Source: Clostridiaceae bacterium
GTDB taxonomy: Bacteria > Bacillota > Clostridia > Lachnospirales > Lachnospiraceae
Reading direction: 5' to 3'
NCBI GenBank assembly: GCA_021200535.1
Contig: JAJQGL010000005.1
Coordinates: 1-64,000 of the forward strand
Length of the DNA: 64,000 nt
In this document: positions 1 through 64,000 of the stretch, piece by piece
How the letters are laid out: every line of letters begins with the position of its first letter
Numbering within the stretch: position 1 is the first letter of the stretch
The notes under the pieces: generated by a model
Databases searched by the model: none
What the model was told of the DNA's origin: nothing
The model's input: the letters and a program-made list of their open reading frames with translations, nothing else
Program-made: the position numbers and the translations under genes

Positions 1-91
1 AGCACCTCCGGGCCTGCTGACGGGAGAGTTGTTTGTGGAAGGATGGCAGGGGGGAGCCCGTAAGGGTGAAGCCGGTCAGTATGCAGAATAA
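1..91. other. Unassigned left edge, possible 3' end of a gene
   Basis: Two plus-strand frames stay open from the window edge, one ending at a TAA at 61-63 and the other at a TAA at 89-91, just before the tRNA. Either could be the tail of a protein that begins outside the window. I recognise neither peptide. The sequence does not resemble the 3' end of 5S or 23S rRNA. No feature can be named. Confidence 0.25.
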
Positions 92-163
92 TCCTCGATA
101 GCTCAATGGTAGAGCACACGGCTGTTAACCGTGGGGTTGTTGGTTCGAGCCCAACTCGGGGAG
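92..163 (+). tRNA. tRNA-Asn (anticodon GTT)
   Basis: A 72-nt cloverleaf can be drawn. The 7-bp acceptor stem TCCTCGA/TCGGGGA has one G-U pair, and the discriminator base is G, as is usual for tRNA-Asn. The D arm contains AGCTCAATGGTAGAG, the anticodon stem is CACGG/CCGTG around the loop CTGTTAA (anticodon GTT), and the T arm contains GGTTCGAGCC. CCA is not encoded. Confidence 0.96.
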
Positions 164-253
164 TTTATTCATAAAGTAAAAATCCGTAGACGAATGTTTA
201 TGGATTTTTTTTTGGATGTAAGTTCGAAATCGCAAAAAAAGGAGAAGTAGGAG

Positions 254-751
254 ATGGCAGAATATGAACATGTAACACAGCCTTTTTTGCCGGTATATAA
301 TGCAGAATCAAAAATTCTGATTTTGGGCAGCTTTCCGTCTGTGAAATCACGGGAGATGGGATTTTACTATGGACATCCCCGCAATCGTTTTTGGAAATTA
401 TTGTCGGCATTATGGGGCGTACAGGAGCCGGCGACGGTTGCAGAGAAAACAGATATGCTGCTAGAGCATGGTGTGGCAATATATGATGTGATTGAGAGCT
501 GTGATATTATAGGATCCAGCGACAGCAGTATTCGGAACGTTATTCCGGCTGATATTGCAGGGATTGTCAGAGAATCTCAAATTGAGCTGGTTGTTGCAAA
601 CGGAAAAACGGCGGCCAGATTATTTGAAAAATACCAGAGAAATGCATATCATGGCAAGTGGGTAACAATGCCGTCTACCAGTCCTGCTAATGCGGCGTTT
701 TCATTGGAACGCCTTTTAGAGACATGGGGCAGGGTATTTCAGGATACATAG
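254..751 (+). CDS. DNA-deoxyinosine (hypoxanthine) glycosylase, UDG superfamily family 6
   Basis: This is a 165-residue base-excision repair enzyme predicted to remove hypoxanthine (deaminated adenine), and possibly other damaged bases, from DNA. The N-terminal motif GSFPSVKSREMGFYYGHPRN followed by RFW, and the C-terminal motif MPSTSPANA, match the two conserved blocks of family 6 hypoxanthine-DNA glycosylases. The Asn in PRNRFW is the expected catalytic residue. A GGAG box lies just upstream of the ATG. The gene stands alone after tRNA-Asn and converges on aroE, sharing a bidirectional terminator. The family assignment is firm. Substrate preference is inferred. Confidence 0.88.
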   Translation: MAEYEHVTQPFLPVYNAESKILILGSFPSVKSREMGFYYGHPRNRFWKLLSALWGVQEPATVAEKTDMLLEHGVAIYDVIESCDIIGSSDSSIRNVIPADIAGIVRESQIELVVANGKTAARLFEKYQRNAYHGKWVTMPSTSPANAAFSLERLLETWGRVFQDT

Positions 752-762
752 ATCATTTAAAA

Positions 763-789
763 ATGCGCCCGGAAAAATTCCGGGCGCAT
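763..789. terminator. Bidirectional intrinsic terminator between the glycosylase gene and aroE
   Basis: A perfect 12-bp stem (ATGCGCCCGGAA with TTCCGGGCGCAT) closes a 3-nt loop. It is flanked by A-rich sequence on the left and T-rich sequence on the right, so it can stop transcription from both convergent genes. Confidence 0.85.
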
Positions 790-796
790 CGTGATT

Positions 797-1567
797 TTAT
801 GCATTCTTTTTTTCGTTATAAATGATTTGGAAAATTTCATCAATTTTTTGTTCATCCAGAGTGCTGTCCAAAAAGAATTCAACGGCGTATAGTGCCTGTG
901 CCACCAGCATTTCCAGACCGTTGACACCAGTCATGCCAAGTGCCTTTGCCTGCGCCACCAGCTTCGTCTCTAATGGGTTGTAAATCACATCTGCAACCGC
1001 TTTGCATTTTGGAAATTTTGTCAGGTCAACCGGACTGGCATCACATTTCGGAAACATTCCCACTGGACTTGTATTTGCGATAAATTCGGCGTCAGTATGT
1101 TTTTCAAAACATTCTTCATAAGTAATAGCGGATTTTGTTTTGATAATATCCACAATGACAATCTGCTTTGCTTCCATTTTTTTCAATGCTGCAACGACAG
1201 CCTTTGATGCCCCGCCGTCTCCCAGTACAACACATTTTTTGCCTGCAATGTCAATGTTGTGTTTTTTCAGCATGTAATAGAAACCGGGCAAATCTGTATT
1301 ATAGCCGTATAATTTACCGTCTCTGTTGACGATCGTGTTCACGGCACCGATTGCTTTTGCATTTTCGTCCATTTCATCCAGATAAGGGATAACCTCCTGT
1401 TTATAAGGGATTGTGACATTAATTGCTTTAAATGCACGCTTCTCCATAAAAGGTTTAAATTCTTCGCGTGTCAATGGGCAGATATCGTAGGTGTAATCCG
1501 CCAGCATTTCATGAATGTCTTTTGAATAGCTGTGTCCTAATTTTTCTCCAATCAAACCGTAATCCAT
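797..1567 (-). CDS. aroE: Shikimate dehydrogenase
   Basis: This 256-residue enzyme reduces 3-dehydroshikimate to shikimate with NADPH, the fourth step towards aromatic amino acids. The substrate domain carries HSYSKDIH (shikimate binding), NVTIPYK with the catalytic Lys, GAVNT and GYNTD with the catalytic Asp. The cofactor domain has a glycine-rich GDGGASKA loop and NTSPVGM, and the C-terminus has GVNGLEMLVAQA. Length is slightly short for the family (about 270-290). An AGAGGAG box precedes the ATG on the minus strand. It is divergent from spoIIIAA and is probably monocistronic, because no other aromatic-pathway gene is nearby. Confidence 0.95.
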   Translation of the reverse strand: MDYGLIGEKLGHSYSKDIHEMLADYTYDICPLTREEFKPFMEKRAFKAINVTIPYKQEVIPYLDEMDENAKAIGAVNTIVNRDGKLYGYNTDLPGFYYMLKKHNIDIAGKKCVVLGDGGASKAVVAALKKMEAKQIVIVDIIKTKSAITYEECFEKHTDAEFIANTSPVGMFPKCDASPVDLTKFPKCKAVADVIYNPLETKLVAQAKALGMTGVNGLEMLVAQALYAVEFFLDSTLDEQKIDEIFQIIYNEKKNA

Positions 1568-1675
1568 ATTTTTATAACTCCTCTCTTTTGCCGGGGAATT
1601 TTTTATGCAGCCCGTTTCTTATGATAGCGCATTTTTGGGGCTAACGCAAGCAGTGCGCTGCCCTAAATTTTGTGT

Positions 1676-1703
1676 GAATAATTCCAATCGTGATTCATAT
1701 ATA
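1676..1703 (+). promoter_or_regulatory. Candidate sigma-E promoter of the spoIIIA operon
   Basis: GAATAAT (1676-1682) and CATATATA (1696-1703) are separated by 13 nt. They resemble the mother-cell sigma-E consensus (roughly ATA in the -35 and CATACAAT-like in the -10). The spoIIIA operon is a known sigma-E target in Bacillus and Clostridia. The resulting leader would be very short, because the ribosome-binding site begins at about 1712. Confidence 0.5.
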
Positions 1704-1724
1704 TGGGATAGAGGAGGTGAAAAG

Positions 1725-2726
1725 GTGGACAAAGACAAACAGAAAGTAAAAAAAGAAGAAATATACCGTATTTTGGCGCTTTCGGTACGAAAATTGTTTC
1801 AGTGCAGCGAACTTGATTTTTGTCAGCTGCAGGAAATCCGGCTGCGCATCGGTGAGCCGCTTCTGGTCGTTTGCCATGGCAGAGAGCTTTTTATGTCTTT
1901 GCACGGAGGTTTTACAGAGGACCGCAGTCAGGCATATCTGGTTGAAAAGAAAGATGTCAGGGAAACCATGGAATATATTAGCAACTATTCCATGTATGCC
2001 TTTGAGGAAGAACTGCGTCAGGGATTTATTACTGTCAGGGGCGGTCACCGCGTCGGAGTGGCGGGAAAATTGATTTTAGAGGGCGGACGGATTAAAAATA
2101 TGAGGCATATTTCTTTTCTGAATATACGGCTTGCACATGAGATCATTGGCTGCGCTGATTCGGTGCTCCCCTATTTACTGCAGGGCGGGCGGCTTTTGCA
2201 TACGTTAATTATTTCGCCGCCGCGCTGCGGCAAGACAACACTGCTTCGTGATTTGATCCGTCAGTTATCCAATGGGGACGGTCATTTTAACGGGATGACA
2301 GTAGGGGTGGTAGATGAACGTTCTGAGCTGGGGGCGTGTTATCTTGGGGTGCCGCAGAATGACCTGGGATGCAGAACAGATCTTTTGGACGGATGTCCGA
2401 AGGTTCAGGGAATGATGATGCTGGTGCGCTCCATGGCACCGCAGATTATTGCAGTTGATGAGGTTGGCTCCAGAGAGGATGTAGAGGCCATGGAATATGT
2501 TATGGATTCCGGAATACAGCTTCTGGCAACAGTGCATGGCTCTTCGATTGATGAGGTGAAAAATAAACCGGTACTGGAACGACTGATCCGGGAACGGCGT
2601 TTTAAACGATATGTTGTACTCAAAGAGAACCAGATTGGATGTATTGAAAGTATTTTTGATGAGAGAGGAACCATACTTTTTCCGGGAAATCATTTGGAAA
2701 GACTGACAGGGCTTGAAGCATGCTAA
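1725..2726 (+). CDS. spoIIIAA: Stage III sporulation protein AA, ATPase
   Basis: This 333-residue cytosolic ATPase is related to secretion ATPases (type II/IV family) and drives the SpoIIIA-SpoIIQ channel that links mother cell and forespore after engulfment. Walker A is PPRCGKTT with the Lys near residue 170, and Walker B is IIAVDE. I chose the GTG at 1725 because it has AGGAGG at 1712-1717. An in-frame ATG at 1605 would add 40 residues unlike the family and has no good ribosome-binding site. The gene overlaps spoIIIAB by 7 nt, as expected for translational coupling. Confidence 0.95.
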   Translation: MDKDKQKVKKEEIYRILALSVRKLFQCSELDFCQLQEIRLRIGEPLLVVCHGRELFMSLHGGFTEDRSQAYLVEKKDVRETMEYISNYSMYAFEEELRQGFITVRGGHRVGVAGKLILEGGRIKNMRHISFLNIRLAHEIIGCADSVLPYLLQGGRLLHTLIISPPRCGKTTLLRDLIRQLSNGDGHFNGMTVGVVDERSELGACYLGVPQNDLGCRTDLLDGCPKVQGMMMLVRSMAPQIIAVDEVGSREDVEAMEYVMDSGIQLLATVHGSSIDEVKNKPVLERLIRERRFKRYVVLKENQIGCIESIFDERGTILFPGNHLERLTGLEAC

Positions 2727-3235
2727 AGCTGTTGGGAGCCTGTCTGGTGCTTTTGGGAAGCAGCGGATTGGGATGGTATGCTGCCGGGCGGTACGCCGCC
2801 CGGATTCATATTTTGGAAGAGCTTGAGCAGGCGCTTCAGTTTCTGTATGGGGAGATTGAATATGCCGGCTGTGATATGGCAGAGCTGTTAGGACAGCTTG
2901 CGCTGCGTGGACAACTTTTCTCTGCATTTTTTGCGCAGATGCAATCAAAAATCCTGCTTTATGATGGAAATCCTTTTTCTTACCACTGGAGACAAAATCT
3001 GACTGCAGTGACAGGCTATGAAACGCTGCAGAGGGAAGATCTGGAGCTTCTTTGTGCGATCGGAGACAACCTGGGCAATATGGACAGGCAGACACAGCTT
3101 CACACGATTCAGATATTCAGAAAAAGACTGGGAGAAATTGTAGTACAGGCAAGAAGGGAATATCGGGCAAAAGCAAAGGTCAGTGGAGTGATTGGAGTGA
3201 CGGCAGGTTTGTTTTTGGCAATTATTCTGATCTGA
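2720..3235 (+). CDS. spoIIIAB: Stage III sporulation protein AB
   Basis: This 171-residue membrane protein resembles the type II secretion GspF platform. A hydrophobic segment lies at each end (residues about 3-22, and at the C-terminus in GVIGVTAGLFLAIILI), with a mostly helical cytosolic body between. In the channel it is thought to be the membrane partner of SpoIIIAA. The ATG lies inside the 3' end of spoIIIAA. Confidence 0.92.
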   Translation: MLKLLGACLVLLGSSGLGWYAAGRYAARIHILEELEQALQFLYGEIEYAGCDMAELLGQLALRGQLFSAFFAQMQSKILLYDGNPFSYHWRQNLTAVTGYETLQREDLELLCAIGDNLGNMDRQTQLHTIQIFRKRLGEIVVQARREYRAKAKVSGVIGVTAGLFLAIILI

Positions 3236-3255
3236 CAGAAAGAAAGGGAGAGAAA

Positions 3256-3450
3256 ATGACAATCAATTTGATTTTTAAGATTGCAGCGGTGGGGATACTG
3301 GTATCTGTGCTGGGACAGGTTTTAAAACATTCAGGCAGGGAAGAGCAGGCGTTTTTGGTAAGTCTTGCAGGATTAATCCTGGTGCTTTTGTGGGTGGTTC
3401 CGTATATTCTTGAGCTTTTTGAGACAATTCAATCCCTGTTTTCACTTTGA
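3256..3450 (+). CDS. spoIIIAC: Stage III sporulation protein AC
   Basis: This is a small integral membrane protein of 64 residues with two hydrophobic helices (about residues 3-22 and 33-52) joined by a short polar KHSGREEQA loop, the usual size and shape of SpoIIIAC. The ATG at 3256 follows GGGAG. The stop is 16 nt from the spoIIIAD start. It is a membrane component of the feeding channel, and its exact role is not known. Confidence 0.92.
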   Translation: MTINLIFKIAAVGILVSVLGQVLKHSGREEQAFLVSLAGLILVLLWVVPYILELFETIQSLFSL

Positions 3451-3466
3451 CAGAAAGGAGAGCAGC

Positions 3467-3841
3467 ATGCTGAAAGCAGCAATCATTGGTGTTATGGCAG
3501 TTTTTTTGGCGCTGCCATTAAAGAGAGACAAGGCAGAGTTTAGCATGCTTGTGATTCTGGCGGCATGCCTTGTCATTCTGTTTCTTGCGGTTGGAAAGCT
3601 GGAGGATATTCTGGGGATTGTGCAGCAGGTAGAGGGATATCTCGGCGAAGGCGCCTCTTACGTAGAAATTCTTTTAAAAATGGTAGGGATTACTTATGTT
3701 GCAGAGTTTGGAGCAAATTTGTGCCATGATGCAGGCTGCGGAGCAGTTGCAAACCAGATTGAATTTTATGGGAAATTGATGATTTTGGCAGTCAGCATGC
3801 CGATTGTTCTGACACTGATTGAGACGATAGCAGCGATCTGA
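3467..3841 (+). CDS. spoIIIAD: Stage III sporulation protein AD
   Basis: This is a 124-residue integral membrane protein with about four hydrophobic segments, including AAIIGVMAVFLALPL at the N-terminus and LMILAVSMPIVLTLIE at the C-terminus. Length and order match the SpoIIIAD family. The ATG at 3467 follows AAAGGAG. It is a membrane component of the channel, downstream of spoIIIAC in the same operon. Confidence 0.92.
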   Translation: MLKAAIIGVMAVFLALPLKRDKAEFSMLVILAACLVILFLAVGKLEDILGIVQQVEGYLGEGASYVEILLKMVGITYVAEFGANLCHDAGCGAVANQIEFYGKLMILAVSMPIVLTLIETIAAI

Positions 3842-3895
3842 TGCAGAATCCGGCTTCTTTATTTTTGATCAGGCGCAAAGCAGAAAGGAGAAAAC

Positions 3896-4951
3896 GTGGG
3901 GGAGACAGAAGAGCTGTTGGATGAGATATCTTATGATGAGATTCAGACGGCGGTAGATAATATGTTAGGAGAGCAGAGCTTTTCTTTTGGGGAATATGTC
4001 AGCAAGTTGATGTCTGGACAAATGCCGGTTTCGGCAGAGGGTCTTTTTCAGACAGCTATCAATGGATTTTTGTCAAATGTGCAGCAGGAAAAAAACTTAT
4101 ATGTGTATCTGATTCTGATCGCGTTAGTGGGAGCGCTGCTCAGTAATTTTTCCACTCTTCTGCAGGGGAAGCAGATGGCAGATACTGCATTTTATATGGT
4201 TTACCTCTTATTTTTTTCCGTGCTGCTGACTGCGTTTACCCAGGTGTCGCAGATTGCAGAGGACACACTGGGGCAGCTTCTTGATTTCATGAAAATACTG
4301 ACGCCGTCATATTTTATGACCATGGCGTTTTCGCAGGGAGCTGCAGTTTCAGGGATTTATTATCAGTTTACGCTTGTCATGATTACGCTGGTGGATTATG
4401 TTCTGGTAAAATTTGCGATACCGGCGATTCACGTTTTTTTTCTGCTGCGGGTTGCCAATCAGCTTTCCGGAAGGGATATGTTTAGCAAGATGGCAGAGCT
4501 GATTCGGGATGTAGTGAAATTTGTGATGAAAACTCTTTTTGGCGTCATGATGGGAATCAATGTGATTCAAGGGTTGGTACTGCCTGTGGCATCTAAAATG
4601 GAAAGTACGGCAGTAGTAAAAATGGCAAGCGCAATTCCGGGCGTTGGCAATACCATCAGCACAGTGACGAGCACTGTACTCTGTGCCGGCACACTAGTAA
4701 AAAATGCGGTGGGTGTTGTGGGGGTACTTGTCGTTTTGTTTTATTGCGGGATGCCGCTGCTTCATCTGGTGGTGAGCCGTTTTTTGTTTCAATTAATCAA
4801 CGCAGTGATTCAGCCGGTTTCGGATAAGCGGATTGTAGCCTGTATTGCAGGGGCGGCAGAATCTCTGCAGCTGCTAACTTATGCCCTGTTTGTCGGGTGC
4901 ATGATGTTTGTGCTGTCGATTGCCCTGATGAGCGCCATGACAGGAAGCTGA
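3896..4951 (+). CDS. spoIIIAE: Stage III sporulation protein AE, polytopic membrane protein
   Basis: This 351-residue protein has about 60 polar N-terminal residues followed by seven or so hydrophobic segments (first at about 68-90), including AIPGVGNTISTVTSTVLCAG near residues 240-260. It is thought to form the polytopic core of the channel. The start is GTG at 3896 after AAAGGAG. An in-frame TGA at 3866 rules out a start further upstream. The B. subtilis protein is about 399 residues with an N-terminal signal sequence. This version begins directly with a charged segment, so the signal is absent. Confidence 0.93.
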   Translation: MGETEELLDEISYDEIQTAVDNMLGEQSFSFGEYVSKLMSGQMPVSAEGLFQTAINGFLSNVQQEKNLYVYLILIALVGALLSNFSTLLQGKQMADTAFYMVYLLFFSVLLTAFTQVSQIAEDTLGQLLDFMKILTPSYFMTMAFSQGAAVSGIYYQFTLVMITLVDYVLVKFAIPAIHVFFLLRVANQLSGRDMFSKMAELIRDVVKFVMKTLFGVMMGINVIQGLVLPVASKMESTAVVKMASAIPGVGNTISTVTSTVLCAGTLVKNAVGVVGVLVVLFYCGMPLLHLVVSRFLFQLINAVIQPVSDKRIVACIAGAAESLQLLTYALFVGCMMFVLSIALMSAMTGS

Positions 4952-4977
4952 TATACAGCAGGGAAAGGGAGGAAGAT

Positions 4978-5544
4978 TTGAAAGAGCTGATACAAAACAT
5001 ATTGATTTATCTGATACTGGTGTCGCTGCTTCGCGGATTAATTACAAACCCAAAGTATCAGCAATATTTTCAGTTTTTTAGCGGATTGATTTTAATGCTT
5101 CTTTTGCTGTCTCCGGTTATTTCGCTGATGGAGGGGGAGGAAGGCTGGTTTGCGCTGCTGCAGGAAAATGTGCTGCAGATGGATTTGGATGAGGTGAAGG
5201 GGGAAATGGCAGTTGCAGAGGGGAAATTTACGGACGTTCTGGAAAAGGAATATCAGGAGGTAGTTGAAGAACAGGTGGAGGCGCTGGCCAGGGAGCAGGG
5301 AATGGTTCTGGAGGACACGGTGGTGGAATTAGAAAAGGAGGAAGAAGAGTATCGGATTGCATCCATTTCCGGGAGAGTTTCTGAAGCAGAAACCGATTTA
5401 TCCGATCGTGCAGTTGAGACAATCCAGATCGGGGAGGACCAAAAGCTTTCGGAAGAGGATGATTCCAAAAAAGCAAAGAAGCTGCAAAAGAAGCTGTGCA
5501 GTCAGTTTCTGGTCGGAGAGGAGCAGGTGCATTTATGGAAATAA
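4978..5544 (+). CDS. spoIIIAF: Stage III sporulation protein AF
   Basis: This is a 188-residue protein with two N-terminal membrane helices (about 5-20 and 33-51) and an acidic C-terminal domain predicted to face the intermembrane space, related to ring-building domains. TTG at 4978 is the best start, after GGGAGG and immediately before KELIQNILIYL, the typical family N-terminus. An earlier in-frame ATG would add 27 residues that overlap spoIIIAE. The 3' end overlaps spoIIIAG by 10 nt. Confidence 0.9.
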   Translation: MKELIQNILIYLILVSLLRGLITNPKYQQYFQFFSGLILMLLLLSPVISLMEGEEGWFALLQENVLQMDLDEVKGEMAVAEGKFTDVLEKEYQEVVEEQVEALAREQGMVLEDTVVELEKEEEEYRIASISGRVSEAETDLSDRAVETIQIGEDQKLSEEDDSKKAKKLQKKLCSQFLVGEEQVHLWK

Positions 5545-6119
5545 AAAAGAATACCATTCGGGATATTCTGCAGAAGGTTGGATTGCCCAAGCTGGTGCTT
5601 TTAGTTTTGACGGGGATTATATTGCTGGTTTTGTCATTTCCATCCGGTGAATCAGACAGTGATACGGTATCTGAGACGGAAGAAACTACAGAACAGAACG
5701 AAGCAGAGGCGCTGGAAGCAATGGAGGCTTATGCCAGACAGCAGGAAGAGGACACAAAAAATATTTTATCGAAAGTAGAGGGGATTGGGGAGGTAGAGGT
5801 TATGGTGACGCTGGCGGCATCGGAGGAAAAGATAGCACTTCAGGATGATGATGTATCGGATGATACTGTGACAGAAGAGGATCAGCAGGGCGGAACCAGG
5901 GAACAAAGCAGCTATAGCTCGAAAAAAGAAAGTGTCCTTGTAGAGGAGGATGGCACAGAAAACCCTTATGTGATACAGGTCAATGCGCCATCTGTGGAAG
6001 GCGTGGTGGTTGTGGCAGAGGGTGCAGATTCCGGGCAGATAAAAAAGGAAATAATCGAGGCAATCCAAGCATTATTTCCGATTGAAGCTCATAAGATTAA
6101 AGTGATGAAGATGAAATAA
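5535..6119 (+). CDS. spoIIIAG: Stage III sporulation protein AG
   Basis: This 194-residue single-pass protein has a short cytosolic tail, a membrane helix at about 18-37, an acidic linker, then a ring-building domain beginning near ILSKVEGIGEVEVMVTL and ending in EIIEAIQALFPIEAHKIKVM. In B. subtilis SpoIIIAG forms a large ring in the intermembrane space. The acidic DDDVSDDTVTEEDQQ insert sits inside the domain. The start codon lies inside spoIIIAF. Confidence 0.92.
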   Translation: MEIKKNTIRDILQKVGLPKLVLLVLTGIILLVLSFPSGESDSDTVSETEETTEQNEAEALEAMEAYARQQEEDTKNILSKVEGIGEVEVMVTLAASEEKIALQDDDVSDDTVTEEDQQGGTREQSSYSSKKESVLVEEDGTENPYVIQVNAPSVEGVVVVAEGADSGQIKKEIIEAIQALFPIEAHKIKVMKMK

Positions 6120-6160
6120 GGCTGTGAAACGCTCAGCAGAAACAGGGACAGGAGGGCAAC

Positions 6161-6877
6161 GTGAAAAAGGTAGTTAGAAAAAATCAGATTATTATTACGG
6201 CGCTGGCAATTATGATTGTGGTGGCAGGTTATTTGAATTTTACTGGTCAGGAAATCAGCACCAGCGGCCTGGTTAATTCTCAGAGTAAGGAAACCTCTGC
6301 CGGGGTGGAAGACACGGAGGACGAAGGAGAGGATGAACAGGATGGAGAGGATAGTGTCGAAACGTCTGCTGAGGAAGCTGATTCGGAGGAAGATGGAGCA
6401 ACAGATATATCAGCGGAGGATGATGGCGAAGATGGCTATACGGTGAATGAGGACGGAGAGATTGTTGCGTCTGAGGAAAATCCGGGAGAGGCTGTTATGG
6501 TGTCCAATACCCTGAGCAGTGATTATTTTTCTTCCGCCAAATTGTCCAGGGAGCAGAGCCGTGCCAAAAATAAAGAAACACTGATGGAAATTATTAACAA
6601 TGAGGATTTGAGCTCGAAGGATAAAAAATCGGCTGTCAATGAAGTTGCTACAATCACAAAATGGGCAGAACAGGAAAACGCCGCAGAGCTGATGCTGGAA
6701 GCCAAGGGATTTTCCGAGGCGGTCGTCAGTATAAGCAGTGACAGCGCAGATGTGGTTGTGAACGCAGAAGAGCTTTCGGAGCAGCAGATGGCGCAGATTG
6801 AGGATATTGTCAGAAGAAAAACGGATGTGGCAGCAGAAAATATTGTTATCACCCCGGTAACGGTAGAAGAGGAGTAA
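6161..6877 (+). CDS. spoIIIAH: Stage III sporulation protein AH
   Basis: This is a 238-residue single-pass protein whose extracellular YscJ/FliF-like domain binds SpoIIQ on the forespore side. The N-terminus KKVVRKNQIIITALAIMIVV (membrane helix at about 9-25) is typical. Residues about 45-105 form a strongly acidic linker rich in Asp and Glu. The folded domain (about 115-235) includes ATITKWAEQENAAELMLEAK and ends in DIVRRKTDVAAENIVI. The start is GTG at 6161 after GGAGG. It is the last gene of the operon. Confidence 0.93.
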   Translation: MKKVVRKNQIIITALAIMIVVAGYLNFTGQEISTSGLVNSQSKETSAGVEDTEDEGEDEQDGEDSVETSAEEADSEEDGATDISAEDDGEDGYTVNEDGEIVASEENPGEAVMVSNTLSSDYFSSAKLSREQSRAKNKETLMEIINNEDLSSKDKKSAVNEVATITKWAEQENAAELMLEAKGFSEAVVSISSDSADVVVNAEELSEQQMAQIEDIVRRKTDVAAENIVITPVTVEEE

Positions 6878-6912
6878 ACGGAAAGAACAGCTTTTGTGTG
6901 AAAAGCTGCATT

Positions 6913-6990
6913 TGCCGTTTGTGATCGCTGTTTGTGACTGCCGTATGTATTTGCCGTTTGTGATTATCGTTTGCATGGTTGTTTGCAAAC
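6913..6990 (+). repeat. Six degenerate 13-bp tandem repeats
   Basis: Consecutive 13-bp units begin TGCCGTTTGTGAT, CGCTGTTTGTGAC, TGCCGTATGTATT, TGCCGTTTGTGAT, TATCGTTTGCATG and GTTGTTTGCAAAC. They fill the space between spoIIIAH and the asp23 promoter. No long reading frame is evident. Confidence 0.75.
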
Positions 6991-6996
6991 CGATTG

Positions 6997-7025
6997 TTGC
7001 ATTTATGCTGTGTTTTGATTATAAT
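6997..7025 (+). promoter_or_regulatory. Candidate sigma-A promoter of the asp23-nusB-xse operon
   Basis: TTGCAT (6997-7002) lies 17 nt upstream of a perfect TATAAT (7020-7025). The -35 is weak. The site is 45 nt upstream of the asp23 start. Confidence 0.55.
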
Positions 7026-7070
7026 CAGTATAGAAAATAGTGTCTTGACGTGAATGAAGGAGGTTCGATT

Positions 7071-7448
7071 GTGGGCAAAACACAGGAAACACAGGAGAAT
7101 ACGACAGAAAATATAAATATGGGCGAGGTTAAGATTGCTGCGGATGTGGTTGCAGCGATTGCAGGTCTAGCGGCAAACGAGGTTGAGGGCGTTCATTCAA
7201 TGGTGGGTAACCTTACAAATGAGCTGATCGGCAGGCTGGGTGTAAAAATGACGCCAAAGGGAGTCAGGGTATTTATGGAGGACAGCGTTGTACGGGTAGA
7301 TATTGTATTTAACATGAAATATGGGTACAGCATTCCAGAGGTTTCCAGACAGATTCAGGATAAAGTCAGCCAGCAGATAGAGACGATGACAGGCCTGGTT
7401 GTACCGGAAGTAAATGTCCGGGTTGCGGGGGTTTATCTGGCGGATTAA
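7071..7448 (+). CDS. Asp23/Gls24 family envelope stress response protein
   Basis: This is a 125-residue DUF322 family protein. After a polar N-terminal tail it has the family core: GEVKIAADVVAAIAGLAANE, GVHSMVGN and VRVDIVFNMKYGYSIPEV, ending in VNVRVAGVYLAD. Relatives occur next to nusB in many Firmicutes (B. subtilis YqhY, linked to fatty-acid synthesis control). GTG at 7071 follows AAGGAGG with 7-nt spacing. The final 10 codons and stop are the first copy of a 45-bp tandem triplication. Confidence 0.9.
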   Translation: MGKTQETQENTTENINMGEVKIAADVVAAIAGLAANEVEGVHSMVGNLTNELIGRLGVKMTPKGVRVFMEDSVVRVDIVFNMKYGYSIPEVSRQIQDKVSQQIETMTGLVVPEVNVRVAGVYLAD

Positions 7449-7546
7449 GAAAAAGGAAACGTCCGTGCTGCCGGAATTTATCTGGCGGATTAAGAAAAAG
7501 GAAATGTCCGTGCTGCCGGAATTTATCCGGCGGATTAAGAAAAAGA
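7412..7546 (+). repeat. 45-bp tandem triplication of the asp23 3' end, including its stop codon
   Basis: Three head-to-tail units lie at 7412-7456, 7457-7501 and 7502-7546, differing at only a few bases. Each contains TTTATCTGGCGGATTAAG (the third has one T to C change). The first unit is the real end of asp23. The other two repeat that end with the TAA, filling the gap to nusB. In another frame they encode three 15-residue copies with no stop, which I judge to be non-coding. Confidence 0.92.
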
Positions 7547-7567
7547 GAAAGAACAGGTACATTGAAA

Positions 7568-7990
7568 ATGACAAAAAAGAGAAAACGAGAGAAGCTTTAT
7601 ATTATGCTTTTTCAGGTGGATTTTTATCATGAGGAGGATAGAAAGGAGCAGGCAGAGCTGTATCTGGAGCGGCTGGAAGAGCCGGATGCCACAAAAAAGG
7701 CAAAGGCGGAGGTTCGGGAGAGCTTTTATCAGATCATGGAGCATTTGCAGGAAATTGACAGCCAGATTGCAAAAAAAGCGCATGGCTGGGAAATCTCACG
7801 TCTGGCAAAGGCAGATTTGTCTGTGCTGCGCCTGGGTGTTTATGAAATTTTATTTGACGGAGAGGTGCCCGACGGCGTTGCGATTAATGAGGCAGTTGAG
7901 TTGGCAAAACGATATGGCGGTGACAAATCGTATCGCTTTGTGAATGGAATCCTGGGTTCGATTGCCAGAGAAAAGAAACAGGCAGAATAA
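7568..7990 (+). CDS. nusB: Transcription antitermination protein NusB
   Basis: This 140-residue all-helical protein binds boxA RNA with NusE/S10 and supports antitermination in rRNA operons. The N-terminus TKKRKREKLYIMLFQVDFY corresponds to the family RRxAREAALQxLYQ block. SRLAKADLSVLRLGVYEIL and INEAVELAKRYGGDKSYRFV are the other conserved blocks. ATG at 7568 fits the family start. A TTG two codons earlier is possible. The ribosome-binding site is poor. Confidence 0.93.
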   Translation: MTKKRKREKLYIMLFQVDFYHEEDRKEQAELYLERLEEPDATKKAKAEVRESFYQIMEHLQEIDSQIAKKAHGWEISRLAKADLSVLRLGVYEILFDGEVPDGVAINEAVELAKRYGGDKSYRFVNGILGSIAREKKQAE

Positions 7991-8044
7991 ATTCCTTCCG
8001 GTGTGCGGGCGGCTGCTGCGTTCGGCGCGGCGGGGAAAGAGGAT

Positions 8045-9313
8045 ATGAGGTTTGTTATGCAGGAAGTGAATACCGTTTCACAGGTTAATATGTATATTAA
8101 GAATCTATTTGCCAGGGATTATGCTTTAAAGCGGCTTCGTGTGAAAGGCGAGGTATCGAACTGCAAATACCATTCTTCCGGCCATATTTATTTTACAATT
8201 AAGGATAAAACCTCACAGCTTTCGTGTGTGATGTTTTCCTCCTACAGGAAGCATCTTGATTTTCGGATGCAGGAGGGGCAGAGTGTGATTGTTGACGGGA
8301 GCGTCAGTGTATTTGAGCGGGACGGCAAATACCAGCTGTATGCGGTTGCAGTCACACAGGATGGAGCCGGCCGGTTATATGAGGAATATGAAAAGTTAAA
8401 AAAGCGCCTCTTAGAAGAGGGGCTTTTTGATGACAGCAGAAAAAAGAAAATACCGGAATACGCAAAAAAAATCGGCGTGGTCACGGCACAGACAGGTGCG
8501 GTGATTCAGGACATCTGCAATGTATCCCGCAGAAGAAATCCTTATGTGCAGCTGATACTTTTTCCGGCAAGGGTGCAGGGAGAGGGAGCGCATCAGACGA
8601 TTATCGAGGGAATCCGTTATTTTGAAAAAACAGATGTTGACACGGTTATTATCGGGCGGGGCGGAGGTTCGATTGAAGATTTGTGGGAATTTAATCAGGA
8701 GGCTCTGGCCAGGGTAATCGCCGGGTGCAAAAAACCGATTATCTCAGCTGTGGGGCATGAAACAGATACAACGATTGCAGATTATGTGGCTGACCTGCGT
8801 GCGCCGACGCCGTCTGCAGCGGCAGAACTGGCAGTGTTTGCCTATCGGGAATTTGAGATTGGGCTTCGGGAGTATGCTTATACATTAAACAGGCAGATGG
8901 AGCACATCCTGCAGATTTGTAAAATGCGGGCAAAGCAGTACGAGACATTGATTGGACATGCCGGTCCGGAGGATCAGATCCGGCAGAAGAGGCTGCTTAT
9001 TGCGGACAGCAGTGAACGGATGAGGCGGATTGTGGAACAGAGGCTGACATCCGCGAAGCATCAGCTGGCATTGTATATAGAAGAGCTAAAAGGGCTTTCC
9101 CCTTTGGATAAGCTGCAGTCGGGATATTCCTATGTCTCTGACCAGCAGGGGAAGCATATTTCATCAGTAAAAGAGGCAGCTGTCGGGCAAACGCTGCAGC
9201 TTACCATGGCAGATGGAACATTAGAGGCGACGGTTGACGGGATACATTCCGGAATAAACGGAGGAAATGGAGCAGATTATGGCAAAAAAAGCGACGCTGG
9301 AGGAATCATTTGA
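8045..9313 (+). CDS. xseA: Exodeoxyribonuclease VII large subunit
   Basis: This is the 422-residue catalytic subunit of the single-strand-specific exonuclease VII. It has an N-terminal OB-fold (VSQVNMYIKNLF, then VKGEVSNCKYHSSGHIYFTI), a catalytic region with VVTAQTGAVIQDI, GRGGGSIEDLW and SAVGHETDTTIADYVADLRA, a long helical part, and the C-terminal LSPLDKLQSGYSYV segment. Start is uncertain between ATG at 8045 and ATG at 8057. It overlaps xseB. Confidence 0.94.
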   Translation: MRFVMQEVNTVSQVNMYIKNLFARDYALKRLRVKGEVSNCKYHSSGHIYFTIKDKTSQLSCVMFSSYRKHLDFRMQEGQSVIVDGSVSVFERDGKYQLYAVAVTQDGAGRLYEEYEKLKKRLLEEGLFDDSRKKKIPEYAKKIGVVTAQTGAVIQDICNVSRRRNPYVQLILFPARVQGEGAHQTIIEGIRYFEKTDVDTVIIGRGGGSIEDLWEFNQEALARVIAGCKKPIISAVGHETDTTIADYVADLRAPTPSAAAELAVFAYREFEIGLREYAYTLNRQMEHILQICKMRAKQYETLIGHAGPEDQIRQKRLLIADSSERMRRIVEQRLTSAKHQLALYIEELKGLSPLDKLQSGYSYVSDQQGKHISSVKEAAVGQTLQLTMADGTLEATVDGIHSGINGGNGADYGKKSDAGGII

Positions 9314-9476
9314 TGCGCTGGAGGAGATTATCGACGTGCTGCAGACGGGAAATCTGACGCTGGAAGAATCTTTTCAAAAATACGAAGAAGGCATGAAGCT
9401 GGTAAAAAACTGCAATGATGCGATTGATAAAGTAGAAAAGAAACTGCAGATTATCAATGGGGAGGAAGAGGCTTAA
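9279..9476 (+). CDS. xseB: Exodeoxyribonuclease VII small subunit
   Basis: This is a 65-residue helical-hairpin protein that coats XseA. The core LEESFDALEEIIDVLQTGNL, TLEESFQKYEEGMKLVKNCN is diagnostic. I prefer ATG at 9279 (GGAG at 9269-9272, spacing 6) over the in-frame ATG at 9267. The coding region begins inside xseA and abuts ispA, indicating coupled translation. Confidence 0.93.
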   Translation: MAKKATLEESFDALEEIIDVLQTGNLTLEESFQKYEEGMKLVKNCNDAIDKVEKKLQIINGEEEA

Positions 9477-10385
9477 ATGATGGTTTTAGAGGATGAGGAG
9501 TTTCAGGCAGTGCTTGAAGAGCGGACACGGCAGATAGAAGAGATTTTAAAACGGTCCCTTCCCCGGAAGGACGGCATGCAAAAGCAGGTTTTTGATGCAA
9601 TGGAATACAGTTTAATGGCTGGCGGAAAACGTCTGCGCCCAATGATTGCCGGAGAGATGTACCGGCTGTTTGGCGGCGGTGAGCCGGAGGCTGCGGAAGC
9701 ATTTATGGCGGCAATCGAGATGATTCATACTTATTCTCTGGTACATGATGACCTGCCTGCTATGGACAATGATGATTTCCGCAGGGGAAAAGCGACAACA
9801 CATAAAGTTTATGGTGAGGATATGGGGATTCTTGCAGGGGATGCCCTGCTGAATTTTGCTTATGAAACGGCATTACTTGGTGCGCAGAAAGCAAAAAATC
9901 CGGGTGCGGCTGTCCGGGCATTGTCTGTGCTTGGACGAAAAGCGGGGGTCTATGGCATGGTTGGCGGACAGGTTGTAGATGTTGCGCTGACAGGGAAACC
10001 GCTTTCTGCCGAACAGCTGGAATTTATTTATCAGCTGAAAACGGGGGCGCTTCTGGAGGCTTCTTTTATGCTGGGGGCTGTTTTGGCAGAGGCGTCAGAT
10101 GAGGATGTAATCAAAACAGAGCAGATCGGCAGAAATGTTGGAATGGCATTTCAGATTCAGGATGATATTCTGGATGTGACAAGTACATTTGAAGAGCTTG
10201 GCAAGCCGATTGGCAGTGATGATAAAAATGAGAAGAAAACCTATGTGAGCCTGTATGGGATGGAGCGGGCAAAGGAAGCGGTGCAGCGGTATTCGGACCA
10301 GGCATTGGAGCTGCTTGGGACACTGCCGGGAGAAAATGCTTTTCTCAATACCCTGATTATCAAATTGATTCATCGAAGAAAGTAA
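9477..10385 (+). CDS. ispA: Farnesyl diphosphate synthase, (2E,6E)-type
   Basis: This 302-residue prenyltransferase condenses isopentenyl diphosphate with dimethylallyl and geranyl diphosphate. It has the first aspartate-rich motif DDLPAMDNDDFRRG and the second QIQDDILDVTS followed by GKPIGSDDKNEKKTYVSL. SLMAGGKRLRP supplies the IPP-binding region. The ATG directly follows the xseB stop. Its position ahead of dxs is a common Firmicute arrangement that couples MEP-pathway entry with polyprenyl synthesis. Confidence 0.94.
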   Translation: MMVLEDEEFQAVLEERTRQIEEILKRSLPRKDGMQKQVFDAMEYSLMAGGKRLRPMIAGEMYRLFGGGEPEAAEAFMAAIEMIHTYSLVHDDLPAMDNDDFRRGKATTHKVYGEDMGILAGDALLNFAYETALLGAQKAKNPGAAVRALSVLGRKAGVYGMVGGQVVDVALTGKPLSAEQLEFIYQLKTGALLEASFMLGAVLAEASDEDVIKTEQIGRNVGMAFQIQDDILDVTSTFEELGKPIGSDDKNEKKTYVSLYGMERAKEAVQRYSDQALELLGTLPGENAFLNTLIIKLIHRRK

Positions 10386-10396
10386 GGAGAAGAACT

Positions 10397-12298
10397 TTGG
10401 AAGAATTACTGGATCAGATAAAAAAAGCAAATGATATAAAAAAAATGGCTCCAAAGGACTACAATGCGTTAGCAAGACAAATCCGGTGCTTTCTGGTACG
10501 GCATATCAGCCATACTGGAGGTCATCTGTCCTCTAATCTGGGTGTGGTGGAGCTTACCATGGCGCTTCACCTGTGCTGTGACTTTCCAAATGACCGGATT
10601 ATCTGGGATGTGGGGCATCAGTGTTATACCCACAAAATTCTTACCGGACGGAAAGATGGTTTTGAGAATCTGCGCCGGTTTGGAGGAATGAGTGGATTTC
10701 CCAAACGGGCGGAAAGTGACTGTGACGTTCTGGACACGGGACACAGCTCTACTTCGATTGGAGCGGCGCTGGGGCTTGCCAAGGCGAGAGATATCCAAAA
10801 GGAAAGCAGGAAGATTGTTGCAGTGATTGGGGACGGCGCATTGTCCGGCGGCATGGCATATGAGGCGCTTAACAATGCGGCAAGGCTGAAATCCAATATG
10901 ATTATTGTACTCAATGATAACCAGATGTCTATCTCCAGAAATGTAGGAGGTATGTCAAATTATCTTGGGAAGATACGAACGAATACAAATTATACAGGGC
11001 TGAAAGAGGATGTGGAAAAGATTCTGCAGAGGATGCCTTTTATCGGAAATTCACTGACCGGCCACATTCGCAGTGTGAAAGATCTGGTAAAACGGATATT
11101 TATTCCCGGAATGCTTTTTGAAGATATGGGAATCACCTATATCGGACCGATTGACGGACATGATATCGGGCAGATGGTCACGGCGTTCCGGAGCGCATCC
11201 AAGCTGCAAAAGGCAGTTCTTGTGCATGTCATTACGCAGAAAGGAAAAGGCTATCTGCCTGCCATGAAAGATCCTTCTGCATTTCACGGAGTTGCGCCCT
11301 TTCGTGTAAAAGACGGTGTCGAGCGGAATGCCGGGAGCAGCCCGCTCACATATACAGATGTGTTCAGCCGGGCTATTGTGGAGCAGGCAAAACAGAATCC
11401 GCTGCTGACAGCAATTTCTGCGGCTATGCCGTCGGGGACGGGGCTGTCGGAATTTGCAAAACGCTATCCCGACCGGTTCTTTGATGTGGGGATTGCAGAG
11501 GAGCATGCGGTTACTTTTGCGGCGGGCATGGCTGCAGGGGGGCTCCGTCCGGTTGTGGCAGTATATTCAACCTTTCTGCAGCGGGCCTATGACCAGATTA
11601 TCCATGATGTCTGCATTAACCGGCTTCCGGTTATCTTTGCGGTAGACCGTGCCGGGTTAGTCGGCAGCGACGGAGAGACACATCAGGGAATTTTTGATAT
11701 GGCATTTCTTTTACAGATGCCGGGCATGACAGTTATGGCACCGAAAAATACGTGGGAAATGGAAGCGATGCTTTCTTTCTCAATGGAATACAGGGATGGC
11801 CCGGTGGCGCTGCGCTATCCGAGAGGAGAGGCATACCGCGGCCTGACTGAGTATACTGCCCCAATCGAATGGGGAAAAAGCGAATGGATTTACAAAGAGT
11901 CCCAAATTGTGCTGCTGGCAGTGGGAAGCATGGTGGAAACCGCGTTAGAGGTCAGGGAACAGCTAAAGGCAAAGGGGTTTGCAGTTTCGGTAGTCAATGT
12001 ACGCTTTGTGAAGCCGTTTGACCGGGAAATGCTGGCAGATATTCCAAAACAGCATTCTGTTGTAGTTACAATGGAAGAAGGCGTGGCAGAAGGAGGCTTT
12101 GGGCAGCAGATTGCAGCGTGGTATCAGAAGGAAAAGGCGGTTTTTGTGTATTCGGCTGCGCTGCCGAATCAGTTTATTGAGCATGGTTCGGTTGCCCTTT
12201 TGAAAGAAAAGTACCGGCTGGATGCAAAAGGGATTGTCGCTCGGCTGGAAACCCTGCTTACCGGGGAAAGTAAATTGCAGGGAGGTGGTATCAGGTGA
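10397..12298 (+). CDS. dxs: 1-deoxy-D-xylulose-5-phosphate synthase
   Basis: This is a 633-residue thiamine-diphosphate enzyme making DXP from pyruvate and glyceraldehyde-3-phosphate, the first MEP-pathway step. HTGGHLSSNLGVVELT, DVGHQCYTHKILTGR, IGDGALSGGMAYEALNNA (ThDP/Mg loop ending in NDNQMSIS), DVGIAEEHAVTFAAG (catalytic Glu) and ALRYPRG are visible. TTG at 10397 follows AAGGAGA with good spacing. It overlaps tlyA by 4 nt. Its ThDP requirement is a loose functional link to the nearby thiC. Confidence 0.96.
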   Translation: MEELLDQIKKANDIKKMAPKDYNALARQIRCFLVRHISHTGGHLSSNLGVVELTMALHLCCDFPNDRIIWDVGHQCYTHKILTGRKDGFENLRRFGGMSGFPKRAESDCDVLDTGHSSTSIGAALGLAKARDIQKESRKIVAVIGDGALSGGMAYEALNNAARLKSNMIIVLNDNQMSISRNVGGMSNYLGKIRTNTNYTGLKEDVEKILQRMPFIGNSLTGHIRSVKDLVKRIFIPGMLFEDMGITYIGPIDGHDIGQMVTAFRSASKLQKAVLVHVITQKGKGYLPAMKDPSAFHGVAPFRVKDGVERNAGSSPLTYTDVFSRAIVEQAKQNPLLTAISAAMPSGTGLSEFAKRYPDRFFDVGIAEEHAVTFAAGMAAGGLRPVVAVYSTFLQRAYDQIIHDVCINRLPVIFAVDRAGLVGSDGETHQGIFDMAFLLQMPGMTVMAPKNTWEMEAMLSFSMEYRDGPVALRYPRGEAYRGLTEYTAPIEWGKSEWIYKESQIVLLAVGSMVETALEVREQLKAKGFAVSVVNVRFVKPFDREMLADIPKQHSVVVTMEEGVAEGGFGQQIAAWYQKEKAVFVYSAALPNQFIEHGSVALLKEKYRLDAKGIVARLETLLTGESKLQGGGIR

Positions 12299-13149
12299 GC
12301 GAAAAAAAGAAAAAAGAACGGCTGGATGTTTTGCTGGTCAAACGGGCGTTGGCAGAATCCAGGGAAAAAGCAAAGAAGATCATTATGGCAGGAAATGTCT
12401 TTGTCGATCAGCAGCGGGAGGATAAGGCAGGAAGCACCTTTCGGGAGGACGCCCAGATTGAGATCCGGGGTACGGCGATGAAATATGTCAGCCGGGGCGG
12501 CTACAAACTGGAAAAAGCAGTCGGGCTGTGGAACATTGTGCTGCAGGGAAAAACCTGCATGGATGTCGGCTCATCAACAGGAGGTTTTACGGACTGCATG
12601 CTGCAGAATGGCGCATCAAAGGTATATGCGATTGATGTGGGAACCAACCAGCTTGCCTGGAAGCTGCGTCAGGATGCCAGGGTTGTCTCCATGGAAAAGA
12701 CAAATATTCGTTATGTGACGAAAGAGGAAGTACCGGAGGAAATCGATTTTTCTTCCATTGACGTTGCCTTTATTTCGCTGACGAAGGTTCTGCTTCCCGT
12801 CAGAAATCTGCTGGCAGCAGGCGGGCGCGTAGTCTGCCTTGTAAAACCGCAGTTTGAGGCGGGGCGGGAAAAGGTTGGGAAAAAAGGCGTTGTGCGGGAC
12901 CAAAAAGTACATTTTGAAGTTGTATGCCGTATAATGGCATTTGCCATACAGGCGGGATTTCAGATTTTAGATTTGAGCTTTTCCCCAATTAAAGGACCGG
13001 AGGGGAATATCGAATATTTGCTGTATCTGGAAAAAAACGTATTGCCGGAACCGCCGGACGATATGGGGGATGCGCCGGGGGTGTTGGAAGAGCAGTGGAG
13101 TATTCTTGCCGGAAAGGTAGTTGCACAGGCACATGATGAGCTGGCATAA
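12295..13149 (+). CDS. tlyA: TlyA family rRNA 2'-O-methyltransferase (S4 plus FtsJ domains)
   Basis: This 284-residue protein has an N-terminal S4 RNA-binding domain (RLDVLLVKRALAESREKAKK, residues about 8-70) and an FtsJ-like methyltransferase domain with the SAM motif MDVGSSTGGFTDCML and KPQFEAG. Family members 2'-O-methylate rRNA, and some also act as haemolysins. The GTG start overlaps the dxs stop (GTGA). The cluster order dxs-tlyA-nadK-argR-recN is widely conserved in Firmicutes. Confidence 0.93.
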   Translation: MSEKKKKERLDVLLVKRALAESREKAKKIIMAGNVFVDQQREDKAGSTFREDAQIEIRGTAMKYVSRGGYKLEKAVGLWNIVLQGKTCMDVGSSTGGFTDCMLQNGASKVYAIDVGTNQLAWKLRQDARVVSMEKTNIRYVTKEEVPEEIDFSSIDVAFISLTKVLLPVRNLLAAGGRVVCLVKPQFEAGREKVGKKGVVRDQKVHFEVVCRIMAFAIQAGFQILDLSFSPIKGPEGNIEYLLYLEKNVLPEPPDDMGDAPGVLEEQWSILAGKVVAQAHDELA

Positions 13150-13174
13150 TGCTTTCCGGAAAAAGGAGAAAGAC

Positions 13175-14041
13175 ATGAAGCGATTTTGCATTATTACCAA
13201 TAGTGACAAGCAGGAAAATCTTGACACGGTAGATTATATTGTATCCTTTTTGCAGCAGCGCAAATGCTCCTGTATTGTTATGGAGAACCGGCAGTGGGAG
13301 GCTGGGGAAATCCGTCATTTTACAGATGTTGGAAAAATTCCGGAAAATGTGGAATGTGCGATTGTGCTGGGCGGCGACGGTACGATGATTCAGGCGGCGA
13401 TTGACCTGGTTCACAGGGATTTGCCGATACTCGGCGTAAATACAGGAACTCTGGGCTTTCTGACAGAGGTAGAGCAGAATCGTATTGATGTTAGTTTAGA
13501 GCGTCTGCTGCGCGGGGAATATGTTATAGAGAGCCGTATCATGTTAAAGGAAAGCCGGATGTTTCCAGGAGAGAACAGCCTTTCTTCCTGCTATGCGCTA
13601 AATGATATGGTGATCACGAAGCGGGGAGGCTGCCGTTTGATTACCGTTAAAGTTTTTGTCAATGGAGAGCTTGCTGACATTTACCGTGCGGATGGGCTGA
13701 TTGTTTCCACGCCGACTGGGTCAACCGGTTATAATTTGTCTGCGGGAGGTCCGCTGCTTGCGCCCAATATTCATGCAATGGTTGTGACGCCGATTTGCGC
13801 GCATTCCCTGAACAAAAGAAGCCTTGTGCTGGATGGGGCAGACAAAATCGGGCTGGAAATTGGGCAGACAAAAGATTTTTGTCCGGACGAGGCGGTTTTG
13901 TCCGCAGACGGCAGGATTGTCGGCGAATTAAAAACAGGCGATATATTAGAGATTCAGGTACCGCATGCCGACACAAAGCTGATCAAGCTCTCCGGCATCA
14001 AATTCTACGAGAGAATGAGGGAAAAGCTGAACGGAGATTAA
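13175..14041 (+). CDS. nadK: NAD kinase
   Basis: This 288-residue ATP-NAD kinase makes NADP. The diagnostic GGDGTMIQAA, NTGTLGFLTE, ALNDMVI and DGLIVSTPTGSTGYNLSAGG are all present. ATG at 13175 follows AAAGGAG. Earlier in-frame ATGs would extend into tlyA and give a non-family N-terminus. Confidence 0.95.
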   Translation: MKRFCIITNSDKQENLDTVDYIVSFLQQRKCSCIVMENRQWEAGEIRHFTDVGKIPENVECAIVLGGDGTMIQAAIDLVHRDLPILGVNTGTLGFLTEVEQNRIDVSLERLLRGEYVIESRIMLKESRMFPGENSLSSCYALNDMVITKRGGCRLITVKVFVNGELADIYRADGLIVSTPTGSTGYNLSAGGPLLAPNIHAMVVTPICAHSLNKRSLVLDGADKIGLEIGQTKDFCPDEAVLSADGRIVGELKTGDILEIQVPHADTKLIKLSGIKFYERMREKLNGD

Positions 14042-14060
14042 TAAAAAGGAGCGATTTGCC

Positions 14061-14510
14061 ATGAAGATGGAAAGGCGGACAAAAATATTAGAATTGATTG
14101 GGCAATATCCGATTGAGACACAGGAGGAATTGGCAGATCGTCTGGAACGAGCCGGATTTCCAGTGACGCAGGCAACCATTTCAAGGGATATACGGGAACT
14201 AAAGCTGACAAAGATTTCGGTGGATGGTGTTCATCAGAAATATGCCCAGCTTCAGGAAAAGGAAACAAACCTGGCACAAAAATACATCCGTGTCCTGCAG
14301 GATGGATTTCTCTCCATGGATCAGGCAGAAAATCTCCTTGTCATAAAAACGATTTCCGGTATGGCAATGGCGGTCGCAGCAGCGATTGATAATCTGGAAG
14401 TGCCGGGAGTGGTAGGCTGTATTGCAGGGGATGACACGGTTATGTGTGCCATTCACTCTGTCGGCGAGGTGCCGGCAGTGATGGCAAAATTTCAAAAACT
14501 GATGGGGTAG
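14061..14510 (+). CDS. argR: Arginine repressor ArgR
   Basis: This 149-residue regulator has a winged-helix N-terminus (RRTKILELIGQYPIETQEEL with ATISRDIRELKLTK as recognition helix) and a C-terminal oligomerisation and arginine-binding domain with CIAGDDTVMCAI. It represses arginine synthesis with L-arginine as corepressor. In many Firmicutes recN follows directly. Here three genes are interposed. Confidence 0.94.
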   Translation: MKMERRTKILELIGQYPIETQEELADRLERAGFPVTQATISRDIRELKLTKISVDGVHQKYAQLQEKETNLAQKYIRVLQDGFLSMDQAENLLVIKTISGMAMAVAAAIDNLEVPGVVGCIAGDDTVMCAIHSVGEVPAVMAKFQKLMG

Positions 14511-14525
14511 CAGGGGTGCAATCCG

Positions 14526-14554
14526 TTGACATTTTCGGGCACAGAGACTATACT
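14526..14554 (+). promoter_or_regulatory. Strong sigma-A promoter of thiC
   Basis: TTGACA (14526-14531) and TATACT (14549-14554) are separated by exactly 17 nt, immediately upstream of the TPP riboswitch. Transcription should start at about 14561. Confidence 0.85.
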
Positions 14555-14560
14555 AAAAAA

Positions 14561-14648
14561 GTGTTTATCTGGGGAGCTGACTGGCTGAGAGGGATAGAAT
14601 CCGACCCATGACCTGATGCGGATAATGCCGCCGTAGGAAGTGTGAAAG
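14561..14648 (+). promoter_or_regulatory. TPP (THI-box) riboswitch
   Basis: The conserved pyrimidine-sensor half contains GGGGAGC followed by GGCTGAGAGGG. The diphosphate-sensor half contains GACCTGATGCGGATAATGCC followed by GCCGTAGGAAG, matching the ACCTGATCTGGATAATGCCAGCGTAGGGA consensus. It controls thiC in response to thiamine diphosphate. No strong intrinsic terminator is obvious in the 145 nt before thiC, so the read-out may be translational or through a weaker structure. Confidence 0.96.
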
Positions 14649-14790
14649 ACGAAAGGAATATCTGATTATCGTTTTCTGAATCATCTGACCAAATGCCTGC
14701 TTCATTATGCGGCTGCGGCATCTCATCCCTCCGCCCTGCAGATTGAAAAACAAAAATAAAACGCAAATATTTTGCAGAAATGAGGGAGAT

Positions 14791-16098
14791 ATGGACTATA
14801 CGACACAGATGGATGCCGCCAGAAAAGGGATACAGACAGAGGAATTGCGGAAAGTGGCTGCAAAGGAGAACATCGAGCCGGAAAAGCTGCTGGGGCTTGT
14901 TGCGAAAGGACAGGCGATTATACCTGCCAACAAGCTGCATACATGCATTGAACCATGTGGAATTGGGAATCAGCTCTCGACAAAGATCAATGTCAATCTG
15001 GGAACTTCCAGAGACTGGACGGATCTGGATATGGAAATGGAAAAAGTCAAAAGTGCAGTAGAAATGGGAGCGGAAGCAATTATGGACCTGAGCTCCTTTG
15101 GAGATACACAGGCTTTTCGACGGAAGCTTACCGGTGAGTGCCCGGCAGTGATTGGAACTGTTCCAATTTACGACGCAGTCGTGCATTACCATAAGCCGTT
15201 AAAGGAAATCACAACAGAGGAATGGCTGAGCATTGTGGAGATGCATGCAAAAGATGGCGTAGATTTTATGACAATTCACTGTGGCATCAACCGGGAGACG
15301 GCAAAGCATTTCAAGGAGATGAAGCGTCTGACTAACATTGTATCCCGCGGAGGTTCTATTATTTTCGCATGGATGGAAATGACCGGAAAAGAAAATCCGT
15401 TTTTTGAACACTTTGACTGGATTCTGGAGATTTGCAGGAAATATGACGTGACGCTGAGCTTAGGGGACGCCTGCCGTCCCGGCTGTTTGGAGGACGCTTC
15501 CGATGTTTCGCAGATTCAGGAGCTAATCACGCTGGGAGAGCTGACAAGGCGCGCGTGGGAGAAAGATGTACAGGTCATGATTGAGGGGCCGGGACATATG
15601 CCGATTGACCAGATTGCGGCAAATATGAAAATTCAGCAGACTATTTGCAGCGGGGCGCCGTTTTATGTATTGGGGCCGCTTGTTACTGATGTTGCACCGG
15701 GATATGACCATATTACAGCAGCGATCGGCGGAGCGATTGCCGCGGCTTACGGCGCTTCGTTTCTCTGTTATGTAACGCCGGCGGAGCATCTTAGACTTCC
15801 GGATGTCAATGATGTAAAGGAAGGAATCATTGCATCCAAAATTGCAGCCCATGCAGCGGATATTGCCAAGGGCATTCCGGGTGCAAAGGACTGGGATAAG
15901 GCAATGAGCACCGCCAGAAAGAAGCTGGACTGGGAAGAGATGTTCCGGCTTGCGATTGATCCGGAGAAGGCGAGAAGTTACCGTGAGACAGCGGCGCCGG
16001 AGAAGGAAGATACCTGCTCTATGTGCGGCAATTTCTGCGCGGTTAAAAACATGAACCGGATTCTGGATGGGGAGATTGTATCGATCTATGATGAATAA
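14791..16098 (+). CDS. thiC: Phosphomethylpyrimidine synthase ThiC (short form)
   Basis: This 435-residue radical-SAM enzyme converts aminoimidazole ribotide to HMP-phosphate, the pyrimidine of thiamine. It lacks the long N-terminal domain of proteobacterial ThiC, as in other Clostridia. The C-terminal cluster motif TCSMCGNFC has Cys at about 409, 412 and 416. [10 protein letters not shown] and [14 protein letters not shown] are conserved. ATG at 14791 follows GAGGGAG. A longer in-frame start at 14707 would read into the riboswitch expression region and is unlikely. No other thi genes are adjacent. Confidence 0.96.
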
Positions 16099-16231
16099 AC
16101 TGCGGCAAAAACAGCTGGCTGTTTAAAAGCTGCAGACAGAAGAAAACATTTATAACAGTTTACAAGTATTGTGCCTGTGATACAAAAATGGATTAGCGTA
16201 TGCGGGCTGCGGAAAGGACATGGTTGGCAGT

Positions 16232-16960
16232 ATGTCAGGACATTCAAAATTTTCAAATATAAAACATAAAAAAGAAAAAAATGATGCGGCAAAGGGGAAA
16301 ATCTTCACCATTCTGGGAAGAGAGATTGCCGTGGCGGTAAAAGAGGGGGGAGCGGATCCGGCCAATAACGGCAAGCTCCGCGATGTTATCGCAAAGGCAA
16401 AGGCAAACAATATGCCAAATGATACGATTGAACGCGGGATTAAAAAGGCAGCCGGGAATATGGATGCCGTAAATTATGAAGAGGTAACCTATGAGGGATA
16501 TGGCCCGAGCGGAACGGCAATCATTGTAAAAGCGCTTACGGATAACAAAAACCGTACGGCGAGCAATGTGCGCAATGCTTTTACCAAGGGCAGCGGAAGC
16601 GTTGGGACACAGGGGTGTGTCTCCTATATGTTTGATGAAAAAGGGCAGATTATTATTGACAAGGAAGAATGTGAGCTTGAGGCGGATGACCTGATGATGC
16701 TTGCACTCGATGCAGGGGCAGAAGACTTTGCCGAGGAAGAGGATTCATTTGAGATTGTTACGGCGCCGGAGGATTTCGGGGCAGTCCGCGAAGCGTTAGA
16801 GCAGGAAAAAATAATCATGGCAAGCGCAGAGGTAACGATGATTCCGCAGAACTATGTGACATTATCGGATGAAAATGATATCCGGCAGCTGCAGAGAACA
16901 CTGGATTTACTGGACGAGGATGATGATGTACAGAACGTATATCACAACTGGGATGAATAA
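16232..16960 (+). CDS. YebC/PmpR family protein (TACO1-like)
   Basis: This 242-residue protein begins [20 protein letters not shown] and contains [16 protein letters not shown] and [19 protein letters not shown], the YebC signature. Members have been called transcriptional regulators and, more recently, translation factors that relieve stalling on proline-rich sequences. An alternative ATG at 16220 adds four residues. The family N-terminus favours 16232. The 130 nt upstream hold no recognised element. Confidence 0.93.
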
Positions 16961-17167
16961 GGAAGCTATCACATGTCTGACACAAAAAATAAATCAGCAG
17001 TATCTTGCAAAAAATGCGTTCTCTGCCGATATATTTTTTATAGATATCAAAATGACAAAAAGATCGGATAGATTAATTGTTAAGGAACTGCTAAGAATTC
17101 ATTTTGCATGTGACGCAGGATAATTCTATAACAGTTTCTAAGATAAAAGAACATGAGGAGGACCGGT

Positions 17168-20100
17168 ATGGAGCGTTTGAAGAATATATGGAAAAACAAA
17201 TGGGCATGGGGAGCCGGGATTACTGCAGTGTTTGCAGTAATCTTTTTCCTCGCCTTTTCTGCGGGAACGGGACAGGATATTCATGCGGCAGGAGATGCTG
17301 TCATCTATGACCGCGAGGGTAATACAGTCGATGGCGAATATACCATGCGCAGTGCCCGTGCAACGCTGCAGGTTTTAGGCTTGTCAGATGTCAAATCATA
17401 TACGTGGTCTGTGCCGAATGATGGGGATCCTACGGTTGAGCTGGACTCCGATACAGTTAATACAAGAGAAGTTACCATGACAGCCATGAAAAATGGTAAG
17501 GTAGCTGTTACATTGCATGTCGAGTTTAATGACACGGAACAGGCGGCGCTTGATATTGTAACACAGGTAGAAGTCGTCTTTTCAATCAGTGAATATCTGG
17601 ACCCGGATTCCACCAGCATACGTGACAATACAGAACTGCCGTCCGGCGTCAAAATGACAAAGATTACAAGCGAGGATGAAAGATATGCCCTGGTTATGGA
17701 TCCGGATGGCTCTGTTTATCTTGGAAGCGACGGTTCTACTCAGGATGGTAACATTAACCTGACCTTTGGCGATGCGTGGGAAGCGCAGTGGGAAAGCTCT
17801 AACACAGATGTATTCAGCATCAATTCGACGACAAGGGAAATTCGTGCCATGGGCGTCGGCCGTGCAACGCTGACGGTAACGGAGACGATTGGTACAGATA
17901 CATATACAGATTCGATTTATGTCTATGTCCGTCCGGAAATAACCGTTTATGATACCTCCGGATCTGAGGTGACGGCAGATTCCAGCGGAAGCTATTCGAT
18001 TACGACGGGTTCCTATATTTCTTTAAATGGTAAATTTTCCGCAAATCCGCTTGAGGGTATCGGACAGAAGGTTCACTGGGTCATCGCCAATGAGGACAGC
18101 TCCGGTAATGTTGTGCTGGTGAGTGATTCCGATGGCAATACCGGAACCGGGGGAAGCGACACCTATCTGGAGTGGTCCGAGTCGAAACAGCAGTACCGTG
18201 TCACGGCAAAAGCGGGAAGCTACCGGATTTTGTTTTACGTATATGGTACGTATTCCTCCTTTGACGAGGTGCAGGCGCAGCAGCCTGGCTGCGCGCCGGC
18301 GAGCATTACGGCGGAGGTGCAGTGCAGCTTTACGGACAAGGAAGTGACACTGAGTCTGGGCGGATATTATTCACTGGCAAATGCATTCAATATTTCGCTG
18401 GATGTACTGACAAAGTCAGGAGAATTTTCGATTGAGTGCGTTGACTCGGATGGAAATACGACCAGTGCGGTCTATACAGATCTTTCCGAATGGGTGATCA
18501 GTGCGTCCAAAGGCCTTGTGGGAACAGACCTGTACCGGGTTAAGCATTTAGACACAGCGACGGTTAAGATACCCGGCATGTCGGTAGATGAGGTTACGGT
18601 GAAGGTTACAACCGGCAATACCTTTACGCTGAACGCTTCCGATGTCACCATGGTAACAGGAGATACGCTTGATTTATCCGGTGTGCTTGGCAGTGGTAAT
18701 TTTCCGGATGGTTCTACATACGAATGGTCAATTTCGTCTACGGACTCTTCTTATATTGAGATTGTAAAACAGGAAAGCATGACGGCAACAATTTCTGCGA
18801 AAAAATCAACGCCGACGAACAGCAGGGCGACGGTGACATTATACTGGACGAATACAGAGGGAGTTACGCAGAGCGCCTCCTGTAAAATTACCGTCACAGA
18901 TTCGGCGACCAGCATTGTGCTGAGCAAAACTTCCCTGACGCTGGCAACCGGGGAGTCAGAATATATAACCACAACGGTGCCTACCGGCAACCAGAATCTG
19001 GTGTGGGTATCTTCAAATGAAGATATTGTAACCGTTGATGTACAGGCAGGAAATACTGCGGCAAATATTATTGCCGGCACGACGGTTGGAACGGCAATCA
19101 TTACCGTTTTAAATCCGGACAACAATGTATGTACGACTTTGACGGTAACGGTATCGCAGGAAATGACATCCCTTTCCATTGATTTGGGAACGACCTATGA
19201 GGTTGACCTGGCAAGGAGCTTCCTGCAGATGAATGCGGAATACGAACCGTCCAATGCCACTTCGACAGAAGTACAGTGGACGTCTTCCGATCGTACCGTT
19301 GCGGAAATTGATCAGGATGGCACCATTACACTGTTATCATCCGGAACAACGGTAATTACCGTTTCTTCTACCAATAACCCGACACCGTTAAATGCAACCT
19401 GTACCCTGACGGTTGTCACGACGAAGATTGAAACGATTGCATTGACGGAGACAGAACTGAATCTGATAAAAGGCGAAACATATACATTAGATCCGGTGAT
19501 TACACCGGAAAATCCGGCAGACAAGACCATGACGTGGCAGTCGGCAGATACGAAGGTTGCGACGGTCGAGGACGGCGTGGTAACGGCAGTTGCAGTCGGA
19601 AGCACGGTTATTACAGTATACGGCGGCTATGCGGATCCGGTAACAGTGATTGTCAATGTACGCGATAAACTGCAAAGCATTGCTTTTGCGGAGACAAGAA
19701 AAGACATTACGGTTGGGCAGACATCACAGCTGAATGTGGTTTTTGATCCGTCAGAAAACGTGAATACGACATTGAGTTTCCGGTCTACGGACGAAACGAT
19801 TGTAAAGGTAGATGAAAATGGTTTAATTACAGGTGTCAGTGAAGGTTTTGCCATGATTACCTGTATTGCAGAGGATTTAGGCGCAGAGGGTGCAATTACC
19901 TGTATGGTTTATGTCACTGCGGCGCCGGTCACCTTAACAGGGCTTTCGGTCGACCCGACAGAAGCGACGATCAAGGTTACGGAAACTGTTACAATTACGC
20001 CAAAGCTGACGCCTGAAAATGCAACAAACCAGAGCATTACGTATCAGTCAACGGATACGTCGGTTGCCACGGTGACGGAAGAAGGTGTTGTTACCGGTGT

Positions 20101-21418
20101 TTCTGCGGGTGTTGCGGTTATTCAGGTTGTTGCCACAGATACCAGTTCCGGCACTAGCATAACAGCGGTTTGTACGGTAACGGTACTTGAAGCAGTCGAA
20201 TTTTCCCTGTCTCCGTCCTCAAGGGAGATTGCAGTTGGAAAAAGCTTCAAGATTAAGAAGGTGGTAAGTCCGTCAACAGCGAAAAAGGCAGCAACATGGA
20301 AATCATCTAACACCAAGGTTGCTACGGTCAATTCTTCTGGTAAGGTTACCGGCAAAAAAATTGGTTCGTGTACAATTACCTGTACGCTGACAACATATAA
20401 CCAGAAAGCAAAATGCCGCGTGAAAGTAGCGAAATTGAAAACCTCGCTGAAGCTGGATAAAAAGAGCATTCGTCTGAACGTTGGCCAGACTTATACGTTG
20501 AAAAAGACAATTTCAACCAACAATTCAAAGAATCCATCTGTTAAGTTTTCATCAAAAAACAGTAAGATTGCTTCGGTGGGTTCGAAATCAGGAAGGGTTA
20601 AGGGAAAGAGTGTCGGGTCTACAATCATTACGGCAAAAACGACGGATTCCGTACATGCAACCGCAAAATGCCGTGTCACGGTAATCCGGCGGGCAAAAAG
20701 GGTTGTTTTAAATAAGACCTATGCCACTTGTTACGTAGGGGGAACCCTAAAGCTGCGTGCGACGGTTAAACCGGACAACACAACGATACAGAAGGTAAAA
20801 TGGAAATCATCAGACAGTAAGGTTGCAGCAGTTGTCAGCTCCGGAAAGGTTACCGGAATTGCAGAGGGAGAAGTTACGATTACGGCAACGACGACAGATG
20901 GAAGCAACAAATCGGCGACATGTGTTGTCAAGGTGCTTGAAAGCATATCAGCGTCCAGCATTACGGTTTCACAGAGTGATCTGACCATGAAGAAAGGGGA
21001 TAAGGCAAAGCTGTCTTATACCGTGCTGCCAAGCAACACATCGGATTCCATTAAGATGGCGTCAGATAATGAGCGCGTTGCGAAAGTGACCAATAGCGGC
21101 AAAGTGACCGCAGTTGGAACTGGTACGGCTACCATTACCATTACGTCAACCAGCGGCGTCACCGCAACTGTGGCGGTAAATGTTGTCGCACTAAATAAAA
21201 CGTCCATTCGAATGAGGCAGTATGATACAGAGACACTGACAATGATGGGAACGAGCGATACGGTTACATGGTATTCTGCAAATAACAGAATTGCGACAGT
21301 TTCCAATGGAAAGATTACCGGAAAAGGAATAGGAGTAACCTATATCTATGCGACGGTTAATGGCTGCAAGGTCAGCTGTAAGGTCAGAATTGTATCTGTT
21401 AATACAAAGAAACGCTAA
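17168..21418 (+). CDS. Giant secreted protein with about eleven bacterial Ig-like (BIG2) repeats
   Basis: This is a 1416-residue surface protein with an N-terminal hydrophobic export segment (about residues 13-33, ending near DIHAAG) and then a chain of BIG2-type domains. The repeated signature is VATVxxxGxVTGxxxGxxxIT, seen for example as VATVEDGVVTAVAVGSTVIT, VATVTEEGVVTGVSAG and VAAVVSSGKVTGIAEGEVTI. No LPXTG motif, choline-binding repeat or SLH domain is visible. The first two thirds are acidic and Thr-rich. From about residue 1015 the domains become strongly Lys-rich. ATG at 17168 has AGGAGG at 17156-17161. An adhesive or wall-associated role is inferred from the family. Confidence 0.88.
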   Translation: MERLKNIWKNKWAWGAGITAVFAVIFFLAFSAGTGQDIHAAGDAVIYDREGNTVDGEYTMRSARATLQVLGLSDVKSYTWSVPNDGDPTVELDSDTVNTREVTMTAMKNGKVAVTLHVEFNDTEQAALDIVTQVEVVFSISEYLDPDSTSIRDNTELPSGVKMTKITSEDERYALVMDPDGSVYLGSDGSTQDGNINLTFGDAWEAQWESSNTDVFSINSTTREIRAMGVGRATLTVTETIGTDTYTDSIYVYVRPEITVYDTSGSEVTADSSGSYSITTGSYISLNGKFSANPLEGIGQKVHWVIANEDSSGNVVLVSDSDGNTGTGGSDTYLEWSESKQQYRVTAKAGSYRILFYVYGTYSSFDEVQAQQPGCAPASITAEVQCSFTDKEVTLSLGGYYSLANAFNISLDVLTKSGEFSIECVDSDGNTTSAVYTDLSEWVISASKGLVGTDLYRVKHLDTATVKIPGMSVDEVTVKVTTGNTFTLNASDVTMVTGDTLDLSGVLGSGNFPDGSTYEWSISSTDSSYIEIVKQESMTATISAKKSTPTNSRATVTLYWTNTEGVTQSASCKITVTDSATSIVLSKTSLTLATGESEYITTTVPTGNQNLVWVSSNEDIVTVDVQAGNTAANIIAGTTVGTAIITVLNPDNNVCTTLTVTVSQEMTSLSIDLGTTYEVDLARSFLQMNAEYEPSNATSTEVQWTSSDRTVAEIDQDGTITLLSSGTTVITVSSTNNPTPLNATCTLTVVTTKIETIALTETELNLIKGETYTLDPVITPENPADKTMTWQSADTKVATVEDGVVTAVAVGSTVITVYGGYADPVTVIVNVRDKLQSIAFAETRKDITVGQTSQLNVVFDPSENVNTTLSFRSTDETIVKVDENGLITGVSEGFAMITCIAEDLGAEGAITCMVYVTAAPVTLTGLSVDPTEATIKVTETVTITPKLTPENATNQSITYQSTDTSVATVTEEGVVTGVSAGVAVIQVVATDTSSGTSITAVCTVTVLEAVEFSLSPSSREIAVGKSFKIKKVVSPSTAKKAATWKSSNTKVATVNSSGKVTGKKIGSCTITCTLTTYNQKAKCRVKVAKLKTSLKLDKKSIRLNVGQTYTLKKTISTNNSKNPSVKFSSKNSKIASVGSKSGRVKGKSVGSTIITAKTTDSVHATAKCRVTVIRRAKRVVLNKTYATCYVGGTLKLRATVKPDNTTIQKVKWKSSDSKVAAVVSSGKVTGIAEGEVTITATTTDGSNKSATCVVKVLESISASSITVSQSDLTMKKGDKAKLSYTVLPSNTSDSIKMASDNERVAKVTNSGKVTAVGTGTATITITSTSGVTATVAVNVVALNKTSIRMRQYDTETLTMMGTSDTVTWYSANNRIATVSNGKITGKGIGVTYIYATVNGCKVSCKVRIVSVNTKKR

Positions 21419-21472
21419 GTGGACTGACTATCACTGTGCTGGGGAGCATATGAGGTAGGAAGGAGAAACACG

Positions 21473-23179
21473 TTGTTACTGAATTTACATGTAAAAAATT
21501 TTGCAATTATTGATGAGCTGGAGGTGGATTTTGCCAGCCGGCTAAATGTCCTGACAGGGGAAACAGGAGCCGGTAAATCTGTTATTATTGGCTCAATTAC
21601 GATTGCGCTTGGCGGGAAAATCACAAAGGACATGATTCGGACCGGTGCAGAGTATGCACTTGTCGAATTGATTTTTTCCGTAGAGGATGAAAATGACAGA
21701 AAAAAACTGGAGGAAATGGACGTTGCCATGGAAGAGGATACGCTGATGATCTCCAGGAAAATTTCAAAAAGCCGGACGATTAACCGGATGAATGGTGAGA
21801 ATGTAACGGTGGCAATGATCAGGCAGGCAGCGTCTCTGCTGATTGATATTCATGGGCAGAATGAGCAGCAATCCCTGCTGCACAAGGCAAAGCATCTTGA
21901 AATTCTTGACCGCTATGCCAGACAGGCAATGCAGGGAAAGGATGCAGAGTTTGCAAAGGTATACGCAGAATATAAACATCTCAGGCAGGAACTTGCCGGT
22001 AATGAGATGCCGGAGGAAGAGCGTTTACGGGAAATTTCCTTTCTGCAGTTTAGTCTGGAGGAAATTCAAAACGCACAGCTGATACCGGGCGAAGAGGAAG
22101 AGCTTGCACAGCGCTACCGCAGGCTGTCCAATGCCACGGATTCTATGCAGGGGTTATCTGAAATTTATCAGTTGACAAGCGGGCAAAGCGGTTCTGTATC
22201 GGAAAAGCTTGCAGAGGGAATACGGATTTTATCGAAACTGTCGGAGTATGACGGTAAGCTTGCCGAATTTTACAGCCAGCTTTCGGATATTGATTCGCTG
22301 GTAACTGATTTTAACCGTGACATATCGGCTTATATGGATGAATTTGATGATGGGCAGGAAGAGCTTGCGCATGTAGAAAAAAGACTGGATTTGATACGCA
22401 GCATAAAGGCGAAATATGGTGCGACAACAAAAGAAGTCATGCAATACGCAGATGAGATTAGTCAGAAGATAGAGCGCCATCAGGAATATGACGCTTACCG
22501 CAGAGAGCAGCTTGCAAGGCTTGCTTCTCTGGAAAAGCGGCTGGCTGTGTTGGCAGAGGATGTCTCTTCTGTGCGGAAAACAGCGGCCAAGCAGCTTGAA
22601 AAGGACATTTCACAGGCGCTTATTGATTTGAATTTTTTACAGGTACTTTTTTCCATACAGATAACAAAACGGCAGGAGTATACGGCAGCCGGGTTTGATG
22701 ATGTTGAATTTATGATTTCCATGAATCCGGGTGAGGCGCTCCGACCTTTGGGAGCTGCGGCATCCGGCGGTGAATTATCCAGGATTATGCTGGCGGTTAA
22801 GGCAGTCCTGGCAGACCACGACAAGATTTCAACAATGATTTTTGATGAGATTGATGTCGGTATCAGCGGACGGACGGCACAAATGGTTGCAGAGAAGCTT
22901 TCCTGGATTGGAAGAAAGCATCAGGTAATTTGCATTTCCCATCTTGCGCAGATTGCAGCCATGGCGGATACCCAATATTTGATTGAAAAGGCGAATGATA
23001 CGCAGCATACGCACACGGAGATCCGAAAACTGAATCAGCAGGAGGCAGTGGAAGAGCTGGCAAGAATACTGGGCGGTGCGGAGATTACAGATGCGGTGCT
23101 TGCGAGCGCAGAGGAGATGAAGCAGCTGGCAGCGCAGCGAAAAGAAAAAAATAATGAAGCTGAACCGGATAAAGCATAA
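21473..23179 (+). CDS. recN: DNA repair protein RecN
   Basis: This is a 568-residue SMC-like ATPase for double-strand-break repair. Walker A is GETGAGKS in LNVLTGETGAGKSVIIGSI. IDIHGQNEQQSLL is the RecN-specific block. The C-terminal AASGGELSRIMLAVK signature, IFDEIDVGISGRTAQMV (Walker B) and VICISHLAQIAAMAD follow, separated by long coiled coils. TTG at 21473 follows AAGGAG. It is followed by an intrinsic terminator. Confidence 0.95.
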   Translation: MLLNLHVKNFAIIDELEVDFASRLNVLTGETGAGKSVIIGSITIALGGKITKDMIRTGAEYALVELIFSVEDENDRKKLEEMDVAMEEDTLMISRKISKSRTINRMNGENVTVAMIRQAASLLIDIHGQNEQQSLLHKAKHLEILDRYARQAMQGKDAEFAKVYAEYKHLRQELAGNEMPEEERLREISFLQFSLEEIQNAQLIPGEEEELAQRYRRLSNATDSMQGLSEIYQLTSGQSGSVSEKLAEGIRILSKLSEYDGKLAEFYSQLSDIDSLVTDFNRDISAYMDEFDDGQEELAHVEKRLDLIRSIKAKYGATTKEVMQYADEISQKIERHQEYDAYRREQLARLASLEKRLAVLAEDVSSVRKTAAKQLEKDISQALIDLNFLQVLFSIQITKRQEYTAAGFDDVEFMISMNPGEALRPLGAAASGGELSRIMLAVKAVLADHDKISTMIFDEIDVGISGRTAQMVAEKLSWIGRKHQVICISHLAQIAAMADTQYLIEKANDTQHTHTEIRKLNQQEAVEELARILGGAEITDAVLASAEEMKQLAAQRKEKNNEAEPDKA

Positions 23180-23188
23180 TTTTTTAAG

Positions 23189-23221
23189 ACTGGTATATGA
23201 TAAAAAATATACCAGTTTTTT
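23189..23221 (+). terminator. Intrinsic terminator after recN
   Basis: A perfect 10-bp stem, ACTGGTATAT with ATATACCAGT, has an 8-nt loop and is followed by T6 with one G. It separates recN from spoIVB. Confidence 0.85.
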
Positions 23222-23239
23222 GCTTTTGGAGGTAATGCA

Positions 23240-24580
23240 ATGAAGAACGATTTCAGACAGGATAAAGATAGAAAATTTGTACCGGCGGCTGCCATGACGG
23301 CAGTCATGACAAAGGCGCAGCGGAGAAAAGCCCGATTGCTGTTAAGCGGTTTGCTGGCGCTTAATCTGTTGCTGATTGGCATGTGGTACTGGAAAGCGAT
23401 GGATGAGAAAGTGCCTAACCACGTATATTTATTCCAAAATCAGGACATGCAGCTGGACTTTTCTGTTCCGATGGTCGGGGAATGCCAGGAAGCGAAGGAT
23501 GTAATCGCAATTCAAAGCAGCACACAGAATGATTCGGACAGCCAGTCATTTTCAATGGACCAGCCATTGACAGTGACGGCAAGCGAACTGGGCAGCTATC
23601 AGGCAGAGGTAAAGCTTTTCGGGCTGTTTCATTATAAATATATTGAATTTGACGTCATTGAGGAAGCGAAGGTAATGCCGTCAGGAAAGGCAGTAGGGTT
23701 ATATTTACAGTCTGATGGCATTATGGTGTTAGGGACATCAGAGATTCAGGGAAAGGATGGCTTTTCCTATGAACCGGCAAAGGATATCCTGCAGCCGGGA
23801 GACCGCATTTATCAGATTGAGGACCAGAAGGTTGAGAGTATAGACGAGGTTGTACAGGTGCTGCAGCAGGTGAAAAAAAAGAAGGTCAAACTGCAGCTTG
23901 TGCGTGAAGAGCAGACTATAAAGGTAAAGCTGGAGACGGTACTGGCGAAAGATGGGGAATACAAGATTGGCGTATGGCTGCGGGAGGATACAGAAGGGAT
24001 AGGAACCCTGTCATTCGTAACGGAAAACAACCAGTTTGCTGCCCTCGGACACGGCATTACAGACGTAGATACCGGAAAGCTGGTTGCGCTGGAGCAGGGA
24101 AGTGTTTATCCTGCTAAAATACAGGGTATAAAAAAGGGGGAAGCAGGAAACCCGGGAGAGCTGATCGGCAGTGTGAAGCTTGGCGCATCAAATCTGCTGG
24201 GCACGATTCAAAGCAATACTGCACTGGGTATTACCGGAACGGTAACAGAGGACGGATATCAGTATCAGGAGGATGAAGCGCTGCCGGTTGGTTTAAAACA
24301 GGAGGTGGAGGAAGGTAAGGCATGGATTTATTGCCAGTTGGGGGAAACCGTAGAAAAGTTTGAAATATCCATTGAAGAAATAAACCGCAATTCAAAGGAC
24401 AACAAGGGGCTGGTGATTCGGGTGACAGACGAGGATTTGTTAAAGCGGACTGGGGGAATCGTACAGGGGATGAGCGGAGCCCCCATTATTCAAAATGGCA
24501 AGGTGATTGGTGCAGTCACCCATGTTTTTGTAAATGACCCGACGGGCGGGTATGGCACATTTATGGAAAATATGCTGTAA
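23240..24580 (+). CDS. spoIVB: SpoIVB serine peptidase
   Basis: This is a 446-residue forespore-secreted PDZ peptidase that triggers pro-sigma-K processing. It has an N-terminal membrane segment (about 33-52) and a PDZ domain (about 150-235, with KDILQPGDRIYQIEDQKVES). The peptidase domain has AALGHGITD (catalytic His near 271) and GGIVQGMSGAPIIQNGKV (catalytic Ser near 412). An Asp at about 397 aligns with the B. subtilis triad Asp. It is followed by spo0A, the classic order. Confidence 0.95.
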   Translation: MKNDFRQDKDRKFVPAAAMTAVMTKAQRRKARLLLSGLLALNLLLIGMWYWKAMDEKVPNHVYLFQNQDMQLDFSVPMVGECQEAKDVIAIQSSTQNDSDSQSFSMDQPLTVTASELGSYQAEVKLFGLFHYKYIEFDVIEEAKVMPSGKAVGLYLQSDGIMVLGTSEIQGKDGFSYEPAKDILQPGDRIYQIEDQKVESIDEVVQVLQQVKKKKVKLQLVREEQTIKVKLETVLAKDGEYKIGVWLREDTEGIGTLSFVTENNQFAALGHGITDVDTGKLVALEQGSVYPAKIQGIKKGEAGNPGELIGSVKLGASNLLGTIQSNTALGITGTVTEDGYQYQEDEALPVGLKQEVEEGKAWIYCQLGETVEKFEISIEEINRNSKDNKGLVIRVTDEDLLKRTGGIVQGMSGAPIIQNGKVIGAVTHVFVNDPTGGYGTFMENML

Positions 24581-24621
24581 GCATTATCTGAAGCTGCAAA
24601 GTGTGTACCACCAGATGATTA

Positions 24622-24677
24622 TGTCGAAAAGTAAGAGATGTTTTGCGTTGATACTCGTTTCATTTCCCGCATATAAT
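24622..24677 (+). promoter_or_regulatory. spo0A promoter region with a 0A box
   Basis: TGTCGAA (24622-24628) is a perfect Spo0A-binding box. It lies just upstream of a promoter-like TTGATA (24648-24653), an 18-nt spacer and a perfect TATAAT (24672-24677). This supports autoregulation of spo0A, as known in Bacillus. A short inverted repeat (TCAGGA/TCCTGA) follows in the leader. Confidence 0.65.
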
Positions 24678-24743
24678 GGTGTCAGGATCAAAAAGAGATT
24701 GTCCTGAGAGAAATCAGATGCCGGAGGCAGAAAGGAAGGCATA

Positions 24744-25535
24744 ATGCAAAATGTAAAAGTCTTAATCGTGGATGATAACAAAAGAATTGTTAATTTATTA
24801 AAAGAAGCACTTTCCAGAGAAGAAGAAATTCAGGTGGCAGGGACAGCGGCAGATGGGGAAGAAGCGCTGAAACTGATTCATACGTTAAAGCCTGATGTTG
24901 TACTGTTGGATTTGATTATGCCCAAAATAGATGGCTTAGGGGTGATGGAACGCCTGCAAAACAGTGATGAGGAGGATAAGCCGCAGGTTATTGTCGTGTC
25001 TGCTGTCAGTCAGGAAAATATTACGGAACGCGCTTTTTTGCTTGGTGCAGCGTATTATATTTTAAAGCCGTTCGACACAAGGGTTTTAGTCAGCAGGGTG
25101 AAAGCAGTTGGGATTGACGGTAAAGGGGAAAACAAAGTCATCAATACGGTATTTGAAAACCATATTCCCAAATTTCAGAATACGCTGGAGGCAGAGGTGA
25201 CAAACATCATTCATGAGATTGGGGTGCCGGCGCATATTAAGGGATATCAGTATCTGCGGGATGCGATCATCATGTCGGTCAATGATGCGGAAATGCTGGG
25301 CGCCATTACAAAAAGGCTGTATCCAACGATTGCAAAAAACCATCAGACAACTTCCAGCAGGGTGGAGCGTGCGATCCGCCATGCGATTGAGGTTGCATGG
25401 AGCCGTGGAAAAATGGATACAATAGAAGAGCTTTTCGGCTATACAGTCAGTTCGCGGAAGGGCAAGCCTACCAATTCAGAATTTGTTGCTTTAATTGCAG
25501 ATAAAATCCGTCTCGAATATAAGATGCGTGCATAG
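24744..25535 (+). CDS. spo0A: Sporulation master regulator Spo0A
   Basis: This is a 263-residue response regulator. The receiver domain has VDDN, the phospho-acceptor Asp56 in [18 protein letters not shown], and the Lys of ILKPFD. The C-terminal DNA-binding domain has [18 protein letters not shown] and [20 protein letters not shown] (recognition helix), ending in [19 protein letters not shown]. It controls entry into sporulation and stationary-phase genes. Conservation is essentially complete, so the host is very likely able to start sporulation. Confidence 0.98.
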
Positions 25536-25582
25536 GCAGAGAAATAAAACAGATCAGCGAAATGCGAAAAAATATTTAAAGA

Positions 25583-25654
25583 AAATATAGTGAAAAGAAA
25601 TCAAAAAAATATACTGAAAAGAAATCAAAAAATATACCGAAAAGAAATCAAAAG
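25583..25654 (+). repeat. Tandem 23-24-bp repeats after spo0A
   Basis: Three near-identical AT-rich units share GAAAAGAAATCAA, beginning at about 25592, 25616 and 25639 (period 24, then 23). They lie between spo0A and the glgA promoter and have no coding potential. Confidence 0.75.
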
Positions 25655-25674
25655 AAAATAGGCAAATAAATCCT

Positions 25675-25702
25675 TTGCATGGACAGCTTTTTACGCTATA
25701 AT
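25675..25702 (+). promoter_or_regulatory. Candidate glgA promoter
   Basis: TTGCAT (25675-25680), a 16-nt spacer and a perfect TATAAT (25697-25702) lie about 100 nt upstream of glgA. Confidence 0.55.
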
Positions 25703-25744
25703 ATAAAAGTAAGCGTTAGATATTTTGTTGCAGGGAAAATGCTG

Positions 25745-25767
25745 CGTTTCGAAAAAGAAACGTTTTC
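25745..25767 (+). promoter_or_regulatory. Leader hairpin upstream of glgA
   Basis: CGTTTC and GAAACG form a 6-bp stem with a 6-nt loop, followed by TTTTC, between the glgA promoter and its ribosome-binding site. It could act as a weak attenuator. The stem is short, so the assignment is tentative. Confidence 0.3.
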
Positions 25768-25800
25768 TTATGCACAGGGCGGAATAAAAAGGAGGTTGCC

Positions 25801-27237
25801 ATGAAGAACATATTATTTGTTGCATCAGAGTGCGTGCCATTTATCAAAACGGGGGGCTTGGCAGATGTTGTGGGTTCACTGCCGAAATATTTTAATAAAA
25901 CAGAATTTGATGTCCGTGTTATGATTCCGAAGTATGCGTGCATTCCGGAGGAATGGAAGCAGAAAATGAATTATCGGACACATTTTTATATTGATCTAGC
26001 ATGGAGAAAGCAATACGTTGGAATTTTAGAGATGGAATATGAGGGAGTCAAGTTCTATTTTGTGGATAATGAATTTTATTTTTCCGGCTTTCAGCCATAT
26101 GGAAATATTCATGAGGATATTGAAAAATTTGCGTTTTTTTGCAAGGCATCTCTTTCAGCACTTCCGAGTATCGAATTCCGGCCGGACATCATTCATTGCC
26201 ATGACTGGCAGACCGGCTTGATTCCGGTGTATCTGAAGGATATGTTCAGTGAAAATCCGTTTTACAACAATATCAAGACCATAATGACAATACATAATCT
26301 GAAATTCCAGGGAATCTGGGATCTCCAGAAGGTGAAAGATATCACCGGCCTGAAGAGTTATTTCTTTACGGCGGATAAGCTGGAGGCCTATGGCGACGCC
26401 AATTATCTCAAGGGCGGCATTGTATATTCTGATATGGTGACGACAGTCAGTGAATCTTACGCCGAGGAGATCAAAATGCCGTTTTACGGAGAACATCTCG
26501 ATGGGCTGATGCGTGCCAGAAGCAACAGTCTGGTAGGAATTGTGAATGGTCTGGATTACAACGAATACAATCCGGAAACCGACCCGATGATCTATAAAAA
26601 CTATAATGCAAAAACATTCCGGAAAGAAAAAGTGAAAAATAAGCGTGGACTGCAAAAGGAGCTTGGCCTTGCAGAGGACGACAAGAAGTTTATGATCGGC
26701 ATCTGTTCGCGCCTGACAGACCAAAAAGGGCTGGATTTGGTGGACTATGTGATTGAAGAGATTTGTGCAGAGGACACGCAGCTGGTTGTACTGGGAACCG
26801 GCGAAGAGCGCTACGAAAATCTGTTCCGTCATTTTGAATGGAAATATCACGACAGGGTTTCTGCCAATATTTTTTATTCCAATGAACGGTCCCATAAGCT
26901 GTATGCGGCATGTGACGCATTTTTAATGCCGTCGCTGTTTGAGCCTTGCGGCCTGAGCCAGCTGATGAGCCTTCGATACGGTACGGTGCCGATCGTGCGT
27001 GAGACAGGCGGTCTGCGTGATACGGTAGAGCCATACAACGAATATGAGAGCAAGGGAACTGGTTTTTCTTTCTGCAATTACAATGCACATGAGATGCTAA
27101 ATACCATTCGTTATGCGAAGGATGTATATTACAACCGCAAAAGAGAGTGGAATAAAATCATTGACCGCGGCATGGCAATGGATTTTTCATGGAACAGCTC
27201 TGCAAGTAAATATGCAGATTTGTACAACCGTTTATAG
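25801..27237 (+). CDS. glgA: Glycogen synthase (ADP-glucose, GT5)
   Basis: This 478-residue enzyme extends alpha-1,4-glucan from ADP-glucose. The N-terminal FVASECVPFIKTGGLADVVG contains the KTGGL substrate loop. HCHDWQTGLIP, TIHNLKFQG, GICSRLTDQKGLDLV, and the C-terminal MPSLFEPCGLSQLMSLRYGT with RETGGLRDTV are family blocks. GGAGG precedes the ATG. No other glg gene is adjacent. Confidence 0.96.
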   Translation: MKNILFVASECVPFIKTGGLADVVGSLPKYFNKTEFDVRVMIPKYACIPEEWKQKMNYRTHFYIDLAWRKQYVGILEMEYEGVKFYFVDNEFYFSGFQPYGNIHEDIEKFAFFCKASLSALPSIEFRPDIIHCHDWQTGLIPVYLKDMFSENPFYNNIKTIMTIHNLKFQGIWDLQKVKDITGLKSYFFTADKLEAYGDANYLKGGIVYSDMVTTVSESYAEEIKMPFYGEHLDGLMRARSNSLVGIVNGLDYNEYNPETDPMIYKNYNAKTFRKEKVKNKRGLQKELGLAEDDKKFMIGICSRLTDQKGLDLVDYVIEEICAEDTQLVVLGTGEERYENLFRHFEWKYHDRVSANIFYSNERSHKLYAACDAFLMPSLFEPCGLSQLMSLRYGTVPIVRETGGLRDTVEPYNEYESKGTGFSFCNYNAHEMLNTIRYAKDVYYNRKREWNKIIDRGMAMDFSWNSSASKYADLYNRL

Positions 27238-27257
27238 ATAACAGGAGATAAAAAGCT

Positions 27258-27995
27258 GTGCGTTTAGACAAATATTTGGCGCAGGCTGGCATGGGAACCC
27301 GTTCTGAGGTGAAGAAGCTTATTCGTCAGGGACGGGTTCTTTTCAATGAGACGCCTGCAGACAGACCGGAACGGAAGGTGACGGAAAATGACAGGGTTTT
27401 CGTGGATGGGAAGCAGGTTGTGTGGGAACAGTATGAATATTTTATGCTGAATAAGCCTGCCGGAGTTGTGTCTGCGACAAAGGATGCAAAGGACAGAACC
27501 GTGGTTGATTTAATCAAATGTCCGCATAGCAGAGAGCTTTTTCCGGTGGGAAGGCTTGACAAAGATACGGAGGGGTTATCTCTGCTGACAAATGATGGTG
27601 CGCTCGCCCACAGGCTGCTGTCCCCTGGAAAGCATGTTGAGAAAACATATTTTGTCCGTGTTACCGGAGTACTTACAGAACAGGATATATTATTTTTCCA
27701 AAACGGCATAGATATCGGGGATAGTACGCTTACAAAGCCGGCTGTGCTGTCACGGATAGAAAAAGGACAGAGAGCTGCTGCCACGGGAGAGACTGTCTGT
27801 ACAGAGCTTTTTATTACCATTACAGAAGGGCGCTATCATCAGATTAAGAGAATGTTTGCCGCTGTGGGGAAAAAGGTTTTGTACCTCAAAAGAGTTTCCA
27901 TTGGCGGCCTGCAGTTGGATCAGGGGTTGAAGCCTGGGGAATACCGAAGGCTGACGGAGCAGGAGAAAGCAGACCTTTGCAAAGGGAATTTCTGA
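27258..27995 (+). CDS. RsuA/RluB family rRNA pseudouridine synthase
   Basis: This 245-residue enzyme has an S4 domain (RLDKYLAQAGMGTRSEVKKL) followed by a pseudouridine synthase domain containing the catalytic Asp in FPVGRLDKDTEGL. EGRYHQIKRMFAAVGKKV is the C-terminal family block. The length favours the RsuA type (16S position 516), but RluB-type 23S activity cannot be excluded. GTG at 27258 follows AGGAG. It lies 20 nt after glgA and may be cotranscribed. Confidence 0.9.
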   Translation: MRLDKYLAQAGMGTRSEVKKLIRQGRVLFNETPADRPERKVTENDRVFVDGKQVVWEQYEYFMLNKPAGVVSATKDAKDRTVVDLIKCPHSRELFPVGRLDKDTEGLSLLTNDGALAHRLLSPGKHVEKTYFVRVTGVLTEQDILFFQNGIDIGDSTLTKPAVLSRIEKGQRAAATGETVCTELFITITEGRYHQIKRMFAAVGKKVLYLKRVSIGGLQLDQGLKPGEYRRLTEQEKADLCKGNF

Positions 27996-28103
27996 AAATT
28001 TTGATAAGAAAATGATAGTTACTATTCACAATCCTCTACCGACATGCTGGGAATAGTAACAAATGATGAGAAAATATAGATGAGAAAATTTTCGGAAAAA
28101 TAC

Positions 28104-28132
28104 TTGACCTTTGGGATGAATTATTATAGAAT
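28104..28132 (+). promoter_or_regulatory. Promoter of tRNA-Thr
   Basis: TTGACC (28104-28109), a 17-nt spacer and TAGAAT (28127-28132) lie 10 nt upstream of the tRNA. Confidence 0.65.
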
Positions 28133-28142
28133 AAATACCAGT

Positions 28143-28215
28143 GCTGAAATAGCTCAGTTGGTAGAGCACTTCACTCGTAATGAAGGGGTCGTCGGTTCAA
28201 GTCCGATTTTCAGCT
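28143..28215 (+). tRNA. tRNA-Thr (anticodon CGT)
   Basis: A 73-nt cloverleaf has a perfect 7-bp acceptor stem GCTGAAA/TTTCAGC, discriminator T, a D arm with AGCTCAGTTGGTAGAG, anticodon stem CTTCA/TGAAG around CTCGTAA (anticodon CGT), and a T arm with GGTTCAAGTCC. CCA is not encoded. Confidence 0.96.
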
Positions 28216-28311
28216 TACTGCAGGAAACCGCATCTGGTGTATGGATACGCCGGGTACGGTTTTTTCAATATAGCGGGCTTTTATAAGAATTTTAAAGAAA
28301 GGGAAAAGATT

Positions 28312-29037
28312 ATGGCGGGGACAATGGTTCATCTGACCGTGGCAGAAATACTCTGGCAGGTCATGCAAGAGAGGAATATGGCATATGTGTCGTTTGACAG
28401 CAGACCGCAGGAGGATTTTTTTGTCGTTGGAAATATCTGTCCGGATGGTATCATGGCACGGGAGAACTATCAGCGGGAGATGAAGCTGCATACACATTTT
28501 CGGGACGGCATTCCGGACGGAAGTTTTGATGCACCGGGCAAAGTTCAGCTGTTTGAAGAGCGGATGCAGCAGTTTTGGGGGCAGCATCTTGCAGAGGAAC
28601 AGCAGACACCGGGTTTGTATCTGGGCTATGTTACCCATATGATGACAGATGAGTATTTTATTTTGGAAGAGCGGCCGAAATTTTTTAGGAATATAGCGCG
28701 CATAGGGCTGACGCAGCGCGACCGGGAAACCTTTGTGCGCTTTAACCGGGAGACGGATCTGGTGGATTTTAAACTGCTCCGGCAATACCCGGTTTTGCAA
28801 AATGCAAGGCAGTCATTGGAGCGGGTGCCGGAATATGAGATTCGGGGAATGATTACCGCATCGGAGCTGACAAAAAGCCGGAAATGGATTATCCAGCATT
28901 TTTTTGAAGAGGAGCATGACAATGAGGAGGCTGAATTTCTGGCGTATGACAGTATGGTATCGTTTATCAGGGATGTCGCTGCACGGATTACAGACCGTCT
29001 TTTGACAGAAGGCTATCTGCAGGCAAGAAAATCCTAG
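28312..29037 (+). CDS. Zinc-dependent phospholipase C-like protein of unknown role
   Basis: This 241-residue protein has the His/Asp pattern of the zinc-dependent phospholipase C-like family often annotated in Firmicutes: MVHLTVAEIL (His7), GNICPDG (Asp45), KLHTHF (His60, His62) and GYVTHMMTDEYF. No signal peptide is visible, so a secreted phospholipase is unlikely and the true substrate is unknown. ATG at 28312 follows AAAGGGAAAAG. A start 12 nt later is possible. The gene ends at a strong terminator shared with gdhA. Confidence 0.6.
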   Translation: MAGTMVHLTVAEILWQVMQERNMAYVSFDSRPQEDFFVVGNICPDGIMARENYQREMKLHTHFRDGIPDGSFDAPGKVQLFEERMQQFWGQHLAEEQQTPGLYLGYVTHMMTDEYFILEERPKFFRNIARIGLTQRDRETFVRFNRETDLVDFKLLRQYPVLQNARQSLERVPEYEIRGMITASELTKSRKWIIQHFFEEEHDNEEAEFLAYDSMVSFIRDVAARITDRLLTEGYLQARKS

Positions 29038-29060
29038 TACAAAATTAAGTTTTGGAAAAG

Positions 29061-29091
29061 AAAAAAGGGTTGTCCGAAACAACCCTTTTTT
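29061..29091. terminator. Bidirectional intrinsic terminator
   Basis: GGGTTGT pairs with ACAACCC around a 5-nt loop. The stem is extended by A6 on the left and T6 on the right, so it works for both the plus-strand gene ending at 29037 and gdhA on the minus strand. Confidence 0.92.
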
Positions 29092-29125
29092 GGATGATTG
29101 GTACAGGCATCCTGCCGTACGCTTT

Positions 29126-30625
<1,500 letters not shown>

Positions 30626-30783
30626 CTACGAAAACAAAGTAAAAAGACCAAATAACAGTCAGAAAAAATGAAAAACAGTAAAATATTTTTGTTTTTTTAA
30701 TGAATGGAAAACATATTATATGGTATTTTAAATTATAAACCATTTCTTCATAATTTGGACACAAAATAGACACAAACGCTTTT

Positions 30784-30885
30784 TATAATAGGTTTCAGAA
30801 AGTGAAAACTTTCTACTCCCACCCTATTATACGCTGGATAACGCAAGTTATCCGACAAAAAGAGCCTTCCCGGGCTCTTTTTGTT
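30784..30885 (+). ncRNA. Candidate structured small RNA with terminator
   Basis: Three structures lie in a row with no reading frame. (1) TATAATAGG (30784-30792) pairs with CCTATTATA (30823-30831) and encloses GAAAGT-GAAA-ACTTTC (30798-30813). (2) GGATAAC-GCAA-GTTATCC lies at 30836-30853. (3) A terminator stem AAAAAGAGCC/GGCTCTTTTT lies at 30857-30882, followed by GTTTTG. The two GNRA tetraloops (GAAA, GCAA) appear only when read on the plus strand. I recognise no known RNA family. The outer TATAAT could instead be a -10 box, which would shorten the RNA. Confidence 0.45.
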
Positions 30886-31116
30886 TTGTCTGTGCGCTTT
30901 AATAGCGCACGTTGCTGCGTCTTGCGGCACATCTTGCGTTTTACAGAGCACGTTGCGTCTACAGTGTACGCTGCACTGGGAAAATGCACAAAAACTTTCT
31001 TTTATTTTCCGGGATGCAGGTAAAAATGCATATCCATTTCTTGGCTTTTTCCTATAAATTTTTCAAAAGCATGGTAATATTTACCAATAAAATTTAAAAT
31101 TTATTTTATAGAGCTG

Positions 31117-31201
31117 TTGTCCGCGGTTTCGTATATGATGTAAAATTGAAACGGAACGACGAAAATCTCATTTTATTGAGCAGGCGTTTGTAAAACGCCT
31201 G
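31117..31201 (+). promoter_or_regulatory. Glucanase promoter and leader hairpin
   Basis: TTGTCC (31117-31122), an 18-nt spacer and TAAAAT (31141-31146) form a plausible sigma-A promoter. In the leader, CAGGCGTTT (31181-31189) pairs perfectly with AAACGCCTG (31193-31201) around GTA and is followed by ATTTTGATTT. This looks like an attenuator-type hairpin placed 35 nt before the start codon. Confidence 0.5.
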
Positions 31202-31236
31202 ATTTTGATTTACTGAGAGAAGAAAGGAGAAGATGT

Positions 31237-34200
31237 ATGTTACGAAAAAGGAAATTTAAGCGGTTATGGGGCTGCTTAATGGTATTGGCATTAGTGCTTT
31301 CCTCCATTGCCTGGCCGGAGGTGCAAAGAGCAAGGGCGGCAGGGACCGGAACAGAACCGGAGGGAAGCTGGACGGAAAGTACGATTTCCACGACATCATA
31401 TGTTTCAACGGATATGTTTGAGGAGGGAAACAAAGGATATTTGTTTCAAATGATGAAGAGCGATCTGACAGGCTCCTACTTAAAGATTACCTATACAGTA
31501 GATGATGCCTCTTTGTTTGAAAGTGACACGGAAGTATTTAATTTTCAGCCGTATGATACGACGGTCTATAGTGGATGGAATAACAATATCGTCACCTTTG
31601 GGGACTGCTCTGAAGCGAATGGCGTTTATACGTCATATTATTCCATTGACAGCATAGTTAGTTCCTATACGGGAACTTATACAGTCGATGCAGTTAATAT
31701 CAGCATGATGACAAGTGAACTGACTTATACGCTGACCGGCGTGTATATGCTGACAGAGGTGGATGAAGAAGCCGAGGCTGATGCAGCGGCGGAAGAAGAT
31801 GTCCTTATATATGAAGAAGATGGCACCACGATTAGCCATGAGACAATTCAGGAATTTTCACTGGAAGATTTGCAGGCGGTTAATTCCGATATTACATTAA
31901 CGAATTGCAGCAAGAAGACGGTGCAGGTTTATATTCATGTAACGGCAAGTTCGCCATATTCTTATCTGAAGCTGCGCGTCGGAAATTTGACAGATTCTAA
32001 TTTTTCCAATGTAGAATTGATTGGAAATAAAAGTACAAAGTATTCAAGCAGCAATTCGCCGCACTATCTCCATTTGGGCTACCGCACCAGCGGGGGATAT
32101 GGTTCCGGCATGGGTGTGAATGAAACGGGTAATTACGTATTTGCATCAAAATCCCTATCTAAAAATGATGGGACGGATGCGGGAACGGGTGTGCGCCTGA
32201 CTCGCAGGACAAGTGATGTAGAAGCATATATTATTGGGATTGTTATAGGGGATTATTCCGTATCTGTCTCAGCACCGGATGAGAATGGGGATGTTACTCT
32301 TACGGATGGTTTTGATGCGGATGCAGCAAATGTGGAATCATGGGAACTGGATGATTCGGATTATACAGACGAAGAGCTTGCAGAAATGAATGCAGAAGCT
32401 TTGGCTGCTGCATACAGCGGGTTAGAATCAGCGATTGAAGGCTGTGAGGCTCTGGATGAGGATTACTACGAAGCGGCTTCCTGGACAGAGCTGCAGGAGG
32501 CTATTGTAACTGCCAAAGCGGTATTGGAGACGGTTAAGGCATATACATCGGTTACGGATGATATGGAGCAGACCTGCCGGGATGCAAGAGATGCGCTGGA
32601 GAATGTCAGGACAGCAATGATTCCGAAAGCATCGACGGATACAGGAAATCCGAAATCATTCCGCCTTTTGAGTAAATCAGAGGTGATAGATGAAATGGGC
32701 GCCGGAATCAATCTGGGTAATACAATGGATGGACATACCGGCCTGACGCCTTCCGAAACATCCTGGCAGGCATATAAGACAACGAAAGACTATATCAAGG
32801 CATTGCATGATGCAGGATACAATACAGTTCGTGTGCCGGTTACATGGGGAACCATGATCAATGATGATTACTCCATTAATACAGCCTGGATGGCGCGTGT
32901 TCAGGAGATTGTAGATTACTGTGTCGATCAGGATATGTATTGTATTATTAACATTCACCATGACGGTGCGGCAAACCATGATGCGCGTGGAGACAACACG
33001 CCGATGTGCTGGCTGGATACGGCAGCAGACGATATCGAGGCAGTATATGCGAAATTTGAGGGTGTTTGGAAGAGCATTGCCGAAAATTTCAAAGACTATG
33101 ATGAACATTTGATTTTTGAGTCGATGAATGAAGTGACAGATGACCACAACAGCGGTCTGGAAAATGAAGATACGCAGATACTGAACAATTTAAATCAGCT
33201 GTTTGTTAATACGGTTCGTGCGACCGGTTCAAATAATACAAAACGCTGGCTTGCCATTACGGGACGTTTTGCAACGTTTAGCACCGGTACAACGCTTCCG
33301 ACAGACAGTTTGGTGGATTCTGAGGCGGAGACAACCCGCATGATGTTTTCCGTACATATCTATAAAAATAACAGCGCTACCAGCTGGTCATATGACAACT
33401 TAAAAACATGGCAGTCTTCGCTGAGCAGTACAGTAAAAAATGTACAAAACAACTTAAGCAGTGATATGCCGATTTACGTCGGGGAATACGGAGTAAGGAC
33501 ACAGGAGCAGAGCGGTTCTTCGACAGGATATAACAATGCGGAGAGAGCGCTGAACTATGAATTTTGTGCGGCAACAGCAGATTTTTACGGGTGCGTTCCG
33601 ATTGTCTGGGATCAGGGTTCTTCGGATTATACGGACATTCAGACGCAGACAGGATTGTTCACCGATTGGGATCGTCCAAATTTAAGCCCGGTATATGATG
33701 ATGTGGTAGAAGGAACGATCAGGGGATCTTATCTGGATTACTCCAGTGAGCTGAGTACACGGCTTAGTGACATTTATACAAGCTATGGCCACGAGGATAC
33801 GAGTAACACCGATGTATCTACCGATCCGGAGATCACAGAAATTACAGCGCTTAGCATAAGCGGGGATTCCTACAGCGATAATACGCTGAAGCTGACGGCA
33901 GGGGAGAGGGTAACACTTTCCGCGGAAGCATCGCCGTCTGATACGAATGATGTGGTGCTCTGGAGCACGGATGATGACAGCATTGTTACGGTATCAAAGG
34001 GTCTGGTTCACGCAAAGAAAGCGGGCGTTGCAACGATTTATGCTTATTCACAGAGCAAATCCGTTACGGAAACCATTCAGGTGGTTGTCAGCCCGGATGA
34101 AAACGCGCAGACAGCAGACAGTATTGAAGTCGGTCAGGCATACTACACGGTAGAGCGCGGAGAGACAACAGATATCAAATCAGTAACCCTGTCTCCGGCA

Positions 34201-35799
34201 GACAGTACGGATGAGATTACCTATACATCTTCTGACAGCAGCATTGCTGCCGTAAGCAGCTCTGGAATCATTACCGGAGTAAATGCCGGCGAAACCTATA
34301 TTATCATTTCAGCATCCGGCGGCGCCAGCACCATTGTAAAGGTAAAGGTGACGGATTCCAAAGCAAGCACGTTGTCAGTGGCGCTGCATGCATACTGGAA
34401 CGACGGTGATGAAGAGGGAGACGTGATTGATATAACAGAGGACGGACAGTATACTGTATCCTTTGATGTGGAAAAGGATCTGGTGTCAACGTCCCATACA
34501 GATTTAAATAATGTAGTTTCTATTTACATTAAAGATGAAAATGCGGAAAATCCGTCTGTGGAAACGGCACAGATCCGCTATGACAAGGTTGTTGTAAATG
34601 ATACGGAGGAGCTGACGATTACAAGCACAGACTTTAAGAGTGCGATTAAGGATAATGGACAGTTTGATACGAACGACCCGATTAATGCATGGGATGGTTC
34701 CGCTGTTTCAGAAGTGTCTGCATCCAATCATGAAATAACCTTTACCAGCGTAAGCAATCCGACGAAAATCGAGGTAACGTTTACGATTCAGGATTTGACT
34801 TTTGCTAAGACAAGTGAAAAAGAAAATGAAGCGACGGAAATGACTACCTCAGATTCCAGTATCATAAAGCTGTCAGAGGTTGCAGATACGGCCAGCCTTC
34901 ACCTGACGCTGACGCCGGCTGACACAGATTCCGGTGTAACGGTATATTCAACCAACACGTCTGTTGTGTCTGCGGATAAGCAGTATTATACAGTAGATGA
35001 GGACGGCAATATAACGATTACACTGACGGCAGTCAGTGAGGGGACGGCAACCGTTACTGCAATCACAGAAAATGATCTGAGGGTATTCTGGGCAGTGGGA
35101 GTTGGCGATGTAGAAGTGTCAGAACCGACTGACCCGACACCGGCCGGCCTGAATGGAAACAGTGAAGATGATAGTTCCTCGACGGAAGCTCCGGAAGATA
35201 CAGCAACTCCTCCTGCAAGCGAGGTTCCGGGAGGTACAACAGAACCTTCTGCAAGCCCAGGCGCAGATACAGGAAGCACGGCAGCACCTTCTGCAACGGC
35301 AGCTCCGGGCAGCGATGCGGCGGATGGAGATGATACAAGCGGAACCGGTCAGACGCTTCCAAAGAAGGGAACGACGGTGAAGGTGTCAAATGCGAATTAT
35401 CTTGTGACGAAGTCTTCTGCAACGAGCGGAACTGTTACCTATGTAGCATCGACGAAAAAGAAGGCGACGAGTATCAGTGTTCCAAAGACAGTTAAGATTA
35501 ACGGATATACCTTCAAGGTAACGGCTATTCAGAAAAACGCCTTTAAGGGAAATAAGTATCTTAAGAAGCTCACAGTGGGAAGCAACATCAAAAAGATCGG
35601 TGCAAATGCATTCTACAATGCAAAGAAGCTAAAAACGATCAAGATCAATTCGAAAGTGCTTACCAGCGTCGGCTCAAAGGCGTTTAAAGGAACTTATAAG
35701 AAAGCGTCGGTAACCGTGCCGAAAGCGAAATATGCAAAATACAAAAAGCTTTTGAAGAAAGCCGGACTGAGCAGTAAGGCCAAATATAAAAAGAAATAA
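31237..35799 (+). CDS. Secreted multidomain GH5 family glucanase (cellulase-like) with Ig-like and LRR modules
   Basis: This is a 1520-residue extracellular enzyme. Domains in order: signal peptide (1-35, ending AARAAG-like), two beta-rich carbohydrate-binding-like regions (about 45-175 and 215-350), a helical FIVAR-like segment (about 375-465), and a GH5 catalytic domain (about 485-815) with INLGNTMDGH, HHDGAANHD, acid/base Glu632 in ESMNEVTD and nucleophile Glu750 in YVGEYGV. Two or three BIG2-like domains follow (about 867-1290, with another beta-sandwich between), then a Thr/Pro/Ala/Ser linker (about 1300-1385) and a C-terminal LRR_5/BspA-type segment (KNAFKGNKYLKKL, ANAFYNAKKLKTI) that is very Lys-rich. 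GH5 is certain. The precise beta-glucan substrate is not. Confidence 0.9.
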   Translation: MLRKRKFKRLWGCLMVLALVLSSIAWPEVQRARAAGTGTEPEGSWTESTISTTSYVSTDMFEEGNKGYLFQMMKSDLTGSYLKITYTVDDASLFESDTEVFNFQPYDTTVYSGWNNNIVTFGDCSEANGVYTSYYSIDSIVSSYTGTYTVDAVNISMMTSELTYTLTGVYMLTEVDEEAEADAAAEEDVLIYEEDGTTISHETIQEFSLEDLQAVNSDITLTNCSKKTVQVYIHVTASSPYSYLKLRVGNLTDSNFSNVELIGNKSTKYSSSNSPHYLHLGYRTSGGYGSGMGVNETGNYVFASKSLSKNDGTDAGTGVRLTRRTSDVEAYIIGIVIGDYSVSVSAPDENGDVTLTDGFDADAANVESWELDDSDYTDEELAEMNAEALAAAYSGLESAIEGCEALDEDYYEAASWTELQEAIVTAKAVLETVKAYTSVTDDMEQTCRDARDALENVRTAMIPKASTDTGNPKSFRLLSKSEVIDEMGAGINLGNTMDGHTGLTPSETSWQAYKTTKDYIKALHDAGYNTVRVPVTWGTMINDDYSINTAWMARVQEIVDYCVDQDMYCIINIHHDGAANHDARGDNTPMCWLDTAADDIEAVYAKFEGVWKSIAENFKDYDEHLIFESMNEVTDDHNSGLENEDTQILNNLNQLFVNTVRATGSNNTKRWLAITGRFATFSTGTTLPTDSLVDSEAETTRMMFSVHIYKNNSATSWSYDNLKTWQSSLSSTVKNVQNNLSSDMPIYVGEYGVRTQEQSGSSTGYNNAERALNYEFCAATADFYGCVPIVWDQGSSDYTDIQTQTGLFTDWDRPNLSPVYDDVVEGTIRGSYLDYSSELSTRLSDIYTSYGHEDTSNTDVSTDPEITEITALSISGDSYSDNTLKLTAGERVTLSAEASPSDTNDVVLWSTDDDSIVTVSKGLVHAKKAGVATIYAYSQSKSVTETIQVVVSPDENAQTADSIEVGQAYYTVERGETTDIKSVTLSPADSTDEITYTSSDSSIAAVSSSGIITGVNAGETYIIISASGGASTIVKVKVTDSKASTLSVALHAYWNDGDEEGDVIDITEDGQYTVSFDVEKDLVSTSHTDLNNVVSIYIKDENAENPSVETAQIRYDKVVVNDTEELTITSTDFKSAIKDNGQFDTNDPINAWDGSAVSEVSASNHEITFTSVSNPTKIEVTFTIQDLTFAKTSEKENEATEMTTSDSSIIKLSEVADTASLHLTLTPADTDSGVTVYSTNTSVVSADKQYYTVDEDGNITITLTAVSEGTATVTAITENDLRVFWAVGVGDVEVSEPTDPTPAGLNGNSEDDSSSTEAPEDTATPPASEVPGGTTEPSASPGADTGSTAAPSATAAPGSDAADGDDTSGTGQTLPKKGTTVKVSNANYLVTKSSATSGTVTYVASTKKKATSISVPKTVKINGYTFKVTAIQKNAFKGNKYLKKLTVGSNIKKIGANAFYNAKKLKTIKINSKVLTSVGSKAFKGTYKKASVTVPKAKYAKYKKLLKKAGLSSKAKYKKK

Positions 35800-35861
35800 G
35801 GCAGGAAATCTGCCGGAAAAGCAAATATTGCTAGAAAAATGAATGAATATGTGGTTTAATA

Positions 35862-35892
35862 AAGAGGGAAACAAGAAATTTGTTTCCCTCTT
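35862..35892 (+). terminator. Intrinsic terminator after the glucanase gene
   Basis: A perfect 12-bp stem (AAGAGGGAAACA with TGTTTCCCTCTT) has a 7-nt loop and is followed by a T-rich tail (TTGGTTTG). Confidence 0.8.
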
Positions 35893-35959
35893 GGTTTGTG
35901 TTCGCGGTGCAGCCGCAAATCAAATGACTGGAAAAAAGCGCCGCAGAAACGAGGAAATG

Positions 35960-37108
35960 ATGAACAAGAAACAAAACCAAAATGGAAACAAAGAGAATCA
36001 GAACGCTAAATCAGGAAAAAAGGGACGGGGTGCCCTGATTGTCCTTTGCGCTGTTTTTTTGATTCTTATTGGCGTCGCTGCAGGGGTGATCGGCGTAAAG
36101 CTTTTCCAGTCTCATGAGGTCAGTGAGGTGGAAGAAAAAACCGGGGCGCGGGAGGATTTGACAAAATATATTAAACTGGGACAGTACACAGACCTGGAAG
36201 TTTCGATTGGGGTGACGCAGGAAGAACTGCAAGTGGAAATTGACAGCCTTTTGGAAGAATACACTACCTATGAAAAGATAAAAACCGGTTCAGCGGAGGA
36301 TGGAGACATGGTCTATGCAGAGTATACCGGTTACGTAGATGGAACCAGACAGGACGAGGTCTGCGGTTCGGATTATGTTGAAATCGGACTGGGGGACTGG
36401 TCCTGGCTTCCGGGTTATGAAGAAGCGCTGATCGGCATGAAGCCGGGAGAAGAGAAACAGATTACAGTGGATATGCAGGAGGGAGTTACCGGGGATGATG
36501 CGGTTGACGGACATCAGGTAGAGCTGCATATTGTATTGAAGTATATTTGCGGCGATGCCATTGTTCCGGAATATGATGATGCGTTTGTGGCATCTATTTC
36601 AAATTATGACACAACACAAGAGTATGACCAGATGCTGACAGAACAGCTGGAGGAGGAATACGAAGAGGAAAAGGCGGAATATTCGTGGTCTGAGGCATTG
36701 GACAATGCAAAGGTGAAATCGTATCCGGAAGATTTGATGGAGGATGCCGAACAGGAGGTCTTGCAGGGATATTATGATATGGCTGAGATTTATGGGATTT
36801 CAGCGGATGAGGCGTTTCAGATGGTAGGCTGTGAAACGGAAGAGGAATTTCGGGAGACACAGCTGGAGGAACTGGCGCAGGATACGGTAAAGGAAATTTT
36901 ATTTGCCAATGCGGTTGCTTACCAGGAACAGATTGAATATTCTGATTCAGATTATCAGGAGATTGTCAAGGACGAATACGAATATAATAAGGATTCCTAT
37001 GACAGTCAGGAAGATTATGAGCAGCAAAATGAAACCTATCTGAAAAATACGGCATTGATCCATGCGGTGAAAGAATGGATCAGCGAACACACAAACTACA
37101 CGAAATAA
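35960..37108 (+). CDS. Membrane-anchored trigger-factor-like FKBP-type peptidyl-prolyl isomerase
   Basis: This is a 382-residue protein. A basic, Asn/Lys-rich cytosolic start is followed by one membrane helix (about 24-48), then an FKBP domain (about 105-190: GDMVYAEYTGYVDG, GLGDWSWLPGYEEALIGMKPG, VELHIVLKYI), then an acidic helical domain resembling the trigger-factor C-terminus (about 200-380). No lipobox is present. It is predicted to help fold exported proteins outside the membrane, perhaps the giant secreted enzyme encoded upstream. The start is one of two adjacent ATGs (35957 or 35960) after GAGG. Confidence 0.78.
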   Translation: MNKKQNQNGNKENQNAKSGKKGRGALIVLCAVFLILIGVAAGVIGVKLFQSHEVSEVEEKTGAREDLTKYIKLGQYTDLEVSIGVTQEELQVEIDSLLEEYTTYEKIKTGSAEDGDMVYAEYTGYVDGTRQDEVCGSDYVEIGLGDWSWLPGYEEALIGMKPGEEKQITVDMQEGVTGDDAVDGHQVELHIVLKYICGDAIVPEYDDAFVASISNYDTTQEYDQMLTEQLEEEYEEEKAEYSWSEALDNAKVKSYPEDLMEDAEQEVLQGYYDMAEIYGISADEAFQMVGCETEEEFRETQLEELAQDTVKEILFANAVAYQEQIEYSDSDYQEIVKDEYEYNKDSYDSQEDYEQQNETYLKNTALIHAVKEWISEHTNYTK

Positions 37109-37222
37109 AAGTAACGTGCAGACAAATGATATAAAATACAAGTAACGTGTATACAAATGATATAAAAGTAACGTGCACATAATTGTTATAAAATAAAAAT
37201 AATGTGCACACAAAATAAACAA
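37106..37222 (+). repeat. Degenerate 26-31-bp tandem repeats
   Basis: Four AT-rich units share GTAACGTG or ATAATGTG followed by CA...ACAAA...TATAAAA, with starts near 37111, 37142, 37168 and 37199. They fill the gap between the FKBP-like gene and the next gene. Confidence 0.7.
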
Positions 37223-37251
37223 AAAAATGTGATATGGTTGGAGGGAGGATT

Positions 37252-37869
37252 ATGGAACAGAAATACGTGATCGAGGGGTACTCCTTTAGCAGCCGTGCAG
37301 AATATGACAGAGCATTAAAGGAGCGGGAAACGATAGCATACCTTCGGGCAAATACGAAAACGGAAGATGTAAAAGCAGCCTACAAGATTTATAAGACGTC
37401 GGTGGATAAAAAATCCTTTCAGACGGTTTTTGGCCTGCAATATATGGGAGAACTGCGCAAACGCCTGTTAACTGCCGAATCCGTTACAGAGGATATGCTG
37501 GATCCGATTCCGCTGGAAGCCCGTTCCTTTTCGGGGGCAAGTCAGAATGCATCCTCTGCGGGAGAACTGGACAGGGCGAGGCAGCAGGAAAAAAAATACA
37601 AAGAGGCATATGAAAATGCAAAGGCCGGAAGCAGAATTAAAAATTTTCTGATTCTGGTACTTGTTCTTTTGGTTGCTGCGATGTTGGTTGTGACGTACAA
37701 AAGCCAGTATTCTGTTTTTACTTATTTTACGGATTATAAAGAAAATATGCGTGAGGAGCTTGTCGATGAGTACGAGCAGTGGGAGGAGGAGCTGCAGCAA
37801 AAAGAAGAAGAGCTGCAGCAGAAAGAAGATGAACTGCAGCGGGAGCAAGAGGAGCAGAATGCAGAATAA
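37252..37869 (+). CDS. Unknown single-pass membrane protein with C-terminal coiled coil
   Basis: This is a 205-residue protein I do not recognise. The N-terminal about 125 residues are charged and helical (EQKYVIEGYSFSSRAEYDRA, then KAAYKIYKTSVDKKSFQTVF). A membrane helix (about 131-147, NFLILVLVLLVAAMLVV) follows, then an acidic tail ending in three 21-bp-encoded heptads (ELQQKEE, ELQQKED, ELQREQE; 37789-37851). ATG at 37252 follows GGAGGGAGG. It sits directly upstream of a two-component pair and could be linked to that signalling system. No function is assigned. Confidence 0.7.
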   Translation: MEQKYVIEGYSFSSRAEYDRALKERETIAYLRANTKTEDVKAAYKIYKTSVDKKSFQTVFGLQYMGELRKRLLTAESVTEDMLDPIPLEARSFSGASQNASSAGELDRARQQEKKYKEAYENAKAGSRIKNFLILVLVLLVAAMLVVTYKSQYSVFTYFTDYKENMREELVDEYEQWEEELQQKEEELQQKEDELQREQEEQNAE

Positions 37870-37929
37870 ACACACGCCCGCTTCGGCTCAGGAACCGGTA
37901 ACCGGTATGGCAGAAAGGAGAACGAGACA

Positions 37930-38604
37930 ATGGAGAGCCTGAAAATATTAGTGGTGGATGACGAACAGAGAATGAGAAAGCTGGTTAAGGATTTCCTTGT
38001 AAAAAAGAATTTCGAGGTTCTGGAAGCGGAGGATGGGGAACAGGCCACACAGATTTTTTATGAAAATAAAGATATTGCACTGATTCTTCTGGATGTCATG
38101 ATGCCAAAAATGGATGGCTGGGAGGTTTGCCGGGAAATTCGTCATTATTCACAGGTTCCGATTATCATGCTGACAGCCAAAAGCGGAGAGCAGGATGAAC
38201 TGCTTGGGTTTGAACTGGGGGTTGACGAATACATTGCCAAACCGTTCAGCCCGAAGATTCTTGTGGCAAGGGTAGAAGCGATTCTGCGCAGGACAAATTC
38301 TCTGGATGAAGAGACGAAAGAGGTGGGCGGTATTGTTATTGATCAGTCCGCGCATGAGGTTACGATCGGCGACCAGAAAATTGACCTGAGTTTCAAGGAA
38401 TTTGAGCTGCTTACCTATTTTGTCAATAATCAGGGGATTGCGCTTTCCAGAGAGCGGATTTTAAATAATGTATGGAATTATGATTATTTTGGCGATGCCC
38501 GTACCATTGATACACATGTTAAAAAGCTCCGCAGCAAGCTGGGGGAAAAAGGTTCCTATATCAAAACGATCTGGGGAATGGGATACAAATTTGATATTTC
38601 ATAG
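37930..38604 (+). CDS. OmpR/PhoB-family response regulator
   Basis: This is a 224-residue regulator. The receiver domain has VVDDEQ, the phospho-acceptor Asp near 55 in LLDVMMPKMDGWEV, MLTAKS, and YIAKPFSPKILVARV. The winged-helix domain has FKEFELLTYFVNNQG, LSRERILNNVWNYDY and ARTIDTHVKKLRSKLG. It is paired with the sensor kinase 26 nt downstream. The stimulus is unknown. The adjacent lipoprotein and membrane proteins suggest envelope sensing. Confidence 0.94.
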   Translation: MESLKILVVDDEQRMRKLVKDFLVKKNFEVLEAEDGEQATQIFYENKDIALILLDVMMPKMDGWEVCREIRHYSQVPIIMLTAKSGEQDELLGFELGVDEYIAKPFSPKILVARVEAILRRTNSLDEETKEVGGIVIDQSAHEVTIGDQKIDLSFKEFELLTYFVNNQGIALSRERILNNVWNYDYFGDARTIDTHVKKLRSKLGEKGSYIKTIWGMGYKFDIS

Positions 38605-38630
38605 AGATTATGTGTACAGGAGGTAATGTC

Positions 38631-40430
38631 ATGGCAAAGCGGAAAGCAAAAGGGTTCAAAGTACACCTTCCAAAGCGGAAAGCGAAAGAAAACAGGGTAC
38701 ACCCGGCGGAGCGGAAAGCAAAAGGAAACAGGATATACCCGGCGAAGCGGAAAGCAAAAGGAAACAGGGTACACTCTGTGAAGATGGGCCGTTCTTTGCG
38801 GACGAAGCTGATTTTGATCATGATTATTATCATGGGGATTGCGTTTTTTGCCTTTAATATTACAAATTACACATTGCTGACGCCTTATTATGAAAATAAT
38901 AAGGCTTCTTTGCTTGTCTCAACATTCATGGATGCGAATGACATTCTTACACAGGATGAGGATTATAACAATGGCGATGGGTTGTCCGAGGACAGTCAGC
39001 TGGAGTTTGAAATTATAAGGGAAAATAAAACTGTAACGGTTTATATTTTTCGTGTAACTAATTTTGGGGGGAATATTTTATATAGCTACGATTATCCGAA
39101 AATTGATGAAATGCAGAAGGAAGTGCTGCAGGATTTAACAAAATTCTATCTTTATGGGAATCTGGACAGTGAAGAGGTGCAGGGAGATCAGCTGCAGAAA
39201 CGCCAGCTCCTGCAAAAAAAAGATTCTTTTAATGTATATAAGGTGTATGACAGGAGAATCGGCTCGAATTATATGGAGCTGTTTGGTCAGATGGATTCGG
39301 GGGCGTTTATTTACTTAAGAACGAATTATCAGAGCATGAGCGACAGCATAGACACATTTAACCGCTTTATCGGATATGTTACGATTGGCGTTATTATACT
39401 CGGAACCATTCTGATGATTTTTTTCGGAAACAGCTTTACGAGGCCGATTTTGCAGATCACAGATATCGCCAAAAGAATGTCAGAGCTGGATTTTGACGTA
39501 AAATATCCGGTTACAACGCATGATGAGATCGGCGTTCTGGGAAGCAGTATTAATATGCTTTCTGAAACGCTGGAATCTACAATCTCTGATTTAAAAACAG
39601 CCAATAATGAGCTGCAAAAGGACATTGAACACAAAATTCAGATTGATGAGATGCGAAAGGATTTTCTCTCGAATGTTTCCCATGAGCTGAAAACGCCGAT
39701 TGCGCTGATTCAGGGTTATGCGGAAGGGCTTCAGGAAAATATTGATGATGACAAAGAAAGCAGGGATTTTTATTGTGAGGTAATTATAGATGAGGCCAAA
39801 AAAATGAATCGGATGGTACAGAAGCTTTTGACGCTGAACCAGATTGAATTTGGAAACAACCAGGTGACAATGGAGCGCTTTGATATCGTATCGCTGACCA
39901 ACAATATTATGCAGTCCTCCAGGCTCCTGGCGGAACAGAAGGACGCGGAAATTATCTGGGACAAAGAATATGAACCGCTGTATGTCTGGGCGGATGAGTA
40001 CATGGTGGAGGAGGTTTTAACAAACTATATCAGCAATGCGATTAACCATGTAGATGGCAGAAGGAAGATCGTTGTATCCATGGAACAAAAAGTTTCCATG
40101 GAACAAAAAGCTTCCATGGAACAAAATGTTTCCATGGAGTTAAAGGAAACAGCTGCGCCGGATTGCGGCGCAGGAAAAAAATTAGAAGCGCTTCCGGAAA
40201 AGCTGGTGCGCATTCGTGTGTACAATACTGGGAATCCGATACCGGAGGATGATCTGGACAAGGTCTGGATCAAATTTTATAAGGTGGACAAAGCGAGGAC
40301 AAGGGCGTATGGCGGCAGCGGAATCGGTCTGTCGATTGTAAAGGCGATTGTGGAATCGATGAACCGGGAATGCGGCGTCCGCAATGTGGAGGACGGTGTG
40401 GAATTCTGGTTTGAGCTGGAGAGACAGTGA
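38631..40430 (+). CDS. Sensor histidine kinase with a basic repetitive N-terminus
   Basis: This is a 599-residue kinase. Residues about 3-50 are four 12-residue basic repeats (KRKAKGNRVHPA-like) on the cytosolic side. Then come TM1 (about 60-83), an extracellular sensor (about 84-244), TM2 (about 245-266), a HAMP domain, a DHp domain with phospho-His near 351 (FLSNVSHELKTPIALIQGYA), and an ATPase domain (N box EVLTNYISNAINH, G box YGGSGIGLSIVKAIVE). A low-complexity (V/A)SMEQK repeat interrupts the ATPase domain after the N box. ATG at 38631 has AGGAGG at 38618-38623, so the repeats are inside the coding region. Confidence 0.93.
   Translation: MAKRKAKGFKVHLPKRKAKENRVHPAERKAKGNRIYPAKRKAKGNRVHSVKMGRSLRTKLILIMIIIMGIAFFAFNITNYTLLTPYYENNKASLLVSTFMDANDILTQDEDYNNGDGLSEDSQLEFEIIRENKTVTVYIFRVTNFGGNILYSYDYPKIDEMQKEVLQDLTKFYLYGNLDSEEVQGDQLQKRQLLQKKDSFNVYKVYDRRIGSNYMELFGQMDSGAFIYLRTNYQSMSDSIDTFNRFIGYVTIGVIILGTILMIFFGNSFTRPILQITDIAKRMSELDFDVKYPVTTHDEIGVLGSSINMLSETLESTISDLKTANNELQKDIEHKIQIDEMRKDFLSNVSHELKTPIALIQGYAEGLQENIDDDKESRDFYCEVIIDEAKKMNRMVQKLLTLNQIEFGNNQVTMERFDIVSLTNNIMQSSRLLAEQKDAEIIWDKEYEPLYVWADEYMVEEVLTNYISNAINHVDGRRKIVVSMEQKVSMEQKASMEQNVSMELKETAAPDCGAGKKLEALPEKLVRIRVYNTGNPIPEDDLDKVWIKFYKVDKARTRAYGGSGIGLSIVKAIVESMNRECGVRNVEDGVEFWFELERQ
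38637..38780 (+). repeat. Four 36-bp in-frame tandem repeats at the kinase N-terminus
   Basis: The units at 38637, 38673, 38709 and 38745 each encode a KRKAKxxxVHPA-like dodecapeptide. All carry CGGAAAGC(A/G)AAAG. The repeat length is a multiple of three, so copy number can change without breaking the frame. Confidence 0.93.
40074..40145 (+). repeat. Four 18-bp in-frame tandem repeats inside the kinase ATPase domain
   Basis: The units at 40074, 40092, 40110 and 40128 share TCCATGGA and encode VSMEQK, VSMEQK, ASMEQN and VSMELK. They sit in a loop between the N and G boxes where length variation is tolerable. Confidence 0.92.
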
Positions 40431-40460
40431 TTGACGATAGGCAGGGAATTATGTTAAAAT
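40431..40460 (+). promoter_or_regulatory. Promoter of the lipoprotein gene
   Basis: TTGACG (40431-40436), an 18-nt spacer and TAAAAT (40455-40460) begin right after the kinase stop codon. Confidence 0.6.
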
Positions 40461-40485
40461 ATTGCCATGAGTTTGGAGGTGTCAG

Positions 40486-41190
40486 ATGAAAAAGAAATTA
40501 TGTGTTTTGACAATGGCTGCAGCAGTGTTGCTGACAGCGTGCGGACCGGAGATTCCGGAGCTGTCAAATGAGGATAACAGTACGGCGGCGCAGTATGTTG
40601 CAGGAGCGCTTTTAAAGTACGATAAAAACTATGATGATTCGCTTGATTACGACCATTCTGTGCTGGAAACGACGCCTACTCCCGAACCGACTGCCACACC
40701 GGCGCCGACGGCGCAGGCAAATGAACAGGATACAGATACGGATGCGGACACAGGGGACGGGGCTTCTGTGGAGGAGACGAGGAAGAGTGTGACGCTGTCA
40801 GAGCTTTATGGTATCGCTGGCGTAAAGATAAAACAGGTGACCTATCAGGTTAAAAAATCATATGGTACAAGTGTTGCTGTATGTACGCCGTCAAAGGGGA
40901 AAAAGCTTGTGGTGGTTCAGTTTAATATCACCAATACCTCTTCGTCATCTAAAAAGGTCGATCTAAGCAAAAAGAATGTACAGACGGAGCTGCTGGTTGA
41001 CGGGGAAAGCCAGGGCAGTGCGCTGTTGTCTATTGTAGATGGGGATATGCAGTTTTTTAAAGAGAAGATTAAGGCCGGGGCACACAGGCAGGGAGTTTTG
41101 CTCTTTGAGGTAGATAAAGCAGTTAAGATGGACAATGTTCAGGTGAGCTTTGTCAATGGGCAGAAAGAGGCGCTGGTATCTGTGCAGTAA
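40486..41190 (+). CDS. Lipoprotein with a C-terminal beta-sandwich (DUF4352-like)
   Basis: This 234-residue lipoprotein has a type II signal peptide ending in the lipobox LLTAC (Cys19). A Thr/Pro/acidic linker (about 62-100, TPTPEPTATPAPTA) spaces a folded domain (about 110-234) with KLVVVQFNITNTSSSSKKVD, which resembles the Ig-like DUF4352/telluride-resistance type fold found in Firmicute lipoproteins. Its position after the two-component genes suggests a regulated or sensory envelope role. The function is unknown. Confidence 0.75.
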   Translation: MKKKLCVLTMAAAVLLTACGPEIPELSNEDNSTAAQYVAGALLKYDKNYDDSLDYDHSVLETTPTPEPTATPAPTAQANEQDTDTDADTGDGASVEETRKSVTLSELYGIAGVKIKQVTYQVKKSYGTSVAVCTPSKGKKLVVVQFNITNTSSSSKKVDLSKKNVQTELLVDGESQGSALLSIVDGDMQFFKEKIKAGAHRQGVLLFEVDKAVKMDNVQVSFVNGQKEALVSVQ

Positions 41191-41224
41191 GCTGGAAGCC
41201 CTTTTGCAGTGTTGGATTGCCTTG

Positions 41225-41253
41225 TTGTCTTTTTGGACGGATTGCTTTATAAT
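41225..41253 (+). promoter_or_regulatory. Candidate cheV promoter
   Basis: TTGTCT (41225-41230), a 17-nt spacer and a perfect TATAAT (41248-41253) lie about 110 nt before cheV. Confidence 0.55.
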
Positions 41254-41361
41254 TAGAGAAAAGAGAATTGTGTTCTTTGCAGCTTTATATGTTAGCTTTA
41301 TATTTTAATGAGATGGAAAAAAGCAATAAAAGCCTGCGGGCGGGAAAATGGAGGAATCAAA

Positions 41362-42273
41362 ATGGAGACAGGAATTTTATTAGAGAGTGGAACCAATGAA
41401 CTGGAAATACTGGAATTTAAAGTAGGGGATAATTTATATGGCATCAATGTTGCGAAAATCCGCGAAATCCTGAGCTATCAGACGCCGACTCCGGTGCCGA
41501 ATGCAGATCCACGGATTGAAGGGATTTTTATGCCGCGTGAAGAGATTATCTCTGTGATTAATCTGTTTGAGTGCCTGAAGATAAATAAGCCGGAGAGCAC
41601 CCAGAATGATATGTACATAGTGACCAATTTTAATAAATTAAATACTGCTTTTCATGTCAGCTCCGTGCAGGGGATTCACCGTGTATCATGGAACGCAATT
41701 ATTAAACCGGATTCTACGGTCAATGCTGCAGGGGCAGGTATGGCGACAGGTATTGTCCGGATTGAGGGAAAGCTGATTATTATTTTGGATTTTGAGAAAA
41801 TTGTATCGGAGATCAATCCTGAGACCGGCCTAAAGATGTCAGATGTGGAGCATATGCATGGAAGGGCGAGAAATGAATCTCCGATTTTGATTGCAGAAGA
41901 CTCTGCGCTGCTTAGCAAAATGATTGTAAACTGTCTGCAGCAGGCAGGTTATATCAATATTACGACAACAGATAATGGGCAGGAGTGCTGGGATAAGCTG
42001 AAAGCATATCAGAAGGCAGACGGCAATTTGGACGATAAGGTTGCCTGTGTAATCACGGATATTGAGATGCCTCAGATGGATGGGCACCGTCTGACGAAGC
42101 TGATCAAGACAGATGAAACGCTCAAGCATATTCCTGTGGTTATTTTCTCTTCTCTTGTCAATGATGAGATGAGGCGGAAGGGTGAGCAGCTGGGTGCGGA
42201 TGCACAGCTGTCAAAGCCTGAGATTGGTCAGTTGGTAGAGGCGATTGACGATTTGATTGGTGTCGGCGTATAG
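41362..42273 (+). CDS. cheV: Chemotaxis protein CheV
   Basis: This is a 303-residue coupling protein. The N-terminal CheW-like domain (about 10-160: LEILEFKVGDNLYGINVAKI, REEIISVINLF, GIVRIEGKLIIILDFEKIV) docks CheA to receptors. The C-terminal receiver domain (about 175-300) has AEDSALL, the phospho-acceptor Asp near 233 in ITDIEMPQMDGH, and a KPEIGQL segment. Presence of CheV implies chemotactic motility. ATG at 41362 follows GGAGG with 7-nt spacing. Confidence 0.94.
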   Translation: METGILLESGTNELEILEFKVGDNLYGINVAKIREILSYQTPTPVPNADPRIEGIFMPREEIISVINLFECLKINKPESTQNDMYIVTNFNKLNTAFHVSSVQGIHRVSWNAIIKPDSTVNAAGAGMATGIVRIEGKLIIILDFEKIVSEINPETGLKMSDVEHMHGRARNESPILIAEDSALLSKMIVNCLQQAGYINITTTDNGQECWDKLKAYQKADGNLDDKVACVITDIEMPQMDGHRLTKLIKTDETLKHIPVVIFSSLVNDEMRRKGEQLGADAQLSKPEIGQLVEAIDDLIGVGV

Positions 42274-42297
42274 ACAATAGAAAGCCATTAAGGAGAA

Positions 42298-44085
42298 ATG
42301 GAATTGAGCGAAGAGAAGGATTTAGAGGAAAAAAACATAAATTCCGAAATGGAGCCGGATGATCTGGCAAGCTTTGTGGATTTGGCAGATCTGGGTGATC
42401 TGGATCAGGTGAGTAATATGGATCTGTTTGGAAGCCTGGGTGATCTTGACGATTTGGGGGATGTTCCGGATCTCAATGAGCTTCCGGATATGAACTCAGT
42501 CATGCCATCGGAGGCGAGTGATCTTGCGCAGGCGATGGAGGCAAACACGGACGAGAGCCTGGGAGAGATGTTTGCAGGAGTTGAGCCATCTGTCAGGCAA
42601 AATGGGGAGGCAATGTTTCAGGATGCTGATGCAGAAGAAGAGGAAGCTGATTTGGAGCAGCTGCTGGGCGGACTGGATTTAGATGCGTTGGGCAATGAAA
42701 CCTTTGATGAGCCATTGGAGGCGGAGCAAACAGTGGATGGCGCCGGGGCGGGCACAGCGTTGCCGGAAGGTGCTTTAGAGCAGGCTGCGGAAGCTGGATT
42801 GAATGGGATTGACGACAGCACGCTGCAGGATATCAGTCTGGATGCGATTGATGACAGTGCGCTGCAGGATATCAGCCTGGATGCGATTGATGACAGTGCG
42901 CTGCAGGATATCAGCTTGGATGCGATTGATGACAGTGCGCTGCAGGACATTGGCCTGGATGCATTGGATAGCAGCGGTTCCGTTTTGGGGGAGGCTGCGT
43001 CAGATGCATCGGAGAAAAAGGCGGAAGTGCCTGGACAGGAGGTGCCAATGCAGGAAAATGATGAAAATGGCCTTAATTCTATGCTGGATGGGCTGTTAGA
43101 CAATTTGGATATGGGGGGATCCGCAGAAGACATGCCGGATCCGTTTGCCGGAGAGCCGGGGCAGGATGCTTTTGCAGATGTGCTTGGCTTAGATGAGCTG
43201 TCCTCTATGCAGGAGGGAGAAGCAGAAGCAGACGATCTGATGGGGATGCTTGATGTGGATGCCATGCTGCCGCAGGAGCCGGAAGAGAAAAAGCCGGGCT
43301 TCATGAAAAAGGTATTTGGAAATGTTGTGACGGATGAAATAGCCGAACAGGAACGCAGGGCAGCGGAGCAGGAAGAGGAAGAGGCAGCCAGAAAAGCAGA
43401 GGAAGAAGCGAAAGAAAAAGAAGAAAAAGCAGCGCAAAAGGAAGCCAAAAAGGCTGAAAAAGAGGCCAGGGCTGCGGAGAAAAAGAGGATAAAGGAAGCC
43501 CTAAAGGCTGAGAAGGAAGCGCAAAAGGCAGAAAAGAAGGCAAAGCAGGAAGAGGAAGAAGCTGCAGAGCTGGAGGTTGTTGGCAAGCTAAATAAGATAG
43601 GCGTGTCGATTATTGCAGCGGCGACGGTTCTGTTTTTAGGGATAGAGATCATCGGTACGAATGCATATGGATACAGCAGTGCAAAGAAGTCTGCATTGAA
43701 ATATTTTGATATGGGGAAATACACGGAAGCATATCAGGAAGCGATTGGAACCAACATGAAAGAAAAAGATCCGGAGGAGTACCAGAAGATTAAGACAGTT
43801 ATGCTGGTACAGCAGTCGCTGAACTCTTATCAGAACTATGACAGAATGAAATTTTATCCCGAAGCGCTTGACGCACTTTTGAGGGGGATAAAGCGCTATG
43901 ATGCCAATATTGAGCAGGGGCAGGAGTTAGAGGTAGACAAGGAGATGCTTGCCTGCCGCAAAGAGATTTTGTCCTTGCTGCAGGAGGAATTTGGGGTGTC
44001 AGAGCAGGAAGCCTATGAATTGCTGGCGCTGGAAAAGGAAGATTATACAAAGCGGGTTGTCGAGATTGGGGTAGAGAAAAAATAG
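42298..44085 (+). CDS. Acidic-repeat, coiled-coil membrane protein of unknown function
   Basis: This is a 595-residue protein I do not recognise. Residues 1-340 are extremely acidic, with Leu-Asp-rich motifs (LADLGDLDQ, LGDLDDLGD) and four 13-residue repeats (AIDDSALQDISLD) at about 170-221. A charged Lys/Glu/Ala coiled coil (about 349-425), a membrane helix (about 435-455) and a TPR-like C-terminal domain (SALKYFDMGKYTEAYQEA) follow. It lies 24 nt after cheV, so it is probably cotranscribed. ATG at 42298 is only 2 nt from AGGAG. TTG at 42304 is better spaced and may be the real start. Confidence 0.75.
   Translation: MELSEEKDLEEKNINSEMEPDDLASFVDLADLGDLDQVSNMDLFGSLGDLDDLGDVPDLNELPDMNSVMPSEASDLAQAMEANTDESLGEMFAGVEPSVRQNGEAMFQDADAEEEEADLEQLLGGLDLDALGNETFDEPLEAEQTVDGAGAGTALPEGALEQAAEAGLNGIDDSTLQDISLDAIDDSALQDISLDAIDDSALQDISLDAIDDSALQDIGLDALDSSGSVLGEAASDASEKKAEVPGQEVPMQENDENGLNSMLDGLLDNLDMGGSAEDMPDPFAGEPGQDAFADVLGLDELSSMQEGEAEADDLMGMLDVDAMLPQEPEEKKPGFMKKVFGNVVTDEIAEQERRAAEQEEEEAARKAEEEAKEKEEKAAQKEAKKAEKEARAAEKKRIKEALKAEKEAQKAEKKAKQEEEEAAELEVVGKLNKIGVSIIAAATVLFLGIEIIGTNAYGYSSAKKSALKYFDMGKYTEAYQEAIGTNMKEKDPEEYQKIKTVMLVQQSLNSYQNYDRMKFYPEALDALLRGIKRYDANIEQGQELEVDKEMLACRKEILSLLQEEFGVSEQEAYELLALEKEDYTKRVVEIGVEKK
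42805..42960 (+). repeat. Four 39-bp in-frame tandem repeats
   Basis: The units at 42805, 42844, 42883 and 42922 are nearly identical at the DNA level (sharing GCGCTGCAGGATATCAGC in most copies), so they expanded recently. A fifth partial copy begins at 42961. They encode the acidic (A/G)IDDS(A/T)LQDISLD units. Confidence 0.93.
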
Positions 44086-44155
44086 TGAGATACACAGAAG
44101 CTGATCTCGGTATAGACGGACAAGATGCTGTCCTTTTAATAATGATTATCAACAA

Positions 44156-44178
44156 GCCACCGAGAAATCGGCGGCTTT
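44156..44178 (+). terminator. Weak terminator-like hairpin
   Basis: GCCACCGA and TCGGCGGC form an 8-bp stem with one mismatch and a GAAA loop, followed by a poor T-tract (TTTAG). It lies between the acidic-repeat gene and hisH. Confidence 0.35.
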
Positions 44179-44273
44179 AGCATTTCATGGTAGATTTGGC
44201 TATTTGTGCCGGAGCGTCACAAATTAGCCCTGATGGCATCCCGCCGCATAAAACGCTCCGGAAGGAGATTAAC

Positions 44274-44879
44274 ATGATTACAGTTGTTGACTATGACGCA
44301 GGGAACTTGAAAAGTGTGGTGAAAGCATTGCAGTCGCTCGGAGAGGAGTGCGTTGTAACCAGGGAAGCTGAAAAAATCCAGAATGCGGATAAGGTGATTC
44401 TGCCGGGAGTCGGCTCTTTTGGAGATGCGATGGAGAAGCTGGAGCAGTATCAGCTGGTTCGCGTTATACAGGACGTCATAGAAAAAAAGACTCCTTTTCT
44501 GGGAATCTGTCTGGGATTGCAGCTGCTGTTTGAGAGTAGTGAAGAGTCGCCGGGTGTAAAAGGGCTTGGCATTCTTCCGGGAAAAGTCGTCCGTTTTCCG
44601 GAGAAAGAGGGCTTTAAGATTCCGCATATGGGATGGAATGACATTACAATCCGGGACGGCGCAAAGTTATTTCAGGGGGTGCCGCAGAACACCTATGTTT
44701 ATTTTGTGCATTCTTATTATCTGCAGGCGGAGCGGAAAGAGGATGTGGCGGCAGTCACGGATTATATTACACAGGTGCACGCTTCCGTGGAGCATGACAA
44801 TGTATTTGCCTGTCAGTTTCATCCGGAAAAGAGCGGCGATGCAGGGTTAAAAATATTAAAAAATTTTTGCAGTTTATAA
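44274..44879 (+). CDS. hisH: Imidazole glycerol phosphate synthase glutaminase subunit
   Basis: This 201-residue class I glutamine amidotransferase supplies ammonia to HisF. The triad is visible as GICLGLQLLFE (Cys), with His and Glu in CQFHPEKSG. The N-terminus ITVVDYDAGNLKSV and PGVGSFGDAM are typical. ATG at 44274 follows AAGGAG. hisH and hisF stand together without the rest of a his operon in this window. A palindrome (TTTCCGCGCGGAAA, 44888-44901) follows the stop. Confidence 0.96.
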   Translation: MITVVDYDAGNLKSVVKALQSLGEECVVTREAEKIQNADKVILPGVGSFGDAMEKLEQYQLVRVIQDVIEKKTPFLGICLGLQLLFESSEESPGVKGLGILPGKVVRFPEKEGFKIPHMGWNDITIRDGAKLFQGVPQNTYVYFVHSYYLQAERKEDVAAVTDYITQVHASVEHDNVFACQFHPEKSGDAGLKILKNFCSL

Positions 44880-44965
44880 CTTTAGACTTTCCGCGCGGAA
44901 ACAGTTATTTTTCCGTGTGTGAAGATTAGTGTACTTGTACTGCAATAAGAAAAAGCGGAGGGCTT

Positions 44966-45727
44966 ATGTTTACGAAAAGGATTATTCCCTGTCTGGATGT
45001 AAATAACGGCAGGGTAGTGAAAGGCGTTAATTTTGTGGACTTACGGGATGCGGGTGATCCGGTAAGCGTCGGTGCTGCATATGGTGCGGCGGGGGCGGAT
45101 GAGCTGGTATTTCTTGATATCACAGCGTCTTCCGATGCAAGGGCAACAAAGCTTGATATGGTACGCCGGGTAGCGGAGACGGTGTTTATTCCGTTTACGG
45201 TGGGAGGCGGCATTCGGACGATTGAGGATTTCCGGCTGGTATTGCGCGAGGGTGCGGATAAGGTGTCGGTTAATTCGGCGGCCATCCAGAACCCGGAACT
45301 GATTTCAGAGGCGGCACTGAAGTTTGGAAGCCAGTGTGTGGTGGTTGCGATTGATGCCAAGAGACGTGCGGATGGCACAGGATGGAATATATACAAAAAT
45401 GGCGGCAGAGTGGATATGGGAATCGATGCGGTTGAATGGGCAATCAAGGCCGATAAGCTGGGTGCGGGGGAAATCCTTCTGACCAGTATGGATTGTGATG
45501 GCACAAAAAACGGATATGATATTGAGCTGACGAGGACAATTTCTGACCAGGTATCGATTCCGGTGATTGCATCAGGCGGCGCCGGAGAGCTGAAACACTT
45601 CTCGGAGGCATTGACGGACGGCAACGCAGACGCAGTGCTTGCGGCGTCTCTGTTTCATTATAAAGAGCTTGAGATCAGAGAAGTAAAGGAATATTTAAAA
45701 AAGCAGGGCATTAGTGTCAGACTGTAG
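44966..45727 (+). CDS. hisF: Imidazole glycerol phosphate synthase cyclase subunit
   Basis: This 253-residue TIM barrel closes the imidazole ring in histidine synthesis and releases AICAR. The N-terminus has [19 protein letters not shown] with the catalytic Asp, and [15 protein letters not shown] holds the second catalytic Asp. [11 protein letters not shown] and [12 protein letters not shown] form the phosphate-binding loops. Length matches the family. Confidence 0.97.
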
Positions 45728-45835
45728 TTCATACGGCACATGTGCTGGGGCATAGGTGTGAGATGGGATAAACGCTCAGGCAGACGGTCGGACAGGCCGT
45801 GGCAGGTACAGACAGCGATACAGGAGGGAAAAGCA

Positions 45836-46519
45836 ATGGCAATGATTTCAAATGACTGGCTGGATGCAGTCCGTCCGGAATTTTCGAAACCGTATTACAA
45901 GGAATTGTTTGAATTTGTGAAAGCGGAATATAGTCAGTTTGTAGTATATCCTCCGGCGGATGATATTTTTAATGCCTTTCATTTTACGCCGCTTTCTAAG
46001 GTCAAGGTGCTTGTGCTGGGGCAGGATCCCTATCACAATGTCAATCAGGCGCATGGATTATCCTTTTCCGTGCCGGAAAGCCAAATGGAGATTCCGCCGT
46101 CGTTACAGAATATTTATAAGGAACTGCAGGATGATTTGGGATGCCGGATTCCAAACAATGGATATTTGAAAAAATGGGCAGATCAGGGGGTTCTTATGTT
46201 AAATACTGTTCTGACCGTGCGTGCGCATCAGGCAAACTCCCATCAGGGAAAAGGCTGGGAGCAGTTTACTGATGCGGTCATTCAGGCGGTTAATGCGCAG
46301 GACCGCCCGATTGTTTATATGTTATGGGGCCGGCCGGCACAGAGTAAAATCCCTATGCTGACCAATCCAAAGCATTTGATTTTAAAAGCGCCGCATCCAA
46401 GTCCATTGTCTGCATATAGAGGCTTTTTCGGCTGCAGGCATTTCAGTCAGGCAAATGCTTTTTTAGAAGAGCACCATATCAAGCCGGTTGACTGGCAGAT
46501 TGAGGATGCAGCACGCTGA
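45836..46519 (+). CDS. ung: Uracil-DNA glycosylase (family 1)
   Basis: This 227-residue enzyme excises uracil from DNA. VLGQDPYHN carries the catalytic Asp, APHPSPLSAYRGFFG the catalytic His loop, and LLNTVLTVR-like LMLNTVLTVRAHQANSH is conserved. ATG at 45836 follows GGAGGG. The window also holds a family 6 glycosylase at its left end, so two unrelated branches of the UDG superfamily are present. Confidence 0.96.
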   Translation: MAMISNDWLDAVRPEFSKPYYKELFEFVKAEYSQFVVYPPADDIFNAFHFTPLSKVKVLVLGQDPYHNVNQAHGLSFSVPESQMEIPPSLQNIYKELQDDLGCRIPNNGYLKKWADQGVLMLNTVLTVRAHQANSHQGKGWEQFTDAVIQAVNAQDRPIVYMLWGRPAQSKIPMLTNPKHLILKAPHPSPLSAYRGFFGCRHFSQANAFLEEHHIKPVDWQIEDAAR

Positions 46520-46581
46520 GTAAAAAGAGACGAAACTATCCAAAACTTAATTTTCGCTTAACTAGTATACCGATGGCAAAG

Positions 46582-46632
46582 CAAAGCCACAGAAACCAGC
46601 AGATTTATGGTGATTTCTGTGGCTTTGTTTTA
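46582..46632 (+). terminator. Long-stem terminator-like hairpin after ung
   Basis: CAAAGCCACAGAAA (46582-46595) pairs perfectly with TTTCTGTGGCTTTG (46614-46627) across an 18-nt loop and is followed by TTTTAC. Confidence 0.7.
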
Positions 46633-46710
46633 CTGCCATGGCTGTTTTACTGCTCTGGCGGTTTTACTGCCATGACGGCTTTACTGCTCTGGCGGCTTTA
46701 CCGCCATGGG
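46628..46710 (+). repeat. Five 17-bp tandem repeats upstream of secA
   Basis: The units TTTTACTGCCATGGCTG, TTTTACTGCTCTGGCGG, TTTTACTGCCATGACGG, CTTTACTGCTCTGGCGG and a final truncated CTTTACCGCCATGGG abut each other. CCATGG and CTCTGG forms alternate. The run starts directly at the end of the ung terminator stem and stops 10 nt before the secA promoter. Confidence 0.9.
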
Positions 46711-46720
46711 AAAATAAAAG

Positions 46721-46749
46721 TTGATAACCAATGCATTTAATGCTATACT
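46721..46749 (+). promoter_or_regulatory. secA promoter
   Basis: TTGATA (46721-46726), a 17-nt spacer and TATACT (46744-46749) lie 51 nt before the secA start. Confidence 0.75.
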
Positions 46750-46799
46750 TTAGATTGGTTTGTTTTGTAACTCTTATAGAAAGAATGGAGAAAAATCAA

Positions 46800-49364
46800 A
46801 TGAGTTTATTTAGTAAGGTATTTGGAACACATAGCGAGCGAGAAGTAAAGAGGATTCTCCCGATAGTGAATCAAATTGAGGCGCTTGCGCCAGAATATGA
46901 AAAGCTGACAGATGATGAGTTAAAGGCAAAAACACCGGAGTTTAAAGAACGTTTAGAGCAGGGCGAAACGCTGGATGATTTATTGCCGGAAGCGTATGCT
47001 GCTGTTCGTGAGGCAGCCACCAGAGTATTGGGAATGCGCCATTATCATGTACAGCTGATTGGCGGCGTGATTCTCCATCAGGGGCGCATCACGGAGATGC
47101 GTACCGGTGAGGGTAAAACCCTGGTTTCAACACTTCCGGCATATTTGAATGCATTGGAGGGAAAGGGCGTTCACATTGTTACAGTCAATGATTACCTGGC
47201 AAAGCGTGATGCAGAGTGGATGGGAAAAGTTCATGAATTTTTGGGGCTGACCGTTGGTGTGATCTTAAATTCCATGGACAATGATGAGCGCAGGGAAGCG
47301 TATCAGTGCGATATCACATATGCAACTAATAATGAGCTGGGGTTTGATTATCTGCGTGACAACATGGTGGTTTACAAGGAAGAGCTTGTGCAGAGAGAGC
47401 TTCATTATGCGATTATTGATGAGGTGGATTCTGTTTTGATTGATGAGGCGAGAACGCCGCTGATTATTTCCGGACAAAGTGGGAAATCGACTAAGCTGTA
47501 TGAGGCATGCGACATTTTTGTGAAGCAGCTGACCAGAGGTACGGCAAAGCAGCTATCCAAAATGGATATCCTGATGAACGAAGAAGAAGAGGAAACCGGA
47601 GATTATGTGGTAGACGAAAAGGATAAAAATGCAAATCTGACGGAAGAAGGTGTCCGCAAGGCAGAGCGCTTCTTTCAGGTGGACAACCTTGCCGATCCGG
47701 ACAATTTAGAGCTGCAGCACAACATCAATCTGGCGCTGCGCGCCCATTCCCTGATGTTCCGGGACAAAGATTATGTTGTCAATGATGATGAGGTGCTGAT
47801 TGTCGATGAATTTACCGGGCGTATCATGCCGGGACGCCGTTTTTCAGACGGGCTGCATCAGGCGATTGAGGCGAAAGAACATGTCAAGGTGAAACGGGAA
47901 AGCAAAACGCTTGCAACGATTACGTTTCAGAATTTCTTTAACAAATACAAAAAGAAATCCGGTATGACCGGAACAGCTATTACAGAGGAAAAAGAGTTTC
48001 GTGAAATCTATGAGATGGATGTTGTCGAGGTGCCGACAAACCTTCCGATTAAACGTATTGATTACAATGACGTTGTCTATAAAACAAAGGCGGAAAAATT
48101 TGACGCGGTAGTAGAGGATATTGTAGAGGCGCATGAAAAAGGGCAGCCGGTGCTGGTCGGCACCATTACGATTGATACATCAGAATACCTGAGTAAAAAG
48201 CTGCAGAAGAAAGGAATTCCGCACAAGGTATTGAACGCAAAATTCCATGAGCTGGAGGCGGAGATTATTGCCGATGCAGGTCAGATGGGAGCGGTAACGA
48301 TCGCTACAAACATGGCGGGACGTGGTACGGATATTAAGCTTGGCGAGGGCGTTACCGAATTGGGCGGCCTGAAAATTATTGGTACAGAACGGCATGAGTC
48401 CAGACGTATTGACAACCAGCTGCGGGGCCGTTCCGGCCGTCAGGGCGATCCGGGTGAATCCAGATTTTATATTTCCCTGGAGGACGATCTGATGCGGCTT
48501 TTCGGTTCGGAGCGTCTGATGGGCCTGTTTTCTGCCATGCCGGAGGGAGAGGAAATAGAGCACAAGATGCTTTCCAATGCGATTGAAGGCGCGCAGAAAA
48601 AGATTGAGGGCAACAACTTTGGTATCCGTAAAAATCTGCTTGAGTTTGACCGTGTCAACAATGAGCAGAGAGAGGTGATTTACAGAGAGCGCCGTCAGGT
48701 ACTGGACGGTGAAAATATGAGGGATACCATATACAAGATGATTACGGATGTGGTAGAGCATTATGTCAATTCCATTATCAGTGATGATCTGGCGGCGGAA
48801 GAGTGGGACATTCAGGAGCTGAATAAAACACTGCTGCCGATCATTCCAATGAAAAAGATTGTTCTGACGGAACAGCAGGAAAAGCATATGCGCAAAGATG
48901 AGCTTTTGCAGCAGCTCAAGGAGGCTGCGGTCAAGACATATGAGGCGAAGGAAGCGGAATTTCCGGAGCCGGATCAGATTCGTGAGGTTGAGCGCATTAT
49001 TCTTTTGAAAGTCATTGACCGGAAATGGATGGATCATATTGATGACATGGATCAGCTGCGGCAGGGAATTGGCCTGCAGGCTTTTGGACAGAGAGATCCG
49101 GTTGTAGAGTATAAATTTGCCGGATATGATATGTTTGATGCAATGATTGATGCCATCTCCGAAGAGACAGTTCGCGCGCTGATGCATGTACAGATTGAGC
49201 AGAAGGTTGAGCGGGAGCAGGTTGCAAAGGTTACCGGAACAAATAAAGACGTATCTGCGGCTGCAGTGCCGAAGAAGCGCGAAGGAAGAAAAATCCAGCC
49301 AAACGATCCGTGCCCATGCGGCAGCGGAAAGAAATATAAAATGTGCTGCGGTAAGCGCATATAG
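46800..49364 (+). CDS. secA: Preprotein translocase ATPase SecA
   Basis: This is the 854-residue motor of the Sec pathway. Walker A is MRTGEGKTL (residues about 99-107), and [19 protein letters not shown] is the DEAD-type Walker B block. [13 protein letters not shown] and [13 protein letters not shown] mark the second helicase domain. The C-terminal [17 protein letters not shown] is the zinc-binding SEC-C motif that contacts SecB-like partners or the ribosome. ATG at 46800 with GGAG at 46787-46790 fits the family start ([13 protein letters not shown]). The secA-prfB order is conserved in Firmicutes. Confidence 0.97.
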
Positions 49365-49415
49365 GGCCTGTGTGGAAAGCATGCGGGCAAAATAAAAACA
49401 GAAAGAGGTGAGTTG

Positions 49416-50526
49416 ATGGTAGAATTTGATGCGATAAAACTGACGTTATCAAATTATGGACAGCCATTGCTTGAAATGGGGGATTCACTTTGACCTCGCT
49501 AATAAGAGAGACAGAGTGGAGGAATTAGATAAGACAATGGAAGAGCCGGGCTTTTGGGACAATCCGGAGCAGTCTGCAAAGATTGTGCAGGAAAGCAAAA
49601 AGCTCAAAACCGTTATTGAACGCTATGAGGCTCTCTGCAGCGACAGAGAGGATATGCTGACGCTGATTGAGCTGGGAGAAGAGGAAAACGATACGGAGCT
49701 GGCGGCAGAGTTAGAAGAGTCCCTGCAGCAGTTTGAACAGCAGTTTGAATCGCTGCGTATCGAAACTTTGTTAAGCGGTGAGTATGATAAGGACAATGCG
49801 ATCCTGACGCTGCATGCCGGGGCAGGCGGCACAGAAAGCTGCGACTGGGCAGGCATGCTGTGCAGAATGTATCAGCGCTGGGCAGAGAAGCAGGGATTTC
49901 AGGTAGAGATGTTAGATTTTCTGGATGGTGAAGAAGCCGGGTTGAAATCCGTGACGCTGCAGATCAGCGGAATGAATGCATACGGTTACCTGAAATCAGA
50001 GCACGGCGTACACCGTCTTGTTCGGATTTCGCCGTTTAATGCAGCGGGAAAACGTCAGACCTCATTTGTATCCTGTGATGTAATGCCGGATATTGAAGAG
50101 GATCTGGATATTGTGATTTCAGAGGATGATATCCGGATTGACACATACCGTTCCAGCGGTGCGGGCGGACAGCACATCAACAAAACTTCATCCGCCATCC
50201 GGATTACGCATTTTCCGACAGGGATTGTAGTGCAGTGCCAGAATGAACGTTCCCAGCATATGAATAAGGATAAGGCAATGCAGATGTTAAAAGCAAAGCT
50301 TTATCTGTTAAAACAGAAGGAGCAGTTGGAAAAGGCAAGCGGTATTCGCGGAGAAGCAAAAGAAATAGGCTGGGGAAGCCAAATCCGTTCCTATGTGATG
50401 CAGCCCTATACTATGGTAAAGGATCATCGTACAAATACTGAGGTAAGCAATGTCTCCGGTGTTTTAGACGGCAATATCGATCCGTTTATCAACGCTTATC
50501 TGGGATGGATTACAAGCAGTAAATAG
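49416..50526 (+). CDS. prfB: Peptide chain release factor 2, with programmed +1 frameshift
   Basis: This is a 369-residue RF2 that reads UGA and UAA stop codons. The first 25 codons (MVEFDAIKLTLSNYGQPLLE, then MGDSL) end at an in-frame TGA at 49491-49493. Reading resumes in the +1 frame at GAC (49492), giving DLANKRDRVEELDKTMEEP. The stop-recognition motif SPF lies in RISPFNAAGKRQTSF, and the GGQ motif in SSGAGGQHINKTSSA. If RF2 is scarce, the ribosome pauses at TGA and shifts, the classic autoregulation. AGAGGTG precedes the ATG. Confidence 0.95.
49478..49494 (+). promoter_or_regulatory. prfB +1 frameshift site
   Basis: GGGGG (49478-49482) lies 5 nt before CTT TGA C (49488-49494). The E. 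coli site has AGGGGG only 3 nt before CUU UGA C, so the Shine-Dalgarno-like element is slightly further away here. Confidence 0.88.
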
Positions 50527-50587
50527 AGGCGGACAGAGACACAGAAGATCAGAAGAGATGAATTGCTATGCAGCAAAGGAGGAAAGC

Positions 50588-51787
50588 ATGATTAAAATAA
50601 GTGTACTAGGCTATGGCACAGTAGGTTCCGGTGTTGTGGAGATCATGAGGGAAAATGCGGAACTAATTACAAAACGGGCAGGAGAAGAGATACAGGTAAA
50701 ATCAGTTCTTGATCTGCGTGATTTTCCGGGAGATCCTGTACAGGATATGATTGTTCATGATTTTGAACAGATTCGGAGTGATGAGGAGGTAAAAATTGTT
50801 GTTGAGACAATGGGAGGGCTTCATCCGGCATACGAATTTGTGAAGGCAGCCCTGGAGAGCGGAAAAAGTGTCTGTACCTCCAACAAAGCCCTGGTGGCAG
50901 AGTATGGGCCGGAATTGCTGCAGACAGCACAGGAGCACAATGCAAATTTTCTGTTTGAGGCAAGCGTAGGCGGAGGTATTCCGATTATCCGCCCGCTTAA
51001 GATTTCTCTTGCACCGGATGAGATTCTGGAAATTTCCGGTATTTTGAATGGAACGACAAACTATATTCTGACGGAAATGACAGAAAAAGGCTCTGATTTT
51101 GATTCTGTGTTAAAGGATGCACAGGATAAGGGCTATGCGGAGAAGGATCCGACTGCAGATGTAGAAGGACATGACGCATGCCGTAAAATTGCGATCCTGA
51201 CTTCGCTTGCTTATGGAAAACAGCTTGATTTTGAGGATATTTATACAGAGGGTATTACAAAGATTACCGACAGAGATATCCAGTATGCGAAAAAACTGGG
51301 GGCTAAGGTGAAAATTTTCGGCTCCAGCAAAAAGGTCGGCGACAAAGTTTTGGCAATGGTTGCGCCGAAGCTGATCACATCCTCCCATCCGCTTTACAGC
51401 GTCGATGGTGTGTTCAATGCGATTCTGGTCAAAGGAAATATGGTTGGGGACGTTATGTTTTATGGACAGGGAGCCGGCAAGCACGCAACCGCAAGCGCAG
51501 TTGTTTCGGATGTCATTGACGAGGCGAAGCATGTCAACATAAACATGAAAACCCTCTGGTCGCCGGAAAAACTGGAATTGCTGCCGCTGGATCAGGCAGC
51601 GTCACGATTCTTTGTGAGAATCAAAGGAGATCAGCAGGCGGCTGAGCAGGCGTTTGGGGAAATTACGCCGGTCGATGCAGGTTATGATGATGAATTTGCC
51701 TTTGTGACCAGTGAGATCACAGAGGGGAAATATCAAGAGGCGGCAGAGAGTGTAGAAGTGATCAATAAAATCCGGTTTGATCAGTAA
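50588..51787 (+). CDS. hom: Homoserine dehydrogenase
   Basis: This 399-residue enzyme reduces aspartate semialdehyde to homoserine. The Rossmann motif GYGTVGSGVV is followed by STSNKALVA-like CTSNKALVAEYG, EASVGGGIPIIRPL, ISGILNGTTNYILTEM and the catalytic Lys/Asp block DAQDKGYAEKDPTADVEGHD. The C-terminal about 90 residues form an ACT-like domain, so feedback by threonine is likely. AGGAGG precedes ATG 50588. It is followed in 11 nt by the putative homoserine kinase. Confidence 0.96.
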   Translation: MIKISVLGYGTVGSGVVEIMRENAELITKRAGEEIQVKSVLDLRDFPGDPVQDMIVHDFEQIRSDEEVKIVVETMGGLHPAYEFVKAALESGKSVCTSNKALVAEYGPELLQTAQEHNANFLFEASVGGGIPIIRPLKISLAPDEILEISGILNGTTNYILTEMTEKGSDFDSVLKDAQDKGYAEKDPTADVEGHDACRKIAILTSLAYGKQLDFEDIYTEGITKITDRDIQYAKKLGAKVKIFGSSKKVGDKVLAMVAPKLITSSHPLYSVDGVFNAILVKGNMVGDVMFYGQGAGKHATASAVVSDVIDEAKHVNINMKTLWSPEKLELLPLDQAASRFFVRIKGDQQAAEQAFGEITPVDAGYDDEFAFVTSEITEGKYQEAAESVEVINKIRFDQ

Positions 51788-51798
51788 GGAGGGCTGGC

Positions 51799-53001
51799 AT
51801 GAAATATTTAGTTGTCTTAGGAGATGGGATGGCAGATGAGCCGATTGAAGAGATTGGCGGAAAGACGCCGTTATCCTACGCAAAAACGCCGGCCATGGAT
51901 GCGTTGGCGCCAAAATCAGAGATTGGACTGGTTCACACAATCCCGGAGGGGATGAATCCGGGAAGCGATACGGCAAATCTGGCAGTTTTGGGATATGACC
52001 CGAAAAAATATTACACGGGGCGTTCCCCGCTGGAGGCGTTAAGCATTGGTGTTCCGATGAAAGATACCGACATTGCGCTTCGGTGTAATATCGTGACACT
52101 GTCGGATGATGCGCTGCCGTATGAGGAAAAAACGATAATTGATCACAGCTCCAGTGAAATATCAACTGAGGATGCCGCTGTTTTGATGAAAGCAATCCGC
52201 GAAGAAATGAATGACGAGATCTATCAGTTTTATGTCGGAACCAGTTACCGGCATCTGACAATCTGGGATCACGGGGAGGCAGCAGAGCTTACACCGCCGC
52301 ATGATATTTTGGGCAGGGTGGTTGGCGGATACCTTCCAACCGATAAAAAGCTGCGCGATATGATGATTCGCAGCTATGACATTTTAAATAACCATCCATT
52401 GAATACAGAGCGTGCAGCAAAGGGCCTGAACAAAGCCAATTCGATCTGGTTCTGGGGTGCCGGCACGAAGCCGGCTCTGGATTCCTTTGAAGGAAAATTC
52501 GGCAAAAAGGGCGCCATGATTTCTGCGGTTGACCTGCTTAAGGGAATTGCCGTTGGCGCTGAGATGACCAATATTGACGTGCCGGGTGCGAATGGAACGC
52601 TGGAAACAAACTGGGAGGGCAAGGCGGATGCAGCCGTCAAAGCACTTTTAGAGGACGGATTTGACTTCGTCTATGTCCATATGGAAGCACCGGATGAAAT
52701 GGGACATCAGGGCAGCCTGGAACGGAAAGTTAAGGCGATTGAATATTTAGACCGCAGAGTGTTATCTTCTATTGTAGAAAAGCTTGACCGCTCCGGGGAG
52801 GACTACCGGCTGCTGTTGATGCCGGATCACCCGACCCCGATTGCGTGCCGTACACATACATCCGATCCGATTCCGTACCTGTTGTATGACAGCAGGAAGA
52901 ATTGCCATTTTGACGGGCTGTATAATGAATTTGACGCGAAAAAGAGCGGCATTGTTTTGGAACAGGGTTATACATTAATGAGTAAACTATTAGAAAAATA
53001 A
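51799..53001 (+). CDS. ApgM-family phosphoglycerate mutase-like protein, proposed homoserine kinase
   Basis: This 400-residue protein is of the alkaline-phosphatase superfamily, archaeal-type cofactor-independent phosphoglycerate mutase branch. VLGDGMADEP with a metal-binding Asp, MNPGSDTANLAVLGYDP with the catalytic Ser, YVHMEAPDEMGHQG and LLMPDHPTPI are metal-ligand blocks. The subgroup next to hom in genomes without thrB has been proposed to be an alternative homoserine kinase. Placement between hom and lysC supports that role here. A glycolytic mutase activity cannot be excluded from sequence alone. Confidence 0.85.
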   Translation: MKYLVVLGDGMADEPIEEIGGKTPLSYAKTPAMDALAPKSEIGLVHTIPEGMNPGSDTANLAVLGYDPKKYYTGRSPLEALSIGVPMKDTDIALRCNIVTLSDDALPYEEKTIIDHSSSEISTEDAAVLMKAIREEMNDEIYQFYVGTSYRHLTIWDHGEAAELTPPHDILGRVVGGYLPTDKKLRDMMIRSYDILNNHPLNTERAAKGLNKANSIWFWGAGTKPALDSFEGKFGKKGAMISAVDLLKGIAVGAEMTNIDVPGANGTLETNWEGKADAAVKALLEDGFDFVYVHMEAPDEMGHQGSLERKVKAIEYLDRRVLSSIVEKLDRSGEDYRLLLMPDHPTPIACRTHTSDPIPYLLYDSRKNCHFDGLYNEFDAKKSGIVLEQGYTLMSKLLEK

Positions 53002-53139
53002 GAAGTGACAGTGCGTATTTTTCCGGAATAAACCGGGAAAATGCAAAGTGCTTTGCTTCCTGTTGTCCGTGCCTGTGCTGGCGCTGCAGTGCGGTATGGT
53101 TTTCTGTTAGTATAAAGGCAGCGCAGAAATGAGGTTGAC

Positions 53140-54345
53140 ATGTTAGTAGTAAAAAAGTTTGGCGGTACTTCGGTTGCCAACAAGGAAAGAATCTTCAATG
53201 TGGCAAAGCGCTGTATTGAAGAATATAAAAAAGGAAATCAGGTTGTGGTAGTCTTATCTGCAATGGGAAAGCAGACAGATGTGCTTTTGGATATGGCAAA
53301 GGATATTAATCCGAAGCCTTCCCGCAGGGAGATGGATATGCTGCTGACAACGGGAGAACAAACCTCGGTAGCGCTTATGGCGATGGCCATGGATTCGCTT
53401 GGGGTTCCTGCCGTATCGTTAAATGCATTTCAGGTTGCCATGCATACAACAGCAGATTACAGCAACGCCCGGCTGAAAAAAATAGATACAGAACGGATTC
53501 AGTACGAGCTTGACAACCGGCGCATTGTAATTATTACCGGATTTCAGGGAATCAACAAATTTGACGATTATACGACGCTGGGACGCGGCGGCTCCGATAC
53601 GACAGCAGTTGCACTGGCGGCGGCGCTCCATGCGGACGCATGCGAAATCTACACAGATGTGGATGGCGTATTTACGGCAGATCCGCGCGTAGTTCCAAAC
53701 GCACGCAAGCTGGAAGAGATCACATATGATGAGATGTTAGAGATGGCGAGCCTTGGAGCCGGTGTGCTTCATAACCGTTCGGTTGAGATGGCAAAGAAAT
53801 ATGGCGTTCAGTTAGTCGTTCGCTCCAGTTTAAATACAAGTGAAGGAACAGTGGTTAAGGAGGAAAGTAAGATGGAAAAAATGTTAGTGAGTGGTGTTGC
53901 CACGGACAAAAACGTAGTGCAGTTTGCAGTAAAGGGACTGGAGAACAAACCGGGCGTTGCCTTTAAGCTGTTCCAGCATCTGGCAAATCACAATGTCAAT
54001 GTAGATATGATCCTGCAGTCTGTAGAGCACGGAGGGACACAGGATATTGTATTTACTGTTACACAGGACAGTGCAGATGAGGCGCTTAACATTCTGGAAC
54101 GCCATGGAAACAGCAGTCTGAAATGCGATGAAATTACTGTGACAAAAGAGGTTTCCAAGGTATCCATTGTCGGAGCCGGAATGATGTCTAATGCAGGTGT
54201 TGCAGCAAAAATGTTTGAGGCGCTGTATGATGCAGGTGTAAACATCCGTCAGATTTCCACATCAGAAATCCGTGTTACGGTATTGATCGATGAAAAATAC
54301 ACAAATCAGGCAGCACAGGCAGTACATGATGCATTTGCATTATAG
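53140..54345 (+). CDS. lysC: Aspartate kinase
   Basis: This 401-residue enzyme phosphorylates aspartate, the first step to lysine, threonine and methionine. KKFGGTSVANKERI, TTGEQTSVALMAMA and GRGGSDTTAVALAAALHADA are kinase blocks. YTDVDGVFTADPRVV is conserved. Two C-terminal ACT domains (about 265-400, with VDMILQSVEHGG and IVGAGMMSNAGVAAKMFEAL) point to feedback inhibition. ATG at 53140 follows GAGG. The 138 nt upstream show a GCAAAG/CTTTGC palindrome (53044-53057) but no lysine riboswitch. Confidence 0.96.
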   Translation: MLVVKKFGGTSVANKERIFNVAKRCIEEYKKGNQVVVVLSAMGKQTDVLLDMAKDINPKPSRREMDMLLTTGEQTSVALMAMAMDSLGVPAVSLNAFQVAMHTTADYSNARLKKIDTERIQYELDNRRIVIITGFQGINKFDDYTTLGRGGSDTTAVALAAALHADACEIYTDVDGVFTADPRVVPNARKLEEITYDEMLEMASLGAGVLHNRSVEMAKKYGVQLVVRSSLNTSEGTVVKEESKMEKMLVSGVATDKNVVQFAVKGLENKPGVAFKLFQHLANHNVNVDMILQSVEHGGTQDIVFTVTQDSADEALNILERHGNSSLKCDEITVTKEVSKVSIVGAGMMSNAGVAAKMFEALYDAGVNIRQISTSEIRVTVLIDEKYTNQAAQAVHDAFAL

Positions 54346-54380
54346 AAAAAGCCGGGGATGTGTTTAGAAGTGAGGTAAAT

Positions 54381-56699
54381 ATGGATATCATAAAAAAGAT
54401 CGCGCAGGAATTGGAAATTCAGCCATGGCAGGCAGAAGCTGCCGTAAAGCTGATTGATGAGGGCAACACGATTCCTTTTATTGCAAGATACCGTAAGGAG
54501 GTACATGGAAGCTTAGATGATGAGCAGCTTCGAAATCTTCATGAGAGACTGGTCTATCTTAGAAATCTGGAAGAAAAGAAAGAACATGTGCTTGCGAGTA
54601 TTGAAGAGCAGGGAAAACTGACGCCTGAACTCAAACAGCAGATTCTTGCAGCAGAGACACAGGTAGTTGTAGAGGACCTGTATCGTCCGTACCGCCCAAA
54701 GAGAAGAACCAGAGCCACGATAGCAAAGGAAAAGGGACTGGAAGGGCTGGCTGTTTTTCTGTTGGAACAGAAGGGGGAACATACGGTACAGGAGGAAGCA
54801 GAGAAATACCTTTCCAAAGAAAAGGAAGTGGAGACGGCGGAGGATGCGATTGCAGGCGCCGAGGATATCCTTGCCGAAGAAATCTCTGACAATGCTGCGT
54901 ATCGTATGTATATCCGCAATATTACGTTTGAGGAAGGACGGATACTTTCTGCAGCGAAGGATGAGAAAGCCCAGTCTGTCTACGAAATGTATTACGATTA
55001 CCAGGAGGAAGTGAAAAATATTGTCGGACACCGTGTTCTTGCGCTGAACCGCGGGGAAAAGGAAAAATATCTGCTGGTAAAGCTGGAGGCTCCGGAGGAA
55101 CGGATTCTTGGTTATTTGAAAAAACAGATTGTGACGGCGGAAGGAAAAGATACGGAAGCGTATCTTTTGGAGACGATTGAGGATAGCTATAAAAGACTGA
55201 TTGCACCGGCGATTGAGCGGGAAATTCGCAGTGAGCTGACGGAAAAGGCAGAGGACGGTGCGATAAAAGTATTTGGAAAAAATTTAGAGCAGCTTTTGAT
55301 GCAACCGCCGATTACAGGAAAAACGGTTTTAGGCTGGGATCCGGCATTCCGTACCGGCTGTAAGCTGGCAGTGGTAGATGCGACCGGAAAGGTGCTTGAC
55401 ACGACTGTGATCTATCCGACTGCACCGCAGAATAAGGTAGAAGAGGCAAAGCGTGTTGTCCGGAAGCTGATTGCAAAATACGATGTCTCACTGATTTCGG
55501 TAGGAAACGGTACGGCATCCAGGGAATCCGAGCAGGTGATCGCTGACATGCTCAAGGAAATTGATAAACCGGTGCAGTATATTATTGTCAATGAGGCAGG
55601 GGCCTCCGTGTATTCCGCAAGCAAGCTTGCGACAGAGGAATTTCCTAATTTTGACGTGGGGCAGAGAAGCGCTGCGTCCATTGCAAGGAGACTTCAGGAT
55701 CCGCTGGCAGAGCTGGTAAAAATTGATCCGCAGTCGATTGGCGTGGGTCAGTACCAGCATGACATGAATCAGAAAAAACTGTCAGAAACCCTGTCAGGCG
55801 TGGTAGAGGACTGCGTCAATAAGGTTGGGGTTGATCTGAATACAGCGTCTGCGTCGCTGTTGGAATATATTTCCGGAATTTCAAAGCCGATAGCAAAAAA
55901 TATTGTACTTTACCGGGAAGAGAATGGAAAATTTAAAAACAGGAAAGAATTATTAAAAGTGCCGAAGCTTGGACCGAAGGCATTTGAACAGTGCGCCGGT
56001 TTTATGCGCATCCCGGATGGGACGAACCCATTGGATGCCACCAGCGTCCATCCTGAAAGCTATCAGGCGGCAGAAGCGCTGCTGGAAAAGCTGGAAATGA
56101 CGATGGATGACGTCAAAAAGCTTCAGAGTGAGATTGCAAAGAAAAAAGAGCCTGCCGTACAAAAAGAAAAAAAGCAGAGTGGAAAGCAGGAATTTAAGAT
56201 ACGGAATACGAACACGGCATTTGGCGCAGCATTTGCCAAAGCTTTTAAAGATGCCGGTATCTCTGTGCCGGAACAAAAGGAAACTGCGCCCCGAACCCCA
56301 AAAAACGGCTTGTCTGTCCGGGTAAAGGATAAGAAAAAGCTGGCGCAGGAGCTGGGAATCGGTGAAATTACATTGGAGGATATACTCAAGGAGTTAGAAA
56401 AGCCGGCAAGAGATCCGCGTGACGAGATGCCAAAGCCGATACTCCGGACAGATGTGCTGGAGATGAAAGATTTAAAAGAGGGCATGATTTTAAAAGGGAC
56501 TGTGCGCAATGTGATTGATTTTGGGGTATTTGTTGATATCGGAGTACATCAGGATGGGCTGGTGCATATTTCCCAGATTTCGGATAAAAAGTTTGTAAAG
56601 CATCCGCTGGAGGTTGTCAGTGTGGGTGATATTGTCGACGTGAAGGTGATGAGCGTTGATTTAAAGAAACAGAGGATTCAGCTGACAATGAAGCTGTAG
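54381..56699 (+). CDS. tex: Tex/YhgF family RNA-binding transcription accessory protein
   Basis: This is a 772-residue protein. The N-terminal region has IPFIARYRKEVHGSLDDEQL, and the YqgF-like RNase H fold has VLGWDPAFRTGCKLAVVDATG. Helix-hairpin-helix motifs (LLEYISGISKPIAKNIV, KLGPKAFEQCAGFMRI) and a C-terminal S1 domain (about 696-770, LKGTVRNVIDFGVFVDIGVH) follow. Family members bind nucleic acid and affect transcription and translation. ATG at 54381 follows GAGG. A charged Lys-rich insert (about 575-620) precedes the last part. Confidence 0.95.
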   Translation: MDIIKKIAQELEIQPWQAEAAVKLIDEGNTIPFIARYRKEVHGSLDDEQLRNLHERLVYLRNLEEKKEHVLASIEEQGKLTPELKQQILAAETQVVVEDLYRPYRPKRRTRATIAKEKGLEGLAVFLLEQKGEHTVQEEAEKYLSKEKEVETAEDAIAGAEDILAEEISDNAAYRMYIRNITFEEGRILSAAKDEKAQSVYEMYYDYQEEVKNIVGHRVLALNRGEKEKYLLVKLEAPEERILGYLKKQIVTAEGKDTEAYLLETIEDSYKRLIAPAIEREIRSELTEKAEDGAIKVFGKNLEQLLMQPPITGKTVLGWDPAFRTGCKLAVVDATGKVLDTTVIYPTAPQNKVEEAKRVVRKLIAKYDVSLISVGNGTASRESEQVIADMLKEIDKPVQYIIVNEAGASVYSASKLATEEFPNFDVGQRSAASIARRLQDPLAELVKIDPQSIGVGQYQHDMNQKKLSETLSGVVEDCVNKVGVDLNTASASLLEYISGISKPIAKNIVLYREENGKFKNRKELLKVPKLGPKAFEQCAGFMRIPDGTNPLDATSVHPESYQAAEALLEKLEMTMDDVKKLQSEIAKKKEPAVQKEKKQSGKQEFKIRNTNTAFGAAFAKAFKDAGISVPEQKETAPRTPKNGLSVRVKDKKKLAQELGIGEITLEDILKELEKPARDPRDEMPKPILRTDVLEMKDLKEGMILKGTVRNVIDFGVFVDIGVHQDGLVHISQISDKKFVKHPLEVVSVGDIVDVKVMSVDLKKQRIQLTMKL

Positions 56700-56796
56700 C
56701 CGGCCAAAAAGGTACCATGGGGAATGCTTCTTCTCCATTGGGCGCTGGGCGAGGCAGGAGGCTGTCTGAGGTACATATGGAGGTAGATAGAAAAGA

Positions 56797-58722
56797 ATGG
56801 GATTCCTGAAAAACTATTTTGTTGAAGTGAAAAACGGGACAAAGGTTACCTACAGCGAGGGCGATTTGCGCAAGCTGGACAGAACCTATGAAAATGAAGT
56901 CCTGTACTCCAGAGAGAGCCGGGTTAAGACACCAATCCGAAAGATTTCCCACCGCGCCTACATTTCACAGGTCAGGGATTATGCTTTTGAGAAGATTCTC
57001 GACAAACATATCTATACTTTTCAGCACCTTTTAGTGGTGCCGAATCCGTATGGCTTAGTGAAACAGTCCGCGTTGATTTTGTTTAATTCCTCACAGGAGA
57101 CGAAGGTGCGCTATCGGGTATATGGGGATACGCCGGATGCAGACTTTACCGGCGAGACGGAGTATAATACAAGGCACCGTGTTCCGGTGATGGGATTATA
57201 TTTCGGCAGGAGCAACAAAGTCCTTTTAGAGATGCTTGACAGGGATGAAATGGTAATCAGGCGCCGGGAAATCCGCATATACGTTTCCGAGATGCCGGTC
57301 CGCATAGAAAATGTGATTTCTTCGGCAGAAAGCAAAAAAATGCCATATTTTTCCTTTATCATGGTTAATGGACTTACGTTTAACCCGTTTGCTTTTGACT
57401 GCAATATGGCGATACGTTATTCGATTCAGCTGCGCACCAGCAAGATTGGCATGATTCCGCTCAACGGAGGTCATTTTCTGTATGAAGACAGTACCGTCAG
57501 CCAAATGGACAGCAAGGGAAGAGCCGTTTCCTGCTGCTATCACGAAATGGATTATATGGGACGGGTTTACCGCACATTCCTGCTTGATTTCCCAATCAAG
57601 GAAATTGTGGCACAGCAGGGAGATTCCTTGTTTATAGTGACTTCTTCGGACGGGGAACACGCAGCAGACAGCATTGCTGAGCTGGACAGGAACAGCGGCA
57701 AAGTGAAAAAGAGATGCAATATAAGCAGTCTTTTCGGGAATAAATATAAAAACAAGACGAACTGGGCGGACATCACAGCGCTGTCGTGTCAGGGCGACAG
57801 CCTTCTTGTCACGCTAAAACGGCTTCATACAATTTTCAGGATGAACTGGCGCTTACAGAAGTTGGAATGGATTTTGGCTCCGGATTCTGTCTGGAAAGGA
57901 ACAGAGGCGGAACAATATGTTATCCGGGGCAATGTGCGCAACCATGCTGTTTGCCGAAGGCCGGATTTCGCCTATATGGAGGGAGAACCGGATGCGTCTG
58001 CAGAAAAGCTTCTTGTGTACCATCAGAAGTCAGAGGGAGATATTAAGCTGGGCAATGTAAAGCCTTGCCGGAAATCTGCTGTGGTCTGCGTCCGTATCGA
58101 TAAAAAAACGCATTTTTACAAAAAGGTTTTTGCGATAGCCTGTGCAAAAACAAAAAGATTTGGAAGTGCGATTCTAACAAAGGATGGAAAACATGTGCTT
58201 ATTGGAGCCGGTTATCTGAAATATATCAATGAACGGATGCGTTCATGCCTTACCGTGGTCGACACAGAAACTGCAGAAACGGAATTTGAACTGCCCCTGC
58301 AGAAGTTTTTCAACAAAATGTGGGTATTCGAGCCGGATATTTTGCAGTTCACAAAACAGATTGACACCAGACAGAATGCTGTGTACGGCGCGCTAAAAAC
58401 CCCGGAAAGATTCCATGGGGAACTTCCGCAGGAAGCACAGGAGCGGATTGAAAAGGAATATTTCAGTAATATCCGTATCTGTGATGAGCTGGTTTTGTAC
58501 AATATCTTGCCGGGAAGAGTAGACAGGGTGTACTTTATTGGAAAGGAAAATGCCTATCTGCAGGATTATACCGGCATGAAGCCAAAAAAGCATAAGGCTT
58601 CCATGGCCTGTTCGTTAAGCGGCTTTGCCGTGGACGAATATCATATTATGGTAGAGAGCCGTGGGGTCGTCCATCGTTTGAAAAACGAGATCAGAATTGT
58701 CAAAGGGCAGGATATGTCCTGA
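56797..58722 (+). CDS. Divergent cytosolic arylsulfotransferase (ASST)-fold protein
   Basis: This is a 641-residue protein. Residues about 72-165 resemble the ASST N-terminal domain (VVPNPYGLVKQSALILFNSS, HRVPVMGLYFGRSNKVLLEM). A beta-propeller-like region follows (DSKGRAVSCCYHEMDYMGRV, SIAELDRNSGKVKKRCNISS, NWADITALSCQGDSLLVTLK, WRLQKLEWILAPDSVW). Where secreted ASSTs have a histidine pair, DWxHxNS and SSRHQS, this protein reads LDFPIKEIV, NWADITA and VTLKRLHT, so the usual catalytic His/Arg residues look replaced. There is no signal peptide. Its neighbour cysD-cysNC suggests a sulfur or sulfation role. It may be a binding or regulatory relative rather than an enzyme. Confidence 0.6.
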   Translation: MGFLKNYFVEVKNGTKVTYSEGDLRKLDRTYENEVLYSRESRVKTPIRKISHRAYISQVRDYAFEKILDKHIYTFQHLLVVPNPYGLVKQSALILFNSSQETKVRYRVYGDTPDADFTGETEYNTRHRVPVMGLYFGRSNKVLLEMLDRDEMVIRRREIRIYVSEMPVRIENVISSAESKKMPYFSFIMVNGLTFNPFAFDCNMAIRYSIQLRTSKIGMIPLNGGHFLYEDSTVSQMDSKGRAVSCCYHEMDYMGRVYRTFLLDFPIKEIVAQQGDSLFIVTSSDGEHAADSIAELDRNSGKVKKRCNISSLFGNKYKNKTNWADITALSCQGDSLLVTLKRLHTIFRMNWRLQKLEWILAPDSVWKGTEAEQYVIRGNVRNHAVCRRPDFAYMEGEPDASAEKLLVYHQKSEGDIKLGNVKPCRKSAVVCVRIDKKTHFYKKVFAIACAKTKRFGSAILTKDGKHVLIGAGYLKYINERMRSCLTVVDTETAETEFELPLQKFFNKMWVFEPDILQFTKQIDTRQNAVYGALKTPERFHGELPQEAQERIEKEYFSNIRICDELVLYNILPGRVDRVYFIGKENAYLQDYTGMKPKKHKASMACSLSGFAVDEYHIMVESRGVVHRLKNEIRIVKGQDMS

Positions 58723-58740
58723 GGCAGAAAGGCAACAAAT

Positions 58741-58849
58741 GCCGGAAACTCCGGCAGGCAGAAACAGGGAGAAAGTGCGAAAGTTTTTGACTTTCACAAG
58801 TGCGAAAGTTTTTAACTTTCGCACTGCAAAAAATGCAGCGCAAAAGCGC
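58741..58849 (+). repeat. Row of five hairpins upstream of cysD
   Basis: Successive inverted repeats are GCCGGA-aac-TCCGGC (58741-58755), an imperfect GTGCGAAAGT/ACTTTCACAA (58775-58798), a perfect 11-bp GTGCGAAAGTT/AACTTTCGCAC (58800-58824), CTGCA/TGCAG (58824-58838) and GCGC-AAAA-GCGC (58838-58849). The second and third are also 25-bp direct repeats. The last ends 6 nt before the cysD ribosome-binding site, so mRNA structure may control cysD. Confidence 0.8.
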
Positions 58850-58865
58850 AGAAATGAGGAAAACA

Positions 58866-59765
58866 ATGAAGCAGTTGACACATTTACAGGAATTAGAAGC
58901 GGAAGCGATTTATATTATTCGCGAAGTAGCTGCAGAATGTGAAAAGCCGGTGATGTTGTATTCAATCGGAAAGGACAGTTCTGTTATGCTGCACCTTGCA
59001 AGAAAAGCATTTTATCCGGAAAAACCGCCATTTCCATTTCTCCATATTGATTCTACATGGAAATTTAAGGAAATGATTAAATTCCGTGATGAGGTGGCAA
59101 AGAAATATGATTTGGACATGCTTGTCTATTCCAATGAGGAAGGGATTCGCCAGGGGATTAATCCATTTGACCATGGCTCTGCTTATACGGACATCATGAA
59201 AACGCAGGCGTTAAAGCAGGCGCTGAAAAAATATGGGTTTACCGCAGCATTTGGCGGCGGCAGAAGAGATGAAGAAAAATCCCGTGCAAAAGAGCGTATC
59301 TTCTCTTTCCGGAATGCGGAGCAGGCATGGGACCCGAAAAATCAGCGGCCGGAGATGTGGAAACAGTACAACACCAAGATTTTTCAGGGGGAAAGCATTC
59401 GTGTATTCCCAATTTCAAACTGGACGGAAAAGGATATCTGGGAATATATCAGGCAGGAGCAGATTGAAATTGTTCCGCTGTATTTTGCAGCGGAAAGGCC
59501 GGTAGTATACCGTGACGGTAATATTATCATGGTAGATGATGACAGGATGCGCCTGAATCCGGGAGAGGAAATCCAGCACAAGATGGTGCGTTTCCGCACG
59601 CTGGGCTGTTATCCTCTGACGGGAGGCATTGAATCCAATGCGACAACACTGGATGAGATTATTGAAGAAACACTGAGTGCCGTATCTTCGGAGCGTACAA
59701 CCCGCGTTATTGACAATGAGGCAGCGGGCAGCATGGAGAGAAGAAAAAGGGAGGGATATTTCTAA
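58866..59765 (+). CDS. cysD: Sulfate adenylyltransferase subunit 2
   Basis: This is the 299-residue PP-loop ATP pyrophosphatase subunit of ATP sulfurylase, making APS from sulfate and ATP with CysN. The loop is [17 protein letters not shown] (residues about 33-48). [48 protein letters not shown] and [16 protein letters not shown] are diagnostic. ATG at 58866 follows GAGGA. A longer in-frame start at 58800 would read through the hairpins and is unlikely. The stop codon shares one base with the cysN start. Confidence 0.96.
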
Positions 59766-61594
59766 TGCAGAGTTTACTAAAATTTATTACCTGTGGAAGT
59801 GTAGATGATGGAAAATCCACCTTGATCGGCCATATGCTGTATGATGCAAAGTTAATCTTTGCCGATCAGGAAAAAGCGCTTGAGTTAGACAGCAAGGTTG
59901 GAAGCAATGATGGCGGTATTGATTATTCACTGCTCTTAGATGGGCTGATGGCGGAGCGTGAGCAGGGGATTACAATAGATGTCGCATATCGTTATTTTAC
60001 CAGCGACAGGAGAAGCTTTATTGTAGCAGATACGCCGGGACATGAGGAATATACAAGAAATATGGCGGTAGGCGCTTCCTTTGCCGATCTTGCAGTTATC
60101 TTAGTTGACGCCTCCAAGGGTGTTTTGGTGCAGACCAGACGCCACAGCCGGATCTGTGCGCTGATGGGTATCCGCCATGTAGTATATGCAATCAACAAAA
60201 TGGATCTCGTGGATTATGACCAGGGAACCTTTGAGGAAATCAGCAGTGAAATTACAAAGATGGCAGTTGAATATAACTTTGCGTCGCAGTATCTGATTCC
60301 GGTTTCCGCGACAGTGGGGGATAATATTACCAAAATATCGAAAAAGATGCCGTGGTATCATGGAAAAACTTTACTGGCCTATCTGGAAGAGATTGATGTG
60401 ACAGACAAAACAGATGCGACAGGCTTTGTTCTGCCGATTCAGCGCGTCAGCCGTCCAAACCGCGAATATCGTGGCTTTCAGGGACAGATTGAGGTTGGCG
60501 AGGTAGCTGTTGGTGATGAGATTATGGTATTGCCAAGCGGGAATAAGTCAAAAGTCAAATCCATTTATAATATGATGGAGCAGGTCGATTCCGCATTTGC
60601 CGGACAGGCGGTATCGATTGAGCTGGAGGATGAGATTGACGTGTCCAGAGGATGCGTGCTTGTCCGGGATACCGAATTAAAAGTCGGCAAAATGTTTACG
60701 GCAAAGATTTTGTGGATGGATGACGCGAAGCTTGTGGCAGGAAAGAACTATTATCTGAAGCTCGGCACAAATACGGTGCCTGCTGTGATTATGAATATCA
60801 AGCACAAGATTGATGTCAACACAGGCGCAAAGGTGAAAGCGGAGCGTCTGTTCAAAAATGAGATTGCCGTGTGTGATATTTCATGCGCCGATCAGATTGT
60901 GTTCGATAAATTTAAAAATCATAAGGATTTAGGCTGCTTTATTTTGATCGACCGCGTAACGAATATGACTTCGGCATGTGGTGTCATTGAACATTCTCTG
61001 CGCCGTGAGGGGAACCTGACATGGCACGAGATGGACATTACCCGCGACCTTCGCTCAAAGCAGAAGGGACAGTCTCCAAAGACAGTCTGGCTGACCGGTC
61101 TCAGCGGCGCAGGAAAATCTACGCTGATCAATGAGCTGGAGAAGCGTATGTTTGCGGCAGGCAAGCATACCATGGTGCTTGACGGCGACAATGTGCGCAT
61201 GGGCCTGAATAAAAATCTCGGATTTAAGGAGACAGACCGCATTGAAAATATCCGCCGTGTGGCAGAGGTTGCCAAGCTGATGAATGATGCGGGACTGATT
61301 GTACTGACCTCGTTTATTTCGCCGTTTGCACAGGATAGGCAAAATGCCAGAAGGATTATTGGCGAGGACAGCTTTGTCGAAGTGTACGTATCCACTTCGC
61401 TGGAGGAATGCGAAAAGCGTGACGTGAAGGGACTTTATAAGAAGGCGAGAGGCGGAGAGATACCAAACTTTTCCGGTATTACCAGCCCTTATGAGCCGCC
61501 GACACACGCTGAGATTGTTATAGATACAGCGGGTCAGACAGTAGAGGAATCGGTAGATCATCTGATGAAGGAATTAGAAAAATGGGGATGCTGA
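59765..61594 (+). CDS. cysNC: Bifunctional sulfate adenylyltransferase subunit 1 / adenylylsulfate kinase
   Basis: This is a 609-residue fusion. The N-terminal EF-Tu-like GTPase (CysN, about 1-430) has GSVDDGKSTLIGHM, ADTPGHEEYTRNMA and NKMD, and its GTP hydrolysis drives APS formation. The C-terminal APS kinase (CysC, about 435-609) has GLSGAGKSTLINELEKRM, DGDNVRMGLNKNLGF, and FISPFAQDRQNAR. It converts APS to PAPS, the donor for sulfotransferases or for PAPS reductase. The ATG overlaps the cysD stop by 1 nt. The 3' end overlaps the transporter gene by 13 nt. Confidence 0.97.
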   Translation: MQSLLKFITCGSVDDGKSTLIGHMLYDAKLIFADQEKALELDSKVGSNDGGIDYSLLLDGLMAEREQGITIDVAYRYFTSDRRSFIVADTPGHEEYTRNMAVGASFADLAVILVDASKGVLVQTRRHSRICALMGIRHVVYAINKMDLVDYDQGTFEEISSEITKMAVEYNFASQYLIPVSATVGDNITKISKKMPWYHGKTLLAYLEEIDVTDKTDATGFVLPIQRVSRPNREYRGFQGQIEVGEVAVGDEIMVLPSGNKSKVKSIYNMMEQVDSAFAGQAVSIELEDEIDVSRGCVLVRDTELKVGKMFTAKILWMDDAKLVAGKNYYLKLGTNTVPAVIMNIKHKIDVNTGAKVKAERLFKNEIAVCDISCADQIVFDKFKNHKDLGCFILIDRVTNMTSACGVIEHSLRREGNLTWHEMDITRDLRSKQKGQSPKTVWLTGLSGAGKSTLINELEKRMFAAGKHTMVLDGDNVRMGLNKNLGFKETDRIENIRRVAEVAKLMNDAGLIVLTSFISPFAQDRQNARRIIGEDSFVEVYVSTSLEECEKRDVKGLYKKARGGEIPNFSGITSPYEPPTHAEIVIDTAGQTVEESVDHLMKELEKWGC

Positions 61595-62193
61595 CATCGA
61601 TTTTAAGAATCGGGTTTGTCGGGTTCGGCGGCGGAAGCGCGTTGATTCCGGTCATTGAAAAGGCAGTTGTAGAGGAAGATCACTTACTGCGGAAAAAAGA
61701 GTACGATAAGGATGTCATTGTAGCAAGCATTACGCCGGGTGCCCTGCCTGTGGAAATTGCCACTGGCCTGGGCATGCACGGCGGTAAAATATCGGAGATG
61801 ATCGCAGCGGCGCTGTGTATGGCATTTCCGGGGGCGTTCTTTACCGTGCTTCTGATTTCAGTGCTTGCAGGCTTGAATCATGTTTTGATGACGCAGATTG
61901 AGTGTCTGTCGATTGGCATTACCGCATTTATCTGCTGCATGCTGACGGATTATACAAAAAAGACGTTGCGCGAGGCGAGAAAGGAAAGCAAAGGGCGGTT
62001 TCACCGGGCGCTGCTGATTCTGGCAGGTGTTTTCTTGCTGACCTGTTGGAAAAATATCTTTAAGCTGTTTGGCATTAACGGCAGCCCTTTTTTTCACTTT
62101 CCACCCTGCAGACGCTGGGCATTGCATTTTTTGGCATTCTCTATACGCATTGTAAGTTTACGAAAAAAAATGTATCAGTATCTGGTGTGCTGA
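61582..62193 (+). CDS. CHR-family (chromate/sulfate) transporter, N-terminal part before a frameshift
   Basis: Residues 1-166 are a CHR domain: RIGFVGFGGGSALIPVIEKA, VIVASITPGALPVEIATGLG and AFPGAFFTVLLI are the conserved helices. After FGINGSPFF the frame runs into a Pro/Arg/Lys-rich stretch unlike a transporter and stops. At the T7 run (62088-62094) a shift of -1 would continue in the frame of the next entry, giving a normal full-length protein of about 481 residues. ATG at 61582 follows AAGGAA with 8-nt spacing and lies inside cysNC, so the gene is cotranscribed with it. Sulfate uptake is the likely role. Confidence 0.8.
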   Translation: MGMLTSILRIGFVGFGGGSALIPVIEKAVVEEDHLLRKKEYDKDVIVASITPGALPVEIATGLGMHGGKISEMIAAALCMAFPGAFFTVLLISVLAGLNHVLMTQIECLSIGITAFICCMLTDYTKKTLREARKESKGRFHRALLILAGVFLLTCWKNIFKLFGINGSPFFHFPPCRRWALHFLAFSIRIVSLRKKMYQYLVC

Positions 62194-63026
62194 TTGCGCT
62201 TTATCTGTTTGCGGACAGCGGTTCGGCACAGTGGAGCATTGCCCTGTCATGGTGTGTCAAAGCGGCGATGCTTGTGCTGGCAGTCAGAGGGCTGTACCGC
62301 AGCATTGTGAAAGATGGGGCGAAGAAAAAGACAGTGCCGTGGCAGCCCATGGCAAAGCGGGTGTCTGCCTGGATTTTGTTTACTGTAGTCTTATCTGTTC
62401 CAGCTGCAGTTGTTTGTTGGGATACGATTCCTTTTTTGGGCAACGGCTGGCTTTCCTCCTTGCTTTCTTTCGGCGGAGGAGATGCCTACCTGACAGTGGC
62501 GAGCGGTATATTTGTGGATACCGGTGCGGTGGACAGCTCAGATTTTTATGGACATCTGGCGCCGATAGTCAATGCAATGCCGGGGTCGATTTTGTGCAAG
62601 GTTTTATCCGGTGTGGGCTATTATATTGGCTATGATGCAACAGGCGGCATGACCGGCGGATATCTGGTTGCACTGGCGGGATTTTCCTGCAGCCTTGCAG
62701 CTTCCGGAAGCGTTTTTTGTATTGTGTATTATATCTATGAATGTTTTGAAAAATTAGATGTGTTCCGCCTGATCAGCCGTTGGATTCGGCCAATTATTGC
62801 GGGGCTTTTGCTCAGTTTGATTTTAAGCCTTGTGTATCAGAATACGCAGACTGCTGTCAAGCTGGAGAGCAGCGTGCCCGTAATTTTAGGAATTACTGTA
62901 TTTATTTATGCAATCGATCAGCTGCTCCTATACAAATGGAAAAAGAAAAATGGCATATTGATTCTGTTTTCCGGTATAGCTTCGCTGCTTTTGTGTAATT
63001 TGGCAATCTATTTTCAAGCAGTTTAA
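62187..63026 (+). CDS. CHR-family transporter, C-terminal part after the frameshift
   Basis: This is a 279-residue frame if begun at GTG 62187, but no ribosome-binding site is visible there. The same frame is open from 62079 and extends a membrane segment (STLQTLGIAFFGILYTH) that joins naturally to the upstream part. It contains the second CHR domain: SLLSFGGGDAYLTVASGIFV, HLAPIVNAMPGSILCKVLSG and further helices to the end. The two parts are best read as one long-chain CHR transporter interrupted by a one-base shift. Confidence 0.8.
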   Translation: MLIALYLFADSGSAQWSIALSWCVKAAMLVLAVRGLYRSIVKDGAKKKTVPWQPMAKRVSAWILFTVVLSVPAAVVCWDTIPFLGNGWLSSLLSFGGGDAYLTVASGIFVDTGAVDSSDFYGHLAPIVNAMPGSILCKVLSGVGYYIGYDATGGMTGGYLVALAGFSCSLAASGSVFCIVYYIYECFEKLDVFRLISRWIRPIIAGLLLSLILSLVYQNTQTAVKLESSVPVILGITVFIYAIDQLLLYKWKKKNGILILFSGIASLLLCNLAIYFQAV

Positions 63027-63118
63027 TTATCAGCAATTAGTATAGCGTTTTTTAATTAACTACACTTTATTACTTGCCTGTAAATGAGTTTTTGTTTTGG
63101 CTGAAATTGCCGGTACAT

Positions 63119-63193
63119 AGGTAACGAATAGACGAATGAGAAAAGCCTGCCGCTCTGTGCGGCAGGCTTTTCTCATTCGTCTATTCGTTACCT
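63119..63193. terminator. Perfect 35-bp inverted repeat between convergent genes
   Basis: The arm at 63119-63153 is the exact reverse complement of 63159-63193, with loop TCTGT. The core GAAAAGCCTGCCGC/GCGGCAGGCTTTTC resembles a bidirectional terminator. The arms extend about 20 bp further than needed for termination and contain a short direct repeat (ACGAAT twice). It ends 2 nt before the stop codon region of the minus-strand gene. Confidence 0.85.
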
Positions 63194-63194
63194 G

Positions 63195-64000
63195 TTATTT
63201 TGTGAATTTTGAAATAAATTGACCTGGAAAACTTTTTGCTTTCTGCGTAACCTTTTTGGAAATATCTTTCACCTGCTGCTTTGTGCTGGGATTTAGCTGT
63301 TTTTTTGCATCCGTCAGCTGGCGCTGCAGTTCTAAAATAATATCGCCGCATGCATTGATTAATTCTTCTGTGCTGTACGGTTCTACTTTTTCCTCATTTT
63401 CCGGTTTTTCATAAAAGAGAATGCCATCCTCCCGGTGCAGATAGCGCTTTGCAATATCTGTATTGCCGGCTTCAAATTTTTTCAGGAAATCGGAAGGGGT
63501 GCCGGAAGGAAAACTGCAGGCGCGTTTATAGCTTGCCCGCCCACCTTTTTGCATGGTCACAACATGCATTAATGGGAACATAAATCCCTTTTTATCTGAA
63601 AATTCAGGCCTTGCGTTTAAAATCTGTTTTACCTTAATGTATTCTCCGGCAACGCTGTCATTTTTAATGCGGTCAGATTCGTCATATTCGTCGGTCAGTT
63701 CCAGTCCGACAAAATGTAAAAAGTCAGAGAGCAGGGACTGGTTTAATGGTCCCTGATAAAACTGTCCGCGCTCAAACGGCCGTACAATGATATTTTCCTG
63801 TCCGATAAACGCAGCGATTTTATCCAGATTGCGTTCATATGCCGCGTGAACCCTGCGCCATGGCTCTGTGTCTAAAAAGCCGGAAAAATCAAGCTTCTGG
63901 GAGCTTTTTACCGTTTGCTGCCAGTAAGACTGGATATAGGCATCCTGCCGTCTGAGATAGACGATAACCTTTAATGAATGTCCATGGGCTTTCAGGGCGT
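63195..64000 (-). CDS. Probable sulfotransferase-family protein, partial (N-terminus outside window)
   Basis: The minus-strand frame is open from the window edge to the TAA at 63195-63197, giving at least 267 residues. KVIVYLRRQDAYIQSYWQQT, then AAYERNLDKIAAFIGQENII, VRPFERGQFYQGPLNQSLLS and DFLHFVGLEL resemble the second half of P-loop sulfotransferase-like proteins found in polysaccharide loci, where the YLRRQD block corresponds to the PAPS 3'-phosphate-binding region. The P-loop itself would lie beyond the edge. The C-terminus is Lys/Gln-rich. It converges on the PAPS-synthesis operon. The family call is moderate. Confidence 0.55.
   Translation of the reverse strand, partial: ALKAHGHSLKVIVYLRRQDAYIQSYWQQTVKSSQKLDFSGFLDTEPWRRVHAAYERNLDKIAAFIGQENIIVRPFERGQFYQGPLNQSLLSDFLHFVGLELTDEYDESDRIKNDSVAGEYIKVKQILNARPEFSDKKGFMFPLMHVVTMQKGGRASYKRACSFPSGTPSDFLKKFEAGNTDIAKRYLHREDGILFYEKPENEEKVEPYSTEELINACGDIILELQRQLTDAKKQLNPSTKQQVKDISKKVTQKAKSFPGQFISKFTK

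Follow-up and report, generated by a model that had tools for sequence, protein, structure and literature searches.

What is PAPS made for at a locus that holds its synthesis genes and, by PF01507, no APS or PAPS reductase gene? The question is raised by the last part of the window (the whole 64,000-nucleotide stretch analysed here, from the 91% complete assembly of an uncultured gut bacterium). An initial annotation had listed an ASST-like protein, cysD, a fused cysN-cysC, a CHR transporter and a minus-strand gene there, and all five lie where it had put them. They are accompanied by two hairpins. The first (58800..58824), between the ASST-like gene and cysD, has a perfect 9-bp stem, GTGCGAAAG-loop-CTTTCGCAC; Rfam models run over the locus, this hairpin included, gave no match at the gathering threshold. 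The second (63133..63179), with a 20-bp stem, is terminator-like in both directions and separates the convergent CHR and ST1 genes. A promoter scan of the locus returned no more matches than shuffled sequence did.

PAPS synthesis and sulfate assimilation

The small subunit of ATP sulfurylase is encoded by cysD (58866..59765, plus strand; 58866 is the probable start and 58854 is also possible), which scores 509 bits against NF009214 (cut-off 413). The cysN-cysC fusion (59765..61594, plus strand) joins the GTPase subunit to APS kinase and reaches 871 bits with NF004035 (cut-off 715) and 218.7 bits with the kinase domain PF01583; its CysC part retains an intact Walker A motif, GLSGAGKS. CysD, the CysN GTPase and an APS kinase with its P-loop are all present, so that the pair matches the known CysD-CysNC PAPS synthetase and the initial assignment of these genes to PAPS synthesis is borne out. 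No difference from that enzyme was seen, except that its use in the window appears to be reserved for sulfotransfer. In several sister genomes a CysQ bisphosphatase gene adjoins cysNC.

CysDNC is the classic assimilation enzyme, and the window genome does have assimilation genes; both facts favour a role in sulfate reduction, with the sulfotransferase neighbours incidental. On the window contig PF01507 matches CysD alone, in line with the earlier remark that a reductase is missing from the locus, and no PAPS reductase was found in the window genome by family model. The assimilation-type genes, APS-reductase and sulfite-reductase-like, are carried on two other contigs, C90 and C115. The reductase there is of the APS type and has its own cysD and cysN, and that CysN lacks the kinase P-loop. 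Against their best NCBIfam models, the AprB-like protein (47 bits, cut-off 135.65), the sulfite-reductase-like protein (158.5 bits, cut-off 324.1) and the sulfhydrylase-like protein (403.2 bits, cut-off 495.1) all score below the cut-off. Both contigs end within a cysD, and because the overlapping residues differ, C90 and C115 are not established as one locus. Cysteine synthesis appears to be independent of the cassette's PAPS and to be served by this separate APS branch. Together with the recurrent linkage to sulfotransferases described below, the APS-type reductase and the lack of a PAPS reductase match make an assimilatory role for the window's CysDNC very improbable.

ST1, ST2 and their linkage to PAPS genes

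The minus-strand gene, ST1 (63195..64000), is cut by the window edge; its whole ORF occupies 63195-64343 of the contig and encodes 382 amino acids. A paralogue with 61% identity, ST2, lies outside the window at about 64541-65707. The initial annotation was prepared to drop a sulfotransferase here if assimilation genes elsewhere went with the lack of a P-loop; the P-loop, IGTPKTGTSTIQ, is present as a 5'-phosphosulfate loop with its Lys after the first strand. Its residues K12, T13 and T15 are invariant in all 29 aligned relatives, and G14 is kept in 27 of the 29. R131 and S139, eight residues apart and likewise invariant (29/29), form what we take, by analogy with SULT structures, to be the 3'-phosphate motif. 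E97 is invariant too and is a candidate for the catalytic base. The Pfam part of the check once suggested for this protein did not place it: neither PF00685 nor PF13469 matches ST1 above its curated cut-off, ST2 reaches 14.1 bits with PF13469 (cut-off 27), and PF00685 matches only one of the 29 ST1 relatives (E 1.6e-4). The predicted structure did, as it has a sulfotransferase fold. On its motifs and predicted fold, ST1 is a predicted P-loop PAPS-dependent sulfotransferase of an unnamed family.

A sequence search of the PDB with ST1 and its profile gave only weak matches to unrelated-looking proteins. In predicted fold ST1 resembles heparan-sulfate N-sulfotransferase and 3-O-sulfotransferases (1nst, 1t8t, 3bd9, 1vkj), with an identity of 11-15%; unlike in those enzymes, the P-loop starts at residue 8 and leaves no space for a signal peptide. 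The cassette supplies an unnamed enzyme family akin in predicted fold to heparan-sulfate sulfotransferases. With the ST1 sequence alone, a contig search of the genomes recovered no relatives; with the ST1-family alignment it recovered at least 492 related stretches, and the family occurs in 16 of the 299 genomes of the bacterial family sample. The expectation that such a system would be unusual in a gut Firmicute is not supported.

In many loci cysD-cysNC adjoins the ST family. The linkage recurs across 79 ST loci, some of which share a genome or contig and are not all independent, and the median gap is 51 bases; the family and PAPS-synthesis genes co-occur in 16/16 genomes of the family sample. 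Named strains with the cassette include Parablautia sp. Marseille-Q6255 (L234), whose record has the end of cysD, cysNC, three ST genes and CHR, and Eubacterium sp. An11 (L253), with cysD, cysNC, one ST gene and CHR. CysNC is absent from the stretch examined in 38 of the 79 loci, of which 14 have less than 3 kb on one side, and within the genus 5 of 24 genomes with APS kinase have no ST-family match. This adjacency and co-occurrence, with the invariant PAPS-binding motifs, uphold the suggestion that PAPS synthesis here is tied to sulfotransferases.

The CHR transporter gene (61582..63026, plus strand) overlaps cysNC, as first described, by 13 bases. PF02417 matches twice, once in each of two ORFs in overlapping frames (79.4 and 46 bits), so that both halves of a two-domain CHR protein are recognisable in an interrupted frame. 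The two relatives compared have a single ORF of 481 or 494 amino acids and the window changes frame at about 62085-62112; judged from this comparison, the window's gene is therefore broken or misassembled. G312 is an example of a relative with an intact CHR gene. Among the 79 ST loci, CHR is found in 14, CysT/CysW in 8 and both in none, where 1.4 would be expected (P 0.19, not significant). CHR is proposed as the sulfate importer, a role that it probably fills.

The ASST-like protein

Textbook ASSTs are PAPS-independent and exported. The ASST-fold protein encoded upstream of cysD (56797..58722, plus strand, 641 amino acids) matches PF05935 (49.0 bits) and PF17425 (34.3 bits), each with a cut-off of 24.2, and comprises an N-terminal Ig-like domain and a six-bladed propeller. 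The sulfohistidine His436 is absent from all 17 aligned members of its clade and present in all 15 other relatives, in a residue table that omits 11 of the 26 strong genus matches; His252 is likewise absent from the 17. At His252, His356, Asn358 and Arg374 the window protein has E, D, T and K, and these positions are intact in 15/15 other relatives. The arylsulfotransferase fold noted upstream is thus present, but action as an ordinary ASST is rejected, since the catalytic residues are absent. Compared with E. coli arylsulfate sulfotransferase (3elq/3ets) and Streptomyces Cpz4 (9kf4), the window clade lacks the sulfohistidine site, the window protein has no visible signal peptide and its gene sits with PAPS synthesis. 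The protein may instead bind a partner, or a ligand that carries sulfate or phosphate. Decay to a pseudogene is unlikely, as dN/dS is 0.05-0.13 in four of six pairs, the other two, including the window's own, being saturated at silent sites.

The case for an obligate partnership with CysDNC is weak. In the 299-genome family sample, where 38 genomes were assigned APS kinase at an author-set E <1e-30 (91 pass the Pfam cut-off, many through short P-loop matches), co-occurrence of ASST with APS kinase is mild (9/36 against 29/263, p 0.024) and that with ST is not significant (4/36 against 12/263, p 0.11). Seven of the nine genomes with ASST and APS kinase have both within 4 kb. The ASST-like gene has no cysDNC downstream in 10 of 20 sister loci, and in two genomes (G313 and G314, 92 and 90% complete) it is present and APS kinase was not found.

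In caprazamycin biosynthesis sulfate is relayed, and the first step of that relay is PAPS-dependent. At the window locus the equivalent would be an aryl sulfate produced by ST1 and ST2 with PAPS as donor and then handed on by an ASST; the caprazamycin enzyme Cpz4 is described as an ASST in PMC13426309. Such a relay is highly unlikely here: His436 and His252 are missing in 17/17 aligned clade members, and no second ASST was matched in the window genome at E 1e-5.

In four other genomes, each of a different genus (G082, G108, G248 and G270), APS kinase is adjoined by an ASST that keeps its active site. These ASSTs have no clear signal peptide (L078 is borderline), and no sulfotransferase of the three families searched (ST1-type, PF13469, PF00685) was found in these genomes. 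In G108 the cysD and cysN beside the ASST are distant from the window's (36% and 31%) and cysC is separate. Because they stand beside APS kinase in genomes where no ST was found, these intact ASSTs may use PAPS inside the cell. Five other CysDNC genomes (G111, G022, G230, G184 and G225) also gave no ST1-type or PF00685 match, the two families searched, so that absence of a sulfotransferase is not peculiar to ASST genomes. A combined scheme, in which intact clostridial ASSTs use PAPS or a PAPS-made carrier in the cell, the paralogous clade of the window's genus is a hollowed but conserved non-catalytic partner and the ST family sulfates teichoic-acid-type polymers, is put forward as a speculative one with rather low odds; if true, it would mean sulfated wall polymers in gut Firmicutes. 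One beta-propeller fold, with and without catalytic histidines, beside PAPS genes offers a natural experiment.

Candidate acceptor and the closest described system

The cassette probably makes and uses PAPS, with ST1 and ST2 sulfating carbohydrate, likeliest a cell-surface glycan. Sulfate would enter the cell, probably via CHR, be converted to APS by CysD-CysN and then to PAPS by the fused CysC. ST1 and ST2 would transfer the sulfo group from PAPS to a carbohydrate, at a hydroxyl or an amine, and CysQ, in sister genomes, would remove the product PAP. The acceptor, most likely a surface glycan and perhaps a teichoic-acid-type or capsular polymer, would be sulfated in the cytosol before export, with cysteine supplied through the separate APS branch. 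No glycan gene stands beside ST1 in the window genome, and none of that genome's five PF04464 matches lies within 6 kb of an ST, a limit chosen after the positions were seen. The PF04464 count covers the rows of the 16 ST genomes, those of the five ASST genomes being left out. At two loci (L196 and L197) Tar/Tag names were assigned by eye unless a Pfam match is given; Pfam classes the TarJ-like protein as an ADH and nothing more specific.

The lack of an adjoining glycan gene favours a small-molecule acceptor (steroid, bile acid, phenol or lipid), as does the cluster logic of Bacteroides Bt_0411-Bt_0416, where, in the accessible part of the report, a putative sulfate importer and putative PAPS-synthesis enzymes accompany a sulfotransferase, BT_0416, whose acceptor is cholesterol (PMC9417993). 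Small-molecule sulfation by ST1 and ST2 is considered improbable, though a more serious contender than assimilation or relay. A surface glycan remains the preferred acceptor. No report of sulfate esters on gut Firmicutes surfaces was found in a literature search that had most subscription journals outside it; a word search of a 2025 review on gut surface polysaccharides finds no "sulfotransferase", and sulfate appears there solely as part of the name DSS and, as "sulphated", in one reference title. Such esters, if real, would add negative charge at the mucus; sulfatases of neighbours might act on them and host lectins might bind them.

As far as the accessible text of PMC9417993 allows comparison, the window and the Bacteroides cluster are alike in the adjacency of putative importer, PAPS-synthesis and sulfotransferase genes in a gut anaerobe. 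They differ in phylum and in that the Bacteroides acceptor is cholesterol, whereas the window's sulfotransferase belongs to an unnamed family with a glycan-sulfotransferase-like predicted fold. In the window CHR is the transporter, which in relatives can be CysTWA or missing altogether, and an ASST-fold protein adjoins the cassette.

Gene content of the candidate sulfation locus

All five genes named in the initial annotation are present where it placed them: the ASST-like gene (ASST, arylsulfate sulfotransferase; 56797-58722, plus strand), cysD (58866-59765, plus), fused cysN-cysC (cysNC; 59765-61594, plus), the gene for CHR, a candidate sulfate importer (61582-63026, plus), and a minus-strand gene for a P-loop sulfotransferase (ST1). 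Two of them need correction. CHR is encoded by a single two-domain gene whose reading frame is interrupted here at about 62085-62112; in the two relatives compared it is a single open reading frame of 481 or 494 amino acids. ST1 is truncated by the window end; extension past 64000, on a contig of 78,148 bases, completed it (63195-64343, minus strand, 382 amino acids) and revealed a paralogue of 61% identity, ST2, behind it at about 64541-65707. A terminator-like hairpin with a 20-bp stem (63133-63179) separates the convergent CHR and ST1 genes. A perfect hairpin without an Rfam match (58800-58824) lies between the ASST-like gene and cysD; its left arm is repeated once more at 58775.

Association of the sulfotransferase family with PAPS synthesis

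ST1-type (ST) genes occur in 16 of 299 family genomes and strong APS kinases (E below 1e-30, our own cut) in 38; all 16 ST genomes fall among these 38 (Fisher 1.7e-16), and a more sensitive profile found no additional ST in the remaining 22. Within the genus (28 genomes), APS kinase is found in 24 and an ST-type protein in 20, and five of the 24 have no ST-type match. By tblastn, cysD-cysNC lies near ST in 8 of the first 20 stretches fetched, and the CysC end in one more. A named-contig collection provided 79 ST loci from the best 80 of at least 492, some on the same genome or contig. Among these, CysNC is present in 41, within 3 kb of ST in 39, and on the same strand as an ST in 40, the median gap being 51 bases; 14 of the 38 loci lacking CysNC have less than 3 kb on one side.

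At the same 79 loci (best 80 of at least 492), CHR occurs at 14, CysT/CysW at 8, and both together at none, with 1.4 joint cases expected and a P of 0.19 for none by chance alone. Among genus members, G312 carries cysD-cysNC-CHR-ST in a row, and G319 carries cysD-cysNC, a convergent CysA-W-T-binding-protein set (binding protein by Pfam) and then ST. G318 has the window's gene order minus CHR. CysQ adjoins cysNC in G192 (TIGR01331, 241.9 bits against a cut-off of 228.8), G286, G300, G301, G310 and G316. In two sister genomes (stretches L161 and L163), genes for a free-standing APS kinase and for CHR come directly after the ASST-like gene, cysD and cysN being absent there. In L093 and L096, APS kinase and CHR are accompanied by a sulfotransferase of the PF00685 type and by a TauE-type permease (by eye).

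The plan of PAPS genes, importer and sulfotransferase is already known from Bacteroides Bt_0411-0416 (PMC9417993). The ST family, its spread in Clostridia and a hollowed-out clade of ASST-fold proteins without ASST catalytic residues, including the window's ASST-like protein, are new as far as the searched literature shows.

Sulfate reduction elsewhere in the genome

The genome-wide search for sulfate-reduction genes proposed initially found APS-type genes on contigs C90 and C115, but no PAPS reductase by equivalog, in an assembly 91% complete. The end of C90 (L008) encodes AprA (921 bits against a cut-off of 557) and an AprB-like ferredoxin, and also holds the first part of a cysD; C115 (L009) carries the last part of a cysD, a complement of CysN, TusA and ThiS, and sulfhydrylase-like and sulfite-reductase-like genes. 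The AprB-like, sulfite-reductase-like and sulfhydrylase-like proteins score under the cut-offs of their best models. The C-terminal stretch of C115 CysN is distantly APS-kinase-like (26% over 91 residues, E 0.002, single pair) and has no APS-kinase P-loop. The genome's three remaining PF01507 proteins (C11, C60) reach at most 19.7 bits against 154 for the PAPS-reductase equivalog. Because separate APS genes are present and this equivalog is unmatched, the APS route, judged from sequence, can supply cysteine, leaving the window's CysDNC free to make PAPS.

Both C90 and C115 end within a cysD, and the residues in the overlap differ. A urease set (large subunit and accessory proteins, by eye; L008:5329-10421) stands just before aprA, with haem-synthesis genes upstream. 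Three PAPS-reductase-domain proteins (L010:4438-7131, L011:7616-8980), distantly like CysD and DndC, reach no NCBIfam family at cut-off; those in L010 have neighbours that by eye resemble ParB proteins and a terminase, and are therefore perhaps phage-borne.

Candidate acceptors and ASSTs beside APS kinase

PF04464, the teichoic-acid-type CDP-glycerol glycerophosphotransferase, lies within 6 kb of ST, a cut chosen post hoc, at 5 of 25 loci (16 genomes), where uniform scatter would give 0.42. In G168, a run of five consecutive ST genes is accompanied by PF04464, an IspD-type cytidylyltransferase, an epimerase and a pyruvyl transferase; in G195 ST adjoins PF04464 and a pyruvyl transferase, and in G322 and G303 of the genus it lies inside a similar-looking cluster (mostly by eye). 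None of the five PF04464 matches in the window genome is near an ST. Of the two acceptors first suggested, a surface glycan or a small molecule, the former is therefore likely, and a teichoic-type polymer only possible. The phrase 'sulfated teichoic acid' was not found in a literature search reaching a minority of subscription journals.

In four genomes, each of a different genus (G248, G082, G108, G270), an ASST with a full site lies 0.2-3.9 kb from APS kinase. These ASSTs have no clear signal peptide (that of G248, L078, is borderline), and at E 0.001 no member of the ST1-type, PF13469 or PF00685 families turned up in the four genomes, which suggests that ASST itself might end the PAPS route there. 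The argument is suggestive only, because further CysDNC genomes likewise have no ST1-type or PF00685 match. The ASTs covered in the review PMC13426309 are PAPS-independent. Downstream of the G248 ASST come genes for a TagD-like cytidylyltransferase and a PF04464 protein, and the same genome encodes a member of the hollowed-out clade elsewhere (L106). In two sister genomes (L169, L170), the ASST-like gene is shorter, with an open frame of 544 and 531 amino acids, and matches in two separate pieces.
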